From an uncultured Lachnoclostridium sp. (GTDB taxonomy: Bacteria > Bacillota > Clostridia > Lachnospirales > Lachnospiraceae), in NCBI GenBank assembly GCA_944376715.1, contig CALWDO010000012.1, forward strand, positions 1-62,745: 62,745 nucleotides of DNA, given 5' to 3'. Every line of letters starts with the position of its first letter. Within the stretch, counting starts at the first letter, position 1. The notes under the pieces were generated by a model. The model did not search any database. It was not told the DNA's origin and was given only the letters and a program-made list of their open reading frames with translations. The position numbers and the translations under genes were made by a program. Of this stretch, positions 1 through 62,745 are shown in pieces.

Positions 1-19
1 TAAGAAAGAGAAAGAGCCA

Positions 20-49
20 TTGTAAACACACGGTTGTCTGTGCTACAAT
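20..49 (+). promoter_or_regulatory. Sigma-A promoter for the DUF362-hflX run
   Basis: A TTGTAA -35 box (20-25) and a TACAAT -10 box (44-49) are separated by 18 bases. Transcription would start near position 56, only a few bases before the ATG at 59, so the first mRNA would be nearly leaderless. No Shine-Dalgarno sequence is visible before that ATG. This is a sequence-based prediction. Confidence 0.5.
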
Positions 50-58
50 GAATGCAGT

Positions 59-1171
59 ATGAGAAAAGATGAATTGTATATTATCCATGGAAAACAATAT
101 ATAGAAATGACAGAGCGTTTGCTGCAGGAAGCAGATCTGGCAGGCATGATCGGAGACAGAGAGAAACGGATCGGTATCAAGCCCAATCTGGTATCCGCTT
201 CACCGGCTTTTGAAGGCGGGACGACCCATCCGGAAGTGGTTGAGGGACTGGTCCGCTATCTGCAGCAGCACGGATTTTACAATCTGGCTATCATGGAAGG
301 TTCCTGGGTGGGCGGACGGACGGAAGACGCTTTTGATGTCTGCGGCTATCGGGAACTGGCAGAGCGTCTTCATGTGGAGCTGATCGACGCGCAGAAAGAA
401 AAAAGCGTGACGAAAGACTGCGGAGGCATGGAACTTCATATCTGCCGCTGTGCAGAGCACGTGGATTTTATGATTAATGTACCGGTACTGAAAGGGCACT
501 GCCAGACACGGATTACCTGCGCTCTCAAAAATATGAAAGGACTCCTGCCCAACGGGGAGAAGCGCAGATTTCATGCCATGGGGCTGCACCGTCCGATCGC
601 CCATCTGGCGCTGGGGATCCGGCAGGATTTTATCCTGGTGGACAATATCTGCGGCGATCTGAGTTTTGAAGACGGAGGAAATCCCACGGAGATGAACCGA
701 CTTCTGGCTGCCGCGGATCCGGTTCTCTGCGACGCGTATGTTTGCCGTTTCCTGCATTATCAGACAAGGGACGTGCCGTATATCGGCATGGCGGAGACGC
801 TGGGCGCCGGCAGCAGTGATCTGGACCGCGCGGTGATCCGGGAATTGAATAAGCCGGAACATGCGGCGGAGCTTCCGGAACTTGGGAGAGTTTTGAAGCT
901 GGCAGAGATGGCGGAGGAAGTGGAATCATGCAGCGCCTGTTACGGATATTTGATCCCGGCGCTGGATATGCTGGAAAAAGAAGGCTTTTTAAAGAATTTT
1001 AAAGAAAAGGTCTGCATTGGCCAGGGATTCCGGGGAAAGAACGGCGTACTCGGAGTGGGCAGATGTACGGCAGGGTTCACGCATCATCTGGACGGCTGTC
1101 CTCCTACGGAACAGGAGATGTATGTGTTCCTGAAAAATTATATTGCGGGAAAGGAGTCACCACAGGATTGA
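59..1171 (+). CDS. DUF362 domain protein
   Basis: This 370-residue protein carries the DUF362 signature near its N terminus (IKPNLVSASP, about residues 41-50), followed by the typical THPEVVEGLVRYL helix. DUF362 proteins are often annotated as iron-sulfur proteins, but this copy has no C-terminal 2[4Fe-4S] ferredoxin domain; its cysteines are scattered (CRC near 130, CSAC near 295). Its reaction is unknown. It heads a run of overlapping genes and its stop codon overlaps the TTG start of hflX. No ribosome site precedes the ATG; an internal ATG at 107 is an alternative start. The family call is firm, the function open. Confidence 0.8.
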   Translation: MRKDELYIIHGKQYIEMTERLLQEADLAGMIGDREKRIGIKPNLVSASPAFEGGTTHPEVVEGLVRYLQQHGFYNLAIMEGSWVGGRTEDAFDVCGYRELAERLHVELIDAQKEKSVTKDCGGMELHICRCAEHVDFMINVPVLKGHCQTRITCALKNMKGLLPNGEKRRFHAMGLHRPIAHLALGIRQDFILVDNICGDLSFEDGGNPTEMNRLLAAADPVLCDAYVCRFLHYQTRDVPYIGMAETLGAGSSDLDRAVIRELNKPEHAAELPELGRVLKLAEMAEEVESCSACYGYLIPALDMLEKEGFLKNFKEKVCIGQGFRGKNGVLGVGRCTAGFTHHLDGCPPTEQEMYVFLKNYIAGKESPQD

Positions 1172-2283
1172 CAGAGAAAAGGGAACGTGCTTTTTTGCTT
1201 GGAGTGAATCTGAACGACGGAGAAAATTTTGAACGTTCCATGCAGGAACTGAAAAGTCTGGCGGAGGCGTGCCGGATGGAAGTGGCAGGGCAGATGACCC
1301 AGAATCTCGCCAAACCGCATAACGCCTTGTATATGGGAAGAGGAAAGCTTGGCGAGCTGCAGGATCTGCTGGAACAGGAGCCGGTGGATGTGCTGATCTT
1401 TGACCGATCCCTGACGCCGTCCCAGCTTCGGAATCTGCAGAACATCCTGGATTTGCCGATTCTGGACCGCACGACTCTGATTCTGGAAATCTTTGCCAGG
1501 AGGGCGCAGACCAGGGAAGCGCGTCTGCAGGTGGAGGCGGCGAGGCTTCAATATATTTTGCCCAGACTTACCGGGATGCACAAAGCGCTCAGCCGTCAGG
1601 GCGGAGGCAGCGGGTTGGCCAACCGGGGCGCAGGAGAGAAGAAACTGGAGCTGGACCGCCGCCGGATAGAAAAAAGGATGGCGGAACTGCGCCGGGAGCT
1701 GGATAAGATATCCACAGAGAGGGAGACGCAGCGCCGGAAACGGGGACAGAGCGGGATCCCCAGAGTAGCGCTGGTAGGTTATACCAATGCAGGAAAATCT
1801 ACGCTGATGAACCGGATGCTGGAAACTTATATGAGGAACAACGCCGGAAAAGTGCTGGAAAAAGACATGCTGTTCGCCACGTTGGATACGACGGTCCGCA
1901 GGATCCAGGCAGGACCGGAGCGGGTGTTTCTGCTGTCGGATACGGTAGGATTCATTCATCAGCTTCCGGCAGGACTGGTAAAAGCGTTCCGGTCCACGCT
2001 GGATGAGGCGAGAGAAGCAGATCTGCTGCTACTGGTACTGGATGATTCCGATGAAGATCATATCCGCCAGAAACAGGTGACGGAGGAGACGCTGAAAGAG
2101 TTAGGAGCGGGCGATATTCCCGTGATCTATGTCTATAATAAAGCGGATCTTCGCCTTGGGGAAGAAGAACTGCCCAGAGTCCGGGGGGATCGGATCTACA
2201 TGTCAGCCAGAAGCGGGGCAGGTGTCCCGGAATTGACAGACATGATTTTTGCCCGGCTGAAGAAGACGGGAGGTGCCGGATGA
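1168..2283 (+). CDS. hflX: GTPase HflX
   Basis: HflX is a ribosome-binding GTPase that splits stalled or hibernating 70S ribosomes and is linked to heat and antibiotic stress. The protein has the HflX N-terminal domain with a glycine-rich segment (SRQGGGSGLANRGAGE) and coiled coil, then a GTPase domain: G1 GYTNAGKST (about residue 204), G3 DTVGFI (about 258), G4 NKAD (about 324) and G5 SARSG. I place the start at TTG 1168, which overlaps the upstream stop (TTGA) and follows AAGGAG with suitable spacing; the longer open frame to 1063 would overlap DUF362 by over 100 bases. The product is 371 residues. Confidence 0.93.
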   Translation: MTEKRERAFLLGVNLNDGENFERSMQELKSLAEACRMEVAGQMTQNLAKPHNALYMGRGKLGELQDLLEQEPVDVLIFDRSLTPSQLRNLQNILDLPILDRTTLILEIFARRAQTREARLQVEAARLQYILPRLTGMHKALSRQGGGSGLANRGAGEKKLELDRRRIEKRMAELRRELDKISTERETQRRKRGQSGIPRVALVGYTNAGKSTLMNRMLETYMRNNAGKVLEKDMLFATLDTTVRRIQAGPERVFLLSDTVGFIHQLPAGLVKAFRSTLDEAREADLLLLVLDDSDEDHIRQKQVTEETLKELGAGDIPVIYVYNKADLRLGEEELPRVRGDRIYMSARSGAGVPELTDMIFARLKKTGGAG

Positions 2284-3437
2284 GAAGCAGAAGACTTGTG
2301 TGTATGCTTGCCCTGGTATTTCTGATCGGAGGATGCGGACAGTCGGCCGGTCTGACGGGAGAAAGCCAGACTGCGCCGGAGGAGGCATTGTCTCCGGAAA
2401 ACGGTACGGAAGCGCAGGGTACCGGAGACGGTGTTTTGACAGTTAAGGAAGAAGAACCGGATCTTCATGAATATGATTTTACACTGGCTTTTGCCGGGGA
2501 TATCAACCTGGGAGATGACTGGGGCACGATGGATTATTACCGGGAACAGGAGAACGGGATCCGCGGCTGCATTGACCCGCAGCTGATCAGGCGGATGCAG
2601 GAAGCCGACCTGATGTGTCTGAATCTGGAGTGCTGCCTGTCGGACGCAGGAGAACCTATGGCAGGCAAAGCATATACGTTCCGGGGATCTCCGGATCATG
2701 TAAAGATACTGGAAGAACTGGGCGTGGATCTGGTCAATCTGGCTAATAATCACGTGTTTGATTATGGAGAAGAGGCGTTCCTGGACATGCTTTCTGTTTT
2801 GAAGGAGGAAGGGCTGCCCAAAGTGGGAGCAGGCGCGGATGCGCAGGAAGCTCAGGCCCCCTGGTACGGGACGTTTGACGGAAAAACTGTAGCTGTGGTA
2901 TCTGCCACACGCGCGGAAAAATATATTCTGACTCCGGAGGCAGGAGAAGATACGCCCGGCGTATTCCGGTGCTATGAGATGGAGAATCTTTTGAATACCG
3001 TGGAAGAAGCGGACAGGAATGCTGATTTTGTCATCGCTTATATTCATTGGGGCACTGAATACAGCGAAGAACTGGAAGATGCGCAGACGGAAGGAGCCAG
3101 AGCGCTGGCGGACGCCGGCGCGGACGTGGTGCTGGGAGCTCACCCGCACTGTCTGCAGGGGGCGGAATATTACAATGGAACGCCGGTATTTTACAGTCTG
3201 GGAAACTACTGGTTTAATGAAAAAACACTGGATACTACCCTGCTGGAACTGCATTTTTATGGAAATGACGAGGAACAGCATCTGGAGGTGACTCCGGTGC
3301 CTGCCCGGCAGGAAGGATATTATACGAGACTTTTGACAGATCCGCAGGAAGTGGATGCATGGCAGACACATATGGAAGGAATGGAACCTTCCGGGATCTG
3401 GTTTGACGAAAATGGGATAGCGAGAGAGGTTGAATAG
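2280..3437 (+). CDS. CapA-family lipoprotein
   Basis: This 385-residue protein starts with a lipoprotein signal peptide ending in LIGGC (Cys19), then a low-complexity acidic linker and a CapA/PgsA metallophosphoesterase-like fold: FAGDINLGD, NLANNHVFDYG, GAHPHCLQG and YSLGNYWFNE motifs. CapA proteins take part in poly-gamma-glutamate capsule production in Bacillus, but many clostridial relatives stand alone, as here, without capB or capC. The substrate is therefore unknown. The ATG overlaps the hflX stop (ATGA). It should sit outside the membrane, anchored by lipid. Confidence 0.85.
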   Translation: MRSRRLVCMLALVFLIGGCGQSAGLTGESQTAPEEALSPENGTEAQGTGDGVLTVKEEEPDLHEYDFTLAFAGDINLGDDWGTMDYYREQENGIRGCIDPQLIRRMQEADLMCLNLECCLSDAGEPMAGKAYTFRGSPDHVKILEELGVDLVNLANNHVFDYGEEAFLDMLSVLKEEGLPKVGAGADAQEAQAPWYGTFDGKTVAVVSATRAEKYILTPEAGEDTPGVFRCYEMENLLNTVEEADRNADFVIAYIHWGTEYSEELEDAQTEGARALADAGADVVLGAHPHCLQGAEYYNGTPVFYSLGNYWFNEKTLDTTLLELHFYGNDEEQHLEVTPVPARQEGYYTRLLTDPQEVDAWQTHMEGMEPSGIWFDENGIAREVE

Positions 3438-3439
3438 AG

Positions 3440-3982
3440 ATGGAGATTAGACAGGCAAACCGCAGAGAAAGAAAATTGATGAAGAAACTGTATCTGAGAG
3501 CGTTTCCCAAAGCGGAACGCAAACCTTTCAGTGCCATGTGCAGGATGGCGGCAAAAGGAATGATGGAGATGCTTATTATCGCGGATCAGGGGTACATGGT
3601 GGGACTGGCCATTACCGCCAGGTATCAGGATCTGGTATTGTTGGATTACTTTGCGGTATCGGAAGCGTTTCGGGGACAAAATTATGGCTCCCGGGCTTTG
3701 GAAATGCTGAAAAAACGTTATGAAGACCAACGTTTTCTTCTGGAAATCGAGACTCCGGATGAAAGGGCTTCCAATCAGGCGCAGAGAATCCGCAGGAAGA
3801 ATTTTTATCTGCGGGGAGGCATGAAGGAGACAGGGATTCAGGTCAGTTTATGCGGCGTGCACATGGAACTTATGTCGGATGGAAAAGAAGTAAGTTTTGA
3901 AGAATACCATGATATTTATAAAAACGCGGTGAATCCGGTATTCGCTCGAAAGATCACCCGGATTGGCGCGGATGCGAAATGA
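3440..3982 (+). CDS. GNAT-family N-acetyltransferase
   Basis: This 180-residue protein has a GNAT fold with the acetyl-CoA motif A in the segment FRGQNYGSRALEMLKKRY (about residues 76-93), preceded by the beta strand LDYFAVSE. The N-terminal segment (IRQANRRERKLMKKLYLRAFPKAERKPF) is typical of a subgroup seen in Lachnospiraceae. The acceptor substrate cannot be inferred. It follows CapA by two bases and ends ten bases before the map start, so all are probably one transcript. Confidence 0.8.
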   Translation: MEIRQANRRERKLMKKLYLRAFPKAERKPFSAMCRMAAKGMMEMLIIADQGYMVGLAITARYQDLVLLDYFAVSEAFRGQNYGSRALEMLKKRYEDQRFLLEIETPDERASNQAQRIRRKNFYLRGGMKETGIQVSLCGVHMELMSDGKEVSFEEYHDIYKNAVNPVFARKITRIGADAK

Positions 3983-3992
3983 GGTGCGCCGG

Positions 3993-4775
3993 ATGACCAG
4001 AAGAAGGAAGATATTAAAAACAGGGAATGTACTGGTGAAAAGCACAGCTCAGCTGGAAGGGATCCGGGAGAGCGGCAGGATCAACACGGCAGTCCTGGAT
4101 TATGTGCAGGATCACATATGCGCCGGTATCTCCACGGAGGAGATCGACAGATGGGTTTATGAGCAGACTACCCGCGCCGGAGCGGTTCCGGCTCCGTTAA
4201 ATTATGAAGGATTTCCCAAAAGTGTGTGCACATCCCGGAACCAGGCGGTGTGCCACGGGATACCAAATGAAAAGGAGATCCTGAAAGAAGGAGACATCAT
4301 CAATGTGGATGTTTCCACGATTTATAACGGATATTTTTCAGACGCTTCCAGGATGTTCTGCATCGGGGAAGTGAGCGAGGACAAGAGACGTCTGGTACAG
4401 ACGGCAAAAGAAGCGATACAGGTAGGGCTTCTGGAAGTAAAGCCCTGGAAACCTCTGGGTGATATGGGCCATGCCATACACATGTATGTGAAGAGCCGCG
4501 GATATTCCGTGGTGGAAGAGATCGGCGGACACGGCGTGGGCCTTCAGTTCCATGAAGAACCCTGGGTCAGCTATGTGGCAGCAAAGGGCAGCGGAGAGAT
4601 CATGGTACCCGGCCTGGTATTTACCATAGAACCCATGATCAACATGGGAGGCCCGGAAGTATATGTGGATGACAGCAACGGCTGGACAGTCTATACAGAG
4701 GACGGGATGCCGTCGGCTCAGTGGGAAGTGACGGTGGCGGTAACGCAGGACGGCTATGAGATCCTGACCAGATAG
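3993..4775 (+). CDS. map: Type I methionine aminopeptidase
   Basis: Map removes the initiator methionine from nascent proteins. All metal and catalytic positions are present: His88 (CHGIPNE), Asp106 (NVDVS), Asp117 (FSDASR), His180 (GHGVGLQFHE), Glu213 (TIEPM) and Glu245 (WEVTV). I choose ATG 3993 because GAGGTG at 3981-3986 gives a good ribosome site; an ATG/GTG earlier in the same frame would overlap the GNAT gene. The product is 260 residues and lacks the SEC-C zinc motif that some clostridial Map proteins carry. It lies away from the ribosomal operon copy expected elsewhere, so it may be a second Map. Confidence 0.92.
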   Translation: MTRRRKILKTGNVLVKSTAQLEGIRESGRINTAVLDYVQDHICAGISTEEIDRWVYEQTTRAGAVPAPLNYEGFPKSVCTSRNQAVCHGIPNEKEILKEGDIINVDVSTIYNGYFSDASRMFCIGEVSEDKRRLVQTAKEAIQVGLLEVKPWKPLGDMGHAIHMYVKSRGYSVVEEIGGHGVGLQFHEEPWVSYVAAKGSGEIMVPGLVFTIEPMINMGGPEVYVDDSNGWTVYTEDGMPSAQWEVTVAVTQDGYEILTR

Positions 4776-4801
4776 GGGTCAGGCAGAAAGGAGTGTGCCG
4801 G

Positions 4802-5956
4802 ATGGAATATTTGTATCCAAAGTATTTTTATGATTTTCAATGTGAAGCGGGAGAGTGCAGCGATACCTGCTGCGCAGGCTGGAAGATTGCGATCGATCCG
4901 GTGTCTCTGAAAAAATACCGGAAGTATCCGGGATTTTTCGGGAATCGTCTGCGGAATTCTGTGGACTGGGAGACGAAGACTTTTGATCAGTACCACCGGC
5001 GCTGCGCGCTTCTGAATGAAGAGAATCTGTGCGATATCTATATTGAGGCAGGCCCCGGAATGCTCTGCAAAACCTGTACCCGTTATCCCAGACACTATGA
5101 GGAATTTGAGAATCTAAGAGAGATTTCTCTGTCATTATCCTGCCCGGCAGCCGCCAGGATGATACTGGGCGACAAGGAAAAGCTCACATTTGAGACTTCT
5201 TTCAGAAAAACCCCGGAGGAAGAATACGAAAGTTTTGATTTCTTCCTGTTTACGAAGCTTCAGGAAATCCGGGATTTTCTCTATGAACGGATCCAGGACC
5301 GGGACCGGAGCATGGAACTGCGCATGGCAGAGATACTGGCTGCGGGCCACGACCTGCAGTCCAGGATTGGCAGAAAGCAGCTCTATGAGATAGATGATTT
5401 CCTGAAATGGTGCCGTACGAAGGCATTTCAGCGCCAGGCGGATAAAAAGTTTTCCGCTTATCAGAATCATCCGCTGGAAGCGCGTATTCAGATGCGCCGG
5501 ATGTGGAGGAGACTGTACCGGATGGAAGTGCTAAAGCCGGAATGGACAACATTTCTCAAATATCAGGAGCTGCGGCTGTATCATGACATGAGTCTGGATG
5601 AATACCGGAAGGCGTGCCATGAATTTGAAGAATATATGAAAGACCAGGAGACGGAATATGAGCAGCTTCTGATGTATTTTATCTTTGTGTATTTCTGCGG
5701 CGCGGTCTATGATGAAAACGCGTACGGCAAGATTAAGCTGGCGGTGGTCAGCACCATGCTGATCCGAGAGATGGGTATGGCCGTCTGGCTGGAGAACGGG
5801 AAGACTTTTACGCTGGAGGATCAGGTACGGATTGCTTACCGGTATGCCAGAGAGATCGAACATTCTGATCCGAATATCGAGACTCTGGAAGCGATGGTGA
5901 CAGACGAGGATCTGTTCCGGCTGGACCGTCTTCTGAAAGGATTGTTGGGAAGATGA
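4802..5956 (+). CDS. FliB-family lysine N-methylase
   Basis: This 384-residue protein matches the FliB (flagellin lysine-N-methylase) family by its N-terminal cysteine cluster (CEAGECSDTCCAGW, about residues 15-28) and further cysteines (CDIYIEAGPGMLCKTCTRYPR), which probably bind an iron-sulfur cluster. FliB methylates flagellin lysines in Salmonella. No flagellar gene is in view, so the target may be another surface protein. ATG 4802 follows AAAGGAG at 4787-4793; an in-frame GTG at 4793 lies inside that ribosome site and is unlikely. Its stop overlaps the next start. Confidence 0.82.
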   Translation: MEYLYPKYFYDFQCEAGECSDTCCAGWKIAIDPVSLKKYRKYPGFFGNRLRNSVDWETKTFDQYHRRCALLNEENLCDIYIEAGPGMLCKTCTRYPRHYEEFENLREISLSLSCPAAARMILGDKEKLTFETSFRKTPEEEYESFDFFLFTKLQEIRDFLYERIQDRDRSMELRMAEILAAGHDLQSRIGRKQLYEIDDFLKWCRTKAFQRQADKKFSAYQNHPLEARIQMRRMWRRLYRMEVLKPEWTTFLKYQELRLYHDMSLDEYRKACHEFEEYMKDQETEYEQLLMYFIFVYFCGAVYDENAYGKIKLAVVSTMLIREMGMAVWLENGKTFTLEDQVRIAYRYAREIEHSDPNIETLEAMVTDEDLFRLDRLLKGLLGR

Positions 5957-6444
5957 TACATTTTTTTTGGGCCAGGTATACAGCGGAGCTGCCGTATGGC
6001 GGAAGCAGGGATACGGCACGCAAGGCAATCGGGGAGGACGCGGGAGAAGAGGGATATTTCGAAAATTATTATGAGAACGGAGATACATTCCGGATTTTTC
6101 TGAAACGTAAGTTTCCATTCTCTTTCCTGATTGCCGTTCCGGAAGGGCAGGGAATCTGGAAGGACGGAACCGTGCAGATAGAGTTTCGGGTATCGAAGAT
6201 GTCCCGCGCGGTGGAATGGATCCTGTACGGTCCGGCCGCGGTGATGTGCGTGATCCTGGCCGCGGCAGGAATCGCCGCGGGACTTCCCATTCTGTGGAAG
6301 CTGGCGGCGTTTGTGGCTCTGCTGCTGGTGCTGCGTCAGGGGATACGTACTGTCGGTTTCTGGACAGAGGTATTTCCTGCATTACAGAGGTTGGAAAATC
6401 TGTTGGAAAGCCCTGATTTCAGGGTTGACAAGTCTGTGCAATAG
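5953..6444 (+). CDS. Small membrane protein of unknown function
   Basis: I do not recognise this 163-residue protein. The first about 90 residues are soluble and charged; two hydrophobic helices follow (about residues 91-112 and 114-132, rich in Ala/Leu/Val), then a short amphipathic tail. Its ATG overlaps the stop of the FliB-like gene (ATGA), so the two are almost certainly translated together and may be functionally linked. It is the last gene before the M-box leader. Confidence 0.6.
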   Translation: MIHFFWARYTAELPYGGSRDTARKAIGEDAGEEGYFENYYENGDTFRIFLKRKFPFSFLIAVPEGQGIWKDGTVQIEFRVSKMSRAVEWILYGPAAVMCVILAAAGIAAGLPILWKLAAFVALLLVLRQGIRTVGFWTEVFPALQRLENLLESPDFRVDKSVQ

Positions 6445-6449
6445 AAGTA

Positions 6450-6673
6450 CACTGGACATAGTGACAAGTTGATAGATCCGGTAGGTAAGGCTACCGCAGG
6501 GATATGGGTTGCTGCCGCAAAATGATGGAGACATCATGCGTTGGTTTGAACAGGCGATATCGAAACGAAGGTATCATCTAATGCAATTTCACCGCCCTGC
6601 GATGCTAAAGCTTGGACGGTTGCACCAGAGAGATTTCCCCGTGTGAAGTTCAAGCTTCGCACGGGATTTTTTA
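6450..6673 (+). promoter_or_regulatory. M-box (ykoK) magnesium riboswitch with terminator
   Basis: The region between the small membrane protein and mgtE holds M-box-like conserved blocks: GTAGGTAAGGCTACC, GGGTTGCTGCCGCAAAATG, GGAGACATCATGCG, GAAGGTATCATCTAATGC and CACCGCCCTGCGATGC. M-boxes bind Mg2+ and terminate transcription when it is plentiful. The expression platform is an 11-bp terminator stem (CCCGTGTGAAG at 6638-6648 with CTTCGCACGGG at 6655-6665) followed by ATTTTTT. The downstream gene is an Mg2+ transporter, as expected. Identification is from memory of the consensus. Confidence 0.88.
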
Positions 6674-6708
6674 TTTACCGGGCACTATAAGCGCCCAGTA
6701 AATAAAAA
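6668..6708. other. Second hairpin overlapping the M-box terminator tail
   Basis: TTTTTATTTAC (6668-6678) pairs with GTAAATAAAAA (6698-6708), and GGGC (6680-6683) with GCCC (6693-6696). The left arm is the T-run of the M-box terminator, so the two structures cannot coexist fully. It could act as a second or reverse-direction terminator or modulate read-through. Confidence 0.5.
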
Positions 6709-6806
6709 CGCTCCGCGAGGATCGCGCTGCGGCGGATATGAAAAATGCCGTTGTGCTCGCACATAAGGCTTTACCGGAAATAGCGAAAGAAATGGAGGAA
6801 GGACGA

Positions 6807-8159
6807 ATGCAAGATAAGTCGGTTATGAACAGCGCGCTGACGACGCTGGTCGAAAATAAAAAATACAGTTCTATTAAAGACATTCTGCTGACCATGAACC
6901 CGGTTGATATCGCAGAATTGTTTGGTTCTGTCCCTGAACAGACGCTGCCGATCCTGTTTCGTCTTCTCCCCCAGGATCAGGCGGCGGATACATTCGCGGA
7001 GATGGAGCCGGAGCTGCAGCAGATGCTGATTGAAGCATTTTCCGACCGGGAATTAAAAGAAGTGGTGAACGAGCTGTGCGCTGACGACGCGGCGGATCTG
7101 GTGGATGACATGCCTGCCAATGTGGTGAAGAGGATCCTCAGACAGGCGGATCCTGATATGCGGCGGATGATCAATGAGCTTTTAAAATATCCGGAGGATA
7201 CGGCCGGAAGCATCATGACTCCGGAGTTCGTGAAGCTGCGTCCCACCATGACGGCGGATCAGGCGATCAAGAGTATTCGCAGGACAGGACTGGAGAAAGA
7301 GACGATTAACGACTGTTATGTGACAGACCAGGAAAGCCGCCTGATCGGAACCGTATCGATCCGGACTCTGATCACATCCAGGGAAGACGCTCTGATCCAG
7401 AATATCATGGAAGAGAATGTGATCTCTGTCACCGCCAAAGAGGATCAGGAAGAGGTGGCGAGAGTATTTGATAAATACGATCTGATCGCGCTGCCGGTGG
7501 TGGACGGAGAAAATCATCTGGTGGGAATCATCACCGTGGACGATGTTCTGGATGTCATGAAAAAAGAGACCACAGAGGATATGGAAATCATGGCTGCTAT
7601 GATGCCATCGGAGAAGCCATACATCAAGACTCCTGTGGTGGAACTGTATAAGAACCGAATCCCGTGGCTGCTGATTCTTATGATCTCCGCCACGGTAACC
7701 GGATTTATTATTACCAGATTTGAGGATGCGCTGGCGGCTTATGTGGCGCTGACAGCATATATCCCCATGCTCATGGATACGGGCGGCAACTCGGGAAGCC
7801 AGGCGTCCGTAACGGTGATCCGTGCTCTGTCTCTGAATGAACTGGAATTCAAGGATATTTTCAAAGTGATCTGGAAAGAGGTACGTGTGGCGGTTCTGTG
7901 CGGATTAACGCTGGCGGTTGTGAACTTCGCGAAGCTGATGCTTTTTGACCGTCTTGAAGTTATGGTGGCGCTGACGGTCTGCTGTACTTTGGTGGTCACA
8001 GTATTTGTGGCAAAGATTACCGGGTGCATTCTGCCTATGGTGGCCAAGAAGGTTGGCTTTGATCCGGCGGTGATGGCCAGCCCGTTTATCACGACGATTG
8101 TGGATGCGCTGTCCCTTCTCATCTACTTCCAATTTGCAACCATGCTGCTGGGCCTGTAG
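6807..8159 (+). CDS. mgtE: Magnesium transporter MgtE
   Basis: MgtE is an Mg2+ channel gated by cytosolic Mg2+. The 450-residue protein has the N-terminal MgtE superhelical domain (DIAELFGSVPEQ, DDAADLVDDMP), two CBS domains (ending GIITVDDVLDVM), a plug helix and five membrane helices with the family signature PMLMDTGGNSGSQAS. ATG 6807 is preceded by GGAGGA at 6794-6799 with seven bases spacing; the open frame continues upstream to 6738 but has no ribosome site there. Expression is predicted to be shut off by the M-box when Mg2+ is high. It is convergent with the sucrose repressor gene. Confidence 0.95.
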   Translation: MQDKSVMNSALTTLVENKKYSSIKDILLTMNPVDIAELFGSVPEQTLPILFRLLPQDQAADTFAEMEPELQQMLIEAFSDRELKEVVNELCADDAADLVDDMPANVVKRILRQADPDMRRMINELLKYPEDTAGSIMTPEFVKLRPTMTADQAIKSIRRTGLEKETINDCYVTDQESRLIGTVSIRTLITSREDALIQNIMEENVISVTAKEDQEEVARVFDKYDLIALPVVDGENHLVGIITVDDVLDVMKKETTEDMEIMAAMMPSEKPYIKTPVVELYKNRIPWLLILMISATVTGFIITRFEDALAAYVALTAYIPMLMDTGGNSGSQASVTVIRALSLNELEFKDIFKVIWKEVRVAVLCGLTLAVVNFAKLMLFDRLEVMVALTVCCTLVVTVFVAKITGCILPMVAKKVGFDPAVMASPFITTIVDALSLLIYFQFATMLLGL

Positions 8160-8177
8160 GTCCGGCGGCATGTTGTT

Positions 8178-9203
8178 TTAGGAAGTGGTTTCCCGGCGTA
8201 CAAGCACAGGAGTAACCACCTTATGGACGGGTTCTTTCAGGGGAACAGGCCGTCTTTTTTTTCGTTCGTTCATCTGCATGACGAGAAGCTCCATGGCTTC
8301 CCGGGCGATTTTGTCGATCTGCTGGCCCACAGTGCTGGTTGGAATAATGGCCTGGCTGGAGATCGGAGAATCGTCAAAACCGATGAGACGGTAATCGTCG
8401 GGAAGTCTTCCATATTTCCGCACGATCAGATTAAGCAGCATATTGGCATGAGTATCGTTCGCCATGAAAACTCCCTTTCTTTTTCCGGCATATTTTTCTT
8501 CCAAAGTCCGGAATATTTCCTGTATACATTCAAAAGTATCCTGATAACTGTGCCCGAATTCAGACAAGATCAGTTCGTGAGCCATCCGGCGCTCTTTGCA
8601 GATGTCGAGAAATCCCTGGATTCTGCCGTAGGCCGGTACCTGGGGGGATACATGGGAATTAATATGAATCAAAACATCACATTCGTTTTTGCACAGAAGG
8701 CTGGTTGCCTGGACGGCTCCCATATAATTATCTGTATTGACGCTGCAGGTATGCTGGTCTTCCCGCTCGATTGTTACAATGGGTATATTGTAAGAAGCAA
8801 GTTCTTCAGAAGGAATCGTATGGCTCAGGATGATCATGCCCTCGATTTTGTAGGCGAGAAGTTCCTGTATATACTTTTTCTCCACATCTTTTTTTGAGTT
8901 CCCTACAAAGACGAGAAATTTATAACCGTAAGTTTCGTAGGTAGACAAGATCTGATTCAGCATCTGAGAATAATAGTGCAGATACAGATTCGGAATGATA
9001 ATGCCTACGAATTCTGTTTTCCCATTGGCGAGGATGCGCGCCACTTTGTTTTCTTTATAATCCAGAGCCACAAGAGCCTCTGCTATTTTTTCCTGATTTT
9101 CCAGAGTCAGCGAGTCCGGATTGTTAAAATACCTGGAAATGGTAGTCTTGGAAAAATTGGTATATCGTGCAATGTCAGCGAATGTAACATTCTTTTTTCC
9201 CAT
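8178..9203 (-). CDS. scrR: LacI-family sucrose operon repressor
   Basis: This 341-residue protein has the LacI N-terminal helix-turn-helix (TFADIARYTNFSKTTISRYF) and hinge (ENKVARILANGKT), followed by a periplasmic-binding-protein-like effector domain. It is divergent from the sucrose PTS gene and hydrolase, and palindromic operators lie in between, so it very likely represses them and itself. The symbol is assigned from context. The effector is probably fructose or a sugar phosphate, as in other ScrR proteins; the sequence alone does not show this. Confidence 0.85.
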   Translation of the reverse strand: MGKKNVTFADIARYTNFSKTTISRYFNNPDSLTLENQEKIAEALVALDYKENKVARILANGKTEFVGIIIPNLYLHYYSQMLNQILSTYETYGYKFLVFVGNSKKDVEKKYIQELLAYKIEGMIILSHTIPSEELASYNIPIVTIEREDQHTCSVNTDNYMGAVQATSLLCKNECDVLIHINSHVSPQVPAYGRIQGFLDICKERRMAHELILSEFGHSYQDTFECIQEIFRTLEEKYAGKRKGVFMANDTHANMLLNLIVRKYGRLPDDYRLIGFDDSPISSQAIIPTSTVGQQIDKIAREAMELLVMQMNERKKRRPVPLKEPVHKVVTPVLVRRETTS

Positions 9204-9232
9204 AAATGTTTTCCCCGCTTTCTTTTTTTCAA

Positions 9233-9261
9233 AGTATAGCAGAAAAGAAAATCGTGCGCAA
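9233..9261 (-). promoter_or_regulatory. Promoter of the scrR repressor gene
   Basis: On the minus strand TTGCGC (9256-9261) and TATACT (9233-9238) are 17 bases apart. The operator-like repeats at 9268-9292 lie just upstream, consistent with autoregulation. Confidence 0.65.
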
Positions 9262-9267
9262 TCTAAA

Positions 9268-9292
9268 AGTAACCGGGTAAGTAACCGGTTAT
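9268..9292. promoter_or_regulatory. Tandem ScrR operator-like sites
   Basis: AGTAACCGGGTAA (9268-9280) abuts AGTAACCGGTTAT (9280-9292); the second contains the 10-bp palindrome TAACCGGTTA. Both match the core of the perfect operator at 9391-9410. They lie between the two divergent promoters. Confidence 0.7.
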
Positions 9293-9354
9293 GTGCATAG
9301 TAGACAAAGATTATCCTATGAAATTGTTTAAAATCCTGAAAATAGTATTTATAG

Positions 9355-9383
9355 TTGATTTTTGGAGGAAAACCGATTACTAT
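9355..9383 (+). promoter_or_regulatory. Promoter of the sucrose operon
   Basis: TTGATT (9355-9360) and TACTAT (9378-9383) are 17 bases apart. Transcription would start near 9390, at the edge of the perfect operator, so bound repressor would block initiation or early elongation. Confidence 0.7.
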
Positions 9384-9390
9384 AGAACCA

Positions 9391-9410
9391 TAAAGTAACC
9401 GGTTACTTTA
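9391..9410. promoter_or_regulatory. Main ScrR operator
   Basis: TAAAGTAACCGGTTACTTTA is a perfect 20-bp palindrome with the central CG typical of LacI-family operators. It covers the predicted transcription start of the sucrose genes. A partial site (TACCGGTTAA) follows immediately. Confidence 0.85.
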
Positions 9411-9441
9411 CCGGTTAATCAAAAGCAGAGGAGAGAAAAGA

Positions 9442-10878
9442 ATGGAAGACAAGTATGCGAAAACAGCGCGGGAAATACTGAACTGTATAGGCGGAGGAGA
9501 AAATGTGATCAGTTCAGCCCACTGCGCAACCCGACTGAGACTTGTACTGAAGGATGAGTCCAAGATTAATATGGACGCGCTGGAGCAGATAGAACTGGTG
9601 AAAGGTAATTTTAACAACGGAGGCCAGTTCCAGATTATTTTAGGAACCGGGATCGTGGACAAGGTCTATGCAGAGTTTGTCAAAATCGGAAATGTTGCCG
9701 AGATGACCAAAGAAGAGGTCAAGCAGGAAGCGGCGAAAAAGATGAATCCGATACAGAAGCTGCTGAAAACGCTGGCGGATGTATTTGTACCGATTTTGCC
9801 GGCTCTGGTTGCGTCTGGTTTGTTGATGGGTATCAACAATATACTGACGGCGCAGGGCATGTTTTTTGCAGATATGTCTTTGGTGGACGCATATCCGCAG
9901 ATCAAGGACCTGGCGGATATGATCAATCTGGCTTCCAATGCCGGTTTTACCTTCCTGCCGGTTCTGATCGGCTTTTCTGCCGCTAAGATCTTTGGCGGTA
10001 CGCCAATCCTGGGCGCGGTGATCGGAGCGATCATGATCCATCCGGATCTGTTAAACGGGTACAGCTATGGCCAGGCGCTTCTGGACGGAACTGTTCCTTA
10101 CTGGCATATCTTTGGCCTTCCGGTGGCCAAGGTGGGATATCAGGGCACAGTTTTACCGGTAATCGTATCCGTATTCTGTATGTCATTTATTGAAAAGAGA
10201 CTGCGTAAAGTCGTACCTGCCATGCTGGATAACATTATTACTCCGCTGGTATCCGTGCTTGTTACAGCAGCCCTGACTTTCCTTTTTATCGGGCCGGTAA
10301 TGAGAACAGTCGGGGATGCCATGACCAATGCGGTAATGTGGCTGTTCTTTGACCTGGGGCCTCTGGGCGGCCTGATCTACGGAGTAACGTATCCTCTGCT
10401 GGTGATTACCGGTATGCACCACAGCCTGGTGACCGCGGAGACTCAGATTCTGGCGAACATCCAGACGCTGGGAGGGTCTCCTACCTTTGTGGTGGTCGCG
10501 TGCGCGAACTGCGCGCAGGGTGCGGCGGCCCTGGCAGTTATGCTGTTGATGAGAAAAAATGCGAAGATGAAGAGTATGGCGTCTGCTTCCGGAATTTCCG
10601 CTTTCCTCGGGATCACAGAACCTGCAATCTTTGGTGTAAATCTGAAGCTTAGATATCCTTTTTATGCGGCCCTGATCGGCGGCGGTATCGGAGCGGCATA
10701 TGCGACTATGATGCATGTTTTATCCGTGTCCCAGGGTCCCTGCGGATTGATAGGAGTTATCTGCATCAGACCGGACTGCATGCTGCAGTTCCTGGTTTCT
10801 ACCATTATTACAATTATATGTACGTTCATCATCACAATCCTGTTCGGAAAAACCATAGGACGGAAGCAACAGGCATAA
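9442..10878 (+). CDS. scrA: Sucrose-type PTS EIIBC component
   Basis: This 478-residue permease has an N-terminal IIB domain with the phosphorylated Cys28 (SSAHCATRLRL), a linker, and a ten-helix IIC domain of the glucose/sucrose superfamily (GMHHSLVTAETQ, GITEPAIFGVNL). It would import and phosphorylate sucrose. There is no IIA domain and no IIA gene nearby, so a IIA-Glc protein encoded elsewhere must supply phosphate. The ATG at 9442 follows GAGGAGAG. Operators and the hydrolase gene downstream support sucrose as substrate; trehalose-type relatives are a weaker alternative. Confidence 0.9.
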   Translation: MEDKYAKTAREILNCIGGGENVISSAHCATRLRLVLKDESKINMDALEQIELVKGNFNNGGQFQIILGTGIVDKVYAEFVKIGNVAEMTKEEVKQEAAKKMNPIQKLLKTLADVFVPILPALVASGLLMGINNILTAQGMFFADMSLVDAYPQIKDLADMINLASNAGFTFLPVLIGFSAAKIFGGTPILGAVIGAIMIHPDLLNGYSYGQALLDGTVPYWHIFGLPVAKVGYQGTVLPVIVSVFCMSFIEKRLRKVVPAMLDNIITPLVSVLVTAALTFLFIGPVMRTVGDAMTNAVMWLFFDLGPLGGLIYGVTYPLLVITGMHHSLVTAETQILANIQTLGGSPTFVVVACANCAQGAAALAVMLLMRKNAKMKSMASASGISAFLGITEPAIFGVNLKLRYPFYAALIGGGIGAAYATMMHVLSVSQGPCGLIGVICIRPDCMLQFLVSTIITIICTFIITILFGKTIGRKQQA

Positions 10879-10897
10879 AAAGACAGGAGTGTAAATT

Positions 10898-12211
10898 ATG
10901 AGACAGAGAGGACACATCAAGGCTCCGGAGAACTGGATCAACGATCCCAATGGATTTATCTTTTATAATGGATATTATCATGTGTTCTATCAACATTTTC
11001 CATATGCACCCCGATGGGGGACTATGCACTGGGGACATGCTGTAAGTAAGGATCTGGTCCACTGGGAACATAAAGGGATCGCTTTGTATCCGACAAAATA
11101 TGCGGATCAGAACGGATGCTTTTCCGGAAGCGCGGTAGAGCATGAGGGAAAGCTGTATCTCTACTATACAGGAGTTCACTATCAGGAGATTGACCCGGAA
11201 AATATACATAAATGTCTGAATGACCGGTTTGAATCTTGTCAGATGATGCTGGTGTCGGAAGACGGCGAACATTTCGACAATTTGGATAAAAAAAGAATGA
11301 TCATCCCTCCGCTTGCGGATCCCCGCATAGGGAATCGGACACATACCAGAGATCCCAAAGTGTGGAGAGGAAGTGACGCCTGGTATATGGTTCTGGGGAG
11401 CAGCAGCCAGGAGCAGGGAAAACTCCTTTTTTACCGCAGCGAAGACCTGAAAGAATGGAAACTGGCCGGACAGACTACCAGGCCGGGTTATGGCTGGATG
11501 TGGGAGTGCCCGGATTATTTTGAAGCAGACGGCGAAAAAATCTTACTGTTTTCGCCTATGGGATTTATGAAGGACGGGAGAGGCAGCGAAGACATGGCAG
11601 TCTGTACGTTAGTGGACTTTGAGGAAGAAACGTGCAGTATGCGGATACCAGACGAGTACCAGTTTCTGGATTATGGGCTGGACTTGTATGCGCCTCAGAG
11701 TACATTGGACGAGCAGGGCCGCAGAACGATGATTGCCTGGCTCCGTATGCCGGAAGCCGTCGATGGAAAATGGCGCGGCATGATGTGCCTTCCCCGGGGT
11801 GTAGAAGTTAGAAACGGACATATCTGCTTCCCTGTACATCCCGAGGTACAGAAAGCGTATTCCAGAAAAATATCCTCTGCCGCCGAGGCTTCAGAAGATG
11901 GATACCGGATCAGCCTGGAACTGCAGGATGGAGAGGCTGTTCATATAGGCGGTTACCGGATATGGCGGGAGGACGGACGAATTTATACAGACCGCAGTCT
12001 TGTGTGCGTACAGAATGGTAAATGCCGTATGCAGGCAGAAACGCCGGAAGTAAAGGAAGACTGCCAGCTTGATGTTTACGTAGATAAAAATATGATAGAG
12101 ATTTATGTAAATAATGGGGAATATGTGATCAGTCACGCAGTATACGGCTTGGGCAGCGAGATCCGGCTGGAAGGAACGGGTACATTGGAAATATATACGT
12201 TTGAAGATTGA
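10898..12211 (+). CDS. scrB: Sucrose-6-phosphate hydrolase (GH32)
   Basis: This 437-residue protein is a glycoside hydrolase family 32 enzyme. The three catalytic motifs are present: nucleophile Asp16 in WINDPNG, Asp152 in RDPKV (transition-state stabiliser) and acid/base Glu203 in WECPDYF. A C-terminal beta-sandwich follows. There is no signal peptide, so it acts in the cytoplasm on sucrose 6-phosphate delivered by the PTS protein, giving glucose 6-phosphate and fructose. It lies 19 bases after scrA with an AGGAG ribosome site. No fructokinase gene is adjacent. Confidence 0.93.
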   Translation: MRQRGHIKAPENWINDPNGFIFYNGYYHVFYQHFPYAPRWGTMHWGHAVSKDLVHWEHKGIALYPTKYADQNGCFSGSAVEHEGKLYLYYTGVHYQEIDPENIHKCLNDRFESCQMMLVSEDGEHFDNLDKKRMIIPPLADPRIGNRTHTRDPKVWRGSDAWYMVLGSSSQEQGKLLFYRSEDLKEWKLAGQTTRPGYGWMWECPDYFEADGEKILLFSPMGFMKDGRGSEDMAVCTLVDFEEETCSMRIPDEYQFLDYGLDLYAPQSTLDEQGRRTMIAWLRMPEAVDGKWRGMMCLPRGVEVRNGHICFPVHPEVQKAYSRKISSAAEASEDGYRISLELQDGEAVHIGGYRIWREDGRIYTDRSLVCVQNGKCRMQAETPEVKEDCQLDVYVDKNMIEIYVNNGEYVISHAVYGLGSEIRLEGTGTLEIYTFED

Positions 12212-12263
12212 TTTCCCGGATTGTGAATGCTGTATGTCGATTGCGGAAGTGCCAGAATACGGA

Positions 12264-12275
12264 GCAACCGGTTAT
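12264..12275. promoter_or_regulatory. Possible downstream ScrR half-operator
   Basis: GCAACCGGTTAT after the hydrolase gene contains the AACCGGTT core of the upstream operators. It could be a distal site for DNA looping or chance; only one clear core is present. Confidence 0.35.
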
Positions 12276-12323
12276 GACTGTAAATCAAAATACAAATTGC
12301 ATATAAAAATAAAACTGAACGTA

Positions 12324-12352
12324 TTGAGAAGCCAGATAATATATGATATACT
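12324..12352 (+). promoter_or_regulatory. Promoter of the holin-like toxin mRNA
   Basis: TTGAGA (12324-12329) and TATACT (12347-12352) are 17 bases apart, and the -10 box is extended (TGATATACT). The predicted start near 12359 gives an untranslated leader of about 85 bases. Confidence 0.75.
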
Positions 12353-12388
12353 GGCAATACGGAAAGTCAGAGCACATAAAGGCGGCCT

Positions 12389-12438
12389 GCCCTCCTGCTA
12401 TCGGAGGGGCTAACCCTCCAGACGAAAGAAAGGAGGGC
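12389..12438 (+). promoter_or_regulatory. Leader that can hide the toxin ribosome site
   Basis: GCCCTCCT (12389-12396) is a perfect 8-base complement of AGGAGGGC (12431-12438), the toxin Shine-Dalgarno. A competing local hairpin, CCTCC with GGAGG (12391-12407), and a second CCCTCC (12414-12419) are also present. Such anti-SD pairing is a known way for type I toxin mRNAs to stay inactive. Confidence 0.6.
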
Positions 12439-12445
12439 GATGCCA

Positions 12446-12538
12446 ATGTATGTTACATATCAGGACTTAGTTCAGAGTGGAATGTTCATTGTAGCCCTTG
12501 TAGGATTGTGTTATACAATCTTTCGAGGAAAGAAATAG
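12446..12538 (+). CDS. Holin-like type I toxin peptide
   Basis: This 30-residue peptide begins MYVTYQDLVQSG, has one hydrophobic helix (MFIVALVGLCYTIF) and ends in a basic tail (RGKK). It fits the small holin-like toxin family (Hol_Tox) found as type I toxins in Firmicutes, which damage the membrane when overproduced. I prefer ATG 12446 over ATG 12440 because AGGAGGG (12431-12437) leaves only two bases before the latter. A promoter, an SD-hiding leader and a convergent antisense RNA complete the locus. It is too short for ordinary gene finders. Confidence 0.72.
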   Translation: MYVTYQDLVQSGMFIVALVGLCYTIFRGKK

Positions 12539-12628
12539 CCGCCACTACTGCAATAGTGACGGCTGACCTCGTTTGAGGTAAAAATAGTTCGTTATTTTGG
12601 GGTAGGCCGTGTGTCTCTGGCTTTCCTT
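12527..12628 (-). ncRNA. Predicted antisense antitoxin RNA
   Basis: A minus-strand promoter at 12635-12663 would start an RNA near 12628 of about 100 bases. It contains a small hairpin (ACCTC/GAGGT, 12566-12579) and ends at a hairpin (12537-12564) followed on this strand by ATTTCTTT, a good terminator. It overlaps the 3' end of the toxin gene and its downstream region, the TxpA/RatA arrangement. The RNA itself is a prediction. Confidence 0.65.
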
Positions 12629-12632
12629 TTTT
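12601..12632 (+). terminator. Terminator of the toxin mRNA
   Basis: GGTAGGCC (12601-12608) pairs with GGCTTTCC (12619-12626), with one mismatch and one G-U pair, followed by six T residues (12627-12632). It would end the toxin transcript beyond the antisense region, making the two RNAs overlap by about 100 bases. Confidence 0.5.
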
Positions 12633-12634
12633 AT

Positions 12635-12663
12635 AATATAGCATATCTGGCGGCAGGGTGCAA
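12635..12663 (-). promoter_or_regulatory. Promoter of the antisense RNA
   Basis: On the minus strand TTGCAC (12658-12663) and TATATT (12635-12640) are 17 bases apart, close to consensus. No open reading frame with a ribosome site follows, so it most likely drives a small RNA. From 12664 to about 12840 I see nothing else recognisable. Confidence 0.7.
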
Positions 12664-12840
12664 GTAGAAAGCTCAATTTTGAGCAGTCGGCGGCACAAAT
12701 ACAGTAGTTAACGAATCCGGTTTATATTTTTTTATTTTCGAGAGCAAACTTGAATCAGCAAATCGATTCAAGCATTGGGTAACATCGGAAGTGCTTCCAG
12801 AAATAAGAAGAAACAATACGATATTAGGCAAATATATGCT

Positions 12841-12885
12841 TGTCAAGAAAAAACACTTGACACCGTTCCCTCTTTCGTGTAATAT
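12841..12885 (+). promoter_or_regulatory. Consensus promoter of the ylxM-ffh operon with inverted repeat
   Basis: A perfect TTGACA (12857-12862) and TAATAT (12880-12885) are 17 bases apart. The -35 box is part of an inverted repeat, TGTCAAG (12841-12847) and CTTGACA (12856-12862), which could be a protein site. Predicted transcription begins near 12892, leaving a leader of only about ten bases before ylxM. Confidence 0.8.
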
Positions 12886-12901
12886 AACCAAGGTGATTGC
12901 G

Positions 12902-13237
12902 ATGGAAAAGATACTGGAGCAGGCGCTTTTGTATGATTTTTACGGCGAATTGCTGACAGAGCATCAGAAGAGAGTCTATGAAGACGTGGTGCTGAACGAC
13001 TATTCGCTGAGCGAGATCGCGGACGAACTGGGCATCAGCCGTCAGGGCGTGCACGACATGGTCAAACGGTGCAGCCGGCTGCTGAACGGGTACGAAGAAA
13101 AGCTGCATCTGGTGGAGAAATTCGTAAGTCTCAGAGAAAAAGTCGGAGAGATCAGGAAGATCGCGAAGACGCGGGAATCAGATCCCGATATGGAGGAGAT
13201 CGAGAAAATATCCGCCAGAATACTGGAGGAGCTTTAG
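12902..13237 (+). CDS. ylxM: YlxM-family SRP accessory protein
   Basis: YlxM is a small helix-turn-helix protein (sigma-70 region 4-like) encoded with ffh in Firmicutes and reported to modulate signal recognition particle activity. The 111-residue product has the expected N terminus ([18 protein letters not shown]) and HTH ([20 protein letters not shown]). ATG 12902 follows AAGGTG with six bases spacing; the open frame runs further upstream through the promoter and is not used. Its stop directly abuts the ffh ATG. Confidence 0.9.
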
Positions 13238-14587
13238 ATGGCATTTGACAGTTTATCGGAAAAATTACAGAATGTATTTAAAAATCTGAGAGGCAAGGGC
13301 AGGCTGACAGAAGCCGATGTAAAAGCGGCGTTAAAGGAAGTCAAGCTGGCGCTTCTGGAGGCCGACGTGAGCTTCAAAGTGGTGAAGCAGTTTATCAAGG
13401 CCGTGGAAGAGCGCGCGGTGGGCACTGATGTGTTGGAAAGCCTGACGCCGGGGCAGACGGTGATCAAGATCGTCCATGAAGAGATGATCCGCCTCATGGG
13501 GACTGCGGAAGAGATCCATCTGAAACCGTCCAACGAGATTACCGTTATCATGATGACTGGTCTGCAGGGTGCAGGTAAGACGACGACGGCGGCGAAACTG
13601 GCCGGAAAGTTCAAGATTAAGGGGCGGAAAGTCCTGTTGGCAGCCTGCGACGTGTACCGTCCGGCAGCGATCAAACAGCTTCAGGTCAACGGCGAAAAGC
13701 AGGGTGTGGAAGTCTTTTCCATGGGAGATCAGCACAAGCCGGTCAATATTGCGAAAGCTGCTGTGGAACATGCAAAATCCAATGGCATGAGCGTGGTGAT
13801 CCTGGATACGGCAGGACGGCTTCATATCGATGAAGATATGATGAACGAGCTGATCGAAATCAAGAAAAATGTGGATGTGACAGAGACGATTCTGGTGGTG
13901 GATTCCATGACCGGCCAGGATGCGGTCAATGTGGCGACCGCTTTTTCTGAAAAGGTCGGTATAGACGGAGTGATCCTGACCAAGCTGGACGGCGACACCA
14001 GAGGCGGCGCGGCGCTTTCTATCCGTGCGGTGACGGGCAAGCCGATCCTGTATGTAGGTATGGGCGAAAAGCTGTCGGATCTGGAACAGTTTCATCCGGA
14101 CCGTATGGCGTCCCGTATCCTGGGTATGGGCGATATTCTCACCATGATCGAGAAAGCGCAGGAGACCATCGACGAAGAAAAGTCCAAACAGATGGTTCAG
14201 AAGCTGAAAAAGAACCAGTTTGATTTCGAAGATTATCTGGAAAGCATGAACCAGATGAAGAAGATGGGCGGTATCAGCAGCCTGCTGTCCATGATGCCGG
14301 GTATGGGCGGATCCCAGATGAAACAGATCGAAGACGCCATGGATGAGAAGAAGATGGCGCGGATCGAGGCGATTATCCTTTCCATGACGAAAAAAGAACG
14401 TCAGAATCCGGATATTTTAAATCCGTCCAGAAAACGGCGGATCGCCAAGGGCGCGGGCGTGGATATCAGCGAGGTAAACCGTCTGGTCAAGCAGTTCGAA
14501 CAGAGCCGCAAGATGATGAAACAGCTGCCCGGTATGATGGGCGGAAGAAGAGGTAAAAGAGGAATGTTCGGCAAATTGCCGTTTTAA
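13238..14587 (+). CDS. ffh: Signal recognition particle protein Ffh
   Basis: Ffh binds 4.5S/6S RNA and signal sequences to deliver membrane proteins to FtsY and SecYEG. The 449-residue protein has the N domain, the GTPase G domain (G1 GLQGAGKTT about residue 108, DTAGR, TKLDGDTRGG) and the methionine-rich M domain with QMKKMGGISSLLSMMPGMG. Length and motifs are normal. It heads the conserved ribosome-maturation block. Confidence 0.97.
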   Translation: MAFDSLSEKLQNVFKNLRGKGRLTEADVKAALKEVKLALLEADVSFKVVKQFIKAVEERAVGTDVLESLTPGQTVIKIVHEEMIRLMGTAEEIHLKPSNEITVIMMTGLQGAGKTTTAAKLAGKFKIKGRKVLLAACDVYRPAAIKQLQVNGEKQGVEVFSMGDQHKPVNIAKAAVEHAKSNGMSVVILDTAGRLHIDEDMMNELIEIKKNVDVTETILVVDSMTGQDAVNVATAFSEKVGIDGVILTKLDGDTRGGAALSIRAVTGKPILYVGMGEKLSDLEQFHPDRMASRILGMGDILTMIEKAQETIDEEKSKQMVQKLKKNQFDFEDYLESMNQMKKMGGISSLLSMMPGMGGSQMKQIEDAMDEKKMARIEAIILSMTKKERQNPDILNPSRKRRIAKGAGVDISEVNRLVKQFEQSRKMMKQLPGMMGGRRGKRGMFGKLPF

Positions 14588-14644
14588 GCGTTTCTTTTAC
14601 AATATAAATAAAAACTATTATTTCATTTACGGAGGTAAAGAACA

Positions 14645-14890
14645 ATGGCAGTAAAAATCAGATTGAGAAGAATGGGTCAGAAGAAGGCTCCTTTTTACAG
14701 AGTAATCGTGGCAGATTCCAGATCCCCGCGTGACGGAAGATTTATCGAAGAGATCGGAACCTATGATCCGAACCAGGATCCGAGCGTATTCAATATCGAC
14801 GAAGAGGCAGCAAAGAAATGGCTTGCAAACGGAGCTCAGCCGACGGAGACTGTAGGAAAACTGTTCAAACTTGCAGGGATCACCAAATAA
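14645..14890 (+). CDS. rpsP: 30S ribosomal protein S16
   Basis: The 81-residue protein shows the S16 pattern: [20 protein letters not shown] at the start, then [19 protein letters not shown] strong GGAGGT ribosome site precedes the ATG. It sits in the usual ffh-rpsP-khpA-rimM-trmD order. Confidence 0.97.
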
Positions 14891-14923
14891 GCAGCTTCCG
14901 GAAAAGCCTTTGGAGGTGAGAGG

Positions 14924-15154
14924 ATGAGAGAACTGGTAGAAGTGCTTGCAAAAGCGCTGGTAGATCATCCGGAGGAAGTCGTTGTAACCGAAAAAGAGAC
15001 AGAGAAAGCCACTGTGATTGAACTCAGAGTGGCTTCCAGCGATATGGGCAAAGTGATCGGCAAACAGGGGCGGATCGCAAAGGCCATCCGTTCTCTGGTG
15101 AAAGCGGCAGCGTCCGGAGACGAGAAAAAAGTAGTAGTGGAGATTCTGCAGTAA
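14924..15154 (+). CDS. khpA: KH-domain RNA-binding protein KhpA
   Basis: This 76-residue protein is a single KH domain with the GxxG loop in MGKVIGKQGRIAKAIRSL (about residues 42-59). KhpA forms an RNA-binding dimer with KhpB in Firmicutes and affects cell division and elongation. Its place between rpsP and rimM is standard. A GGAGGTGAG site precedes the ATG. Confidence 0.93.
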   Translation: MRELVEVLAKALVDHPEEVVVTEKETEKATVIELRVASSDMGKVIGKQGRIAKAIRSLVKAAASGDEKKVVVEILQ

Positions 15155-15179
15155 GATACGGCAGACTGGGAGAATACAC

Positions 15180-15692
15180 ATGGAACAGTATTTAAGAGTA
15201 GGCGTAATCTCTTCAACCCATGGAATCCGCGGAGAAGTAAAGGTATATCCCACAACGGATGATCCGGAGCGTTTCAGAGAGCTGAAAAAAGTGATTCTGG
15301 ATGCGAAAGAAGGACGGCGGACACTTGAGATCCAGGGAGTCAAGTTTTTCAAAAACCAGGTGATTCTGAAATTCAGAGATATGGATAATATCAATGATGT
15401 GGAGCGTTACAAAGGCGCGGATCTTCTCATATCCAGAGAAGACGCGGTTCCGCTGGAGGAGAATGAGAACTTCATCGCCGATCTGATTGATATGGAGGTC
15501 GTGACAGATACCGGAGAAAAACTGGGAGTCCTGACCGATGTGATCCAGACCGGAGCCAATGATGTCTATGTGGTGAAGACCTCTCAGGAGAAAGAAGTTC
15601 TGCTTCCCGCAATCCGGGACTGCATCCTGGAAGTGGATGTGGAAGAAAAGCGTATGCGCGTGCATATTCTGGAGGGACTGCTGGATTTATGA
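15180..15692 (+). CDS. rimM: Ribosome maturation factor RimM
   Basis: RimM helps assemble the 30S head around S19. The 170-residue protein has the N-terminal RimM barrel ([26 protein letters not shown]) shown in its start and the PRC barrel in the second half ([20 protein letters not shown] region). It overlaps trmD by four bases (ATGA), implying coupled translation. Confidence 0.95.
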
Positions 15693-16426
15693 GGTTTCAT
15701 GTGTTGACGCTGTTTCCGGATATGATCCGGAACGGATTTCAGACAAGCATTACCGGCAGAGCTGTAGAGAAAGGACTGCTGTCCGTAAACGCAGTCAATA
15801 TCCGGGATTTTTCTGTGAATAAGCATAACCGTGTAGATGATTATCCCTATGGAGGAGGAGCCGGCATGGTCATGCAGGCAGAGCCGGTCTGCCGCGCGTA
15901 TGAGTCGGTGGTCTCCGGCATCTCTTCGGAGAAAAAGCCGAGAGTACTCTATATGACGCCCCAGGGAAAAGTTTTTAACCAGCGTATGGCGGAAGAACTT
16001 TCCGGGGAAGAGGAACTGATCTTCCTCTGCGGACATTATGAGGGCATCGATGAACGGGTGCTGGAAGAGATCGTGACAGACGAAGTTTCTATCGGAGACT
16101 ATGTGCTGACTGGCGGAGAACTTCCCGCGCTGGTAATTATGGACGCCATATCCCGTCTTTTGGACGGTGTGCTTCATAATGGGGAGTCAGCGGAGTTTGA
16201 CTCATTTCATGACAATCTGCTGGAGTATCCTCAGTACAGTCGTCCCGAGGAATGGCGGGGGAAAAAGGTCCCGGCAATCTTATTATCCGGTCATCATGCA
16301 AATGTGGAGAAATGGAGAAGGGAGCAGTCTCTGATCCGTACGAAGGAACGAAGACCGGATCTTCTGGAACATGCCAGTTTAACGAAGGAAGATAAAAAAT
16401 TCCTTGCAAAGCTGGAAGAGGTATGA
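15689..16426 (+). CDS. trmD: tRNA (guanine-37-N1)-methyltransferase
   Basis: TrmD methylates G37 of tRNAs to prevent +1 frameshifting. The 245-residue SPOUT enzyme has the trefoil-knot AdoMet site: [15 protein letters not shown] (about 110-125) and [16 protein letters not shown] (about 131-146). The ending ([18 protein letters not shown]) is typical. A separate promoter for rplS lies in its last bases. Confidence 0.96.
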
Positions 16427-16432
16427 TAAAAT
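16404..16432 (+). promoter_or_regulatory. Internal promoter for rplS
   Basis: TTGCAA (16404-16409) and an extended -10 TGATAAAAT (TAAAAT at 16427-16432) are 17 bases apart, overlapping the end of trmD. The resulting leader of about 75 bases before rplS has short complementary segments (GTTG/CAAC, GATG/CATC) and may correspond to the L19 leader, but I cannot confirm that fold. Confidence 0.65.
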
Positions 16433-16512
16433 ATAACGCGTTGTGAGAAAAAGAGATGGTCCTCTGTTACGCTGGTCGTATTAAGAACATCCAACATTGA
16501 AGGAGGAACACA

Positions 16513-16860
16513 ATGAACGATATTATCAAGAATATTGAGGCAGCTCAGCTGAAAGCGGAAGTGCCGAGCTTTAACGTAGGCGATACGGTTAAGGTTTATG
16601 CAAAGATCAAAGAGGGTAACCGTGAAAGAATTCAGGTGTTTGAAGGAACTGTCCTGAAGAAACAGGGCGGAAGCAGCAGAGAGACCTTCACGGTAAGAAA
16701 GAATTCCAACGGAATCGGTGTGGAGAAGACCTGGCCGCTGCATTCTCCGAACGTGGAGAAAGTAGAAGTGGTTCGCCGCGGTAAAGTAAGACGCGCGAAA
16801 CTGAACTACTTAAGAGACCGCGTAGGTAAAGCAGCAAAGGTAAAAGAGCTGGTAAAATAG
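16513..16860 (+). CDS. rplS: 50S ribosomal protein L19
   Basis: The 115-residue protein has the L19 signatures [31 protein letters not shown] and [20 protein letters not shown]. The GAAGGAGGA ribosome site is strong. A terminator follows directly, so L19 can be expressed as a single-gene unit from its own promoter. Confidence 0.97.
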
Positions 16861-16868
16861 TTACTGAG

Positions 16869-16906
16869 AGGGACATATACGAAAGTATCATGTCCCTTGT
16901 TTTTTA
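16869..16906 (+). terminator. Rho-independent terminator after rplS
   Basis: AGGGACATATAC and GTATCATGTCCCT form a stem around a GAAA tetraloop (16881-16884), followed by TTGTTTTTT. Confidence 0.85.
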
Positions 16907-16919
16907 AGGCGGATTTTGC

Positions 16920-17501
16920 ATGTCTAGAAGAAAAGGTTTAAATTTTCACAGGAAGAGACGGGTTATTCAAACATCTACCATTCGGAGTATATTTTTCTGG
17001 GTCGGAGAGTGTGTCCTGGCATTTGTGATCGGCTGTGTGCTGGTGTTTTATTTTATGACCACATTAAGCTGTGTGGGACAGGCTATGGAGCCGACCATCG
17101 GCAGCGGAGATCAAGTATTTGTCAATCGTTTCAGTTATACCCTGACCGGTCCCAAACAGGGGGATGTGGTGGTTTTCCGTCCCAATGGCAATGTGAATTC
17201 TCATTATTATATGAGAAGAGTGGTTGCAGTTCCCGGAGATACGGTTCAGATCATCGAGGGTTTCGTATATGTAAACGGTGAATTATATGAGACCGGCATC
17301 GGAAGCGAACAGATGGACTTTGCCGGACTGGCCGAAGAAGAGATTACATTGGGGACGGATGAATATTTTGTGTTGGGAGACAACCGGAACGCCAGTGAAG
17401 ACAGCCGGAATGCGGATATCGGTAATGTAAAAAGACAGGATATCTACGGGAAGGCATGGTTTATCTGGTCTCCGTGGGAAAGATTCGGGTTGATTCCCTG
17501 A
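16920..17501 (+). CDS. Signal peptidase I paralogue lacking catalytic Ser and Lys
   Basis: This 193-residue protein has the full type I signal peptidase layout: basic N terminus, one membrane helix (about 22-48), boxes B to E ending in GDNRNASEDSR. However, the catalytic serine of the SM motif is Ala55 (GQAMEPT, codon GCT) and the catalytic lysine of the YIKR motif is Arg99 (YMRRVVAVPGD, codon AGA). It should not cleave signal peptides. The reading frame is intact and box C-E residues are well kept, so it is not a random pseudogene. An active copy lies two genes downstream. Staphylococcus aureus SpsA/SpsB is a known comparable pair. Confidence 0.88.
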   Translation: MSRRKGLNFHRKRRVIQTSTIRSIFFWVGECVLAFVIGCVLVFYFMTTLSCVGQAMEPTIGSGDQVFVNRFSYTLTGPKQGDVVVFRPNGNVNSHYYMRRVVAVPGDTVQIIEGFVYVNGELYETGIGSEQMDFAGLAEEEITLGTDEYFVLGDNRNASEDSRNADIGNVKRQDIYGKAWFIWSPWERFGLIP

Positions 17502-17516
17502 GATAAGGAGAGTAAT

Positions 17517-18386
17517 ATGGAGATACAGTGGTATCCGGGGCATATGACAAAAGCCAGACGGATGATGCAGGAAAATATCAAGCTGATTGATCTGATCATC
17601 GAGCTGGTAGACGCACGTGCGCCGTTGTCCAGCAGAAATCCGGACATCGACGAGCTTGGTAAAGGAAAATCACGTCTGATTCTGCTGAATAAGTCAGATT
17701 TGGCAGATGAAAAGTGTAATGAGGCATGGATGGAATGGTTTCGCGGACAGGGATATTTTGTGGTGAAGCTGGATTCCAGGAGTAAATCCGGGATGAAGAG
17801 TGTTCAGGCTGCCGTGCAGGAGGCGTGCCGGGAAAAGATAGAGAGAGACCGTAAGAAAGGGATCCTGAACCGGCCGGTCCGCGCCATGGTGGTAGGAATT
17901 CCGAATGTGGGTAAATCCACATTTATCAATAGTTTTGCGGGAAGAGCCTGTGCAAAAACAGGAAATAAACCGGGAGTGACGAAAGGCGCTCAGTGGATCC
18001 GCCTGAATAAACAGGTGGAGCTTCTGGATACACCGGGGATACTATGGCCCAAATTTGACGATCCCCAGGTGGGAGTACGTCTTGCTATGCTCGGATCTGT
18101 GAATGATGAGATCCTGAATCTGGAAGAGTTGGCGTCTGAACTGGCCGTTTTTTTGCAGCAGTATTTTCCGGGCGCATTAAAAGAGCGTTATAAATCAGAT
18201 TTTCCGGCTGACGTACCTTCCTGGACAATCCTGGGAAAAATCGCGGAGGCCAGAGGCTGTCTGTCGAAAGGCGGAGAGCCGGATCTTAACAAGGCTGCTT
18301 CTTTCCTGTTGGACGATTTCCGGGCTGGACGGCTTGGGCGCATTACGCTGGAATTCCCGCCTGACGGAAAAGGAACAGAGGAGTGA
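17517..18386 (+). CDS. ylqF: Ribosome biogenesis GTPase YlqF (RbgA)
   Basis: RbgA acts late in 50S assembly. The 289-residue protein begins IQWYPGHMTKARRMM, typical of RbgA, and has a circularly permuted GTPase: G4 NKSD (about 58) precedes G1 GIPNVGKST (about 127) and G3 DTPG (about 174). A C-terminal RNA-binding domain follows. It lies between the two signal peptidase genes. Confidence 0.95.
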   Translation: MEIQWYPGHMTKARRMMQENIKLIDLIIELVDARAPLSSRNPDIDELGKGKSRLILLNKSDLADEKCNEAWMEWFRGQGYFVVKLDSRSKSGMKSVQAAVQEACREKIERDRKKGILNRPVRAMVVGIPNVGKSTFINSFAGRACAKTGNKPGVTKGAQWIRLNKQVELLDTPGILWPKFDDPQVGVRLAMLGSVNDEILNLEELASELAVFLQQYFPGALKERYKSDFPADVPSWTILGKIAEARGCLSKGGEPDLNKAASFLLDDFRAGRLGRITLEFPPDGKGTEE

Positions 18387-18390
18387 TGAT

Positions 18391-18969
18391 ATGAGCAAAA
18401 GAAAAAGCTACGTGGAAGATTATGAAGAAAAGGAGAGAGGTATATTTCACGAGATACTCAGTTTCCTGATCTATGTGGCGGTGGTTGTAGGCGTCACTTT
18501 CCTGATTATCCACTTTGTAGGACAGAGAACCTATGTAAGCGGCAGTTCTATGGAAAACACATTGAGCAACGGCGATAATCTGATCGTGGATAAGATAACC
18601 TACCGTTTTTCGGATCCGCAGCGTTTCGATATCATTGTCTTTCCTTTCCGGTATGAGGATCATGTCTACTATATAAAAAGGATCATTGGACTTCCCGGTG
18701 AAACAGTGCAGATTGTAGACGGGGATATCTATATAAACGGAGAGATACTCAGGGAATCTTATGGGAGAGAAGTGATCAAAGATTCCGGGTTGGCGGCGGA
18801 ACCTATTGTGTTGGGCGAAGATGAATACTTTGTACTGGGAGACAACCGGAACGACAGCACAGACAGCCGGGATCCCAGTGTGGGCGTCATCCACCGCGAT
18901 GAGATCATCGGACGCGCGTGGCTTCGGATCTGGCCGCTTAATAAATTTGGAGTGTTGAAACATCGGTGA
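18391..18969 (+). CDS. lepB: Signal peptidase I (active copy)
   Basis: This 192-residue membrane protein cleaves signal peptides from exported proteins. It has one N-terminal membrane helix (about 24-44), nucleophile Ser53 (SGSSMENT), general base Lys96 (YYIKRIIGLPGE) and the box E motif GDNRNDSTDSRD. ATG 18391 follows GGAG in the end of ylqF; an in-frame upstream ATG at 18334 would overlap ylqF and has no ribosome site. Compare the inactive-looking paralogue at 16920. Confidence 0.94.
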   Translation: MSKRKSYVEDYEEKERGIFHEILSFLIYVAVVVGVTFLIIHFVGQRTYVSGSSMENTLSNGDNLIVDKITYRFSDPQRFDIIVFPFRYEDHVYYIKRIIGLPGETVQIVDGDIYINGEILRESYGREVIKDSGLAAEPIVLGEDEYFVLGDNRNDSTDSRDPSVGVIHRDEIIGRAWLRIWPLNKFGVLKHR

Positions 18970-19649
18970 TGACAAAGAAAGAAGAACAAGCTCTGAAAAG
19001 GCAGGAGAAGCTGCGTCTGGAACTTCTGCGCCTGGACGGGATGCTGGAATATGAACGAGAATATGAGCATTACGGCGTTATCTGCGGGATCGATGAGGCG
19101 GGCAGAGGCCCGCTGGCAGGTCCGGTGGTGGCAGGCGCGGTGATCCTGCCTCCGGACTGCAGGATCCTGTATCTGAACGATTCCAAGAAGCTGACCGCCA
19201 GACGCAGAGAACTGCTCTATGATGAGATTATGGAAAAGGCGGTGTCAGTAGGCGTCGGGATAGTAAGCCATGAAAGAATTGACGAGATCAATATTCTGCA
19301 GGCTACTTATGAGGCTATGCGCCAGGCGGTATCAAAGCTGTCGGTAAAGCCGGATGTGCTTTTGAATGACGCGGTTACGATCCCGGGGCTTTCACAAAAA
19401 CAGGTGCCGATCATTAAGGGCGACGCCAAGAGTCTGTCCATAGCCGCAGCCAGTGTGATCGCGAAAGTGACCAGAGACCGGATGATGGAAGTGATGGATG
19501 AAAAGTACCCGGGTTATGGATTTGCATCCAATAAAGGATATGGTTCGGCAGCGCATATTGCCGCCATAAAAAGCCTGGGACCTTGTGAAATCCACCGCAG
19601 AACTTTCATTCGCAATTTTGTGAAGGAGGCTCCAGAGCATGCAGAATAA
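18969..19649 (+). CDS. rnhB: Ribonuclease HII
   Basis: RNase HII removes ribonucleotides from DNA and RNA primers. The protein has a 30-residue N-terminal extension, then the DEDD site: CGIDEAGRGPLAGPVVAGAV, NDSKKLT, KGDAKSLSIAAASVIAKVTRD. The start is ATG 18969, overlapping the lepB stop by one base; GTG 18966 is an equally placed alternative. The end overlaps yraN. Confidence 0.95.
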   Translation: MTKKEEQALKRQEKLRLELLRLDGMLEYEREYEHYGVICGIDEAGRGPLAGPVVAGAVILPPDCRILYLNDSKKLTARRRELLYDEIMEKAVSVGVGIVSHERIDEINILQATYEAMRQAVSKLSVKPDVLLNDAVTIPGLSQKQVPIIKGDAKSLSIAAASVIAKVTRDRMMEVMDEKYPGYGFASNKGYGSAAHIAAIKSLGPCEIHRRTFIRNFVKEAPEHAE

Positions 19650-19989
19650 GCGGAAGACCGGAGCGGAGTACGAGGAAAAAGCAGCTGCCTGGCTGGAAAA
19701 ACAGGGGATGCGGATTCTGGAGAGAAATTATCGGTGCCGGCAGGGCGAGATCGATTTGATCGCCATGGATGGCCGTTATCTGGTCTTTGTAGAAGTTAAA
19801 TACCGGAAAGATTTGCAGTCGGGACATCCGGCTGAAGCCGTAGATGTAAAAAAGCAGAAGAAAATCGCCCGATCGGCGATGTATTATTGCATGGAACGGA
19901 AGATCTCCCAGGATCAGCCGTACCGCTTCGATGTGGTCAGCATATTGGGAGACGAGACAGAACATATAAAGGATGCGTTTGGAATATGA
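19639..19989 (+). CDS. yraN: YraN/UPF0102 family nuclease-fold protein
   Basis: The 116-residue protein has the restriction-endonuclease-like core of the UPF0102 family: GAEYEEKAAAWLEKQG, RCRQGEIDLIA and LVFVEVKYR, giving the E...D...ExK pattern. The function is not settled; a role in DNA processing is suggested for relatives. It overlaps rnhB by 11 bases and the next gene by four. Confidence 0.9.
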   Translation: MQNKRKTGAEYEEKAAAWLEKQGMRILERNYRCRQGEIDLIAMDGRYLVFVEVKYRKDLQSGHPAEAVDVKKQKKIARSAMYYCMERKISQDQPYRFDVVSILGDETEHIKDAFGI

Positions 19990-21383
19990 AGAAGAAAGAC
20001 AGGGACAGCCGCATGGAACTGAGAGAAGACGGCGGCGTCCCATATTTTATATTTAAAAATCTGGAGGAAACCGGTCTGGTACGCCATGGTTTTTCTACCC
20101 GTCTGGGAGGAGTCAGCGAGGGATATCTGGCGTCTATGAACCTGAGTTTTACCAGAGGAGATAAAGAAGAAAACGTACGGGAAAATTTCCGCAGGATGGG
20201 CCGCGCGATCGGTTTTGCCCCGGAAAACCTGGTGCTTTCTGATCAGACGCATACGGATCATGTGCGCCTGATGACAGAGGAGGACCGGGGAAAAGGATAT
20301 ACGAGGCCGCTGGATTATCAGGATGTGGACGGTATGATCACAGATGTGCCGGGACTGGTGCTGGCTGCCTTTTATGCAGATTGTGTGCCTCTCTATTTTA
20401 TAGATCCGGTACATCGCGCCATCGGTTTATCTCATTCGGGCTGGAAAGGAACGGTAAAACGGATCGGGGCGGCCACCCTGGAAAAGATGAGAGATGCTTT
20501 TGGGACCAGGCCGCAGGATGTGCGCGCGGCCATCGGACCGTCTATCTGTCAGGACTGTTATGAAGTCAGCGAAGACGTGGCGCAGGCGTTCATGAAGGAA
20601 TTTGGCAGCGCGGCGGATGACAGGATGCTCTACCGAAAAGCAAACGGAAAATATCAGCTGGATTTATGGAGAGCTAATGAACAGGTTCTGTTGGAAGCCG
20701 GCATTCTTCCGGAACATCTGGAAGTGACCAATGTATGCACCTGCTGCAATCCGGATCTTCTGTTTTCTCATCGTGCGACCCATGGAAAGAGGGGAAATTT
20801 GGCAGCTTTCTTGATGCTTACCGGAAAAGGGCCGGTTTCTCAGGAAGAACTTGATCGTCAGTTTGAATTCAGGGAGATTTTGCCGGGGGAAGCGGAGCAG
20901 GCAGCAGAGATTGAACGAATCTGTTTCCCGCCAAATGAAGCATGTTCAGAGAAAATGATGAAACAGCGCGTGGCGAAAGCGCCGGAATTATTCTTAGTGG
21001 CGGTTGACCGCGGCACTGGAAAACTGGCTGGGTTCCTGAACGGGCTTTCTACAAAAGAGACTGTATTCCGGGATGAATTTTTTACAGATGCAGATCTGTA
21101 CGACCCGGAAGGAAAGCAAGTTATGATCTTAGGCTTGGATGTGCTTCCGGAATATCGGGGACAGGGGCTGGCGGGAGCCCTGATGCGCCGCTACACAGAC
21201 AGGGAACGTGGAAAAGGCAGGAAAAGACTGCTGCTTACTTGTCTGGAGTCTAAAGTAAAAATGTACGAAAAAATGGGGTTTCGCGATCTTGGAGTGTCTG
21301 CTTCTTCCTGGGGCGGTGAAGAATGGCACGAGATGGACTGTGCGCTGGAAATGACTGGACAAAAACCTGTGTGCAATTTATAA
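19986..21383 (+). CDS. pgeF: PgeF-type peptidoglycan editing factor fused to GNAT
   Basis: Residues 1 to about 280 are a PgeF/YfiH (polyphenol oxidase family) domain with the zinc-site motifs SDQTHTDHV, YADCVPLYF, LSHSGWKGTV and CTCCNPDLLFSHRATHGKRG. PgeF removes wrong amino acids from peptidoglycan precursors. From about residue 294 to 465 an unrelated GNAT acetyltransferase domain follows without interruption (FREILPGEAEQAAEIERICF, acetyl-CoA motif EYRGQGLAGALMRRY). ATG 19986 overlaps the yraN stop (ATGA). The usual PgeF is about 250-280 residues, so this is a true two-domain fusion. Confidence 0.85.
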   Translation: MKKKDRDSRMELREDGGVPYFIFKNLEETGLVRHGFSTRLGGVSEGYLASMNLSFTRGDKEENVRENFRRMGRAIGFAPENLVLSDQTHTDHVRLMTEEDRGKGYTRPLDYQDVDGMITDVPGLVLAAFYADCVPLYFIDPVHRAIGLSHSGWKGTVKRIGAATLEKMRDAFGTRPQDVRAAIGPSICQDCYEVSEDVAQAFMKEFGSAADDRMLYRKANGKYQLDLWRANEQVLLEAGILPEHLEVTNVCTCCNPDLLFSHRATHGKRGNLAAFLMLTGKGPVSQEELDRQFEFREILPGEAEQAAEIERICFPPNEACSEKMMKQRVAKAPELFLVAVDRGTGKLAGFLNGLSTKETVFRDEFFTDADLYDPEGKQVMILGLDVLPEYRGQGLAGALMRRYTDRERGKGRKRLLLTCLESKVKMYEKMGFRDLGVSASSWGGEEWHEMDCALEMTGQKPVCNL

Positions 21384-21396
21384 TGTAGACGTAACA

Positions 21397-21536
21397 GTTC
21401 AGGACGGCGGGAAAAAGAGGGCAAAAACAGGCGTTAAGCTTGCTTATAAGCATGCTTTTGTCCTCTTTTTCACATCGGATGGACATCCGATGCTTCTTGT
21501 CCGGCTTGAGCCGGGCAAGAAGATGCCGTCCTGAAC
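21397..21536. repeat. 140-base nested palindromic element
   Basis: A perfect 12-bp outer stem (GTTCAGGACGGC at 21397-21408, GCCGTCCTGAAC at 21525-21536) closes three consecutive hairpins: a 16-bp stem (21411-21426 with 21456-21471, one G-U pair), CATCGGATG/CATCCGATG (21473-21492) and a 13-bp stem with TTGA loop (21493-21522). Almost every base is paired, giving a compact four-way junction. The first hairpin ends in a T-run and may terminate pgeF transcription. It could be a MITE/REP-like repeat or a structured RNA. Confidence 0.8.
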
Positions 21537-21580
21537 AGACACATAATATATAAATTTTTAGAAACCAAGAGGATAGGGAA

Positions 21581-22312
21581 ATGAAGATTATCAAAGCAAA
21601 AGATTATCAGGATATGAGCCGAAAAGCGGCTAATATCATCTCAGCGCAGATTATTATGAAGTCGGATTGTGTCTTGGGACTGGCGACAGGTTCTACGCCC
21701 ATCGGTACTTATAAGCAGCTGATCGAATGGTATGACAAAGGAGATCTGGACTTTGGTGATGTGACTACCGTGAATCTGGACGAGTATAAAGGGCTTCCCA
21801 GAGAAAATGATCAAAGTTACTACTATTTCATGCACAATAATCTGTTCGACTATGTCAACATCAATCCGGAACGGACGCATCTGCCCAACGGTATGGAACC
21901 GGATTCCGAGAAAGAATGTTCCAGATATGAGGCGCTGATCCAGTCTCTTGGCGGCGTGGACCTGCAGCTTCTCGGTCTTGGCCATAATGGTCATATCGGA
22001 TTCAATGAACCGGAAGAGGCATTTGAGACGGTGACGCATTGTGTGGATCTGCAGCAGCGTACGATCGAAGCTAACAAACGTTTCTTTGATTCTATCGATG
22101 ATGTCCCAAAACAGGCATATACTATGGGAATCAAGACGATTATGATGGCAAAGAAGATCCTGATCGTAGTCAGCGGAGAAGATAAGGCAGAGATCGTGAA
22201 GAAAGCGTTCTTCGGACCGGTGACGCCGCAGGTTCCGGCATCGATCCTCCAGATGCATCCGGATGTGACGCTTGTGGCGGATGAGGCCGCGCTTTCAAAA
22301 TGTAATATCTGA
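21581..22312 (+). CDS. nagB: Glucosamine-6-phosphate deaminase
   Basis: NagB converts glucosamine 6-phosphate to fructose 6-phosphate and ammonia. The 243-residue protein has LGLATGSTPIGTYKQL, VNLDEYKGL, LLGLGHNGHIGFNEP and the C-terminal LVADEAAL. Length is normal. It stands alone, between the palindromic element and a shared terminator; nagA is not adjacent. Confidence 0.96.
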   Translation: MKIIKAKDYQDMSRKAANIISAQIIMKSDCVLGLATGSTPIGTYKQLIEWYDKGDLDFGDVTTVNLDEYKGLPRENDQSYYYFMHNNLFDYVNINPERTHLPNGMEPDSEKECSRYEALIQSLGGVDLQLLGLGHNGHIGFNEPEEAFETVTHCVDLQQRTIEANKRFFDSIDDVPKQAYTMGIKTIMMAKKILIVVSGEDKAEIVKKAFFGPVTPQVPASILQMHPDVTLVADEAALSKCNI

Positions 22313-22318
22313 CGGAAT

Positions 22319-22356
22319 AAAAACAACAGGGCGAAAATTTCCGCCCTGTTGTTTTT
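22319..22356. terminator. Bidirectional terminator
   Basis: AAAACAACAGGGCG and CGCCCTGTTGTTTT form a 14-bp stem flanked by A and T runs, so it can terminate both nagB and the convergent transporter gene. Confidence 0.85.
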
Positions 22357-22370
22357 ATTCGTTTATGTAA

Positions 22371-23762
22371 TTAGACTGCTTTTCTTGAGTTTATCTCTTC
22401 CTGCATTCTTACCACTTCTTTTCCAGATAATTTAAAGCAGAAAGTAATAATCAGAAATGCTCCGCAGTAACAGATGGCCGGGATGATAGTGATCGCGTTG
22501 GTCAGGCCGGATTTCACCGCTTCTGGAACCACGGTCATAGTAGATTCATATCCTGTCATAGACAATACGCCGGGAATCAGGATGCCAGTGATCAGAACCG
22601 CCACTTTTACGGGAATATTGGTAATACTCATGACGAGCCCCGATGTGTTTACGCCGTTCTTATACTCTGCAAAGACTGCACAGTTTGTATACATGGTTAC
22701 AAAGGTAGAATAGTTGCAGTTGGAACAGGTGCGTTCTAACAGGATAAAAGCGGTGAAAAGGAACACATTTCCGGCGAACAGTCTGGCGCAGATTAAAAAA
22801 ATAACGCACAGGGGAAGACAGCACATGGACAGTTTTTTCGCTTCCATTTTTTTCCCGAGAAAACCTGCTGCTAACGATCCAAGTACAGCCCCGAAATTGG
22901 TTGCGGCCAGATAGAACGCCAGCATGGCAGGTGCTTCCAGCGCAAAATTAAATTGATAGGCAGCCATTTGCGCTAAGATAAAGGATACGGTAGTTGTACA
23001 GCACTGCGCGAAAAACATTGCCATCAGAGGCGGATTATGAATGATTGTATTTAACATATCCCTGAACGTTACGCGTTCTGCCTTTTTGGGACTGGAATCG
23101 GCGGCGGAATCGACGGAAGTTTCTTCGTATCCGTCTGTAATTTTAAAAATAATATACTGTCCGATCAGAAGGAGTACGGAGAATACAACGGCAACCAAGA
23201 TATAAGGATATACCTGTGAATCTCCGAAGATGCCGGTAAACCGTGTGATCAGAAAAGTCGCTATTGCGGACAGTACGACTTTGTCGGCGTTAATCCATGC
23301 CCAACGTCTGGAAGAAAGGAAGGAACGGTCTCCTTCTGTCGCTCCGCATACGGAAACCATAGTTGTATTGGCTGCATATTGCAGATTGAAAAATACAGCG
23401 TAAAGCAGAGAGAGTACGACCAGTACTACTAATACAACGGTGGCGCTGCTGATGGTACCGGCAGCCAGCCAGGTCAGTATAAAGATGATTGCCGTGGCGG
23501 GAGAAAGCACCAGTACAATAGAGCGGTAGCGTCCCCATTTCATGGGTTTCATGCCGTCCATGATTACTCCATAAAAGAAGGACATAACGATCTCGCAGGT
23601 AGAAACGATGGTATTAAGCACTGCGACGGTTGCCAGCGGCAGGGCGGCGATGCTGGTCAGGAAAATGCTCCAGTAATAGGTCTTGAAGCTGGAGTGGAAG
23701 TCAAATAAGAAATCTCCTACGCCAAACCATGTTTTAATGGTTTTGTTTAATGGTTTTTTCAT
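22371..23762 (-). CDS. GPH-family sugar/cation symporter
   Basis: This 463-residue, 12-helix transporter resembles the glycoside-pentoside-hexuronide:cation symporter family (start KTWFGVGDFLFDFHSSFKTYYWS; MKWGRYRSIVLVLSPATAI after helix 2-3). Members carry sugars and glycosides with Na+ or H+. It is downstream of a URO-D-family gene on the same strand, separated by 27 bases, so the two are probably co-transcribed. The substrate may be a methylated or glycosylated compound processed by the URO-D proteins; that is inference. Confidence 0.8.
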   Translation of the reverse strand: MKKPLNKTIKTWFGVGDFLFDFHSSFKTYYWSIFLTSIAALPLATVAVLNTIVSTCEIVMSFFYGVIMDGMKPMKWGRYRSIVLVLSPATAIIFILTWLAAGTISSATVVLVVLVVLSLLYAVFFNLQYAANTTMVSVCGATEGDRSFLSSRRWAWINADKVVLSAIATFLITRFTGIFGDSQVYPYILVAVVFSVLLLIGQYIIFKITDGYEETSVDSAADSSPKKAERVTFRDMLNTIIHNPPLMAMFFAQCCTTTVSFILAQMAAYQFNFALEAPAMLAFYLAATNFGAVLGSLAAGFLGKKMEAKKLSMCCLPLCVIFLICARLFAGNVFLFTAFILLERTCSNCNYSTFVTMYTNCAVFAEYKNGVNTSGLVMSITNIPVKVAVLITGILIPGVLSMTGYESTMTVVPEAVKSGLTNAITIIPAICYCGAFLIITFCFKLSGKEVVRMQEEINSRKAV

Positions 23763-23789
23763 TCTGTAAATCCCCCTAACATTGTTATT

Positions 23790-24833
23790 TTATTTTTCGG
23801 CCGAGGCTTCGTTTGCTGCCGCGTATACCGTACGCTTAAGTGCGTCAGGTTTTTCCGGCGGGATATAACCGGCCTTTTCCCACAAAGGCTTGTTATATTC
23901 ATAAAGTACATCGATCAAAGGCTGACTTATAGAAGGGTCAATCATGGCAGGCTGCGCCACCCAGCTCCCTCCTGGGGCCATCAATTCGATACGGTACTTA
24001 ATTTCTTTATACCGTTCTTCGTAAGTAACCCCTTGACGGTCCAGTACATGCTGATTGTCAAAACCTCCAACAAAACAAAGGTCTTTCCCATACTTTTTTT
24101 TCAGTTCATAGGGATTATTTGTAATCTGCAGTGGATTCAGAGCGTCAAATCCTAACTCTATGAATTCTTCTATCAATGGAGCAATATAGCCGCAGGAGTG
24201 GTGCTCATAAAGCATGCCTTCCTGATGAACCGCATCCACAATTCTTTTGAGGTGAGGCTTTATCATTTTCTGCCATGTGGGTTTGGACATAAAAAGACGG
24301 TCATTGGAACCATAATCATCATGGAACTGAATTTTATCAGGTTTGTAGTATTTCGCGATCAGGTGGATTTCCTTAATGCGATAGTCAGCTATGGCTCCTA
24401 AAAGATCGTAAGTATCTTCTTCTTCGGCAACCAGATCGCATAAAGCATCTTCTATGCCGGTCATCGCATGAAGTTGTTCAAACATTCCATTTACAATTAT
24501 TACGCTGCTGATTTTATTTTTTCGGTCCCAGTTCGCCGTATCCCGGGCTGCGCCTTCCTCCCAGCGGTAATCCGCAGGATCCGGAAAGGTAATTTCTTTC
24601 CGCCATTCTGTTACGTCGTCCAGTCGTTTGGTTCCTACTGTAACCATTGGACCTTCCATCCCTTTTTCCAGCGTATAGCTTATGCCGAAAATATCCGTGG
24701 TTACTCCAAAACCCCTTGGACCTTCCGGAATGATAGACGGCAGGCAGGTATTTTGATCCAGAGTCTGGCTGGGAACCCACAAGGGTTCTTGGTGATGATA
24801 GGCCATTAAAATATTATCTCTTGCTGTGACCAT
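23790..24833 (-). CDS. URO-D-superfamily protein (putative methyltransferase)
   Basis: This 347-residue protein belongs to the uroporphyrinogen decarboxylase superfamily, which includes corrinoid-dependent methyltransferases such as MtaA, CmuA and O-demethylase MtvB. It has the HDDYGS segment and the zinc-type HxCG motif (YEHHSCGYIAPLIEEF). True heme-pathway HemE signatures are absent. I choose ATG 24833, with AGGAGG 12 bases upstream; an earlier in-frame ATG at 24878 has no site. It is divergent from the PucR-type regulator and its three plus-strand relatives. Confidence 0.78.
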   Translation of the reverse strand: MVTARDNILMAYHHQEPLWVPSQTLDQNTCLPSIIPEGPRGFGVTTDIFGISYTLEKGMEGPMVTVGTKRLDDVTEWRKEITFPDPADYRWEEGAARDTANWDRKNKISSVIIVNGMFEQLHAMTGIEDALCDLVAEEEDTYDLLGAIADYRIKEIHLIAKYYKPDKIQFHDDYGSNDRLFMSKPTWQKMIKPHLKRIVDAVHQEGMLYEHHSCGYIAPLIEEFIELGFDALNPLQITNNPYELKKKYGKDLCFVGGFDNQHVLDRQGVTYEERYKEIKYRIELMAPGGSWVAQPAMIDPSISQPLIDVLYEYNKPLWEKAGYIPPEKPDALKRTVYAAANEASAEK

Positions 24834-24884
24834 CTTTTTCGAATTCCTCCTATTTTTGAATTTGACATGGAAGCCCATTTTTCT

Positions 24885-24912
24885 TTGACAATTATTTTTT
24901 AATCAGTATAAT
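24885..24912 (+). promoter_or_regulatory. Consensus promoter towards the PucR-type regulator
   Basis: TTGACA (24885-24890) and TATAAT (24907-24912) are both perfect consensus, 16 bases apart. The leader to the regulator start would be about 170 bases. The -10 box overlaps that of the opposing promoter. Confidence 0.7.
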
Positions 24913-24939
24913 ATAAAAAGATTGAAAATAATTTTGCAA
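24910..24939 (-). promoter_or_regulatory. Opposing promoter towards the URO-D/GPH pair
   Basis: On the minus strand TTGCAA (24934-24939) and TATATT (24910-24915) are 18 bases apart. Its -10 box shares bases with the plus-strand -10, so the two promoters face each other and cannot be occupied together. Confidence 0.55.
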
Positions 24940-25087
24940 AGGCAATAGGCCCGCCTCCGAATGTTCTGTTATTATTATAACGTGAAAAGAAAGCTCTTAG
25001 AATGTAACACAGATACGAAATTAAAGTTGCAGCAGGGAGTTTTTTGGTATTTTCAATATAATTTTGCGGCGGGAAAGGAGAAGAGTT

Positions 25088-26572
25088 ATGCGACTGAGCA
25101 TGTGGATGATAGCCAATCAGCTCACGAATTTTGACTTGGAATTGGATATAGAAACCCATGCGCCTGCCAATCTGCGCAGCGCCCGCAGAGCTTATGCGAC
25201 GGACTGCGTACATGTGTATCAGGAAAAAAACGATGTGATCTGTGATGGGGGCGGTAACCGTATACGCATCAAAGATATTGATGTAGAATATGCTTTTGAA
25301 ATCGTTCAATCGATTTTTGACACTTACGATGACTGGAATTATGTGATACAGGAATCTGCCTCTTTGAATGATTTTCAGACAGTGATTGATTTCTCCTGGC
25401 ATGCGTTTCATAATCCGATTATACTTCTTAATGAAGACTTCAAAGTATTAGCTATGACAAATTCTTCTGATTTGAAAGGGATTGATCAGGAGTGGGATTA
25501 TTTAAGGGAAAATGGCTACAGTTCTTTTCGTGCAATTAAAAATATTACTGAAGACAGAGTATGGAGGGAAAGAAGAAACCGGAAAGACGTTCAGTATTAT
25601 CGCTGTTCCAACAAAATAATAGATACCAACTGTATCAGTATCTCTGTTACCTATAATAATATGAGGTATGGCCGGATTAATGTACTTGAGTGGAGCCGAC
25701 CCTTGAATGAAGGTGACTATCAGTTATTAGAACATTTGGAAAGAATTATTGCGCCGTATCTGGTATCTTATTATGCCTCGATGGTTTCCGGCGGATGGAA
25801 TGTGTTTTTAGATTTGTTGAGCGGACGGCAGATTAACCAGCAGGCTTTCGACAACCGCATGTTTTATAAACAATGGGGTAAGGACGATATTTATGTGGTT
25901 ATGTCCATTGATTTTCAGGATGACATCAGACTGATGCAGATGTGCCAGCAACAGCTGAACGAGTGTGTGGCATCTACAGAGATTCTGATCTATGAAAACA
26001 ATGTGGTCGCTATTGCTAACAAAACCAGGGACAATTACAAAGAAGAGAAAAAAAGGCTGGAAGATATGGCGCTCAGAAGTGGGGAAAAACTGGGGGTAAG
26101 TCTTCCTTTTACGGGACTGGAACAGTTAAAATACTATTATCAGCAGGCGTGTGCAGCGATAGAGTATGGCGCACTCTATAAAAACGATTCTGCAGTTTTT
26201 GAATTTTATGATTTTGGAATGCTTTGGCTGATGGAAACTTCAGCCGGAACTGACTGCCGGCAGCTGTGCGCCTGCCATCCGGATATTGTCCGTATGGCCA
26301 GAGAGCATTACCGGAAACTGGAAGAAGATCAGCTGGATACCCTGTACGTGTATCTAAAGAATGAATGCTCTCCACAGAAAACGTCTCAGGAATTGTTTGT
26401 GCATAAGAATACGTTGCTTTACCGTTTGAAAAAAATTATGGGCAGTCTGGAATATCCGATTCAAGAAAAGTATGACAGGGACTATATGTACTATTCTATT
26501 ATGGTGATTCAGCTTTACCGTAAAAAGTACAAAGAGTTATTTAGTTCTTTCTATGAAAAAGAAGGAAATTAG
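25088..26572 (+). CDS. PucR-type transcriptional regulator
   Basis: This 494-residue protein ends in the PucR/CdaR-type helix-turn-helix (SQELFVHKNTLLYRLKKIMG, about residues 435-454), preceded by a GGDEF-like/linker region. The N-terminal about 250 residues are a probable ligand-sensing part. PucR-family proteins usually activate catabolic genes in response to a metabolite. ATG 25088 follows AAAGGAG; the frame is open further upstream without a ribosome site. Its position between the two URO-D arms suggests it controls both. Confidence 0.82.
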   Translation: MRLSMWMIANQLTNFDLELDIETHAPANLRSARRAYATDCVHVYQEKNDVICDGGGNRIRIKDIDVEYAFEIVQSIFDTYDDWNYVIQESASLNDFQTVIDFSWHAFHNPIILLNEDFKVLAMTNSSDLKGIDQEWDYLRENGYSSFRAIKNITEDRVWRERRNRKDVQYYRCSNKIIDTNCISISVTYNNMRYGRINVLEWSRPLNEGDYQLLEHLERIIAPYLVSYYASMVSGGWNVFLDLLSGRQINQQAFDNRMFYKQWGKDDIYVVMSIDFQDDIRLMQMCQQQLNECVASTEILIYENNVVAIANKTRDNYKEEKKRLEDMALRSGEKLGVSLPFTGLEQLKYYYQQACAAIEYGALYKNDSAVFEFYDFGMLWLMETSAGTDCRQLCACHPDIVRMAREHYRKLEEDQLDTLYVYLKNECSPQKTSQELFVHKNTLLYRLKKIMGSLEYPIQEKYDRDYMYYSIMVIQLYRKKYKELFSSFYEKEGN

Positions 26573-26578
26573 AACAGA

Positions 26579-26603
26579 GGACGGCGTTGATCCGTCCTTT
26601 TTT
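26579..26603 (+). terminator. Terminator after the PucR-type gene
   Basis: GGACGG (26579-26584) and CCGTCC (26592-26597) form a short GC-rich stem followed by TTTTTT. A second small palindrome (TTGGTAT/ATACCAA) follows at once, so the transporter downstream probably has its own promoter. Confidence 0.7.
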
Positions 26604-26739
26604 GTTGGTATGCGATACCAAAAAAAATCAAATTCTTCCGATCAAATCTGTACGCCGAATCCGTATTCTTTCATATTTTCCTAAGGTAAAATAAGAGAAA
26701 ATGAATATTCATTATTCTATCAGAGTGGAGGGGGTTGCA

Positions 26740-28179
26740 ATGTCTGCTGCTTCAAAAAAGTTTTACATGCATCTGGTAATTTCTGCGGTATTATTTGTAC
26801 TTTTGCGGTTTGTACCTGCGGCCAACGGGCTGACGCCGGTAGGCGTCAATGTGCTGTCGGTTTTTATACCGGTTCTGTATATGTGGCTTACGATCGGAAC
26901 AGACTGGCCCAGCTGGCTTGCTATGGCGTTGGTTATATTTACGGGAGTTATGACCCCGGCTGAAGTTTACAGCGGCGTATTTGGAAGTTCCCTGATTATT
27001 ACGGTTATTGGTATGATGTCTTTCAGCAAGGTATTGACCAATACCGGAGTCATAGAGCTGGTTGTCAAACGGGCAATCACGTTTGAAATTGTCCGGGGGC
27101 GTCCTTATGTATTCATTGCAATGTTGTTGGGAGCCTGCGGAGTAATCAGCTGTTTTGTAGATGTGGGGGCAGTCACGCTCATATTTATTCCGATTATAGC
27201 CGGTATATGTAATGAGATTGGGTACACGAAGGGAGATCCTTTTTACACTGCTCTGATGATTGGGCTGTTTTGGGTAACAAACGCTTTCAATGGAGGATCT
27301 CCGCTTGGTCATGCGCTTCCCATTATTATGATGAATGCGGCGGCAGCCGGGGGATATGAGATTTCTTACAGTGAATGGCTTGCAGTAGGTGTTCCGGCAG
27401 CTATCTTGATTTCTGTGGCAGCGATTTTCCTGATCTGTATTGTATGGCGTCCGGAGGCGTCAAAATTCAAAAATTATGATCTTGACGCGCACAGGAGCAG
27501 CATTCCTAAATTACGCAGAGAAGGCGCAATCACGTTGATTGTGTTCGCTCTGGTGATTCTTTACTGGGTGGTGCCGGTGATATGGCCCGGTTTGTTGGAC
27601 GAAAATATGACTGTGCTTTACAATGCCTGGGGCACATCTCTGCCATTGATTATCGGTATGGGCTTATTGTGCGTCATACATGTGAATGATAAGCCGATCG
27701 CTGATTTTCGTGATATGACCAGTACGTCAACCATTACAACACTGCTGTTTATCGGCATTGTCTCTGTGCTGGGGACCGCTATCAGCAGCGAGGCGGCAGG
27801 TATCTCTGTCTGTTTGAATACGGTTCTGGCTCCGTTTACTTCTAATATGTCGATGTTTATGATCGTTGTTTTGGGATGTCTGGGCTGCATTGTCCTGACG
27901 AATTTTATATCTAATACGGTCAGCATGTTGTTGTTTTTTAGCCTGATTATACCGATTGTCCAGGCTGGCGGAGGAGATGTGAATCTGGTGATTATCCTGC
28001 TGTGTATTATGGCCTGCTTCGCGTCGCTGGTTCCTTCCGCGGCAGTGACCGCGCCGTTTTTCTTTGGACCGGAGCATATTACGGTGAAAAATACATATAA
28101 ATGGAACCTTATCATGATATTTTTTGCGTGGTTCATATCCGCTTGTATTTTTTATCCGTTATTTACGACATTCTTTTAG
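26740..28179 (+). CDS. SLC13/DASS-type anion permease
   Basis: This 479-residue protein has about 12 hydrophobic helices and resembles the divalent-anion:Na+ symporter/SLC13 group (FVDVGAVTLIFIPIIAGICNEIGY, VTNAFNGGSPLGHALP, LTNFISNTVSMLLFF segments with the duplicated S/N-T patterns). Such carriers move carboxylates. It starts the plus-strand operon with three URO-D proteins, so it probably imports their substrate, perhaps a methoxylated or betaine-like acid. ATG 26740 follows GGAGGGG; an upstream ATG at 26701 lacks a site. Confidence 0.75.
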   Translation: MSAASKKFYMHLVISAVLFVLLRFVPAANGLTPVGVNVLSVFIPVLYMWLTIGTDWPSWLAMALVIFTGVMTPAEVYSGVFGSSLIITVIGMMSFSKVLTNTGVIELVVKRAITFEIVRGRPYVFIAMLLGACGVISCFVDVGAVTLIFIPIIAGICNEIGYTKGDPFYTALMIGLFWVTNAFNGGSPLGHALPIIMMNAAAAGGYEISYSEWLAVGVPAAILISVAAIFLICIVWRPEASKFKNYDLDAHRSSIPKLRREGAITLIVFALVILYWVVPVIWPGLLDENMTVLYNAWGTSLPLIIGMGLLCVIHVNDKPIADFRDMTSTSTITTLLFIGIVSVLGTAISSEAAGISVCLNTVLAPFTSNMSMFMIVVLGCLGCIVLTNFISNTVSMLLFFSLIIPIVQAGGGDVNLVIILLCIMACFASLVPSAAVTAPFFFGPEHITVKNTYKWNLIMIFFAWFISACIFYPLFTTFF

Positions 28180-28203
28180 AATTAGTTGAAAGGAGAGAGG
28201 AAA

Positions 28204-29208
28204 ATGTTGACAGAAAAAGAAAACTATTTGATGGCGGTCAGAGGAGAAGTTCCAGAATGGGTTCCAAGAAATCTTTATGCAAGTCCGGGACGGCCTCCTG
28301 CTAATGCGTGGGTAGGACCGGGGATCTTGAATGAACGCAGGACGCCGGAAGGGGGATTTGATGTCTGGGGAGTAGAATTCGTAGCGACGAAAGAGACCGG
28401 AGGACAGGCGCTTCCGGTTCCTGGAAAATTTCTTTTGGACGATATTACAAAATGGCGGGATGTGATTAAAGCGCCGGATCTGTCTTATGTAGACTGGGAA
28501 AGCATGGCCCAGAAAGACCTGGCCAATATTGACCGCAGCCAGACCGCGGTGTGCGGAGTAATGCATATGGGCTATTTTATGCAGCTTATGAACTTTATGG
28601 GATTCACAGAAGGGTTGTGTGCGCTGGCGGAAGAACCGGAAGAAGTGATGGCTCTCTTTGAATATATGTCTGACTTTTATTGCCAGATCGCTGAAAAATT
28701 TATGGAGTACTACAAACCGGATGTATGGTGTATTACGGACGATGTGGCTACTGCCCAGCATCCATTCCTGTCCCTTGATATGTATCGTGAAATGGTAAAA
28801 CCATTTCACGCAAAAGAAGCTAAATTCGGTGTCGACCGCGGATTGCCTGTAGATATGCACTGCTGCGGTAAATGTGAAGATTTTATTGACGACTGGCTGG
28901 AATTTGGAGTTGGTGTTTGGAACCCGGCACAGTGTATGAACGACCTGAAAGGGATTAAGAAAAAATATGGAAACCGTCTGGTATTAGAAGGTTGCTGGGA
29001 CTCCTCCGGACCAGCAGGATGGCCGGATGCTTCGGAAGAATTAGTGAAGTCGGAAGTGCGCAAATGTATCGATACGTTTGCTCCCGGCGGCGGTTTCATT
29101 TTCTGGGGCAGCGTATACGGTGCGGCGGATGACGCGGCTATGCAGAATAAGGCCCGCTGGATTCAGGAAGAATATGATTCTTATGGAAGAACGTTTTATA
29201 AACGTTAA
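28204..29208 (+). CDS. URO-D-superfamily protein (putative methyltransferase)
   Basis: The 334-residue protein begins LTEKENYLMAVRGEVPEWVP, the usual N-terminal pattern of URO-D-related methyltransferases. It has CITDDVATAQHPF and the zinc-type motif DMHCCGKCEDFIDDW, and a Cys at VLEGCWDSS where a third zinc ligand would fall. No corrinoid-binding domain (DxHxxG) is present. It lies 24 bases after the permease with an AAAGGAGAG site (start ATG 28204, not the earlier in-frame ATG at 28186). Confidence 0.78.
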   Translation: MLTEKENYLMAVRGEVPEWVPRNLYASPGRPPANAWVGPGILNERRTPEGGFDVWGVEFVATKETGGQALPVPGKFLLDDITKWRDVIKAPDLSYVDWESMAQKDLANIDRSQTAVCGVMHMGYFMQLMNFMGFTEGLCALAEEPEEVMALFEYMSDFYCQIAEKFMEYYKPDVWCITDDVATAQHPFLSLDMYREMVKPFHAKEAKFGVDRGLPVDMHCCGKCEDFIDDWLEFGVGVWNPAQCMNDLKGIKKKYGNRLVLEGCWDSSGPAGWPDASEELVKSEVRKCIDTFAPGGGFIFWGSVYGAADDAAMQNKARWIQEEYDSYGRTFYKR

Positions 29209-29229
29209 TAAAAAGGATGGAGAAAGACA

Positions 29230-30297
29230 ATGGAAAGAGTAAAGTATTCAGAAAAAGAATTGGTACATACCGGTGAGTATTTGACACCGGGAGGTCCGAT
29301 GCCAAGGTATGCTACGCCAATTACGGCCAGAGAGAATTATCTGGCTATGCTGAAAGGAGAAAAACCGCTTTGGCTTCCTATTTACTACGATTTTAGGACG
29401 TTTGTTCCCAGAATTATTCCGGATAATGTGGCCAGAGGTTTTGTGATTGAAACGAATACATTGTCCAGGGAAGAAATGGGCGGGAAGGATATGTTCGGTG
29501 TAGAGTGGGAATACATTGATATTGCCGGCGGGTCGATGGTAAAACCGGGGACTCCCCTTCTGGAGGATGCTTCTGAATGGAAGGAAAAAGTGAAATTTCC
29601 GGACATTGAAGCCTGGGATTGGGAAGGCTGTGCTGCCCGCAATGAAGGCAAGTTTCTGCATACGGACCGTGTGACAACCATGTGGATGTTTACAGGATTA
29701 TTTGAGCGGCTGATTTCGTTTATGGATTTTGAAGGAGCTGCCATGGCACTGATTGATGAAGACCAAAAAGAAGATGTTCATGAATTGTTCGGCCGACTCT
29801 GTGATTTGTATATTCAGATTATAGTAAAATATAAACAGTATTTTGATCTTGATGTTTTGTACTTTCATGATGACTGGGGCGCGCAGCGGGCGCCGTTCTT
29901 TTCACTGGATACTTGCAGGGAGATGATTGTGCCTTATTTAAAGCGAATCACGGATTACTGCCATGAGAATGGAATATTTTTTGAATTTCATTGCTGCGGC
30001 AAAAATGAACTGCTGGTTCCTGCAATGATCGAAGCGGGTGTCGATGTATGGGCTGGTCAGATTATGAACGATAAAAAAGCACTCCATGATCAGTACGGCG
30101 AAAAGATCGTTTTAGGTGTTGACATTGACTTCCCGGAAAATCCTACGGATGAGCAGGCGGCAAAAGCTGTTGCTGATTTTCTGGAGACGTATGCCGGGAA
30201 TATGGAGAAGGCTCCGGTTTACTGCTGTACCTTGATTATGCCACAGAACGTAAGGGAACAGCTGTATATTCAGAGCAGAAAGATGTTTAATGAATAA
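29230..30297 (+). CDS. URO-D-superfamily protein (putative methyltransferase)
   Basis: This 355-residue protein has an extended N terminus before ARENYLAMLKGEKPLWLPIY, the segment FHDDWGAQRAPFFS and the motif FEFHCCGKNELLVPAM. The HDDWG form is shared with the next protein, and the two look like the closest pair in the cluster. The third expected zinc-ligand cysteine is not evident (LGVDIDFP). Methyl transfer from an unknown substrate is the best family-based guess. Confidence 0.78.
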   Translation: MERVKYSEKELVHTGEYLTPGGPMPRYATPITARENYLAMLKGEKPLWLPIYYDFRTFVPRIIPDNVARGFVIETNTLSREEMGGKDMFGVEWEYIDIAGGSMVKPGTPLLEDASEWKEKVKFPDIEAWDWEGCAARNEGKFLHTDRVTTMWMFTGLFERLISFMDFEGAAMALIDEDQKEDVHELFGRLCDLYIQIIVKYKQYFDLDVLYFHDDWGAQRAPFFSLDTCREMIVPYLKRITDYCHENGIFFEFHCCGKNELLVPAMIEAGVDVWAGQIMNDKKALHDQYGEKIVLGVDIDFPENPTDEQAAKAVADFLETYAGNMEKAPVYCCTLIMPQNVREQLYIQSRKMFNE

Positions 30298-30307
30298 AGG
30301 AGAGAGT

Positions 30308-31396
30308 ATGATGGCTATAGGACAGTTTATGCGGCAGGCGGCGCAAAGGGATTATTCAAAAGAATGGCAGGCACCGGGATCTTTCCCTTGGATTTTCCAG
30401 CGCCCTAAGGAGCCGATTACGGGGCGGCCGATCAGTGTCAGAGAAAATTACATCCGGTGTGTAAAGGGGGAGCAACCCTATTGGATGCCAGCTTATTTAT
30501 ATGAAAGTAATACAGTTTGGCCGGATGCCATAGAAGAACATCCGGTACCGGAAGTAGATGGATACGACTGGTGGGGCGTTAACTGGAAGATGGTGGATTC
30601 CGTCGGAGGAATGATTACGAAACCGGGTACCAGAACGATTTCAGATTTTTCCAAATGGAAAGAAGAGCTGGAATGGCCGGATCTGTCTGTGGTAGATTTT
30701 AAAACAGATGGCCAGAAACTCCAAAAACTTATGGATCCTGACCGAGTACATATTTATGAATGTGTTGAAGGTATTTTTGAACGGCTTCATGAGTTGATAC
30801 CTTTTGACGAATCTCTCATTGCATTTTATGAAGAGCCGGAACTTTTGGAAGAATTCTTTCAGAAGATGGCGGATTATAAGATAGAATGCTGCCAAAAGGT
30901 GTTTGAAAATTATGGCCGTGTAGACGGGGTCTTGTATCATGACGACTGGGGGACTCAGAGAGCTGGCTTTTTCTCAAATGAGATGTTCCGTGAACAATTG
31001 ATGCCGGCTACTTCCAGATTCCTCAAGTATATAAAAGAACAAGGAAAATTTATCGAACTGCATTCATGCGGAAAAAATGTACAATATGTTCCGGAGATGA
31101 TAGAGATGGGAATTGATATGTGGACTCCACAGGCAGTTATTAACGATCCGGATTATTTGTATGAAACGTATGGAGACCAGATGGCTTTCTGTTTTCATGT
31201 CGAAATTGCTCCGTCGGATACGGAGCAGGAAATTCGGCATAAAATTCGGGATTTTGTAGATCATTTTGGAGCGAAAGGACGTTGTATGCCTTGGATTCGG
31301 ACAGATAAAAGCATACCGGAACAGGAGATAATTGCCCGGGATGAGCTTTATAATTATTCTTTAGAATTCTATAATAAACAATATGGCAGAAAGTAA
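30308..31396 (+). CDS. URO-D-superfamily protein (putative methyltransferase)
   Basis: The 362-residue protein shares the layout of its neighbour: VRENYIRCVKGEQPYWMPAY, YHDDWGTQRAGFFS and FIELHSCGKNVQYVPEM. ATG 30308 follows AAAGGAG; an ATG at 30290 in the same frame overlaps the previous gene and lacks a site. It ends the operon, before a strong terminator. Three successive divergent paralogues suggest a multi-step or multi-substrate demethylation, or heteromeric assembly; this is inference. Confidence 0.78.
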   Translation: MMAIGQFMRQAAQRDYSKEWQAPGSFPWIFQRPKEPITGRPISVRENYIRCVKGEQPYWMPAYLYESNTVWPDAIEEHPVPEVDGYDWWGVNWKMVDSVGGMITKPGTRTISDFSKWKEELEWPDLSVVDFKTDGQKLQKLMDPDRVHIYECVEGIFERLHELIPFDESLIAFYEEPELLEEFFQKMADYKIECCQKVFENYGRVDGVLYHDDWGTQRAGFFSNEMFREQLMPATSRFLKYIKEQGKFIELHSCGKNVQYVPEMIEMGIDMWTPQAVINDPDYLYETYGDQMAFCFHVEIAPSDTEQEIRHKIRDFVDHFGAKGRCMPWIRTDKSIPEQEIIARDELYNYSLEFYNKQYGRK

Positions 31397-31413
31397 ATAG
31401 ACATTGATATGAG

Positions 31414-31467
31414 TGAGAGTATCACAAACTGCTCAAATGAGACAGCAATGTGATACTCTCATTTTAT
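31414..31467. terminator. Long bidirectional terminator
   Basis: TGAGAGTATCACA (31414-31426) and TGTGATACTCTCA (31449-31461) form a perfect 13-bp stem followed by TTTTAT. It closes the URO-D operon and may also serve the convergent GNAT gene. Confidence 0.75.
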
Positions 31468-31922
31468 CATCGTTCCCAGATCATGGCATATTCCGCTTCG
31501 CCCGTGTCCGGATCGATACCTTCTCTTTCAATCTGAAATCCTTCCCGCTGATAAAACTTTACAGCTCCTGTGTTGTTCCGGTATACGGATAAAGTGAGCC
31601 TCTGTTTCCGCCCTTTCGCGCAATCGATCAGACGTTTCCCTATTCCCTGCGACCGGGCTTCCCGACGAATGAAAAGTCCTTCGATGTAGTCCCTGTTCAT
31701 TCCCAGAAATCCCTGTATTCCATCCGGGGTTTCATAGACAAAGATCTCTGCCTGGGGAAGCAGTTTTTTAACCATTGGCAGATGGTTCTGCCAATAAGCG
31801 ATGGGAATGAAAGAATGAGCCTGGATGTTGGCTTCCAGCCAGATCTGTGCAATGACGGAAAGATCTTCTTTTTGAGCCGGACGTATCGTACCGACGGTAT
31901 GTTCTCCGGTTTGAAATTTCAT
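31467..31922 (-). CDS. GNAT-family N-acetyltransferase
   Basis: This 151-residue acetyltransferase has the acetyl-CoA motif RREARSQGIGKRLIDCAKG (about residues 85-103) and the C-terminal NNTGAVKFYQREGFQIERE pattern. It resembles small YjaB-like GNATs. The substrate is unknown. It has a GGAG ribosome site on the minus strand and is convergent to the URO-D operon. Confidence 0.85.
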   Translation of the reverse strand: MKFQTGEHTVGTIRPAQKEDLSVIAQIWLEANIQAHSFIPIAYWQNHLPMVKKLLPQAEIFVYETPDGIQGFLGMNRDYIEGLFIRREARSQGIGKRLIDCAKGRKQRLTLSVYRNNTGAVKFYQREGFQIEREGIDPDTGEAEYAMIWER

Positions 31923-32010
31923 AAAATTTGAATCTCCTTTGAGCGGTTATATATCATTTGAAACAGACGAAGCCAGGATAAAACAGTAAACTGAAAAATG
32001 AAAGCGGGGA

Positions 32011-32097
32011 TTATACAATTTCGGAAGTACACAGCTCTTTCAGCAATTCCGGATTCTTTACCCATATCCTGCCGCGTCCGGTAGAGATGACTCCTTG
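32011..32097 (-). pseudogene. Remnant of a Crp/Fnr-type regulator C terminus
   Basis: On the minus strand a 28-codon frame reads QGVISTGRGRIWVKNPELLK and ends a few residues later with a stop. It resembles the wing and last helix of Crp/Fnr regulators (compare HRGRIWITGDQYEQM in the gene at 55655). A stop lies just upstream in the same frame and no start codon is present, so this looks like a decayed end of a gene. The identification rests on a short match. Confidence 0.35.
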
Positions 32098-32099
32098 AT

Positions 32100-32321
32100 G
32101 TGTTCATGCGGTTCTCCCGGTTTCCAGAGGTATTCTCCTTTCACAGGCAAATATGCGGTAATGGAATTGTACCGCCATATTTAGTAATTTTCAAGACAGA
32201 AACGGAGGAACGCAAAGTAACCGTAATTGACAAAAAGCTGTATCCTGAAATGCAGAAACAGTACTGCATGGATCCGGATTCAGGAGCATGTCCCTGCTAC
32301 CAGGTGGTCAGAATCGACTGA
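32100..32321 (+). other. Short open frame of uncertain status in a 500-base gap
   Basis: The stretch from 31923 to 32435 has no clear gene. An open frame ends in a polar, cysteine-bearing tail (KLYPEMQKQYCMDPDSGA then CPCYQVVRID). The tail reads like real protein, but no start codon with a ribosome site was found near it; GTG 32100 is the only upstream start. A terminator follows at 32337, so a transcript may end here. It may be the end of a degraded gene or a tiny protein. Confidence 0.25.
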
Positions 32322-32336
32322 GCCGCCGGAAGACAG

Positions 32337-32372
32337 AGAGCTCGAAAAGTTTTGCTTTTTGGCTCTTTTTTT
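32337..32372 (+). terminator. Terminator upstream of perR
   Basis: AGAGC (32337-32341) with GCTCT (32662-style arm at 32362-32366) and inner AAAA/TTTT pairs form a hairpin followed by a run of T. It separates the short open frame from the perR promoter, whose -35 box begins two bases after it. Confidence 0.6.
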
Positions 32373-32373
32373 A

Positions 32374-32402
32374 TTGACAAAACAAATAAGAATAATTACA
32401 AT
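32374..32402 (+). promoter_or_regulatory. Promoter of the perR-rubrerythrin operon
   Basis: TTGACA (32374-32379) and TACAAT (32397-32402) are 17 bases apart, close to perfect consensus. The predicted start near 32409 lies inside the PerR-type operator. Confidence 0.85.
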
Positions 32403-32406
32403 ATAT

Positions 32407-32421
32407 TTAGAATGATTCTAA
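32407..32421. promoter_or_regulatory. PerR/Fur-type operator
   Basis: TTAGAATGATTCTAA is a perfect 7-1-7 inverted repeat, one position per arm from the PerR box consensus TTATAATNATTATAA. It covers the predicted transcription start, so the regulator should repress its own operon until peroxide inactivates it. Confidence 0.85.
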
Positions 32422-32435
32422 AAAGAGAGATGCAG

Positions 32436-32843
32436 ATGACGAAATACGAGAAAGAGATCTACCGGCTGATCACTGAATCCGAAGATCATATGACGGCGGA
32501 GCAGGTGTTTGGAGAAGTGAAAAAAATATATCCATCCGTGTCCCTCGCTACGATCTATAATAACCTGAATAAATTGAGCGGAGCAGGGATGATACGGAAA
32601 GTCTCCGTAGAAGGCAGTCCGGACCGGTATGACCGTACTGCGAAGCACGACCATATCGTATGCAGAAGATGCGGGAAACTGACAGATGTTCGTTTTAGTG
32701 ACCTGACAGAGGCGCTGGAAAGGCAGATGGGAGAAAAGTTTCTTTTTTACGACTTGAAGGTATATTACATATGCCCTGAGTGCAGAAAAAAAGAAGAATT
32801 ACAGGATCTATATGCCGTCAAAAGCGGTACGGCGACAGGATAG
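32436..32843 (+). CDS. perR: Fur-family regulator, PerR type
   Basis: The 135-residue protein has the Fur winged helix (HMTAEQVFGEVKK, SLATIYNNLNKL), the HDHIVCRRCGK metal segment and the second zinc pair CPEC. The neighbouring rubredoxin and rubrerythrin genes and the PerR-like operator favour a peroxide sensor over an iron regulator; the sequence alone does not decide. The start may be ATG 32436 or 32430; AGAGAG spacing favours the former. Confidence 0.85.
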   Translation: MTKYEKEIYRLITESEDHMTAEQVFGEVKKIYPSVSLATIYNNLNKLSGAGMIRKVSVEGSPDRYDRTAKHDHIVCRRCGKLTDVRFSDLTEALERQMGEKFLFYDLKVYYICPECRKKEELQDLYAVKSGTATG

Positions 32844-32873
32844 ATAAAATACAGAAGAAAGGAGAAAGCGTAA

Positions 32874-33527
32874 ATGAAGTATGTGTGTTCGGTGTGCGGA
32901 TATATCTACGATGAAGACCGGGAAAAAATTTCTTTTGACGATTTGCCGGAATCATGGAAATGTCCCGTCTGCAAGGCGGCGAAATCTGCTTTTGTACCTG
33001 AAAAACCGAAAGAAAAAGTGAAGCCTTCCCGTGCTCCGGCGGTATCTGCCCCTTTGGAAGAGGAGCTTTTGGAAATGTCCGCAGGGGAGCTTGCCGCGCT
33101 GTGTTCCAACCTTGCAAGAGGCTGTGAGAAGCAGTATAAGGCGGAAGAAGCGGAGCTTTTTCGTCAGATCGCGGATTATTTTGAGTCGGCTGCTCCGGAA
33201 GTGCCGGAGCCGGATACAGAACAGCTTGCCGCATTGTTTCGGGATGATCTGCAGAACGGATATCCCTCTGTAAGAGCTGCCGCGGACGCTGTGGGAGACC
33301 GCGGTACCGGCCGGATCTGTGTCTGGGGTGAAAAAGTGACGAATATGCTGGATTCTCTGATTGCCCAGTATCGACAGGAAGGAGAAAGCTTTCTTGAAAA
33401 CACGCAGGTATGGGTGTGTTCGGTGTGCGGATTCGTCTATATAGGCGACGAACCGCCGAAGATTTGTCCGGTATGCAAGGTTCCCGACTGGAAGTTTGAA
33501 AAGATGGAAGGGAGGGATTCTGTATGA
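32874..33527 (+). CDS. Protein with two rubredoxin-type domains
   Basis: This 217-residue protein has an N-terminal rubredoxin ([13 protein letters not shown] and [13 protein letters not shown]), a middle helical part of about 120 residues, and a C-terminal rubrerythrin-type rubredoxin ([25 protein letters not shown]). The middle part ([20 protein letters not shown]) looks like a degenerate rubrerythrin bundle without clear ExxH iron ligands. It probably moves electrons in oxygen or peroxide reduction with the next gene, whose ATG overlaps its stop. Confidence 0.8.
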
Positions 33528-34582
33528 AAAAAATTGCAGTGAGGAATCTTCGCCTGTGCACAAAAGACTGTCTTTGCCTTTATGTCTGTCCGGTAGGCGC
33601 GACTGATACCGAAAACAGCGTGATCGACGTGAACAAATGCGTCGGATGCGGCGCATGCGCCGATGCCTGTCCCAGCGCGGCCATATCTATGGTGCCTGTA
33701 GAGTATCCGCCTCAACAGAAAAAGGACGGAGCGGTGCTGGCGGCTTCCAACGCGTTGGCAAAAAATAAGGCGAAGGAGGAAAAGATTGCCCGCCAGCTGG
33801 CAGAAGGGACAGAGAAAGACGGCATGTACCGTCTTATGACCGCTGTGGCAAAATCTGTCCGGTTGGTGAACGAAGATCTGCTGCGGGAATCCGGATATAT
33901 GCTGCCTCAGAGCGCAAATGCACATAAACTTTTGAAAGAACTGACGGAAAATCCGCCCTCTGAGAATTTTCCGGTGGAAGCGGCAAAGAAATTATTAAAT
34001 ATGATACCATGCAATGAAAAACAAAAAGAAGGAGAGGAAAACAATATGAGTAAATACGCAGGAACCCAGACAGAAAAGAACCTGGAGGCAGCTTTTGCGG
34101 GAGAGTCCGAGGCGCGCAATAAATATACCTATTTCGCGTCCGTAGCAAAGAAAGAAGGATATGAGCAGATCGCTGCTCTGTTCCTGAAAACTGCCGACAA
34201 TGAGAAAGAGCATGCGAAAATGTGGTTCAAGGAGATGAACGGCATCGGCGATACAGCAGAGAACCTGCTCCATGCAGCCGAGGGAGAGAATTACGAATGG
34301 ACCGATATGTACGACGGTTTTGCAAAGACAGCTGAAGAAGAAGGATTCCCGGAACTGGCGGCAAAGTTCCGTCTGGTAGCGGCGATTGAGAAACATCATG
34401 AAGAGCGTTACCGTGCTCTGCTTCACAATGTGGAGATGGCGGAAGTGTTTGCCAAGAGCGAAGTCAAAGTATGGGAATGCCGCAACTGCGGACACATCGT
34501 AGTAGGTACTTCCGCGCCGGAGATCTGCCCGACCTGCGCTCATCCGCAGAGTTATTTTGAAGTTCGCTGCGAAAACTATTAA
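33524..34582 (+). CDS. Ferredoxin-rubrerythrin fusion with internal start
   Basis: Residues 1 to about 65 form a 2[4Fe-4S] ferredoxin-like region ([30 protein letters not shown]). A helical linker of about 100 residues follows, then from Met175 a complete 178-residue rubrerythrin: diiron part ([43 protein letters not shown]) and C-terminal rubredoxin ([17 protein letters not shown]). ATG 34046 (Met175) has its own AAGGAGAGG ribosome site, so both the fusion and a stand-alone rubrerythrin may be made. Rubrerythrin reduces H2O2 in anaerobes. Confidence 0.88.
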
Positions 34583-34605
34583 AATTTTCGGGTATAAGCG
34601 ATAAT

Positions 34606-34652
34606 GGGAAGAGCCGCTTCTGCTGTCCGGCAGAGGCGGCTCTTCCCGTTTT
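34606..34652 (+). terminator. Terminator after the rubrerythrin gene
   Basis: GGGAAGAGCCGC (34606-34617) and GCGGCTCTTCCC (34636-34647) form a perfect 12-bp stem with an inner CTGC/GCAG pair, followed by GTTTTA. It lies between this operon and the convergent prs gene. Confidence 0.8.
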
Positions 34653-34657
34653 ACAAG

Positions 34658-35851
34658 CTAGTCAATATTCTGCAGCCGGATGGCTGTCTCTCTTTTCTCC
34701 AGAAGAGCATGGATCCGTTCGGTAGGATCGTTTACGTGCTCGGTAGAAGTGTCGTGGTTGATGCAGTCGATGATGGCGGCCAGGAACTTGGTCATATTGG
34801 CTTCCACATAATATGGACGGGAAAGCAGTTCCGGCGGGCGGTAGGTCAGATTTGTCGTTACCACACGGTCAATATATCCTTTTTCATAATAATCATCGAA
34901 TTTTTCCAGACCGTCTGTAAAGAGACCGAAAGTAGTACATACAAATACACGCTTTGCGCCGCGGTTTTTGATCTGACGGGCCACATCGAGCATGCTCTCG
35001 CCGGAAGAGATCATGTCGTCTATAATGATGACGTCCTTGCCATGCAGGTCGTCTCCCAGAAACTCATGGGCTACGATGGGATTCTTGCCGTTTACAACTC
35101 TGGAGTAGTCTCTTCGTTTGTAGAACATACCCATTTCCACACCCAGCACACCGGCGAAATAGACGGCCCGTCCCATGGCTCCTTCGTCAGGGCTTATAAC
35201 CATCAGGTGGTCTTTGTCAAGCTTCAGATCAGGCACTGCGCGGAGCAGCCCGCGGATAAACTGATACGGAGGATTGAAGCTGTCAAATCCGTAGAGCGGG
35301 ATGGCGTTGCAGACCCGGGGATCGTGGGCATCAAAGGTAATGATGTTGGTGACGCCCATGTCTACCAGCTCCTGAAGGGCAAAGGCACAGTCCAAAGATT
35401 CCCGCTGGCTTCTTTTGTGCTGGCGGCTTTCATACAGGAAAGGCATGATCACATTGATCCTGCGGGCTTTTCCGTTGGTAGCGGAGATGACTCTTTTCAG
35501 ATCCTGGTAATGATCGTCCGGGGACATGTGATTTTCGTGGCCGCAGACGGAATAAGTCAGACTGTAATTGGTGATATCAGCCATAATGAACAGATCGACG
35601 CCGCGTACAGAATCGTACAGGATTCCTTTGGCTTCTCCTGTGCCGAAACGGGGGCATGCGCTGCGAACAAGATAGGTGTCTTCGCGGTATCCCTGGAAAC
35701 TGGGGGTATTCTGGAGATCCTGATTGGATTTTCCGCGAAACTCTACCAGAAACCGGTCTACATTTTCTGCCAGATCGCGGCACCCTTCCAGGGCGGCCAC
35801 CTTCAGCGGCGCGATGGGCAGAATATTATCATAAGAAAACTGATTGGACAT
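34658..35851 (-). CDS. prs: Ribose-phosphate pyrophosphokinase
   Basis: Prs makes PRPP for nucleotide, histidine and tryptophan synthesis. The 397-residue protein has the flexible-loop and PRPP-binding motifs (VISPDEGAMGRAVYFAG, VIIIDDMISSGESMLDVA). It is longer than the usual 310-320 residue bacterial enzyme, as in a divergent type common in Lachnospiraceae, with additions near the N terminus. AGGAGG precedes the minus-strand ATG. Confidence 0.9.
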   Translation of the reverse strand: MSNQFSYDNILPIAPLKVAALEGCRDLAENVDRFLVEFRGKSNQDLQNTPSFQGYREDTYLVRSACPRFGTGEAKGILYDSVRGVDLFIMADITNYSLTYSVCGHENHMSPDDHYQDLKRVISATNGKARRINVIMPFLYESRQHKRSQRESLDCAFALQELVDMGVTNIITFDAHDPRVCNAIPLYGFDSFNPPYQFIRGLLRAVPDLKLDKDHLMVISPDEGAMGRAVYFAGVLGVEMGMFYKRRDYSRVVNGKNPIVAHEFLGDDLHGKDVIIIDDMISSGESMLDVARQIKNRGAKRVFVCTTFGLFTDGLEKFDDYYEKGYIDRVVTTNLTYRPPELLSRPYYVEANMTKFLAAIIDCINHDTSTEHVNDPTERIHALLEKRETAIRLQNID

Positions 35852-35885
35852 AAAATCCTCCTGTCATTGGTGAACGTATATTATA

Positions 35886-35915
35886 TTTATAACATCAGAA
35901 GGGAAAGGCAGTCAA
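35886..35915 (-). promoter_or_regulatory. Promoter of prs
   Basis: On the minus strand TTGACT (35910-35915) and an extended -10 TGTTATAAA (TATAAA at 35886-35891) are 18 bases apart. Confidence 0.65.
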
Positions 35916-35930
35916 CCCATATACGGAAGA

Positions 35931-35959
35931 TTGCAATTTCAGTATAAATTTAGTATAGT
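35931..35959 (+). promoter_or_regulatory. Promoter of the DUF512-der operon
   Basis: TTGCAA (35931-35936) and TATAGT (35954-35959) are 17 bases apart, back to back with the prs promoter. The leader is about 25 bases. Confidence 0.6.
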
Positions 35960-35991
35960 AAGTACAGAACAAAAGTAAAAGGGAGAAGAAG

Positions 35992-37293
35992 ATGGAGCAG
36001 AGAATCGTGTCTGTAGTGCCCGGAAGCATTGCAGAAGAACTGGAGATCGAGGCCGGAGACGTGCTGGTTTCTGTGAACGGACAGACGCCGGAAGATGTGT
36101 TTGATTATCGTTATCTGATCAATGAGGAACAGCTGCTGGTGCTGATCCGCAAACCGGACGGCGAAGAATGGGAACTGGAGATCGAGAAAGAATATGAGGA
36201 CGATCTGGGAATCGAATTTGAGAACGGTTTGATGGATGAGTACCGTTCCTGCAGAAATAAGTGTATTTTCTGTTTTATCGATCAGCTGCCGAAGGGGATG
36301 CGGGAGACGCTCTATTTCAAAGATGATGATTCCAGGCTGTCTTTTCTGCAGGGCAATTATCTGACGTTGACCAATATGAGCGATCATGATATTGACCGGA
36401 TCATCAAATATAAACTATCTCCGATCAATATTTCTTTCCACACCACAAATCCAAAGCTGCGGTGCCAGATGCTTCACAACCGTTTTGCAGGAGAAGTATT
36501 CGGCAAGGTCCGCAGACTGAAAGAAGCCGGGATTGAGATGAACGGACAGATCGTACTCTGTAAGGGCGTCAACGACGGGGAGGAACTGGAGCGGTCGATC
36601 CGGGATCTGACCGGATATATGCCGGAGCTTCAGAGCGTGTCTGTAGTGCCTGTGGGGCTCACCAGATACAGGGAAGGACTGTATCCGCTGGAGCCATTTG
36701 ATCGGGAAGACGCCTGTAAAGTACTGGATTGTATTCAAAGATGGCAGGAAAAGCTTTTCAGGGAACACGGGACACATTTTATCCATGCGGGAGATGAGTG
36801 GTATCTTCTCGCGGAAAGGCCGATGCCGGCGGAAGACACTTATGACGGTTATCTGCAGCTGGAAAACGGCGTGGGTATGGTGCGTCTGCTGGACGAAGAG
36901 ATCAGAGAAAGTCTGTCCGGTATCACAGGAGACAGCAGAGAGCGCCGTGTTACTATCGCTACAGGCAAGCTGGCGGCTCCGATCCTGGAAGGACACGTGA
37001 AAAAGATTACAGAGAAATTTCCGTATGTGAGCGTTCAGGTGGCCGCCATCAAAAACTGTTTTTTTGGAGAGAAAATTACGGTTGCGGGACTTCTGACCGG
37101 AGAGGATTTGATCGGGCAGCTGAAGGGGAAAGATCTGGGCAGCCGGCTTCTGATTACAGAGCATATGCTGAAGAGCGGCGAACCGGTTTTTCTTGACGAC
37201 GTGACTGTGGAGGAACTGGAAAAAACTTTACAAATCAAGGTATCCATAGTAAAATCAGGCGGAAATGACCTGATCAGAAGTATTATAGAGTAA
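35992..37293 (+). CDS. DUF512 radical SAM-like protein with PDZ domain
   Basis: This 433-residue protein has an N-terminal PDZ-like domain (VVPGSIAEELEIEAGDVLVSV), a radical SAM-type cysteine motif (CRNKCIFCFIDQLP, about residues 84-97) and a C-terminal DUF512 domain. Its reaction is unknown. It is commonly found beside der in Clostridia, as here, which hints at ribosome or translation work, but that is only context. AAAAGGGAGAAGAAG precedes the ATG. Confidence 0.88.
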   Translation: MEQRIVSVVPGSIAEELEIEAGDVLVSVNGQTPEDVFDYRYLINEEQLLVLIRKPDGEEWELEIEKEYEDDLGIEFENGLMDEYRSCRNKCIFCFIDQLPKGMRETLYFKDDDSRLSFLQGNYLTLTNMSDHDIDRIIKYKLSPINISFHTTNPKLRCQMLHNRFAGEVFGKVRRLKEAGIEMNGQIVLCKGVNDGEELERSIRDLTGYMPELQSVSVVPVGLTRYREGLYPLEPFDREDACKVLDCIQRWQEKLFREHGTHFIHAGDEWYLLAERPMPAEDTYDGYLQLENGVGMVRLLDEEIRESLSGITGDSRERRVTIATGKLAAPILEGHVKKITEKFPYVSVQVAAIKNCFFGEKITVAGLLTGEDLIGQLKGKDLGSRLLITEHMLKSGEPVFLDDVTVEELEKTLQIKVSIVKSGGNDLIRSIIE

Positions 37294-37312
37294 CACAAGA
37301 AAGAGGTAGTAT

Positions 37313-38638
37313 ATGAGCAGACCAATCGTGGCTATTGTAGGCCGTCCGAACGTGGGAAAATCCACACTGTTCAACGCGCTGGCGGGAGAGAATATCTCCA
37401 TTGTCAAGGATACTCCCGGCGTGACCCGGGACAGAATCTATGCGGACGTCTCATGGCTGAACCATAATTTTACCATGATTGATACCGGAGGAATCGAACC
37501 GGACAGCAGCGATATTATTTTGTCCCAGATGAGGGAGCAGGCACAGATCGCCATTGACACCGCCGATGTGATTATATTTCTGGTAGATGTGCGCCAGGGG
37601 CTGCAGGACGCGGATTCTAAAGTGGCGGATATGCTCCGCCGTTCCCGCAAGCCGGTGGTACTGGTAGTCAATAAGGTAGACAGCTTCCAGAAATATATGG
37701 CGGACATCTACGAATTTTATAATCTGGGGATCGGGGATCCGGTGCCGGTGTCCGCGGCTTCCCGTCTTGGGATCGGCGATATGCTGGACGAGGTGGTGAA
37801 ACATTTTCCGGAGGATTCCGGGGAAGACGAAGAAGACGAGCGGCCCAGAGTGGCGATCGTGGGTAAGCCCAACGTGGGAAAATCCTCCATTATCAACCGG
37901 CTGGTGGGTGAGAACCGGGTAATCGTGTCCAATATTGCGGGGACGACCAGGGACGCCATCGACACGGAGATCTCTCATGGAGGCAAAGAATATGTATTTA
38001 TTGATACTGCAGGACTCCGCCGGAAAAATAAGATCAAAGAGGAACTGGAGCGTTACAGTATTATCCGTACGGTAACTGCAGTGGAGCGCGCAGATGTGGT
38101 AGTCGTTGTGATCGATGCTTCGGAGGGCGTGACTGAGCAGGACGCGAAGATTGCGGGCATTGCCCATGAAAGAGGCAAAGGCATCATCGTGGCGGTCAAT
38201 AAATGGGACGCCATCGAGAAGACCGATAAAACGATCTATGAGTTTTCCAGAAAGGTCCGCGAGACTCTGTCTTTCATGCCGTATGCAGAGCTCCTGTTTA
38301 TTTCCGCGGTGACAGGACAGCGTCTGACTAAATTGTTTGATTTGATTGACGTGATTATTGAAAACCGCGCTATGCGGATTCAGACAGGTGTGCTCAACGA
38401 GATCATTACAGAGGCGGTAGCTATGCAGCAGCCTCCTTCAGACCGGGGGCGCAGGCTCAAGATTTATTATGTGACGCAGGTGTCGGTGAAACCGCCTACG
38501 TTTGTAGTATTCGTGAATGACAAAGAACTGATGCATTTTTCCTATACCAGGTATCTGGAGAATAAGATCAGGGAGGCGTTCGGCTTTAAGGGGACGTCCT
38601 TAAAATTTATCATACGGGAGAGAAAGGAAAAAGATTGA
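37313..38638 (+). CDS. der: Ribosome biogenesis GTPase Der (EngA)
   Basis: Der is a double GTPase needed for 50S assembly. The 441-residue protein has two G domains, with G1 motifs GRPNVGKST (about residue 9) and GKPNVGKSS (about 184), DTGG and DTAG boxes, NKVD and NKWD, and the C-terminal KH-like domain ending in IIRERK. All features are normal. Confidence 0.97.
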
Positions 38639-38639
38639 C

Positions 38640-39284
38640 ATGGTACGCTTGGCTTGTCTGGCGATCGGATATCTGTTCGGGATTTTCCAGACCGCATATA
38701 TTTATGGGCGATTAAACGGGATCGATATCCGTGAGTATGGAAGCGGCAACGCAGGAACCACCAATGCGCTGCGGGTCCTGGGGAAAAAAGCAGGGCTGAT
38801 CGTGTTCCTGGGAGACGTGGCGAAAACGGTGCTGGCCGTGGTGGTTGTCCGGCTTTTGTTTGGAGCGACTCATGCGGACATGCTTCCGCTTCTGGGTATC
38901 TATGCCGCTGCCGGCGCGATCCTCGGGCACAATTTTCCGGTACAGCTTGGCTTCAAAGGCGGAAAGGGGATTGCGTGCACGGCGGGGCTGATCGCTACGC
39001 TGGGGCCGATCGTGATCGTGCTGGAAGCGTTGACGTTCCTGGTGACAGTAGCCGTTACCAGATATGTTTCCCTGGGGTCGATCCTGGTAGTGATTGAGCT
39101 GGTAGTGTGTTTGATTGTGCTGGGGCAGAACGGTTATTACGGTATGAGCCAGGGGCATCTGATCGAATTCTATGTGGTGGCGGCCTTACTGGCGGCTATG
39201 GCGATTTACCGGCACCGGGCGAATATCCGGCGGCTGTTAAACGGGACTGAAAGCAAGATTTTCCAGAAAAAATCAGAATCATAA
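38640..39284 (+). CDS. plsY: Glycerol-3-phosphate acyltransferase PlsY
   Basis: PlsY transfers an acyl group from acyl-phosphate to glycerol 3-phosphate, the first step of phospholipid synthesis. The 214-residue membrane protein shows the three PlsY motifs: YGSGNAGTTNALRVLGKK, GHNFPVQLGFKGGKGIA and the later YVSLGSI region. It follows der by one base and precedes gpsA, which supplies its substrate. Confidence 0.96.
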   Translation: MVRLACLAIGYLFGIFQTAYIYGRLNGIDIREYGSGNAGTTNALRVLGKKAGLIVFLGDVAKTVLAVVVVRLLFGATHADMLPLLGIYAAAGAILGHNFPVQLGFKGGKGIACTAGLIATLGPIVIVLEALTFLVTVAVTRYVSLGSILVVIELVVCLIVLGQNGYYGMSQGHLIEFYVVAALLAAMAIYRHRANIRRLLNGTESKIFQKKSES

Positions 39285-39299
39285 AGGAGAAGGATTATT

Positions 39300-40313
39300 A
39301 TGGCAAAAATCAGTATTATCGGAGCAGGAAGCTGGGGTACGGCCCTCGCAAAGCTTCTCGCCGGCAACGGACATGAAGTGACTATGTGGTCGATTGCGGA
39401 AGATGAGATCCGCATGCTTCAGGAGAATCATGAACATCTGACCAAGCTTCCGGGAGTAAAGCTTCCGGAAGACATCGTTTTTACAACAGATATGGAAAGC
39501 GCGGTGAAGGGAAAGGATATGCTGGTTCTTGCGGTGCCGTCTCCGTATACCAGAAGCACTTCCCGGACCATGGCGCCGTATGTGAGTGAAGGACAGCTTA
39601 TTGTCAGCGTAGCGAAAGGAATCGAAGAGAGCACATTGAAAGTGCTGGCAGATGTGATTAAGGAAGAGATCCCGCAGGCAGATGTGGCGGTGCTGTGCGG
39701 ACCCAGCCATGCGGAGGAAGTGGGAAGGGGTATTCCCACGACTGTGGTTGCCGGGGCAAAGACCAGGAAAACTGCCGAATATATCCAGAATGTGTTTATG
39801 AACAAAGTATTCCGTGTTTATACCAGCCCTGATATGATGGGCATGGAACTGGGCGGAGCTCTGAAGAATGTCATCGCGCTGGCCGCAGGTATCGCCGACG
39901 GCCTGGGATGCGGAGATAACACCAAGGCGGCTCTGATCACCAGAGGCATCGCGGAGATGAGCCGTCTGGGCGTGGCTATGGGCGGCCATATTGAGACATT
40001 TAACGGGCTGACCGGGATCGGAGACCTGATTGTGACCTGTGCTTCCCGCCACAGCCGGAACCGTAAGGCCGGGTACCTGATTGGCCAGGGCAAGACCATG
40101 CAGGAGGCTATGGATGAAGTGAAAATGGTAGTGGAAGGAGTCTATTCCGCAAAAGCGGCAAAGACCCTTGCTGAAAAATATCATATTGATATGCCGATCG
40201 TAGAAGAAGTCAATCAAGTGTTGTTTGAAGGGAAAAGTGCCAAAGAAGCTATGTCGGATCTGATGCTGCGGGATAAGAAGATTGAACATCCGGAACTTCC
40301 TTGGGAAGAGTAA
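39300..40313 (+). CDS. gpsA: Glycerol-3-phosphate dehydrogenase (NAD(P)+)
   Basis: GpsA reduces dihydroxyacetone phosphate to glycerol 3-phosphate for lipid synthesis. The 337-residue protein has the N-terminal dinucleotide fold (IIGAGSWGTALAKLLAGNG), the catalytic lysine region ALKNVIALAAGIADGLG and GIGDLIVTCASRHSRNR. Ribosome site AAAGGAGAAGG is strong. plsY-gpsA is a common pairing. Confidence 0.97.
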   Translation: MAKISIIGAGSWGTALAKLLAGNGHEVTMWSIAEDEIRMLQENHEHLTKLPGVKLPEDIVFTTDMESAVKGKDMLVLAVPSPYTRSTSRTMAPYVSEGQLIVSVAKGIEESTLKVLADVIKEEIPQADVAVLCGPSHAEEVGRGIPTTVVAGAKTRKTAEYIQNVFMNKVFRVYTSPDMMGMELGGALKNVIALAAGIADGLGCGDNTKAALITRGIAEMSRLGVAMGGHIETFNGLTGIGDLIVTCASRHSRNRKAGYLIGQGKTMQEAMDEVKMVVEGVYSAKAAKTLAEKYHIDMPIVEEVNQVLFEGKSAKEAMSDLMLRDKKIEHPELPWEE

Positions 40314-40323
40314 CGGATTTTCC

Positions 40324-40352
40324 GTGACATAAAAAGCGGAATGTATTATAAT
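40324..40352 (+). promoter_or_regulatory. Promoter of the pspA operon
   Basis: GTGACA (40324-40329) and TATAAT (40347-40352) are 17 bases apart. I see no additional extracytoplasmic-function sigma motif. Confidence 0.6.
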
Positions 40353-40393
40353 GGGTAGCAAATAAGCCAAACGGCAAAGAAGGAGGACACACG

Positions 40394-41080
40394 GTGGCAG
40401 GAATTATCAAACGGTTTGGGGATATCATGTCGGCGAATATCAACGCGCTTTTGGACAAAGCAGAAGACCCGGAAAAGATGATTGACCAGTACCTTCGCAA
40501 CCTGGAAAGCGATCTGGGAAAGGTGAAAGCAGAGACGGCGTCTGTGATGGCTGAGGAGAGCCGCTGCAAGAGACAGCTGGATGAGTGCGCGGCTGACATT
40601 GACAAGATGCAGCGCTATGCGGAGAAAGCGGTGATGGCGGGAAATGATGGGGATGCCCGTCAGTTTCTGGAGAAGAAACAGCAGCTTGCGGGAAAACAGG
40701 CAGGACTTCAGCAGGCGTATGACCAGGCGCATCAGAATGCGGTGAAGATGAAAGAGATGCATGACAAACTGGTCAAAGATATCGGCGAGCTGAATGCCAG
40801 AAGAGATTCCATCAAAGCTAAGATGGCAGTGGCAAAGACTCAGGAAAGGCTCAATAAGATCGGTTCCTCCGTGGAAGGGGCCGCGGGCAATCTGTCTGCT
40901 TTTGACCGTATGGAGGAAAAGGCAAACCGTATGCTGGATGAAGCCAATGCCATGGCAGAGCTGAATGCGTCCTCCGTGTCGGATGATATCGATGATTTGG
41001 CTGCAAAATACGACAATCCGTCTTCCGGCCCTGCGGTGGATGATGAGCTGGCTGCTCTTAAGGCGAAGTTGGGCAGATAG
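40394..41080 (+). CDS. pspA: PspA/IM30 family membrane-stress protein
   Basis: PspA proteins bind stressed inner membranes and form ESCRT-III-like assemblies. The 228-residue protein has the typical start (AGIIKRFGDIMSANINALLD, amphipathic helix) and long coiled-coil helices through about residue 190. The start is GTG 40394 with AGGAGG upstream. The following zinc-ribbon and SPFH genes match the Bacillus ydjFGHI arrangement. Confidence 0.92.
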   Translation: MAGIIKRFGDIMSANINALLDKAEDPEKMIDQYLRNLESDLGKVKAETASVMAEESRCKRQLDECAADIDKMQRYAEKAVMAGNDGDARQFLEKKQQLAGKQAGLQQAYDQAHQNAVKMKEMHDKLVKDIGELNARRDSIKAKMAVAKTQERLNKIGSSVEGAAGNLSAFDRMEEKANRMLDEANAMAELNASSVSDDIDDLAAKYDNPSSGPAVDDELAALKAKLGR

Positions 41081-41092
41081 GTAATTCAGATC

Positions 41093-41149
41093 AAAAGCTG
41101 GCGCAAAATAGAAGAACCCGCCGGGTTTGGCTGTTTTGCACCGGCTTTT
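41093..41149 (+). other. Large hairpin between pspA and the zinc-ribbon gene
   Basis: AAAAGCTGGCGCAAAA (41093-41108) pairs with TTTTGCACCGGCTTTT (41134-41149) with one mismatch and one G-U, enclosing a small AACCC/GGGTT hairpin. The T-rich end suggests a partial terminator that would lower expression of the downstream genes relative to pspA. Confidence 0.6.
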
Positions 41150-41197
41150 CTTGTTCCCGGGATGATCGTGGAAATAACGAAAGAGGAGTCTGTATCA

Positions 41198-42325
41198 GTG
41201 AGTGAAGTATATTATTGTGAAAACTGCGGCGGGGTCATGGAATTTGACGTGGCCAGCCAGGCGCTTAAATGTCCTCATTGCGGCTCGGTCAGGGAAATTC
41301 AGACAGATGGCCGGAAAGTAGAAGAGCATCGCCTGACAGGCTACGCAAAGAGAGAGATCCGCGCGGAAGAAAAGCAGTCCACTACCATGCAGTGCCCGTC
41401 CTGCGGAGCCACAGTGGAAGTGGAGGCTACCAGTACGGCAAAGGAGTGCCCTTACTGCGGTACAGCTTTTGTGCTGGCGGAAAAGCAGCTCTCAAATATT
41501 GTGCCGGATGGAGTGCTTCCATTTAAAATTGACAAGAATCGGGTGGGAGAGATCTTCCGGAGATGGATGAAAGGCCGCTGGCTGGCACCGGGGGAACTGA
41601 AGCACCTGTATCAGAAGGATAAATTGCAGGGAATCTACATTCCCTATTGGACATTCGATGCGGACGCGTCGGCGGATTATGCGGCGGAAGGCGGGAAGAA
41701 TCATCCCATAAGAGTCCGGAACGCAAAAGGAGAAGAGGAGACACGGATGGAGATCCGGTGGCAGCCCACGAGGGGAAGGGTGAGCCAATTCTTTGACGAT
41801 GTGCTGGTCCACGCATCCGACCGTCTGGACGACCAGTTGATCCAGGCGATTGAGCCGTTCCATACCAAGGAAATTCCTCCTTATTCACCGGACTACCTGT
41901 CCGGCTACAGTTCAGAGATTTATACTGTGGATCTGGAGGACGCCCACCGTACGGCAAGAACACAGATGGAGAAAGAGTTGTATGCTTTGGCAGAGCAGGA
42001 TGTGCTCCGAAGATATGACCATGTGAGAAATGTAAGGCTGAATGCGGTCTATAGAAACGAAACTTACAAACATGTTCTTTTGCCGGTATATGCTACTTCA
42101 TACCATTATAAACGGCGCCAGTATACGGTACTGATCAATGGAGAGACAGGGAGGATCCAGGGAGAATATCCCAAGAGCCCGGCAAAAATTGCATTGATCG
42201 TACTTATTATCGCGGTATTCATCGGCGCGTTCTTTTTCCTCACTTCCGACAGAGGCGGGCGCAGATATGGATATGATGAGCCGGTATATACAGAGGCAGA
42301 ATACGAACAAATCGAAGAGGGGTGA
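41198..42325 (+). CDS. Zinc-ribbon membrane protein, YdjG-like
   Basis: The 375-residue protein has two N-terminal zinc ribbons (CENCGGVMEF...CPHCGS and CPSCGATVEV...CPYCGT), a middle domain (KHLYQKDKLQGIYIPYWTFD) and one C-terminal membrane helix (about 337-355) with an acidic tail. It resembles B. subtilis YdjG, which helps recruit PspA to the membrane. GTG 41198 has GAGGAG nine bases upstream; ATG 41162 in the same frame has no site. A separate YdjH is missing. Confidence 0.78.
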   Translation: MSEVYYCENCGGVMEFDVASQALKCPHCGSVREIQTDGRKVEEHRLTGYAKREIRAEEKQSTTMQCPSCGATVEVEATSTAKECPYCGTAFVLAEKQLSNIVPDGVLPFKIDKNRVGEIFRRWMKGRWLAPGELKHLYQKDKLQGIYIPYWTFDADASADYAAEGGKNHPIRVRNAKGEEETRMEIRWQPTRGRVSQFFDDVLVHASDRLDDQLIQAIEPFHTKEIPPYSPDYLSGYSSEIYTVDLEDAHRTARTQMEKELYALAEQDVLRRYDHVRNVRLNAVYRNETYKHVLLPVYATSYHYKRRQYTVLINGETGRIQGEYPKSPAKIALIVLIIAVFIGAFFFLTSDRGGRRYGYDEPVYTEAEYEQIEEG

Positions 42326-42331
42326 CAGGAT

Positions 42332-43315
42332 ATGGCTTTATTTGGAAACCAGTTTGCCAATGTGGTAGAATGGGAAGAATACAGGGACGATGTCCTTTTC
42401 TGGAAATGGGGTAACCGGGAGATCAAGAAAGGCAGCCGGTTGATTATCCGCCCGGGACAGGATGCCATTTTTCTTTACAATGGAAAAGTAGAGGGAATAT
42501 TTACAGACGAGGGAAGCTTTGATATCGAGTCTGAGATTTTGCCGTTCCTCTCTACGCTGAAGGGCTTCCGCTTTGGATTCAACAGTGGGATCCGCGCGGA
42601 GGTATTGTTTATTAACACAAAAGAAGTGACTGTCAAATGGGGCACCAAAAATCCCATCAATATGCCTGCGCCGGGACTTCCGGGCGGCATGCCGATCCGT
42701 GCGTTCGGTACATTCTGCTGCAAAGTGTCTGATCACGCAGTATTGATTGAAAAGATCGCGGGAGTGAAACAGCAGTTTACGATTGATGATGTAAAAGAGC
42801 GCGTGGTAGCCATGCTGGATCAGCTCCTGATGAAATGGATCTCCAGAGAAGGCAAGGATATGTTTAACCTGCAGGCCAATTCGTTTGATATAGCGAAAGG
42901 TATTCAGGAAGATATGGATATGGAGATGATGAAGATCGGTATCGGCATCACAGCATTCAATATTTCCAGTTTCAGTTACCCGGAAGAGATCCAGAAGATG
43001 GCGACGAAAGCCGCATCCCAGAGCATGGTCGGAGACATGGGACGTTACCAGCAGATGGCGATGATGGACGCTGTGTCAGGAGGAGGCGGAGGAGGAACCG
43101 CGTCGGATATGGCAGGTATGGCCATGGGTATGGCTATGGGACAGCAGATGGCATCCCAGATGAATCAGATGTACGGACAAAATACAGGCGCACAGCAGCA
43201 GGCTGCTCCATCACAGGGAGCTGTTCCGGCGGGAGGATGCAAGTTCTGTCCGGACTGCGGGACGAAGACAGAAGGAATGAAATTCTGCCCTAACTGCGGC
43301 AGAAAACTGATGTAG
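42332..43315 (+). CDS. SPFH-domain protein with zinc ribbon, YdjI-like
   Basis: This 327-residue protein has an SPFH (flotillin-like) domain in its first about 230 residues (GSRLIIRPGQDAIFLYNGKV), a glycine/methionine-rich low-complexity linker and a C-terminal double zinc ribbon (CKFCPDCGTK, MKFCPNCGRK). It matches the YdjI family that associates with PspA in Bacillus. It lies six bases after its partner gene. Confidence 0.85.
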   Translation: MALFGNQFANVVEWEEYRDDVLFWKWGNREIKKGSRLIIRPGQDAIFLYNGKVEGIFTDEGSFDIESEILPFLSTLKGFRFGFNSGIRAEVLFINTKEVTVKWGTKNPINMPAPGLPGGMPIRAFGTFCCKVSDHAVLIEKIAGVKQQFTIDDVKERVVAMLDQLLMKWISREGKDMFNLQANSFDIAKGIQEDMDMEMMKIGIGITAFNISSFSYPEEIQKMATKAASQSMVGDMGRYQQMAMMDAVSGGGGGGTASDMAGMAMGMAMGQQMASQMNQMYGQNTGAQQQAAPSQGAVPAGGCKFCPDCGTKTEGMKFCPNCGRKLM

Positions 43316-43368
43316 ACGGCACAGGAACCAAGACAGAGCCGGTGACTGGATAGAAAAGGGAATAGCGG

Positions 43369-44259
43369 ATGACAAGAGAAAGATTTCATGAGATGACAGA
43401 ACAGGGACCGTTGCTTCTGGACGGGGCGACCGGCTCCTATTTGAAGACGAAAGGAATGCCTGCAGCGGGTGTGTGTACGGAACAGTGGGCGTATGAACAT
43501 CCGGAAACAGTGGCAGACATGCAGAAGGCATACGCGGATGCCGGATCCGACATTATCTATGCCCCCACATTCGGGGCAAACCGCGTTTCACTGGGAAATC
43601 TGAGGCTCCAGGACCGCACGGAGGAATGGAACCGTGTACTGGTAGCGAGGACCAGACAAAATGTAGGGGACAGGGTGCTGGTAGCGGGAGATCTGTCCAC
43701 CACAGGACAGGCCATGGAACCCTATGGAACGATGAGCTATGATACTTTGCTGGACGTCTATCGGGAACAGATACAGGCGCTTTTTGAGGCGGGAGCGGAC
43801 CTGCTGGTGGCAGAGACACTGCTTTCGGCAGACGAAGCCATGGTGATCTGCGATGCGGCCAGAGAGATCTGCGACCTGCCGTTATTAGTGTCCTTTACCT
43901 GTGAGGGAGACGGCAGTCTGTATCTGGGAGGGAGTGTCTATGATGCGGCGGCGGCCATGGAAGCTATGGGTGCGGATGCAGTTGGAGTCAACTGCTCTGT
44001 GGGACCGGACCAGCTGGGCGCGGTCATTGCCGGACTCCATGAGACTGTATCAATCCCTGTTATGGCAAAGCCCAATGCGGGGATGCCTGTGATCACGGAG
44101 ACAGGCGAGGCGGTCTACAGCATGAATGCGGAAGAATTTGCACGCCATCTGGAGCGCCTCTATCAATGCGGAGCGACGATCCTGGGCGGCTGCTGCGGAA
44201 CGACGCCGGAATATATCCGTGAAATAAAAACACGTTTACAGAAAGTGTCCGCGGTATGA
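43369..44259 (+). CDS. Homocysteine S-methyltransferase family protein
   Basis: This 296-residue protein is a stand-alone homocysteine-binding TIM barrel, like the first module of MetH or BHMT. The zinc ligands are visible: GVNCS (about 209) and GGCCGTT (about 272). It begins LLLDGATGSYLKTKGMP. No B12, folate or SAM-reactivation module is fused or adjacent, so the methyl donor is unknown (S-methylmethionine, betaine or a split MetH partner). Its stop overlaps the next start. Confidence 0.88.
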   Translation: MTRERFHEMTEQGPLLLDGATGSYLKTKGMPAAGVCTEQWAYEHPETVADMQKAYADAGSDIIYAPTFGANRVSLGNLRLQDRTEEWNRVLVARTRQNVGDRVLVAGDLSTTGQAMEPYGTMSYDTLLDVYREQIQALFEAGADLLVAETLLSADEAMVICDAAREICDLPLLVSFTCEGDGSLYLGGSVYDAAAAMEAMGADAVGVNCSVGPDQLGAVIAGLHETVSIPVMAKPNAGMPVITETGEAVYSMNAEEFARHLERLYQCGATILGGCCGTTPEYIREIKTRLQKVSAV

Positions 44260-45845
44260 AAAAAGGAATCGTTCTGGGACTCAGCATTCTTCTCCTGGGG
44301 TGTATATGGGGATGGTTCGCGTTGCGTCAGCAGGGCCAGGTGATGGAGGTTCCGGTGGTATCGGAGGAGAAGATCCAGGCTCTCTGTAATGCCCGGGAGC
44401 CCTATGCGCAGGATGCGTCCGTAGCGCTTCAGATTAATGGCGTCCGTGCGGCTTATGTGACGGCTGAGTAACGTTATTATATCCCTAAAAACACGGAAGA
44501 GAGCTACTGGAAAGGGACAGTGAGCGCGTCCGCAAACGGAGAGAATGTATCTGTGGTCTGGATGGAAGACGCCATGTTCCGGGATATGGCGGAAGCGGTC
44601 TCTGAAGAGCACGAGTTCCAGTGCCTGATTTACAGTGATACAGAGTATGCATTTGTGACAGTACTGTTTACCGGAATGCCGGTAATGAGTATAGAAGGCG
44701 AAATGGGACAGCAGGGAACACGGATCGCGGTCTTTGACCCGGTGCTCAGCTTAAACGGAGGCTATCAGGCAGAAGAAAGCGCAGCCTATTACAACATTCG
44801 TGGAAATGCCAGCAGGCGTTTTGAAAAACTTGGATACCGCGTGGAATTTTTCTATGATGACGGAAGTGAAGGAAGGGATATCTCGCTTCTGGGCATGCGT
44901 TCGGACAATGACTGGCAGTTAAAGGCTATGTATTCTGACCGAAGCAAACTCAGGGACAAGCTATCAATTGAACTGTGGAACGAGATTGCATCTCTTACGG
45001 AGACACAGGCGGATGACGGCTGCAGGATGGAGTATCTCGAGTTGATTATCAATGGAGAGTATGCAGGGCTGTATGGCCTGGTAGAGCCCACAGATTATAA
45101 ATCTCTGGGTCTGGACAAAACCAGAGATTTGATTTATAAAGTGGGAGCGGACGAATGGCCGGACGACGAGTTATTTGCAGAAAGTGAAGCGGAGCAGTCT
45201 TTTACCTGCGGCGGGGTCAGTATACGCCAGGCTGGCAAGACTTATTATGACGGAATCTGGACTCCGTTCCAGACGTTCTGGGACAGCGGTTATGAGATGG
45301 ATTCAGAAGAAGACCTGGAGACTCTGTACAGCTGCATTGACCGTCAGAATTTTATAGCGTTCCAGTTGTATTATAATGTGATCGCCGGCATGGATAACCG
45401 GTTTAAGAATATCATTTACAGTACGGTTATGGGGGCGGACGGAAGTTATGTGATCCGCAGAATTCCGTGGGATCAGAATTATTCCTGGGGCGATGATTTT
45501 GAAACAGGAGAAGATAAGAGTATAAAAAATATACTTTATAACCCGGAACTTGCCACACGCTGGCTCAATGAAGAAGTATTCCGCAATATGCTGGAATATG
45601 ACGAATCGTTGCCGGAAGATATGCTGGAGGTATGGAAAGTATGGCGCGGTTCATTTCTGAAGGAAGATATCTGGATTGATTACGCGAGAGATCAGATGGA
45701 TTATCTTACTTTTTCCGGGGCTTTTGCCAGAGACAGCCGCAGATGGCCGGACAGCGAAAATGTGGAGGGAACGGAAGAAATCGAGGAATTCATGAATACC
45801 CGTTTTTCCTGGCTCGACGAGTATCTGGAGGAATTGGCGCAATAA
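44256..45845 (+). pseudogene. CotH kinase-family gene broken by one in-frame stop
   Basis: The ATG at 44256 overlaps the previous stop (ATGA) and opens an export signal (LGLSILLLGC). After 71 codons a TAA (44469-44471) interrupts the frame, and the same frame continues without further stops to 45845 with clear CotH-like motifs (YYNIRGNASRRF, DRSKLRDKLSIELW, RIPWDQNYSWG). A single C-to-T change from CAA would explain the TAA. GTG 44520 could restart translation, but the product would lack the export signal. CotH proteins are protein kinases of spore coats or secreted relatives. Confidence 0.82.
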
Positions 45846-45848
45846 TAA

Positions 45849-45877
45849 TTGACAAAGATAAGGTTCATTGCTAAAAT
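45849..45877 (+). promoter_or_regulatory. Promoter of ilvN-ilvC
   Basis: TTGACA (45849-45854) and TAAAAT (45872-45877) are 17 bases apart. The leader is only about 45 bases and holds no T-box or attenuator that I can see. Confidence 0.8.
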
Positions 45878-45928
45878 ATTTTGGTATAAAGTGCAAATAC
45901 GAATATACAACAGAAAGCAGGGGTAACT

Positions 45929-47517
<1,589 letters not shown>

Positions 47518-47533
47518 GATAAAAAGAACGGAA

Positions 47534-47571
47534 GGGGGCTGCTGCAAAGTGTTTGCGGCAACCCCCTTTTT
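47534..47571 (+). terminator. Terminator after ilvC
   Basis: GGGGGCTGCTGCAAA and TTTGCGGCAACCCCC form a strong stem with a GTG loop, followed by TTTTT. The next gene starts only 17 bases later. Confidence 0.85.
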
Positions 47572-47587
47572 CAGGAGGGTCAAGGAC

Positions 47588-49657
47588 TTGGGTTTGAAAG
47601 GTTACAGACTTACCGGGAGACAATTAAAATGTCTGCTCGTACTTTTTCATCTGCTGGCAGTGGCGTACGCGGTTATATTTTTGCATCCCTATTATGGTTC
47701 CAACGATGAATTTACACTGGCATCCATTGCGTCCGGCGCCTATGGGAGCATGAGCTGGTATTTTATCTATCTGCACAGCGGTCTGGGCTGGCTGATAAAA
47801 TTCTTTTATTTGCTGATTCCTTCATTGAACTGGTATACTATCATCATGTATGCGATGATCTTCTTTTCTCTGACGGCGATCGGTTTTGTCTGGATAGAAA
47901 GATCGGAGCGGACAGGAACGATCCTCGCGGTACTGCTGATCATGGCGTCTCTTCAGCCGCTGTATGTGGAGATGCAGTATACAAAGACGGCGGCCGCCGT
48001 AACGGCAGCCGGTTACGTACTGCTTCTGGGGCGGAAAAATGAAAAAGGAAAAGTTCTCCGGTATGTGCCCGGGCTTTTGCTTTTGCTTCTGGGGAGCTGG
48101 ATTCGTTTTGAATCATTTGGAATGGTCAGCTTACTGGCCTTTGGCCTTTGGCTGGTCAAAGTAAAGAACGCCTGGGAGGGAAAAGACTGGAAAGGGTTTC
48201 TGATGAGAGACTGTCTGCCCTGTGCATTGGCCTTTGGGCTGGTATTCGGGAGTATTGCTGCGGAAAATCTGCTGGTATATACGCCGGGAAGCCCGCAGGA
48301 GCATTACCGGGAATATGACAAAGCCCGCCAGGCTCTTCTGGATTACGGAGTCCCGGAATGGGATGAATACCAGGAGGAGTATGAAGCGCTGGGCCTTACC
48401 AGAACCGATTATCTTAATCTGGAGAACTGGCTGATTGCGGATTCGGACCGGTATACGGCGGATGTGTATGAGAGTATTATTGCATTTCGGCAGAACCGTC
48501 CGTTTCAGTGGGAGTATCTGACAGACTATCTGGTCAACCTGGCAACAAAGCCGCTTTTCGTATTGAGCGCGCTGACGGCTGTATTCTGGTTCCTGTCTTC
48601 TATGGGGAGAGGGCGGCAGAGAAACTGGATCGGCATGTGCTGGCCTTTCCTGGCTCTTTTGGGAATTTATCTGTATTTTATCAAGATTTACCGGGTGCTC
48701 CCCATCGTGGTGACGGCGTGCCTTCTGGCCGTGCTGGCATTTGTCTGGACTGCGGCTTTGCCGGAACTCTCCCTGCGCTGGGAGGAAAGGCTGTCCGGCC
48801 GCAGATTTCTTGCGGGAGGGCTCGCCGGGATGATTTTAACGGCCGGTATCTGTGTGCATATGCTGGTGTCTCCGGCATTTTTGCCGGCTGTGCAGGATTC
48901 AGAAGCCAGTATGGCTTTCCGGGAATTGTATGATACAATCACAGCGGATAAAAAAGTATATTATGTGTTTGATCCGTTGACCAGCAACGGTATGGAGCTG
49001 GGCTATTCTATCTTTGAAAAAATACCGGATGATTACCTGACGAATGTATTTACCCTGGGAGGATGGGAGACAGAGTCTCCCCAGGTGGTCCAGAATCTCT
49101 GGGCCTATGATGAAAGCAATCTGATGACCTCGCTGTATACCAGCGACCGGTCGGTGCTGATCTCCAATACACTACTGGAACATCTGATGCTTCATCTGGA
49201 TTCCACTTACGCGGGACTATTCCTGACTTATTCCAAAGTAAACCAGATCGGTAATTTTGATCTGTACACACTTAATTACCGTATGCCCAACCTGAAAGAG
49301 GACTACACGTATACGGCTTCTCTGGATCGCACTTATACTGCGGAAAACGAGCGCTATGATGTGATCGAGGCGACTGTGAATATGACGCCGGAAGAACTGG
49401 AAGGCAAGAGCGTATTCCTCTGGATGGAGAGTGTGGAGAGCGGAAAGCAGAGGATGTACCAGGGCACCTGGCAGCAGCAGGATGAGAACGGACTCTATTC
49501 CCTGCTCTATGATACGGATCTGGAGGATACCAGTCAGGTGAGATTTATGATCCCCAAAATGAGTTTCCGGCTGGATGACCGCTATATCGTGCATGTGGTG
49601 ATCCGGGATGTGGACAAAGGAACGAAGATCGCGACGGAAAATAATCTATATCAGTAA
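47588..49657 (+). CDS. Polytopic membrane protein, possible GT-C type
   Basis: This about 690-residue protein has some ten hydrophobic helices in the first two thirds (for example LLVLFHLLAVAYAVIF) and a soluble extracytoplasmic C-terminal part of about 230 residues. The early YGSNDEFTLASIASGAYGS loop after helix 1 resembles the acidic first loop of GT-C glycosyltransferases, but no family motif is certain. Start TTG 47588 has AGGAGG nine bases upstream. The acyltransferase next to it suggests cell-surface glycan work. Function unproven. Confidence 0.6.
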   Translation: MGLKGYRLTGRQLKCLLVLFHLLAVAYAVIFLHPYYGSNDEFTLASIASGAYGSMSWYFIYLHSGLGWLIKFFYLLIPSLNWYTIIMYAMIFFSLTAIGFVWIERSERTGTILAVLLIMASLQPLYVEMQYTKTAAAVTAAGYVLLLGRKNEKGKVLRYVPGLLLLLLGSWIRFESFGMVSLLAFGLWLVKVKNAWEGKDWKGFLMRDCLPCALAFGLVFGSIAAENLLVYTPGSPQEHYREYDKARQALLDYGVPEWDEYQEEYEALGLTRTDYLNLENWLIADSDRYTADVYESIIAFRQNRPFQWEYLTDYLVNLATKPLFVLSALTAVFWFLSSMGRGRQRNWIGMCWPFLALLGIYLYFIKIYRVLPIVVTACLLAVLAFVWTAALPELSLRWEERLSGRRFLAGGLAGMILTAGICVHMLVSPAFLPAVQDSEASMAFRELYDTITADKKVYYVFDPLTSNGMELGYSIFEKIPDDYLTNVFTLGGWETESPQVVQNLWAYDESNLMTSLYTSDRSVLISNTLLEHLMLHLDSTYAGLFLTYSKVNQIGNFDLYTLNYRMPNLKEDYTYTASLDRTYTAENERYDVIEATVNMTPEELEGKSVFLWMESVESGKQRMYQGTWQQQDENGLYSLLYDTDLEDTSQVRFMIPKMSFRLDDRYIVHVVIRDVDKGTKIATENNLYQ

Positions 49658-49671
49658 GGATGGAGAAAGCC

Positions 49672-50751
49672 ATGAAGAAAAGACAGATGAATTTTGAACT
49701 GCTGAGAATTCTCTGCATGTATATGATTGTGGTGGGACATTGTCTGTTCCACGGCAGGGTGACGGCAAAACTGGGATATGGAACCATGAATTATCTGGCT
49801 TCTTATCTGATTCAGTCTTTTTCGGTGGTGCATGTGAATTGTTTCGTCATGATCGCCGGGTATTTTTCCATCGACCGGGGATTTCGGGCTGAGAAGATGG
49901 TCCGGCTCTGGAAACAGGTGGCGTTTTACTCGGTTCTGATTTTCCTTCTGTACGCTGTGTTTGCGCCTGTGACCGGAAGTGATCTGGTGCATGCAGTATT
50001 CCCCATATCCTCCAGGACGTACTGGTTCGCGTCGGTTTATGTTGGCATGTCGCTTCTGATGCCGTTTGCCGGCATGCTGGCTTTTCGGCTGTCCAGGCGG
50101 CAGTATCAGTATCTGCTGGTGCTTCTGGCGGTTTTCTTCAGCGTGAATCACATGATTTTTCGGGAAAACACGTATGGAACTTATGCGGGAAGGGAACTGG
50201 GCTGGTTTCTTTTCCTGGGGCTTCTGGCCGGATATATAAAGATTCATACAAAACCGGACAGGCGATATTTTCGGTATGGTCTGGCAGGCTATGTGCTGGG
50301 TTCCCTGGCAGTCCTGGCCAGCGTTTACCTGTCGGTAGAGACCGGACAGGAGGATATCGGATATTTTCTGAACTATAATTCGCCTCTGGCGCTCTTTGCC
50401 ACCGCAAGCCTCTTTCTTTGCGTGAAGAATATGCCGTGGAAAGAGACCGGACTGGACAGATGGATTGGCAGAATAGCCGGAGCTGCTTTTGGCGTCTACC
50501 TGATCCATGACAATTATCTGCTCCGATACCATGTGTGGGATTTCTTCAGGTCCAGCAAAGTAGCCCTTACCCATGCGGCGGTGCCTTATGCGGTGCTGGC
50601 AGCTGTTGTTGTATATGTTGTGTGTACTTGCCTGGAACTTTTGCGGCAGAAGCTGTTCGCACTGGCAGGACCGGTTTATTCCAGAACCGGCCTGTACCGG
50701 CTGGAACAGCGGCTGTGCAACGCGTGGGATGGGATCTTTCAAAAAGAATAG
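49672..50751 (+). CDS. Acyltransferase 3 family membrane protein
   Basis: This 359-residue protein has about ten membrane helices and the acyltransferase 3 start (NFELLRILCMYMIVVGHCLF), including the family's N-terminal R and H residues. Members acetylate surface polysaccharides or peptidoglycan with acyl groups. It follows the large membrane protein by 14 bases, and both may modify the same polymer. ATG 49672 has a GGAG eight bases before; ATG 49660 is an alternative. Confidence 0.85.
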   Translation: MKKRQMNFELLRILCMYMIVVGHCLFHGRVTAKLGYGTMNYLASYLIQSFSVVHVNCFVMIAGYFSIDRGFRAEKMVRLWKQVAFYSVLIFLLYAVFAPVTGSDLVHAVFPISSRTYWFASVYVGMSLLMPFAGMLAFRLSRRQYQYLLVLLAVFFSVNHMIFRENTYGTYAGRELGWFLFLGLLAGYIKIHTKPDRRYFRYGLAGYVLGSLAVLASVYLSVETGQEDIGYFLNYNSPLALFATASLFLCVKNMPWKETGLDRWIGRIAGAAFGVYLIHDNYLLRYHVWDFFRSSKVALTHAAVPYAVLAAVVVYVVCTCLELLRQKLFALAGPVYSRTGLYRLEQRLCNAWDGIFQKE

Positions 50752-50764
50752 GCGAAGACAAAAT

Positions 50765-50791
50765 CAGGGCTGCGGCGGTGCCGCAGCCCTG
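50765..50791 (-). terminator. Terminator of the ktr operon
   Basis: CAGGGCTGCGGC and GCCGCAGCCCTG form a perfect 12-bp stem with a three-base loop. On the minus strand it is followed by ATTTTGTCTT. It may also terminate the convergent acyltransferase transcript. Confidence 0.7.
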
Positions 50792-50804
50792 TGCTGTACA
50801 GAAC

Positions 50805-51506
50805 TTAGATGTTTTTTCGGTTATGGTCCGCTTTCACTGCCCATTCGGAGAGTTTGATGACTCCGTCACGGCTTCCGGAAACGATCAGGACATCTCCTTC
50901 GCGGAATACATAATCCGGTTTTACGCTTTCTATGACGTCATTATTGTTCTCAATGGCAATGATATTCAATCCGAAGCGAGGCCTCAGATTGATCTCCAGT
51001 ACGGTATGGCCGATAAAGGAATCGGGAACCATCAGCTTGGAGATATTGACCTTCTGGCTCAGCTGTATGAAATCCAGTACTCCGGCCGTTTCCAGACGCT
51101 GTGCCAGGCGGATCCCCATATCCCGTTCCGGATAAACGACTTCCGCGCCCAGCCGGGAGAGAATCTCTCCGTGTTCCGGACTGGTGGCTTTTGCTACAAC
51201 CAGCGGAATTCCCAGACTGACCAGATTCAGCGTGGTCAGGATAGAAGATTCCATATGCTCTCCGATACATACGACTGCCACATCGCAGTTCTGGATGCCG
51301 GTCTCCATCAGTGTTTTTTTGTCCAGCGAGTGAACGACGATAGCATGCTCGGTTACCTCGCGCATTTCCCTTACTTTTTCTTCATCACGGTCCAGAGCCA
51401 GGATCTCTGCGTCTGTCTTGGCAAGCTCGCATGCCAGAGCAGTGCCGAACCGGCCAAGCCCTACGATTCCATAAGATGTTTTTTCTGCTTTCTGTTTTCC
51501 AAACAT
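50805..51506 (-). CDS. ktrA: Potassium uptake regulator KtrA/TrkA
   Basis: The 233-residue cytosolic protein has an RCK-N domain (IVGLGRFGTALACELAKTDA, NAD/ATP-binding) and an RCK-C domain. It gates the KtrB channel according to nucleotide binding. ATG 51506 has AGGAGG six bases upstream on the minus strand; the open frame to 51530 has no site. It lies 27 bases after ktrB. Confidence 0.93.
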   Translation of the reverse strand: MFGKQKAEKTSYGIVGLGRFGTALACELAKTDAEILALDRDEEKVREMREVTEHAIVVHSLDKKTLMETGIQNCDVAVVCIGEHMESSILTTLNLVSLGIPLVVAKATSPEHGEILSRLGAEVVYPERDMGIRLAQRLETAGVLDFIQLSQKVNISKLMVPDSFIGHTVLEINLRPRFGLNIIAIENNNDVIESVKPDYVFREGDVLIVSGSRDGVIKLSEWAVKADHNRKNI

Positions 51507-51533
51507 GGTTTTCCTCCTATATGATTGCAAGAT

Positions 51534-52838
51534 TTAGCCGACAGCGATATTTCCGGTGGGATAGCTGACCCGTTCTCCGGAAGTAAAATGCCAGAGGCTG
51601 GCAATGGTCAGCGGCCCCAGACGTCCGATATACATGATGCAGATGGACAGCAGCTTGCTTCCGTCAGTAAGCGAAGGAGTGATACCTGTGGAAAGGCCCA
51701 CAGTGCCGAACGCGCTGGTAACCTCAAAAAGCGCGTCGCGAAGATTCAGATACGGATCCATCACAAGCATCAGGTAAGTGCCGGTGATCACGACGGTCAA
51801 TGCCAACAGGGTGATCACAGCCGCTTTCCGGAAGGTTCCTTCCGGTAATGCATAGTGGAAGGCTTTTTCCGAATGGTTGGTAGCAGCACGTTTGATCCCC
51901 TGGATCAGGGCGAAGAACGTACTGGTTTTAATACCGCCGCCGGTGGATCCCGGGGAGGCCCCGATAAACATCAAAACGATCAGGACCATCAGTCCCGGAG
52001 TCGTAAAATCTTTTAACGGATACGTCGAAAACCCGGCGGTTCTGGCGGATACGCTGTTAAAGAAGGCGCCCATCCAGGAAATGTCTTCTGTCAGCTTCAG
52101 AAGCAAGGTTCCCGACAGAAGCAGCCCGGCAGTCACTGTAAGCACGACTTTTGTGTGCATGGAAAATTTTTTCCAGCGGAATCTGGCCGACCAGACTTCC
52201 CGGATGACCAGAAAGCCGATACCGCCGAAGATTATCAATCCGCAGGTGACCAGATTCAAAAGTACGTCTTTTTGATAGGGGATCAGATTTTTCCCTCCGC
52301 CTAAAATGTCAAAGCCGGAGTTGTTAAATGCCGCCACAGAGTGGAACAGGCTGACTCCGATCGCTTTTACCAGAGGAAAATCCTGCCGGAAGACAATGAA
52401 ACTCAGCGCCGCGCCGGTAAGTTCAAAGATCACTGTGGTGACAAAGATACTTTTGATAAAACGGACCAGCCCTTTGCCGGAATCCAGATTCATAGCTTCC
52501 CGGATCAGATCCCGCCCTTTTAAGTTTACCCTTCGCCCGATGGCGATCATGATGCCGGCGCCGATGGCTGTGACTCCGAGACCTCCGATCTGGATCAGGG
52601 AGCCCAGGAAAAACTGTCCCAGGGGCGTGAAGGTGTCTCCTGCATCGATGGCGATCAGTCCGGTTACACAGACGGCGCTGGTAGATGTGTAGAGCGCGTC
52701 GATATAACGGACGGTAACGCCGTCCTGGATGCTGCAGGGCAGCATCAGCAGAATGGAGCCGACCAGGATAGTCAGTGCAAAGCCCAGAGCGATGATGCGG
52801 CCGGGCGGCTGCCGTTTGATGAATTTTGCAGGTGTCAT
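51534..52838 (-). CDS. ktrB: Potassium transporter KtrB/TrkH
   Basis: The 434-residue membrane protein has the four-repeat (M1-P-M2) structure of Trk/Ktr channels, with pore-loop segments such as STSAVCVTGL, FNNSGFDILGG, SARTAGFSTYPL and SAFGTVGLSTGITP, each containing the filter glycine. It forms a Na+-dependent K+ uptake system with KtrA. Confidence 0.94.
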   Translation of the reverse strand: MTPAKFIKRQPPGRIIALGFALTILVGSILLMLPCSIQDGVTVRYIDALYTSTSAVCVTGLIAIDAGDTFTPLGQFFLGSLIQIGGLGVTAIGAGIMIAIGRRVNLKGRDLIREAMNLDSGKGLVRFIKSIFVTTVIFELTGAALSFIVFRQDFPLVKAIGVSLFHSVAAFNNSGFDILGGGKNLIPYQKDVLLNLVTCGLIIFGGIGFLVIREVWSARFRWKKFSMHTKVVLTVTAGLLLSGTLLLKLTEDISWMGAFFNSVSARTAGFSTYPLKDFTTPGLMVLIVLMFIGASPGSTGGGIKTSTFFALIQGIKRAATNHSEKAFHYALPEGTFRKAAVITLLALTVVITGTYLMLVMDPYLNLRDALFEVTSAFGTVGLSTGITPSLTDGSKLLSICIMYIGRLGPLTIASLWHFTSGERVSYPTGNIAVG

Positions 52839-52867
52839 AGTTTCTTACCTCAACATTGTAAATAGTA

Positions 52868-52900
52868 TATAATAAGCACTTCGTGCCCATTATACCATGT
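52868..52900. repeat. REP-like palindromic repeat, copy 1
   Basis: This 33-base hairpin (TATAATAAGCACTTCGTGCC followed by CATTATACCATGT) is repeated at 52978-53010 with one base different. The core is GCAC-TTC-GTGC within AT-rich arms. It lies between ktrB and aroA. Confidence 0.75.
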
Positions 52901-52965
52901 CTGCTCTGCAGACATGATGCCTCCGGCGGATGCGCCCGGCTTTCTGCGGCGAGCGCAGAAACCGG
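52896..52965. repeat. Two GC-rich hairpins between the REP-like copies
   Basis: CATGTCTGC/GCAGACATG (52896-52916) and CCGG-TTTCTGCG/CGCAGAAA-CCGG (52936-52965, one bulged C) lie between the two repeat copies. Together with them the whole 143-base stretch is nearly all self-complementary, similar in style to the element at 21397. Confidence 0.65.
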
Positions 52966-52977
52966 CATGCGCGATGG

Positions 52978-53010
52978 TATAATAAGCACTTCGTGCCTAT
53001 TATACCATGT
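52978..53010. repeat. REP-like palindromic repeat, copy 2
   Basis: This copy is 32/33 identical to copy 1 and extends further into GGTATAATA/TATTATACC arms (52976-53006). It stands in direct orientation to copy 1, although the unit is almost its own complement. Confidence 0.75.
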
Positions 53011-53047
53011 ATCCTGTAAAGAAGGCGCTAAGCTTTGCCGCATTTGA

Positions 53048-54328
53048 TTAATTTGCGTTCAGGGACCTGAGATCTTCATAAAATCCTGGATAGCTGATGT
53101 TGACGCAGTCCGCGCCCAGTATGCGTGTTTCTCCGTCTGCCGCAAGCGCAGTGACGGCAAAAGTCATGGCGATGCGGTGATCCAGATGGCTGTCAATGAC
53201 GGCGCCGTGAAGAGGCCTGCCGCCTCTGATGACCATTCCGTCGTCAGTGGCCGTGATGTCCGCTCCCATGGCGCGCAGATTCTCTGCCATTACGTCAATT
53301 CGGTTGGATTCCTTGACTTTCAGTTCCTGGGCGTCACGGATCACGGTAGTACCGTCTGCGAAACATGCCAGAGCGGCGACTACCGGAAGCTCGTCGATCA
53401 GTGTAGGGATCACGGCTCCGCCGACTTCTGTTCCGTGTAAGGAACTGCTTTTGACTAATATGTCGGCATAGGGTTCTCCGTTATCCCAATGCTCGTTCAG
53501 AAGAGTCAGATCGGCTCCCATTTCCCGGCATACGCGCAGAAGGCCGTCTCTGGTGGGATTGATCCCCACATGTTGGATGAGAATCTCAGAGCCGGGAACG
53601 ATCAGACCGGCGGCAATAAAATATGCGGCGGAAGAAATATCGCCGGGGACACGGATCTCCTGCGCATGCAGATCCGGGCCCGGCTGAATGGTGACAGTGG
53701 TACCCTCTGTTTTCAGGTCAGCGCCAAAATGACGCAGCATAATCTCCGAATGGTTCCGTGAAAGACTGGGTTCCGTGACGCTGACCGGGCTGTCCGCATA
53801 GAGGCCGGCCAGAAGCAGGCAGGATTTTACCTGCGCGGAAGCTACAGGGGATGTATAGTGGATACCGTGCAGGGGCGAGCCGGAAATCTTGAGAGGCGCG
53901 CAACCATTGTCTTTTAGGCTTTCTATGTGTGCGCCCATCTGGGACAGCGGATCTATGATCCGTTTCATGGGACGTGTCCTGATGGAATCGTCTCCGTCCA
54001 GCTGTGAGTCAAAGGATTGACCGGAAAGAATACCGCAGATCAGGCGGGTGGTGGTGCCGCTGTTTCCCACGTCCAGGACGGAAGACGGCGCGGAGAGTCC
54101 GTGCAGGCCTTTTCCGTGTACCAGGATTTCCCGCGGAGTTTCTTCGATTTCAATGCCCATTTTCCGGAAGCAGTCAATAGTAGACAGACAGTCGGCTCCA
54201 CGCAGAAAGTTGGTGACGCGGGTGGTTCCTTTTGCCAGCGCGCCAAACATAATACTGCGGTGGGAGATGCTTTTATCACCCGGTACGGTGACAGTTCCTT
54301 TTAAAGCTTTGGTTCTGGTAAATATCAT
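53048..54328 (-). CDS. aroA: 3-phosphoshikimate 1-carboxyvinyltransferase
   Basis: AroA (EPSP synthase) makes 5-enolpyruvylshikimate 3-phosphate in the shikimate pathway. The 426-residue protein has GDKSISHRSIMFGALAKG, the LDVGNSGTTTRLICG and DDSIRTRPMKRIIDPL motifs and EIPVVAALA-type signatures near the end (DELPVVAALACFADG). It lies ten bases after tyrA on the same strand. Confidence 0.96.
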   Translation of the reverse strand: MIFTRTKALKGTVTVPGDKSISHRSIMFGALAKGTTRVTNFLRGADCLSTIDCFRKMGIEIEETPREILVHGKGLHGLSAPSSVLDVGNSGTTTRLICGILSGQSFDSQLDGDDSIRTRPMKRIIDPLSQMGAHIESLKDNGCAPLKISGSPLHGIHYTSPVASAQVKSCLLLAGLYADSPVSVTEPSLSRNHSEIMLRHFGADLKTEGTTVTIQPGPDLHAQEIRVPGDISSAAYFIAAGLIVPGSEILIQHVGINPTRDGLLRVCREMGADLTLLNEHWDNGEPYADILVKSSSLHGTEVGGAVIPTLIDELPVVAALACFADGTTVIRDAQELKVKESNRIDVMAENLRAMGADITATDDGMVIRGGRPLHGAVIDSHLDHRIAMTFAVTALAADGETRILGADCVNISYPGFYEDLRSLNAN

Positions 54329-54337
54329 GGTGTCTCC

Positions 54338-55426
54338 TTAACGTTCATATATAATATAGCGGTATTTACGAAGAATGTCGGCGGCCTTTCGCATAGCCGG
54401 TTCATCATAGAATTCAATGCGAAGGACCGCATCCACAAATTCTCTGCTGTGGACGATACCGATATTCTTCAGGTTGATCTGATTGCTGGCAAGAATCGTG
54501 GCGAGAGCGGCGATGCCGCCGGCTTCGTCTACCATCTCGCAGTAAATTTCGTAAGCGGGTTCTATCGGACCGTGCCCCTGAGTGGGAAGGCTGTTCCGGT
54601 AGTCCCTGGAACTTTCAAAAAGATCATAGATGGCGTCAGACTGCGCTTTGTCCAGTTCCTGACGGATATTGGTCAGAGAGTCAATATAATCCTGTAAAAT
54701 GGCAGAAATGTTTTGGCGGTTAGTCATACAGATCTGTTCCCACATCTCGGGAGAAGAGGAGGCAATCCGGGTGATATCGCGAAATCCTCCGGCGGCGATC
54801 ATCTTCATGATCCCGTCTTTGGTATCTGAATCCCGCACCAGATTCACCAGGGCAGAGGCAATGATATGGGGCAGATGGCTGACGCCGGCGGTCACATAGT
54901 CATGCGTCTGATAATCCAGAATCAGGGGCAGCGCCTTCAGGCTGGCGATAAAATCACGGAATGCCAGCACGGTTGCCTCCGGAATCTCCCTGGTGGGGGT
55001 AATCACATAGTACGCATTCTCGATTAAAATCCTTTTCGAATTGGCATATCCTGTCTTCTCGGAACCTGCCATAGGATGACCTCCGATAAAACAGGATTCC
55101 ATATCCAGTTCCTTTACTTTTGCATGGATATCGCTTTTGGTGCTTCCCACGTCCGAGACGATGCAGCCGGGAGAAAGAAATGGCCGGAGACTGGCCAGAT
55201 ACGCGGCGTTGCTGGATACGGGAGCGCAAAGAAATATATAGGTACAGTCCGAAAAATCCGGTCCGACCCGGTCTGCGATCCGGTCGACCACGCCGTCTTT
55301 TACTGCTTGTTCCACGGAGGCCCGGGTGCGGGAATGGACGACGATCTCAGTGTCCGGATAAAAATGGCGGACAGCCTTGGCGATGGAGCCGCCGATCAGG
55401 CCCAGTCCAATAAATCCAATTTTCAT
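54338..55426 (-). CDS. tyrA: Prephenate dehydrogenase with ACT domain
   Basis: TyrA converts prephenate to 4-hydroxyphenylpyruvate for tyrosine synthesis. The 362-residue protein has the Rossmann motif GLGLIGGSIAKAV, the catalytic region GGHPMAGSEKTGYANS and a C-terminal ACT domain (from about 290, AGGIAALATILASNQINLKNIGI) that probably senses tyrosine. It is first in the tyrA-aroA operon. Confidence 0.95.
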   Translation of the reverse strand: MKIGFIGLGLIGGSIAKAVRHFYPDTEIVVHSRTRASVEQAVKDGVVDRIADRVGPDFSDCTYIFLCAPVSSNAAYLASLRPFLSPGCIVSDVGSTKSDIHAKVKELDMESCFIGGHPMAGSEKTGYANSKRILIENAYYVITPTREIPEATVLAFRDFIASLKALPLILDYQTHDYVTAGVSHLPHIIASALVNLVRDSDTKDGIMKMIAAGGFRDITRIASSSPEMWEQICMTNRQNISAILQDYIDSLTNIRQELDKAQSDAIYDLFESSRDYRNSLPTQGHGPIEPAYEIYCEMVDEAGGIAALATILASNQINLKNIGIVHSREFVDAVLRIEFYDEPAMRKAADILRKYRYIIYER

Positions 55427-55460
55427 ATCAGGTTCTCCTATTCCTTTTGTAAATGCCGTA

Positions 55461-55469
55461 AGTATATCA
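55461..55469 (-). promoter_or_regulatory. Extended -10 of the tyrA promoter
   Basis: The minus strand reads TGATATACT, an extended -10 box. A weak -35 (TTTCAT) lies about 16 bases upstream. The ATG of tyrA follows with an AGGAG site. Confidence 0.5.
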
Positions 55470-55604
55470 TATTTAAAAAAAAATGAAAAGTGCGGACAAA
55501 ATACGCCGAACGAGACATATGTCCTTTTTTGTTGTCAAAAGTGACAGTAAAATATAAAAAAAGAGAACAAAACAGAAAACTTTTCACGAAAATACGGCGT
55601 GGTG

Positions 55605-55613
55605 TGTTATAAT
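55605..55613 (+). promoter_or_regulatory. Extended -10 of the Crp/Fnr gene promoter
   Basis: TGTTATAAT contains a perfect TATAAT (55608-55613) with the extended TG. The -35 region (TTCACG) is weak, 19 bases away, suggesting activator dependence. The gap between tyrA and this gene holds only these divergent promoters. Confidence 0.55.
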
Positions 55614-55654
55614 CAAATTGTAGAATAATAAAAAACGATATGTTGAGGTAACAC

Positions 55655-56371
55655 ATGAATCTGCAGGTATTGATGGCGCAGCTTAGTTTTATGCCCGCGG
55701 AAAGCCGGGAATATCTAAGACGGATGTTTGACCATGCATCGGAAAGTTTTCTGGAGCATCTTTCCTTGAAAAAGATCGAGAAGGGGACATTGTTCATCCA
55801 TGAGAATGCCCCGGTGGGAAAAGTTTTTTTTCTGTTGAACGGCCGTGTGCGCGGCATGGAGCACCGCGTGCTGGGGGTGAGATACCAGTATACACAGTTT
55901 GAACCGGTAAAAGTCTTTGGAGCTATGGAAATCCTGCTGGGATTTGACCGATATATGGCTACGCTGGAAACAGGCACGGACTGCTGGTTTTTGATCACCG
56001 GAAGAGAGGACTACCGCCGTTGGATCAGTCAGGACATAGACGCGCTGCTGATGGAAACCAGAAGTATGGGGCGTTATCTTCTGGAACAGGGACGCAAAGA
56101 AAGGCTGCTTTTATTTTTGGAAGGGCGGGACAGGCTGTTTTTCCTTTTTTGCCAGGAATATCAGACCACCGGTTCCGAGGGAAAATGTACAATCCGCTGG
56201 ACGAGACAGGAATTGTCAGATTGTTCCGGGCTTTCTACCAGAACTGTGAACCGTCTGGTAAAGTCCATGCAGGAGGACGGATATATCGAATATCATCGAG
56301 GACGGATCTGGATCACCGGGGATCAATATGAGCAGATGCAAGAATACTTGGATGGTATTACATTTGAATAG
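55655..56371 (+). CDS. Crp/Fnr-family transcriptional regulator
   Basis: The 238-residue protein has a cyclic-nucleotide-binding-like beta barrel (VFFLLNGRVRGMEHRVLG, FGAMEILLG) and a Crp-type helix-turn-helix (TRQELSDCSGLSTRTVNRLVK). The four N-terminal cysteines of Fnr are absent and the phosphate-binding cassette is not conserved, so the ligand is unknown. It lies 15 bases upstream of add and may regulate the nucleoside genes. Confidence 0.88.
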   Translation: MNLQVLMAQLSFMPAESREYLRRMFDHASESFLEHLSLKKIEKGTLFIHENAPVGKVFFLLNGRVRGMEHRVLGVRYQYTQFEPVKVFGAMEILLGFDRYMATLETGTDCWFLITGREDYRRWISQDIDALLMETRSMGRYLLEQGRKERLLLFLEGRDRLFFLFCQEYQTTGSEGKCTIRWTRQELSDCSGLSTRTVNRLVKSMQEDGYIEYHRGRIWITGDQYEQMQEYLDGITFE

Positions 56372-56386
56372 AAAGAGGTGAGTACC

Positions 56387-57358
56387 TTGGGAGACATGAT
56401 ACGGCATATGCCGAAGATCGACCTCCATTGTCATCTGGACGGTTCGCTGACGCTGGAAAGCGTCCGGAAGATTACGGGCAGGGACGTAGCGCCGGAGGAA
56501 CTGCAGGCGGAGGACAGATGCCGGGACCTGGCGGAGTACCTGAAAAAATTTGATATCCCCATCGCGTGCCTGAAGACGGGAGAGGCGCTGAAAATCGTGG
56601 CGCGGGAGTTCCTGCTGGATGTGGCGAAGGAAAATATCTGTTATATCGAGGCCAGATTTGCTCCGCTGCACTCGGCGGGAGAAGGCTTAAACAGCAGACA
56701 GGCGGTGGAGGCTGTATTAGATGGGCTTGCGGAAGCGGAAAAGATCTGCCATGTACGGTACGGAGTTATTGTCTGCGCTATGCGTCATCACAGTCAGGAG
56801 GACAGCCTGGCCATGTTTAAGGAATGTCGGGAATATCTGGGCGAAGGCGTCTGCGGCGCAGACCTGGCCGGAGACGAGGCTTCCTGGCCTATGCAGAATT
56901 ACCGGAATTTATTCCGGGAAGTGAAGAAGCTGGATTATTCTTTTACCATCCATGCCGGAGAATGCGGAAATGCGGAAAATATACGGGAAGCAGCAGAGTG
57001 CGGCGCTGCCAGGATCGGACACGGCATCGCCATGAGCGGACGGCCGGATATACAGAGACTATGCATAGAGCATGGAATTGGCATTGAAATGTGCCCGATC
57101 AGTAATTTGCAGACGCGTGCGGCAAAGTCGCCGGATCATTATCCGCTCAGGGAATTTCTGGACGCGGGTTTGAAGGTGACTTTGAATACCGATAATCGTA
57201 CTGTGAGCCGGACCAGCATTACCCGGGAAATGGAATTCGCCCGGAACCATTGCGGCGTGACGGATGAAGAACTGCTGCAGCTGGAACGGAATGCGGTAGA
57301 TCTGGCTTTCGCGGATGACGCAGTAAAGCATGAGCTCTGGAAACTATGGAATCATTAA
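56387..57358 (+). CDS. add: Adenosine deaminase
   Basis: The 323-residue enzyme deaminates adenosine/deoxyadenosine to inosine. Zinc and catalytic residues are present: HCH in PKIDLHCHLDGS, HAGECGN (general base region), IGHGIAMSG and NTDNRTVS. I choose TTG 56387 because AGAGGTG lies six bases upstream; GTG 56378 would sit inside that site. The gene begins the nucleoside-salvage run. Confidence 0.93.
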   Translation: MGDMIRHMPKIDLHCHLDGSLTLESVRKITGRDVAPEELQAEDRCRDLAEYLKKFDIPIACLKTGEALKIVAREFLLDVAKENICYIEARFAPLHSAGEGLNSRQAVEAVLDGLAEAEKICHVRYGVIVCAMRHHSQEDSLAMFKECREYLGEGVCGADLAGDEASWPMQNYRNLFREVKKLDYSFTIHAGECGNAENIREAAECGAARIGHGIAMSGRPDIQRLCIEHGIGIEMCPISNLQTRAAKSPDHYPLREFLDAGLKVTLNTDNRTVSRTSITREMEFARNHCGVTDEELLQLERNAVDLAFADDAVKHELWKLWNH

Positions 57359-57376
57359 GAGGAATAGGAGAAACGT

Positions 57377-58213
57377 ATGGAAAACGCAGTCTATGAGAAA
57401 TTAATGAGATGCTATAAGACAGTAAAGGAGAAAATAGATTTTCAGCCAAAGGTGGCGCTGGTTCTGGGTTCGGGCCTGGGAGACTATGCAGACAGGATGG
57501 AGATTGAAGCAGAACTGGATTATCATGAGATCGATGGATTTCCGGTTTCCACAATTCCAGGACACAAAGGAAGATTCGTGTTTGGACACGTGGGAGAAGT
57601 TCCGGTGGTAGTTATGCAGGGGCGTGTTCATTACTACGAAGGTTATTCGATCCAGGATGTGGTGCTGCCGATCCGTCTGATGCGTTTGATGGGGGCGGAA
57701 GTACTTTTCCTCACCAATGCGGCCGGAGGCGTCAATTTTGATTTCCATGCCGGGGATTTGATGATGATCACGGATCAGATCAGCTCCTTCGTTCCATCTC
57801 CGCTGATCGGGCCGAATATGGAAGAACTGGGAGCCCGTTTTCCGGATATGAGTGACGTGTATGACAGAGAATTACAGGAAGTGATTCGCCGCACGGCAAA
57901 AGAGCTGGATATTCCTCTTCAGGAAGGCGTATACCTTCAGCTTACCGGTCCGGCTTATGAATCTCCGGCAGAGGTCCGGATGTGCCGGATCCTGGGCGCC
58001 GACGCGGTGGGGATGAGTACCGCATGTGAAGCAGTGGCCGCGAATCATATGAAGATGAAGATCTGCGGAATTTCCTGTATTTCTAATTTGGCATGCGGCA
58101 TGACGGATCAGCCGTTGGATCATAAAGAAGTTCAGGAGGCGGCCGACCGGGTGGCGCCGCTGTTCCGGAAACTGGTGACGAAAAGCATTCAGGAAATTGG
58201 AAAACAGTTATAG
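57377..58213 (+). CDS. punA: Purine nucleoside phosphorylase
   Basis: This 278-residue trimeric-type PNP cleaves inosine and guanosine with phosphate. Motifs include [41 protein letters not shown] and [15 protein letters not shown]. It follows add directly, completing adenosine to hypoxanthine conversion. Confidence 0.95.
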
Positions 58214-58227
58214 GAGGGACGGAAACA

Positions 58228-58998
58228 ATGCATTATTCAGAAGACCCCAACAAACAATACCATATCCAGGTTGGAAAAGGAGAAGTAGGGCGTTATGTGA
58301 TATTGCCGGGCGATCCCAAACGCTGTGCAAAAATTGCCAAATATTTTGATGAACCCAGACTGGTGGCGGACAGCAGGGAGTTTGTTACCTACACCGGATA
58401 TCTGGACGGAGAGATGGTGAGCGTGACCTCTACCGGAATTGGAGGGCCGTCTGCATCCATTGCCATGGAAGAACTGGTAAAATGCGGAGCGGATACCTTT
58501 ATCCGGGTTGGCACCTGCGGAGGTATGCAGCTCAAGGTGGAGAGCGGCGATCTGGTGATTGCCAGCGGGGCGATCCGTATGGAAGGAACCAGCAGAGAGT
58601 ACGCGCCGATCGAGTTCCCGGCTGTGGCGGACGTGGGGATTGTAAACGCTCTGGCAGAGGCTGCCGACGCGCTGGGGAAAAGACATCATGTGGGAGTCGT
58701 GCAGTGCAAGGATTCTTTCTATGGGCAGCATGAACCGGAGATTATGCCGGTCAGCTATGAACTTCTGAATAAATGGGAGGCATGGAAGAGACTGGGATGT
58801 CTGGCCTCTGAGATGGAATCAGCAGCGTTATTCGTAGTGGCCAGCGCGCTCGGGGTGCGTGCCGGATCTGTTTTCCTGGTAGTGGCTAACCAGGAACGGG
58901 AAAAAGAAGGTCTTCCCAATCCGGTTGTCCATGACACGGATCTTGCAATCCGCACGGGAATAGAAGCAATTCGCAGGCTGATCCGGCGCGAAAATTAA
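58228..58998 (+). CDS. udp: Uridine phosphorylase
   Basis: This 256-residue NP-I family enzyme cleaves uridine to uracil and ribose 1-phosphate. It has [41 protein letters not shown] and [13 protein letters not shown]. The [12 protein letters not shown] segment is typical of uridine phosphorylases. It lies 14 bases after punA. Confidence 0.92.
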
Positions 58999-59009
58999 TA
59001 ATTATTCAG

Positions 59010-59032
59010 AGGCGTATTTAACGCCTGTTTTT
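59010..59032 (+). terminator. Terminator after udp
   Basis: AGGCGT (59010-59015) and ACGCCT (59021-59026) form a short stem followed by GTTTTT. Confidence 0.65.
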
Positions 59033-59075
59033 CCCGCTTTTTCCCGCCGTAATGAATGGTTGCGAAAATTGCCGC

Positions 59076-59104
59076 TTTTCATTTTGGCATAAGGATGGTA
59101 TGAT
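59076..59104 (+). promoter_or_regulatory. Probable promoter of the bmp-yjjI-yjjW run
   Basis: TTTTCA (59076-59081) and TATGAT (59099-59104) are 17 bases apart. The -35 box is weak. Confidence 0.45.
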
Positions 59105-59147
59105 AGAAATAAGGCCCAGGCCTAAAAAAAGAAAAGGAGAGAAACAT

Positions 59148-60251
59148 ATGAAAAAGAAAGTACTGGCAGTATTACTGTGCGCGGCTATGGTAATGTCCAT
59201 GACCGCCTGCGGTAACAGCAGCACCGAGGAGCCCGCAGAGACCACAGATACGACTGAGGCGGCGGACGACAGCACGGAGGCGGCAGACGAGAGCAGCGAT
59301 GCGGCTGCAGCTGGAGGAGATTTCAAGATCGGCCTCGTTACCGACGTAGGAGGAGTAAACGACGGTTCCTTCAACCAGTCTGCATGGGAAGGCCTGCAGA
59401 GAGCGGCAGAAGAGCTTGGCGTAGAAGCCAACTATCTGGAATCTTCCACTGACGCAGACTATACCCCGAATCTGGAAACCTTTATCGACGAAGAATATGA
59501 TCTGATCATCAGCGTAGGATATATGCTGGCAGACGCTACCAAGGCGGCGGCTGAAGCAAATCCGGATGTAAAATTTGCTATCATCGATGACGCGACCATC
59601 GAGCTGGACAATGTGACCTGCCTGATGTTTGAGCAGGAGCAGGGATCTTACCTGGTAGGCTATGTGGCTGGTATGATGACCGAGACGGACAATGTCGGCT
59701 TTGTCATCGGTATGTCCAATGAAAACATGAACCTGTTCGGATACGGTTACTGCGCGGGCGTTCTGGATGCAAATCCGGATGCAACGATTCAGCAGTTCAA
59801 CGTGAACTCTTTTGCAGATTCCGCCACCGGTAAATCCATGGCCAACACAGCTATCACCAACGGCGCGGATATCGTGTTCCATGCAGCGGGAGCATCTGGC
59901 CTTGGTGTGATCGAGGCGTGCCAGGAGGCTGGCGTATACGCGATCGGCGTTGACAGCGATCAGTCCAGCATCGCACCGGAGACAGTCATTACTTCTGCTA
60001 TGAAGAGAGTTGACAATGCAGTATATGATTCTGTAGAATCCCTGATCAATGGCACCCTGGAGGGCGGAGTGGTAACTTACGATCTGTCCATGGGCGGTGT
60101 AGATATTGCGCCGACGCAGGATCTGCTTCCGGAAGAAGTGATCTCCGCAGTAGAGGATGTAAAACAGCAGATCATCGACGGAGAGATTGTAGTTCCGAAC
60201 GATCAGGCAAGCTTTGAAGCTGCACACGGAGATGTGTACGAATTAGACTAA
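59148..60251 (+). CDS. BMP-family nucleoside-binding lipoprotein
   Basis: This 367-residue ABC substrate-binding protein has a lipoprotein signal (SMTAC, Cys21), an acidic Thr/Ala/Asp-rich linker, then the BMP/Med fold (GLVTDVGGVNDGSFNQSAWE, SVGYMLADATKAAAE, MKRVDNAVYDSVESLING). Family members such as PnrA bind purine and other nucleosides. The salvage genes upstream fit this. ATG 59148 has AAGGAGAG; the open frame from 59052 is not needed. No permease is in view. Confidence 0.93.
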   Translation: MKKKVLAVLLCAAMVMSMTACGNSSTEEPAETTDTTEAADDSTEAADESSDAAAAGGDFKIGLVTDVGGVNDGSFNQSAWEGLQRAAEELGVEANYLESSTDADYTPNLETFIDEEYDLIISVGYMLADATKAAAEANPDVKFAIIDDATIELDNVTCLMFEQEQGSYLVGYVAGMMTETDNVGFVIGMSNENMNLFGYGYCAGVLDANPDATIQQFNVNSFADSATGKSMANTAITNGADIVFHAAGASGLGVIEACQEAGVYAIGVDSDQSSIAPETVITSAMKRVDNAVYDSVESLINGTLEGGVVTYDLSMGGVDIAPTQDLLPEEVISAVEDVKQQIIDGEIVVPNDQASFEAAHGDVYELD

Positions 60252-60283
60252 TGAATGAATCGGGATGGAGGAGTGATTAAGTA

Positions 60284-61828
60284 ATGAGAGATATTTCCAT
60301 GGAAAGGGTAAACGCGACGCGTGAGCAGATCCTTGAGATTATCAAGAGCCCCACGCTGACACATGAGCAGAAGCTGACCAATCTGGCGAACCAGGCGGAT
60401 TCACTGATGGAGGTTCTGGATCTGCCGGAAGGACTCGACGAACTTCTGAATACGGATATTGAGACGAAGTGCATCTGTGATCTGTCGGAGGGACATGCTC
60501 CGGTGCGTCCGCGGTATATTGTCCCGGACTATGCGAAATTCATGAAGGAAGGCTGCAGCTTTCTGCAGCTTCCTCCTCCAACCGATTTGTTGGAAGCATT
60601 GAATGACCTGCTGATTTTTTATAAGCATGTGCCGAGCGTAACCAATTATCCGGTTTATGTGGGACAGCTGGACGAGCTTCTGGAGCCGTTCATGGACGGC
60701 GTGGATGATGAGCAGGCGAAAAAACTTCTTAAGATGTTTATGACTCATGTGGACCGTACAGTCCTGGATTCATTTTCCCATGCGGATATCGGTCCGAAGG
60801 CTACCAGGGCAGGGCGGCTTCTGCTGGAAGTAGAAGCAGAGCTGGAGAATGCGGTTCCGAATCTGACCCTGAAGTATGAAGAAGGAGTGACAGACGACGA
60901 CTTCGCCCTGGCGGCGGTGAACTGCGCTCTTCACAGTGCGAAACCCAGTTTCGCCAACCATGCCATGTTCAAAAAGGAACTGACGGAGAATTATGTGATC
61001 GCCAGCTGCTACAACGGTCTTCCGTTGGGCGGCGGTTCCTATACGCTCTGCCGTTTGATCCTGGGCAATATTGCAAAGAGAGCGAAAAATATTCAGGATT
61101 TCAAAGAGAATCAGCTTCCGTATGTGCTGGATATCATGGCGCGTTATATGGACGCCCGGATTAAATTCGAAGTAGAGGAGAGCGGATTCTTTGAGAACAA
61201 CTTCCTGGCTAAAGAAGGATTTATTCACAGAGACAGGTTCACCGCCATGTTCGGTATGGTAGGTATGGCAGAGTGCGTGAATATCCTGCTTGAGAAGGAA
61301 GGAAAAGAAGGTCGTTTCGGCCATGACAAAGCAGCCGACGATCTGGGTGTGGAGATCATGGAGATCATTAAAGATTTCAATGATCATCATGTGAACCCAT
61401 ACTGTGAGGTGACGGGAGGACATTTCCTGCTGCATGCGCAGGTAGGACTGGCGGACGATGTAAATGTGACGCCTGGTACCCGTATCCCCATTGGAGAGGA
61501 ACCGGAAGAGCTGGTCGATCAGCTTCTGGTGCTGAGCCGTTTCCACAAATATTTCCCGTCGGGAACCGGCGATATTTTCCCGATTGATATCACGGTACAT
61601 AAGAACCCGGAATTTGTGCTGGATATTGTGAAAGGCGCATTCCGGAAAGATCTGCGGTATCTTTCTTTCTACTCCAGCGACAGCGATGTAATCCGTGTGA
61701 CCGGATATCTGGTAAAACGTTCTGAGATGGAAAAACTGGATCAGGGCAAGGCTGTACTGCAGAATACGACCGGATTAGGACTGGGAGCGTCCAAGAACGG
61801 ACATATTCTGGAGAGAAAGGTTCGATAG
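60284..61828 (+). CDS. yjjI: YjjI-family glycyl radical enzyme
   Basis: This 514-residue protein is a YjjI (DUF3029) glycyl radical enzyme of unknown reaction. The C-terminal radical-site motif is VIRVTGYLVKRSEMEKL, with the glycine at residue 474, 40 residues before the end. The central part has SCYNGLPLGGGSYTLCR, where active-site cysteines may lie. The activase follows one base later. In Escherichia coli yjjI-yjjW adjoins deoCABD; here it follows nucleoside genes, suggesting a role in nucleoside or deoxyribose breakdown. Confidence 0.92.
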   Translation: MRDISMERVNATREQILEIIKSPTLTHEQKLTNLANQADSLMEVLDLPEGLDELLNTDIETKCICDLSEGHAPVRPRYIVPDYAKFMKEGCSFLQLPPPTDLLEALNDLLIFYKHVPSVTNYPVYVGQLDELLEPFMDGVDDEQAKKLLKMFMTHVDRTVLDSFSHADIGPKATRAGRLLLEVEAELENAVPNLTLKYEEGVTDDDFALAAVNCALHSAKPSFANHAMFKKELTENYVIASCYNGLPLGGGSYTLCRLILGNIAKRAKNIQDFKENQLPYVLDIMARYMDARIKFEVEESGFFENNFLAKEGFIHRDRFTAMFGMVGMAECVNILLEKEGKEGRFGHDKAADDLGVEIMEIIKDFNDHHVNPYCEVTGGHFLLHAQVGLADDVNVTPGTRIPIGEEPEELVDQLLVLSRFHKYFPSGTGDIFPIDITVHKNPEFVLDIVKGAFRKDLRYLSFYSSDSDVIRVTGYLVKRSEMEKLDQGKAVLQNTTGLGLGASKNGHILERKVR

Positions 61829-62677
61829 ATGGAGACAAAAGCAGTGGTAAACCGGATCATCCCATTCAGCAGTGTGGATGGTCCGGGCAACCGGACGGCG
61901 GTATTTCTTCAGGGATGCAATATTGACTGCAAGTACTGCCATAATCCGGAGACAAGACACATGTGCGTGGACTGCGGTGCCTGTGTGGAACAATGTCCTG
62001 TGGGCGCGCTGTCTATGGGAGAAAATGGGAAGGTAGAGTGGAAGGAAGATCTCTGTGTCCAGTGCGATACCTGTATCCATGTCTGTCTGCACGGAAGTTC
62101 ACCCAGAACGCATGTGATGACGGCGGGGGAGACCTACGAAAAAGTAAAGAAACAGATCCCTTTTATCAGGGGAATAACCGTATCCGGCGGCGAGTGTATG
62201 CTGCAGCCGCAGTTTTTGCTGGAGCTGTTTCGCCTGGCGAAAGAAGACGGACTGTCAACGATGATTGACAGCAACGGGATGGTTCCGTTCCAGGATTATC
62301 CGGAGCTTCTGGAGGCAACGGACGGAGTTATGCTGGATATCAAGGCGTTTGACCGGGAAGAGCACAAGAATGTGACGGGTGCTTACAATGATATCGTCCT
62401 GGCGAATGCAGAGTATCTGGCCCAAAAATCGAAACTGTTCGAAGTGAGAGCCGTAATTGTTCCCGATTTGTACGACACGGAAAAAAGCGTGCGTCAGATG
62501 GGGGCATTTCTGGCCCCTTTTTTAAAAATACACAAATTCAGGATCAAAGTGATCGCTTATCGGCCCATGGGAGTCAGGGAGATCTATTCCCATTACGAGG
62601 TACCGTCCAGGGATTATCTGGAGTATCTGGCCGGGATCCTGAGAGAACAGGGATTTGACGATATTATTATCATCTGA
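61829..62677 (+). CDS. yjjW: YjjW-family glycyl radical enzyme activase
   Basis: This 282-residue radical SAM enzyme would place the radical on YjjI. It has the SAM cluster motif CNIDCKYC (Cys30, 34, 37), two inserted ferredoxin-type clusters (CVDCGACVEQCPVGA, CVQCDTCIHVCLHGS) and the VSGGECMLQPQFLLEL segment. The start is directly adjacent to the yjjI stop, so they are co-translated. Confidence 0.94.
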   Translation: METKAVVNRIIPFSSVDGPGNRTAVFLQGCNIDCKYCHNPETRHMCVDCGACVEQCPVGALSMGENGKVEWKEDLCVQCDTCIHVCLHGSSPRTHVMTAGETYEKVKKQIPFIRGITVSGGECMLQPQFLLELFRLAKEDGLSTMIDSNGMVPFQDYPELLEATDGVMLDIKAFDREEHKNVTGAYNDIVLANAEYLAQKSKLFEVRAVIVPDLYDTEKSVRQMGAFLAPFLKIHKFRIKVIAYRPMGVREIYSHYEVPSRDYLEYLAGILREQGFDDIIII

Positions 62678-62694
62678 ACAAAGGAGGCAGGGAA

Positions 62695-62745
62695 GTGGGA
62701 AAAGAGAGCCATATGGATGAAAGCACGGTCGTGATCTCCATGAAG
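62695..62745 (+). CDS. Start of an unidentified gene cut by the window edge
   Basis: GTG 62695 follows AAGGAGG with seven bases spacing and opens a frame (GKESHMDESTVVISMK) running off the right edge. Seventeen codons are too few to identify it. By position it could be the ATPase of the nucleoside ABC transporter matching the BMP lipoprotein, but that is a guess from context. Confidence 0.4.
   Translation, partial: MGKESHMDESTVVISMK

Follow-up and report, generated by a model that had tools for sequence, protein, structure and literature searches.

A YjjI/YjjW glycyl radical pair within a nucleoside import and catabolism locus of Lachnoclostridium: a possible ribose-phosphate reductase feeding DeoC

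Introduction

YjjI, a little-studied, oxygen-sensitive glycyl radical enzyme present in gut anaerobes and in E. coli, and its activase YjjW (TIGR04040/TIGR04041, PF11230) form an already known family. In E. coli the pair adjoins deoC-deoA-deoB-deoD, as a sequence-only reading of the DNA studied here had stated, and smp and serB lie beyond the deo region. The accessible portions of the open-licence literature on YjjI give no reaction for it and no tie to nucleosides, and we did not find in that literature the deoxyribose pathway proposed below. The nearest described relatives in structure are class III ribonucleotide reductases (NrdD, with the activase NrdG). YbiW and PflD (AG6P/AM6P lyases) are glycyl radical enzymes that convert sugar phosphates to a deoxysugar phosphate, as described in the available part of PMC12441222.

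Here we describe a yjjI-yjjW pair from an uncultured Lachnoclostridium sp. Its YjjI is 41% identical to that of E. coli, and both pairs lie beside genes of nucleoside catabolism; in E. coli the pair and deoCABD are divergently oriented, whereas the pair described here is co-directional with, and inside, an importer and catabolic gene run. The run shares a lipoprotein, a double ATPase and two permeases with BMP-type nucleoside ABC importer operons, but here the glycyl radical pair lies between the lipoprotein and the ATPase.

Results

The yjjI-yjjW pair lies inside an importer and catabolic gene run

The window, by which we mean the whole stretch of DNA analysed (62,745 nucleotides), is one entire contig, C12, of an assembly of 79 contigs and 2.9 Mb. 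The features of interest lie at its right-hand end:

55655..56371, plus strand: Crp/Fnr-type regulator that opens the run (PF00027 and PF13545, both over cut-off)
56378..57358, plus strand: add, adenosine deaminase (TIGR01430, 274 bits, cut-off 216.6)
57377..58213, plus strand: punA, purine nucleoside phosphorylase (NF006054, 359 bits, cut-off 218)
58228..58998, plus strand: udp, uridine phosphorylase (TIGR01718, 331 bits, cut-off 280)
59148..60251, plus strand: Bmp/PnrA-type substrate-binding lipoprotein of an ABC importer (PF02608, 267 bits)
60284..61828, plus strand: yjjI, glycyl radical enzyme of 514 aa (TIGR04040, 694.8 bits, cut-off 498.3; PF11230, 753 bits)
61007..61009, plus strand: codon of Cys242, predicted thiyl-radical cysteine (S-C-Y-N motif; Cys in 64/64 rows, aligned with the GC motif of NrdD)
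61703..61705, plus strand: codon of Gly474, predicted glycyl radical site (R-x-T-G-Y; Gly in 64/64 rows, aligned with the glycine loop of NrdD)
61829..62677, plus strand: yjjW, radical SAM activase with a ferredoxin-type insert (TIGR04041, 372 bits, cut-off 250; Radical_SAM and Fer4 Pfam matches)
62669..62745, no strand: contig-end overlap with contig C60, 77 bases (100% identity to C60:1-77)
62695..62745, plus strand: first 51 bases of an ABC importer ATPase (complete on C60, L004:27-1571)

NCBIfam cut-offs were passed by add, punA, udp, yjjI and yjjW, and the regulator and lipoprotein were placed by Pfam; relatives of the regulator occur at a number of YjjI loci. The lipoprotein start at 59148 was chosen by its signal peptide (the first start given by the ORF tool is 59052). 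The sequence-only reading had add, punA, udp and the lipoprotein running directly into yjjI-yjjW, and this is what we found: all the genes are present, with gaps of 18 bases (add-punA), 14 (punA-udp), 149 (udp-lipoprotein, the largest), 32 (lipoprotein-yjjI), 0 (yjjI-yjjW) and 17 (yjjW to the next gene). Its identification of add was right, but not the start it gave at 56387, which is a TTG within the ORF; the first start given by the ORF tool is a GTG at 56378.

That reading had also suspected that the gene starting at 62695 was an ABC ATPase, and the 77-base overlap, which leads from C12 to C60, bore this out. Among the matches listed in the genome, C60:1-77 is the only other place identical to 62669-62745. 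Past the end of the window, C60 carries in order the double ATPase, two permeases, a YczE-like gene, deoC, cdd, deoB and leuS, so that nucleoside-related genes do continue there and the pair sits within an importer and catabolic run, with ATPase and permeases after it. The overlap is no assembly accident, because the same gene order stands on a single contig in Lachnoclostridium sp. An196 (L026), a near-identical genome with a YjjI 99% identical to that of the window. The NCBIfam matches shown for the C60 ATPase and permeases were all under cut-off; family and context suggest that the importer is specific for nucleosides. The YczE-like membrane protein (L004:3578-4210, between the permeases and deoC; NF052291, 70 bits, cut-off 205) recurs in related loci.

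An Rfam scan of window positions 50000-62745 found no family, and neither promoter predictions (10 vs 7.9, sd 2.9) nor terminator predictions (8 vs 6.4, sd 2.8) exceeded those in shuffled sequence. Because a terminator-like stem (59010-59026) and a promoter-like site (59076-59104) separate udp from the lipoprotein gene, a single transcript for the run is unproven.

The same genome carries a second glycyl radical run (G000:C2:98000-117900; L270:5403-16771, minus strand) with a DeoR-type regulator, an enzyme of the PFL2-3 subfamily that scores under the cut-offs of the listed specific equivalogs, an activase, a PHP-type phosphatase-like protein, a ribose-type ABC importer, a PfkB kinase and a DeoC paralogue. 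This PFL2-type run perhaps follows the same logic as the YjjI run in another guise.

The nearest structural relative of YjjI is NrdD

In structure, class III ribonucleotide reductase comes nearest to YjjI, a glycyl radical enzyme in which a thiyl-type cysteine and a glycyl loop are conserved. The predicted model of the window YjjI (pLDDT 87.6) has the fold of NrdD, its closest structures are NrdD enzymes, and the best of them led the top non-NrdD structure by about six Z units; the first non-NrdD match was PflD, tied with others. At the profile level, hhalign of YjjI against NrdD scored 296, versus 15-25 for ten column shuffles, and the YjjI profile was a far better match to both NrdD and PFL-type enzymes than those two were to each other, so YjjI may be a link between the two branches of glycyl radical enzymes. 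Sequence searches of PDB chains yielded no function: the single YjjI sequence had no match at E 1 or less, and the family profile had six matches with E values no higher than 10, led by an NrdD (8p23, E 0.086). The Pfam NRDD model (PF13597) matched the window YjjI at 27.2 bits (cut-off 26.2) and fell below cut-off in E. coli YjjI (11.1) and L083 (18.8), with no match in L154 or L139. Ser-Cys-Tyr-Asn is present in all 64 aligned YjjI rows. Cys65, present in 57/64 rows, is a candidate for the second active-site cysteine of NrdD.

This kinship raises the possibility that YjjI is a salvage reductase, turning imported ribonucleosides or nucleotides into their deoxy forms, to be used in DNA or phosphorolysed, and its place within a nucleoside importer gene run fits such a role as well as the fold does. 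We consider it quite improbable. At 514 residues, the window YjjI matches the YjjI-like and NRDD Pfam models alone, with no separate regulatory or zinc domain, and the loci share no base-specific partner: the neighbours include psuK-psuG, and S-methylthioribose-1-phosphate isomerase with a class II aldolase. YjjI differs from NrdD in its catabolic neighbours and in the C-terminal zinc-binding cysteine pairs that precede the glycine loop in both NrdD rows and are absent in both YjjI rows shown. The activase is YjjW (372 bits) and not NrdG, whose model gave 41 bits against a cut-off of 126.

Glycyl radical enzymes of the PFL type typically carry a Cys-Cys pair, and the dehydratases Cys-x-Glu. 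A PFL-like role in C-C cleavage was rejected, as the window YjjI has no Cys-Cys pair and no PF02901 match at E 10 (among five YjjI proteins only L139 had one, at 12.3 bits, cut-off 24.3). A more serious rival, the main one, is a redox-neutral radical dehydratase or lyase acting on a pentose phosphate. Here one cysteine radical would remove water from ribose or deoxyribose phosphate, or open its ring, as YbiW and PflD do with anhydrohexitol phosphates; the product, a keto-deoxy sugar phosphate, would go to an aldolase. However, where dehydratases have Cys-x-Glu, YjjI has Cys-Tyr-Asn, and the six-unit lead of NrdD in the structure search also weighs against it. We regard this rival as unlikely. 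The window YjjI differs from YbiW and PflD in being shorter and in having no PF02901 match.

The nucleoside link recurs in other genomes and is absent from about half of the loci

YjjI passed its cut-off in 17/150 genomes of the family and 25/398 of the phylum (the window's own genome counted in both). The survey covered 121 YjjI loci (some genomes in twice), each flanked by at most about 10-12 kb per side; dereplication of YjjI at 80% identity left 64 rows including the window. A first panel of importer genes, add, punA, udp, deoD, cdd, deoC, deoB and deoA was compared with control windows of 15-20 kb at 40 round-number places in 26 YjjI-bearing genomes. In this survey, which is biased by including the best 80 of 582 relatives, mostly Lachnospiraceae and Clostridium, first-panel genes were found at 24/63 other loci (25/64 with the window) versus 0/40 controls (p 9e-7). 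Adding psuG, MtnA-like and phosphoribosyltransferase queries raised the count to 31/63 for the same survey with its best 80 of 582 relatives, a post hoc figure since these queries were added once the neighbours had been seen; the other 32 of the 63 lacked any panel gene over a distance of about 10 kb. The nucleoside link is therefore real, and about half of the loci are without it: the neighbourhood link is general among genomes without being universal.

Outside Lachnospiraceae-type loci (grouped by record title and family code) the link thins out. The first panel was represented at 5/39 dereplicated loci (E. coli, three loci of one family and L154; p 0.026) and the wider panel at 12/39, leaving 27/39 without any panel gene; the loci of Haliovirga, a Chloroflexota bacterium, Proteus, Vibrio and Aeromonas are without one. 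At 30 of 53 loci outside this group, a simple ORF picker showed the pair without a further co-directional gene linked to it over 90 bases or fewer. These numbers favour the view that YjjI has no mechanistic tie to its neighbours, being an anaerobic enzyme, mobile or stand-alone, that often ends up in nucleoside loci through shared regulation. We think this improbable: in a midpoint-rooted quick tree, nucleoside genes of differing kinds turn up on either side of the deepest split and the first panel changes state at least 10 times, and the deoC link described below persists without adjacency.

The pair is found on plasmids in Haliovirga (Fusobacteriota; NZ_AP027060.1, L135) and in the Chloroflexota bacterium (CP069395.1, L139), where a ribokinase lies 8 kb from yjjI. 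In Proteus mirabilis (L137:6953-10506) yjjI is beside smp and serB, and deoC is elsewhere in the record.

Neighbourhood variants suggest the pentose as their common element

In Treponema L080 the order is yjjI-yjjW-psuK-psuG, the yjjW stop overlapping the start of a PfkB kinase (pseudouridine kinase-like, below cut-off) and the kinase overlapping psuG (PF04227, 430 bits). PsuK and PsuG yield uracil and ribose 5-phosphate. A psuG gene lies near yjjI in 7/121 loci of the survey that included the best 80 of 582 relatives: this Treponema, five Clostridium and one Bacillota. In L154, the genes after yjjI-yjjW encode S-methylthioribose-1-phosphate isomerase (over cut-off), class II aldolase, a regulator of the sugar-binding type and a Bmp importer. 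L157 has xanthine phosphoribosyltransferase after yjjW, L155 and L160 have similar genes, and in L168 the gene after yjjW is 5'-deoxyadenosine-deaminase-like, below cut-off. The pentose would seem to be the sole thing common to all the nucleoside-type contexts. A nucleobase substrate was set aside, since the neighbours span purines, pyrimidines and pseudouridine and appear to have only the pentose in common.

Some contexts do not fit, such as the ECF transporter component in L145. In a Treponema MAG (L083:6080-9971) an SDR, an FMN oxidoreductase and a FAD-binding protein run into yjjI with gaps of 32, -1 and 29, a context unrelated to nucleosides. Two Caloramator genomes (L094:12315-12986 and L098:12312-12983) have an isochorismatase-family gene overlapping the end of yjjW by one base, which does not fit either.

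Almost all YjjI-bearing genomes carry deoC

If YjjI makes deoxyribose 5-phosphate, its genomes would need DeoC. We found deoC over cut-off in 62/63 YjjI-bearing genomes (39/40, the miss being G320, plus 23/23), DeoC paralogues being counted as deoC, versus 61/76 genomes of the phylum without YjjI (Fisher one-sided p 0.0005); this and the following statistics ignore kinship, use draft genomes and have a phylum-bound baseline. Two genomes, both with deoC, had been dropped from the YjjI-positive set: G260 (partial YjjI match) and G508 (the same genome as G557, judging by the shared place of its deoC). E. coli (L025) was not part of this set. As a control, deoB was matched in 52/63 genomes with YjjI and 64/76 without (p 0.82, no difference), a count that phosphopentomutases of other families would escape. 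In ten YjjI genomes deoC was matched and deoB was not, and in no YjjI genome did deoB occur without deoC; the corresponding split among genomes without YjjI was 8 to 11. Leaving out three spirochaete genomes changed little (deoC 59/60, p 0.0007; deoC-only versus deoB-only 7 to 0), and within the family deoC was present in 17/17 genomes with YjjI versus 10/16 without. In a first, hand-picked YjjI-negative sample it was present in 30/38.

All seven genomes with psuG near yjjI have deoC; deoB had no match in three of them (G547, G555, G562), was below cut-off only in G554 and was present in G548, G556 and G564. A search confined to the plasmid of Haliovirga and to the plasmid record of Vibrio found no deoC in either. 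Two deoC genes on the Chloroflexota plasmid were dropped as support, being located in sugar-catabolic runs.

The association with deoC would equally fit a step after DeoC, with YjjI acting on another pathway metabolite, for example the acetaldehyde released by DeoC, 5-deoxyribose or a nucleobase. The MtnA-type isomerase and class II aldolase in L154, the 5'-deoxyadenosine-deaminase-like gene in L168 and the phosphoribosyltransferases in L157, L155 and L160 are all consistent with such substrates. We nevertheless hold this to be very improbable: in the ten genomes with deoC and no deoB match, DeoC needs a source of deoxyribose 5-phosphate, and the kinship with ribonucleotide reductase favours a ribose ring. 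The sequence-only reading had allowed for a substrate derived from ribose, deoxyribose or a nucleobase; the psuK-psuG neighbours, the deoC-specific co-occurrence and the NrdD-like structure lend weight to a substrate derived from ribose, and the nucleobase is disfavoured.

Discussion

We propose that YjjI deoxygenates ribose by chemistry like that of ribonucleotide reductase and so feeds DeoC, a reading to which we give a probability of roughly 0.38. The import, base-release and DeoC steps draw on established functions of the families concerned. Nucleosides would be taken up by the Bmp-type importer; deamination and phosphorolysis would give ribose 1-phosphate, which DeoB would convert to ribose 5-phosphate, the most likely substrate of YjjI. 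YjjW would install the radical on Gly474, and a thiyl radical on Cys242 would then take a hydrogen from the ribose ring (at C3, as in ribonucleotide reductase), upon which the 2-hydroxyl would depart. Reduction would yield 2-deoxyribose 5-phosphate, and DeoC would split this to glyceraldehyde 3-phosphate and acetaldehyde. The obvious candidate reductant is formate, by analogy with class III ribonucleotide reductase as covered in the available part of PMC4390871. YbiW and PflD set a precedent for a glycyl radical enzyme with a deoxysugar phosphate as its product. The substrate and reaction of YjjI are what we infer here, because of its fold, its residues and its co-occurrence with deoC.

Such a step would let anaerobes route ribose via deoxyribose without transketolase and transaldolase. 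In its full extent the proposal is more doubtful: YjjI might be a catabolic radical ribose-phosphate reductase of the ribonucleotide reductase type, whose deoxyribose is destined for degradation by DeoC and not for DNA, and might open an anaerobic route for ribose and RNA scavenging in gut bacteria and E. coli. Altogether, gene context, deoC-specific co-occurrence and NrdD-like structure yield a narrow, testable guess at the substrate of YjjI. If it is true, the ribose of RNA and nucleosides would be fermentable through deoxyribose phosphate, and the chemistry of ribonucleotide reductases would gain a catabolic use.
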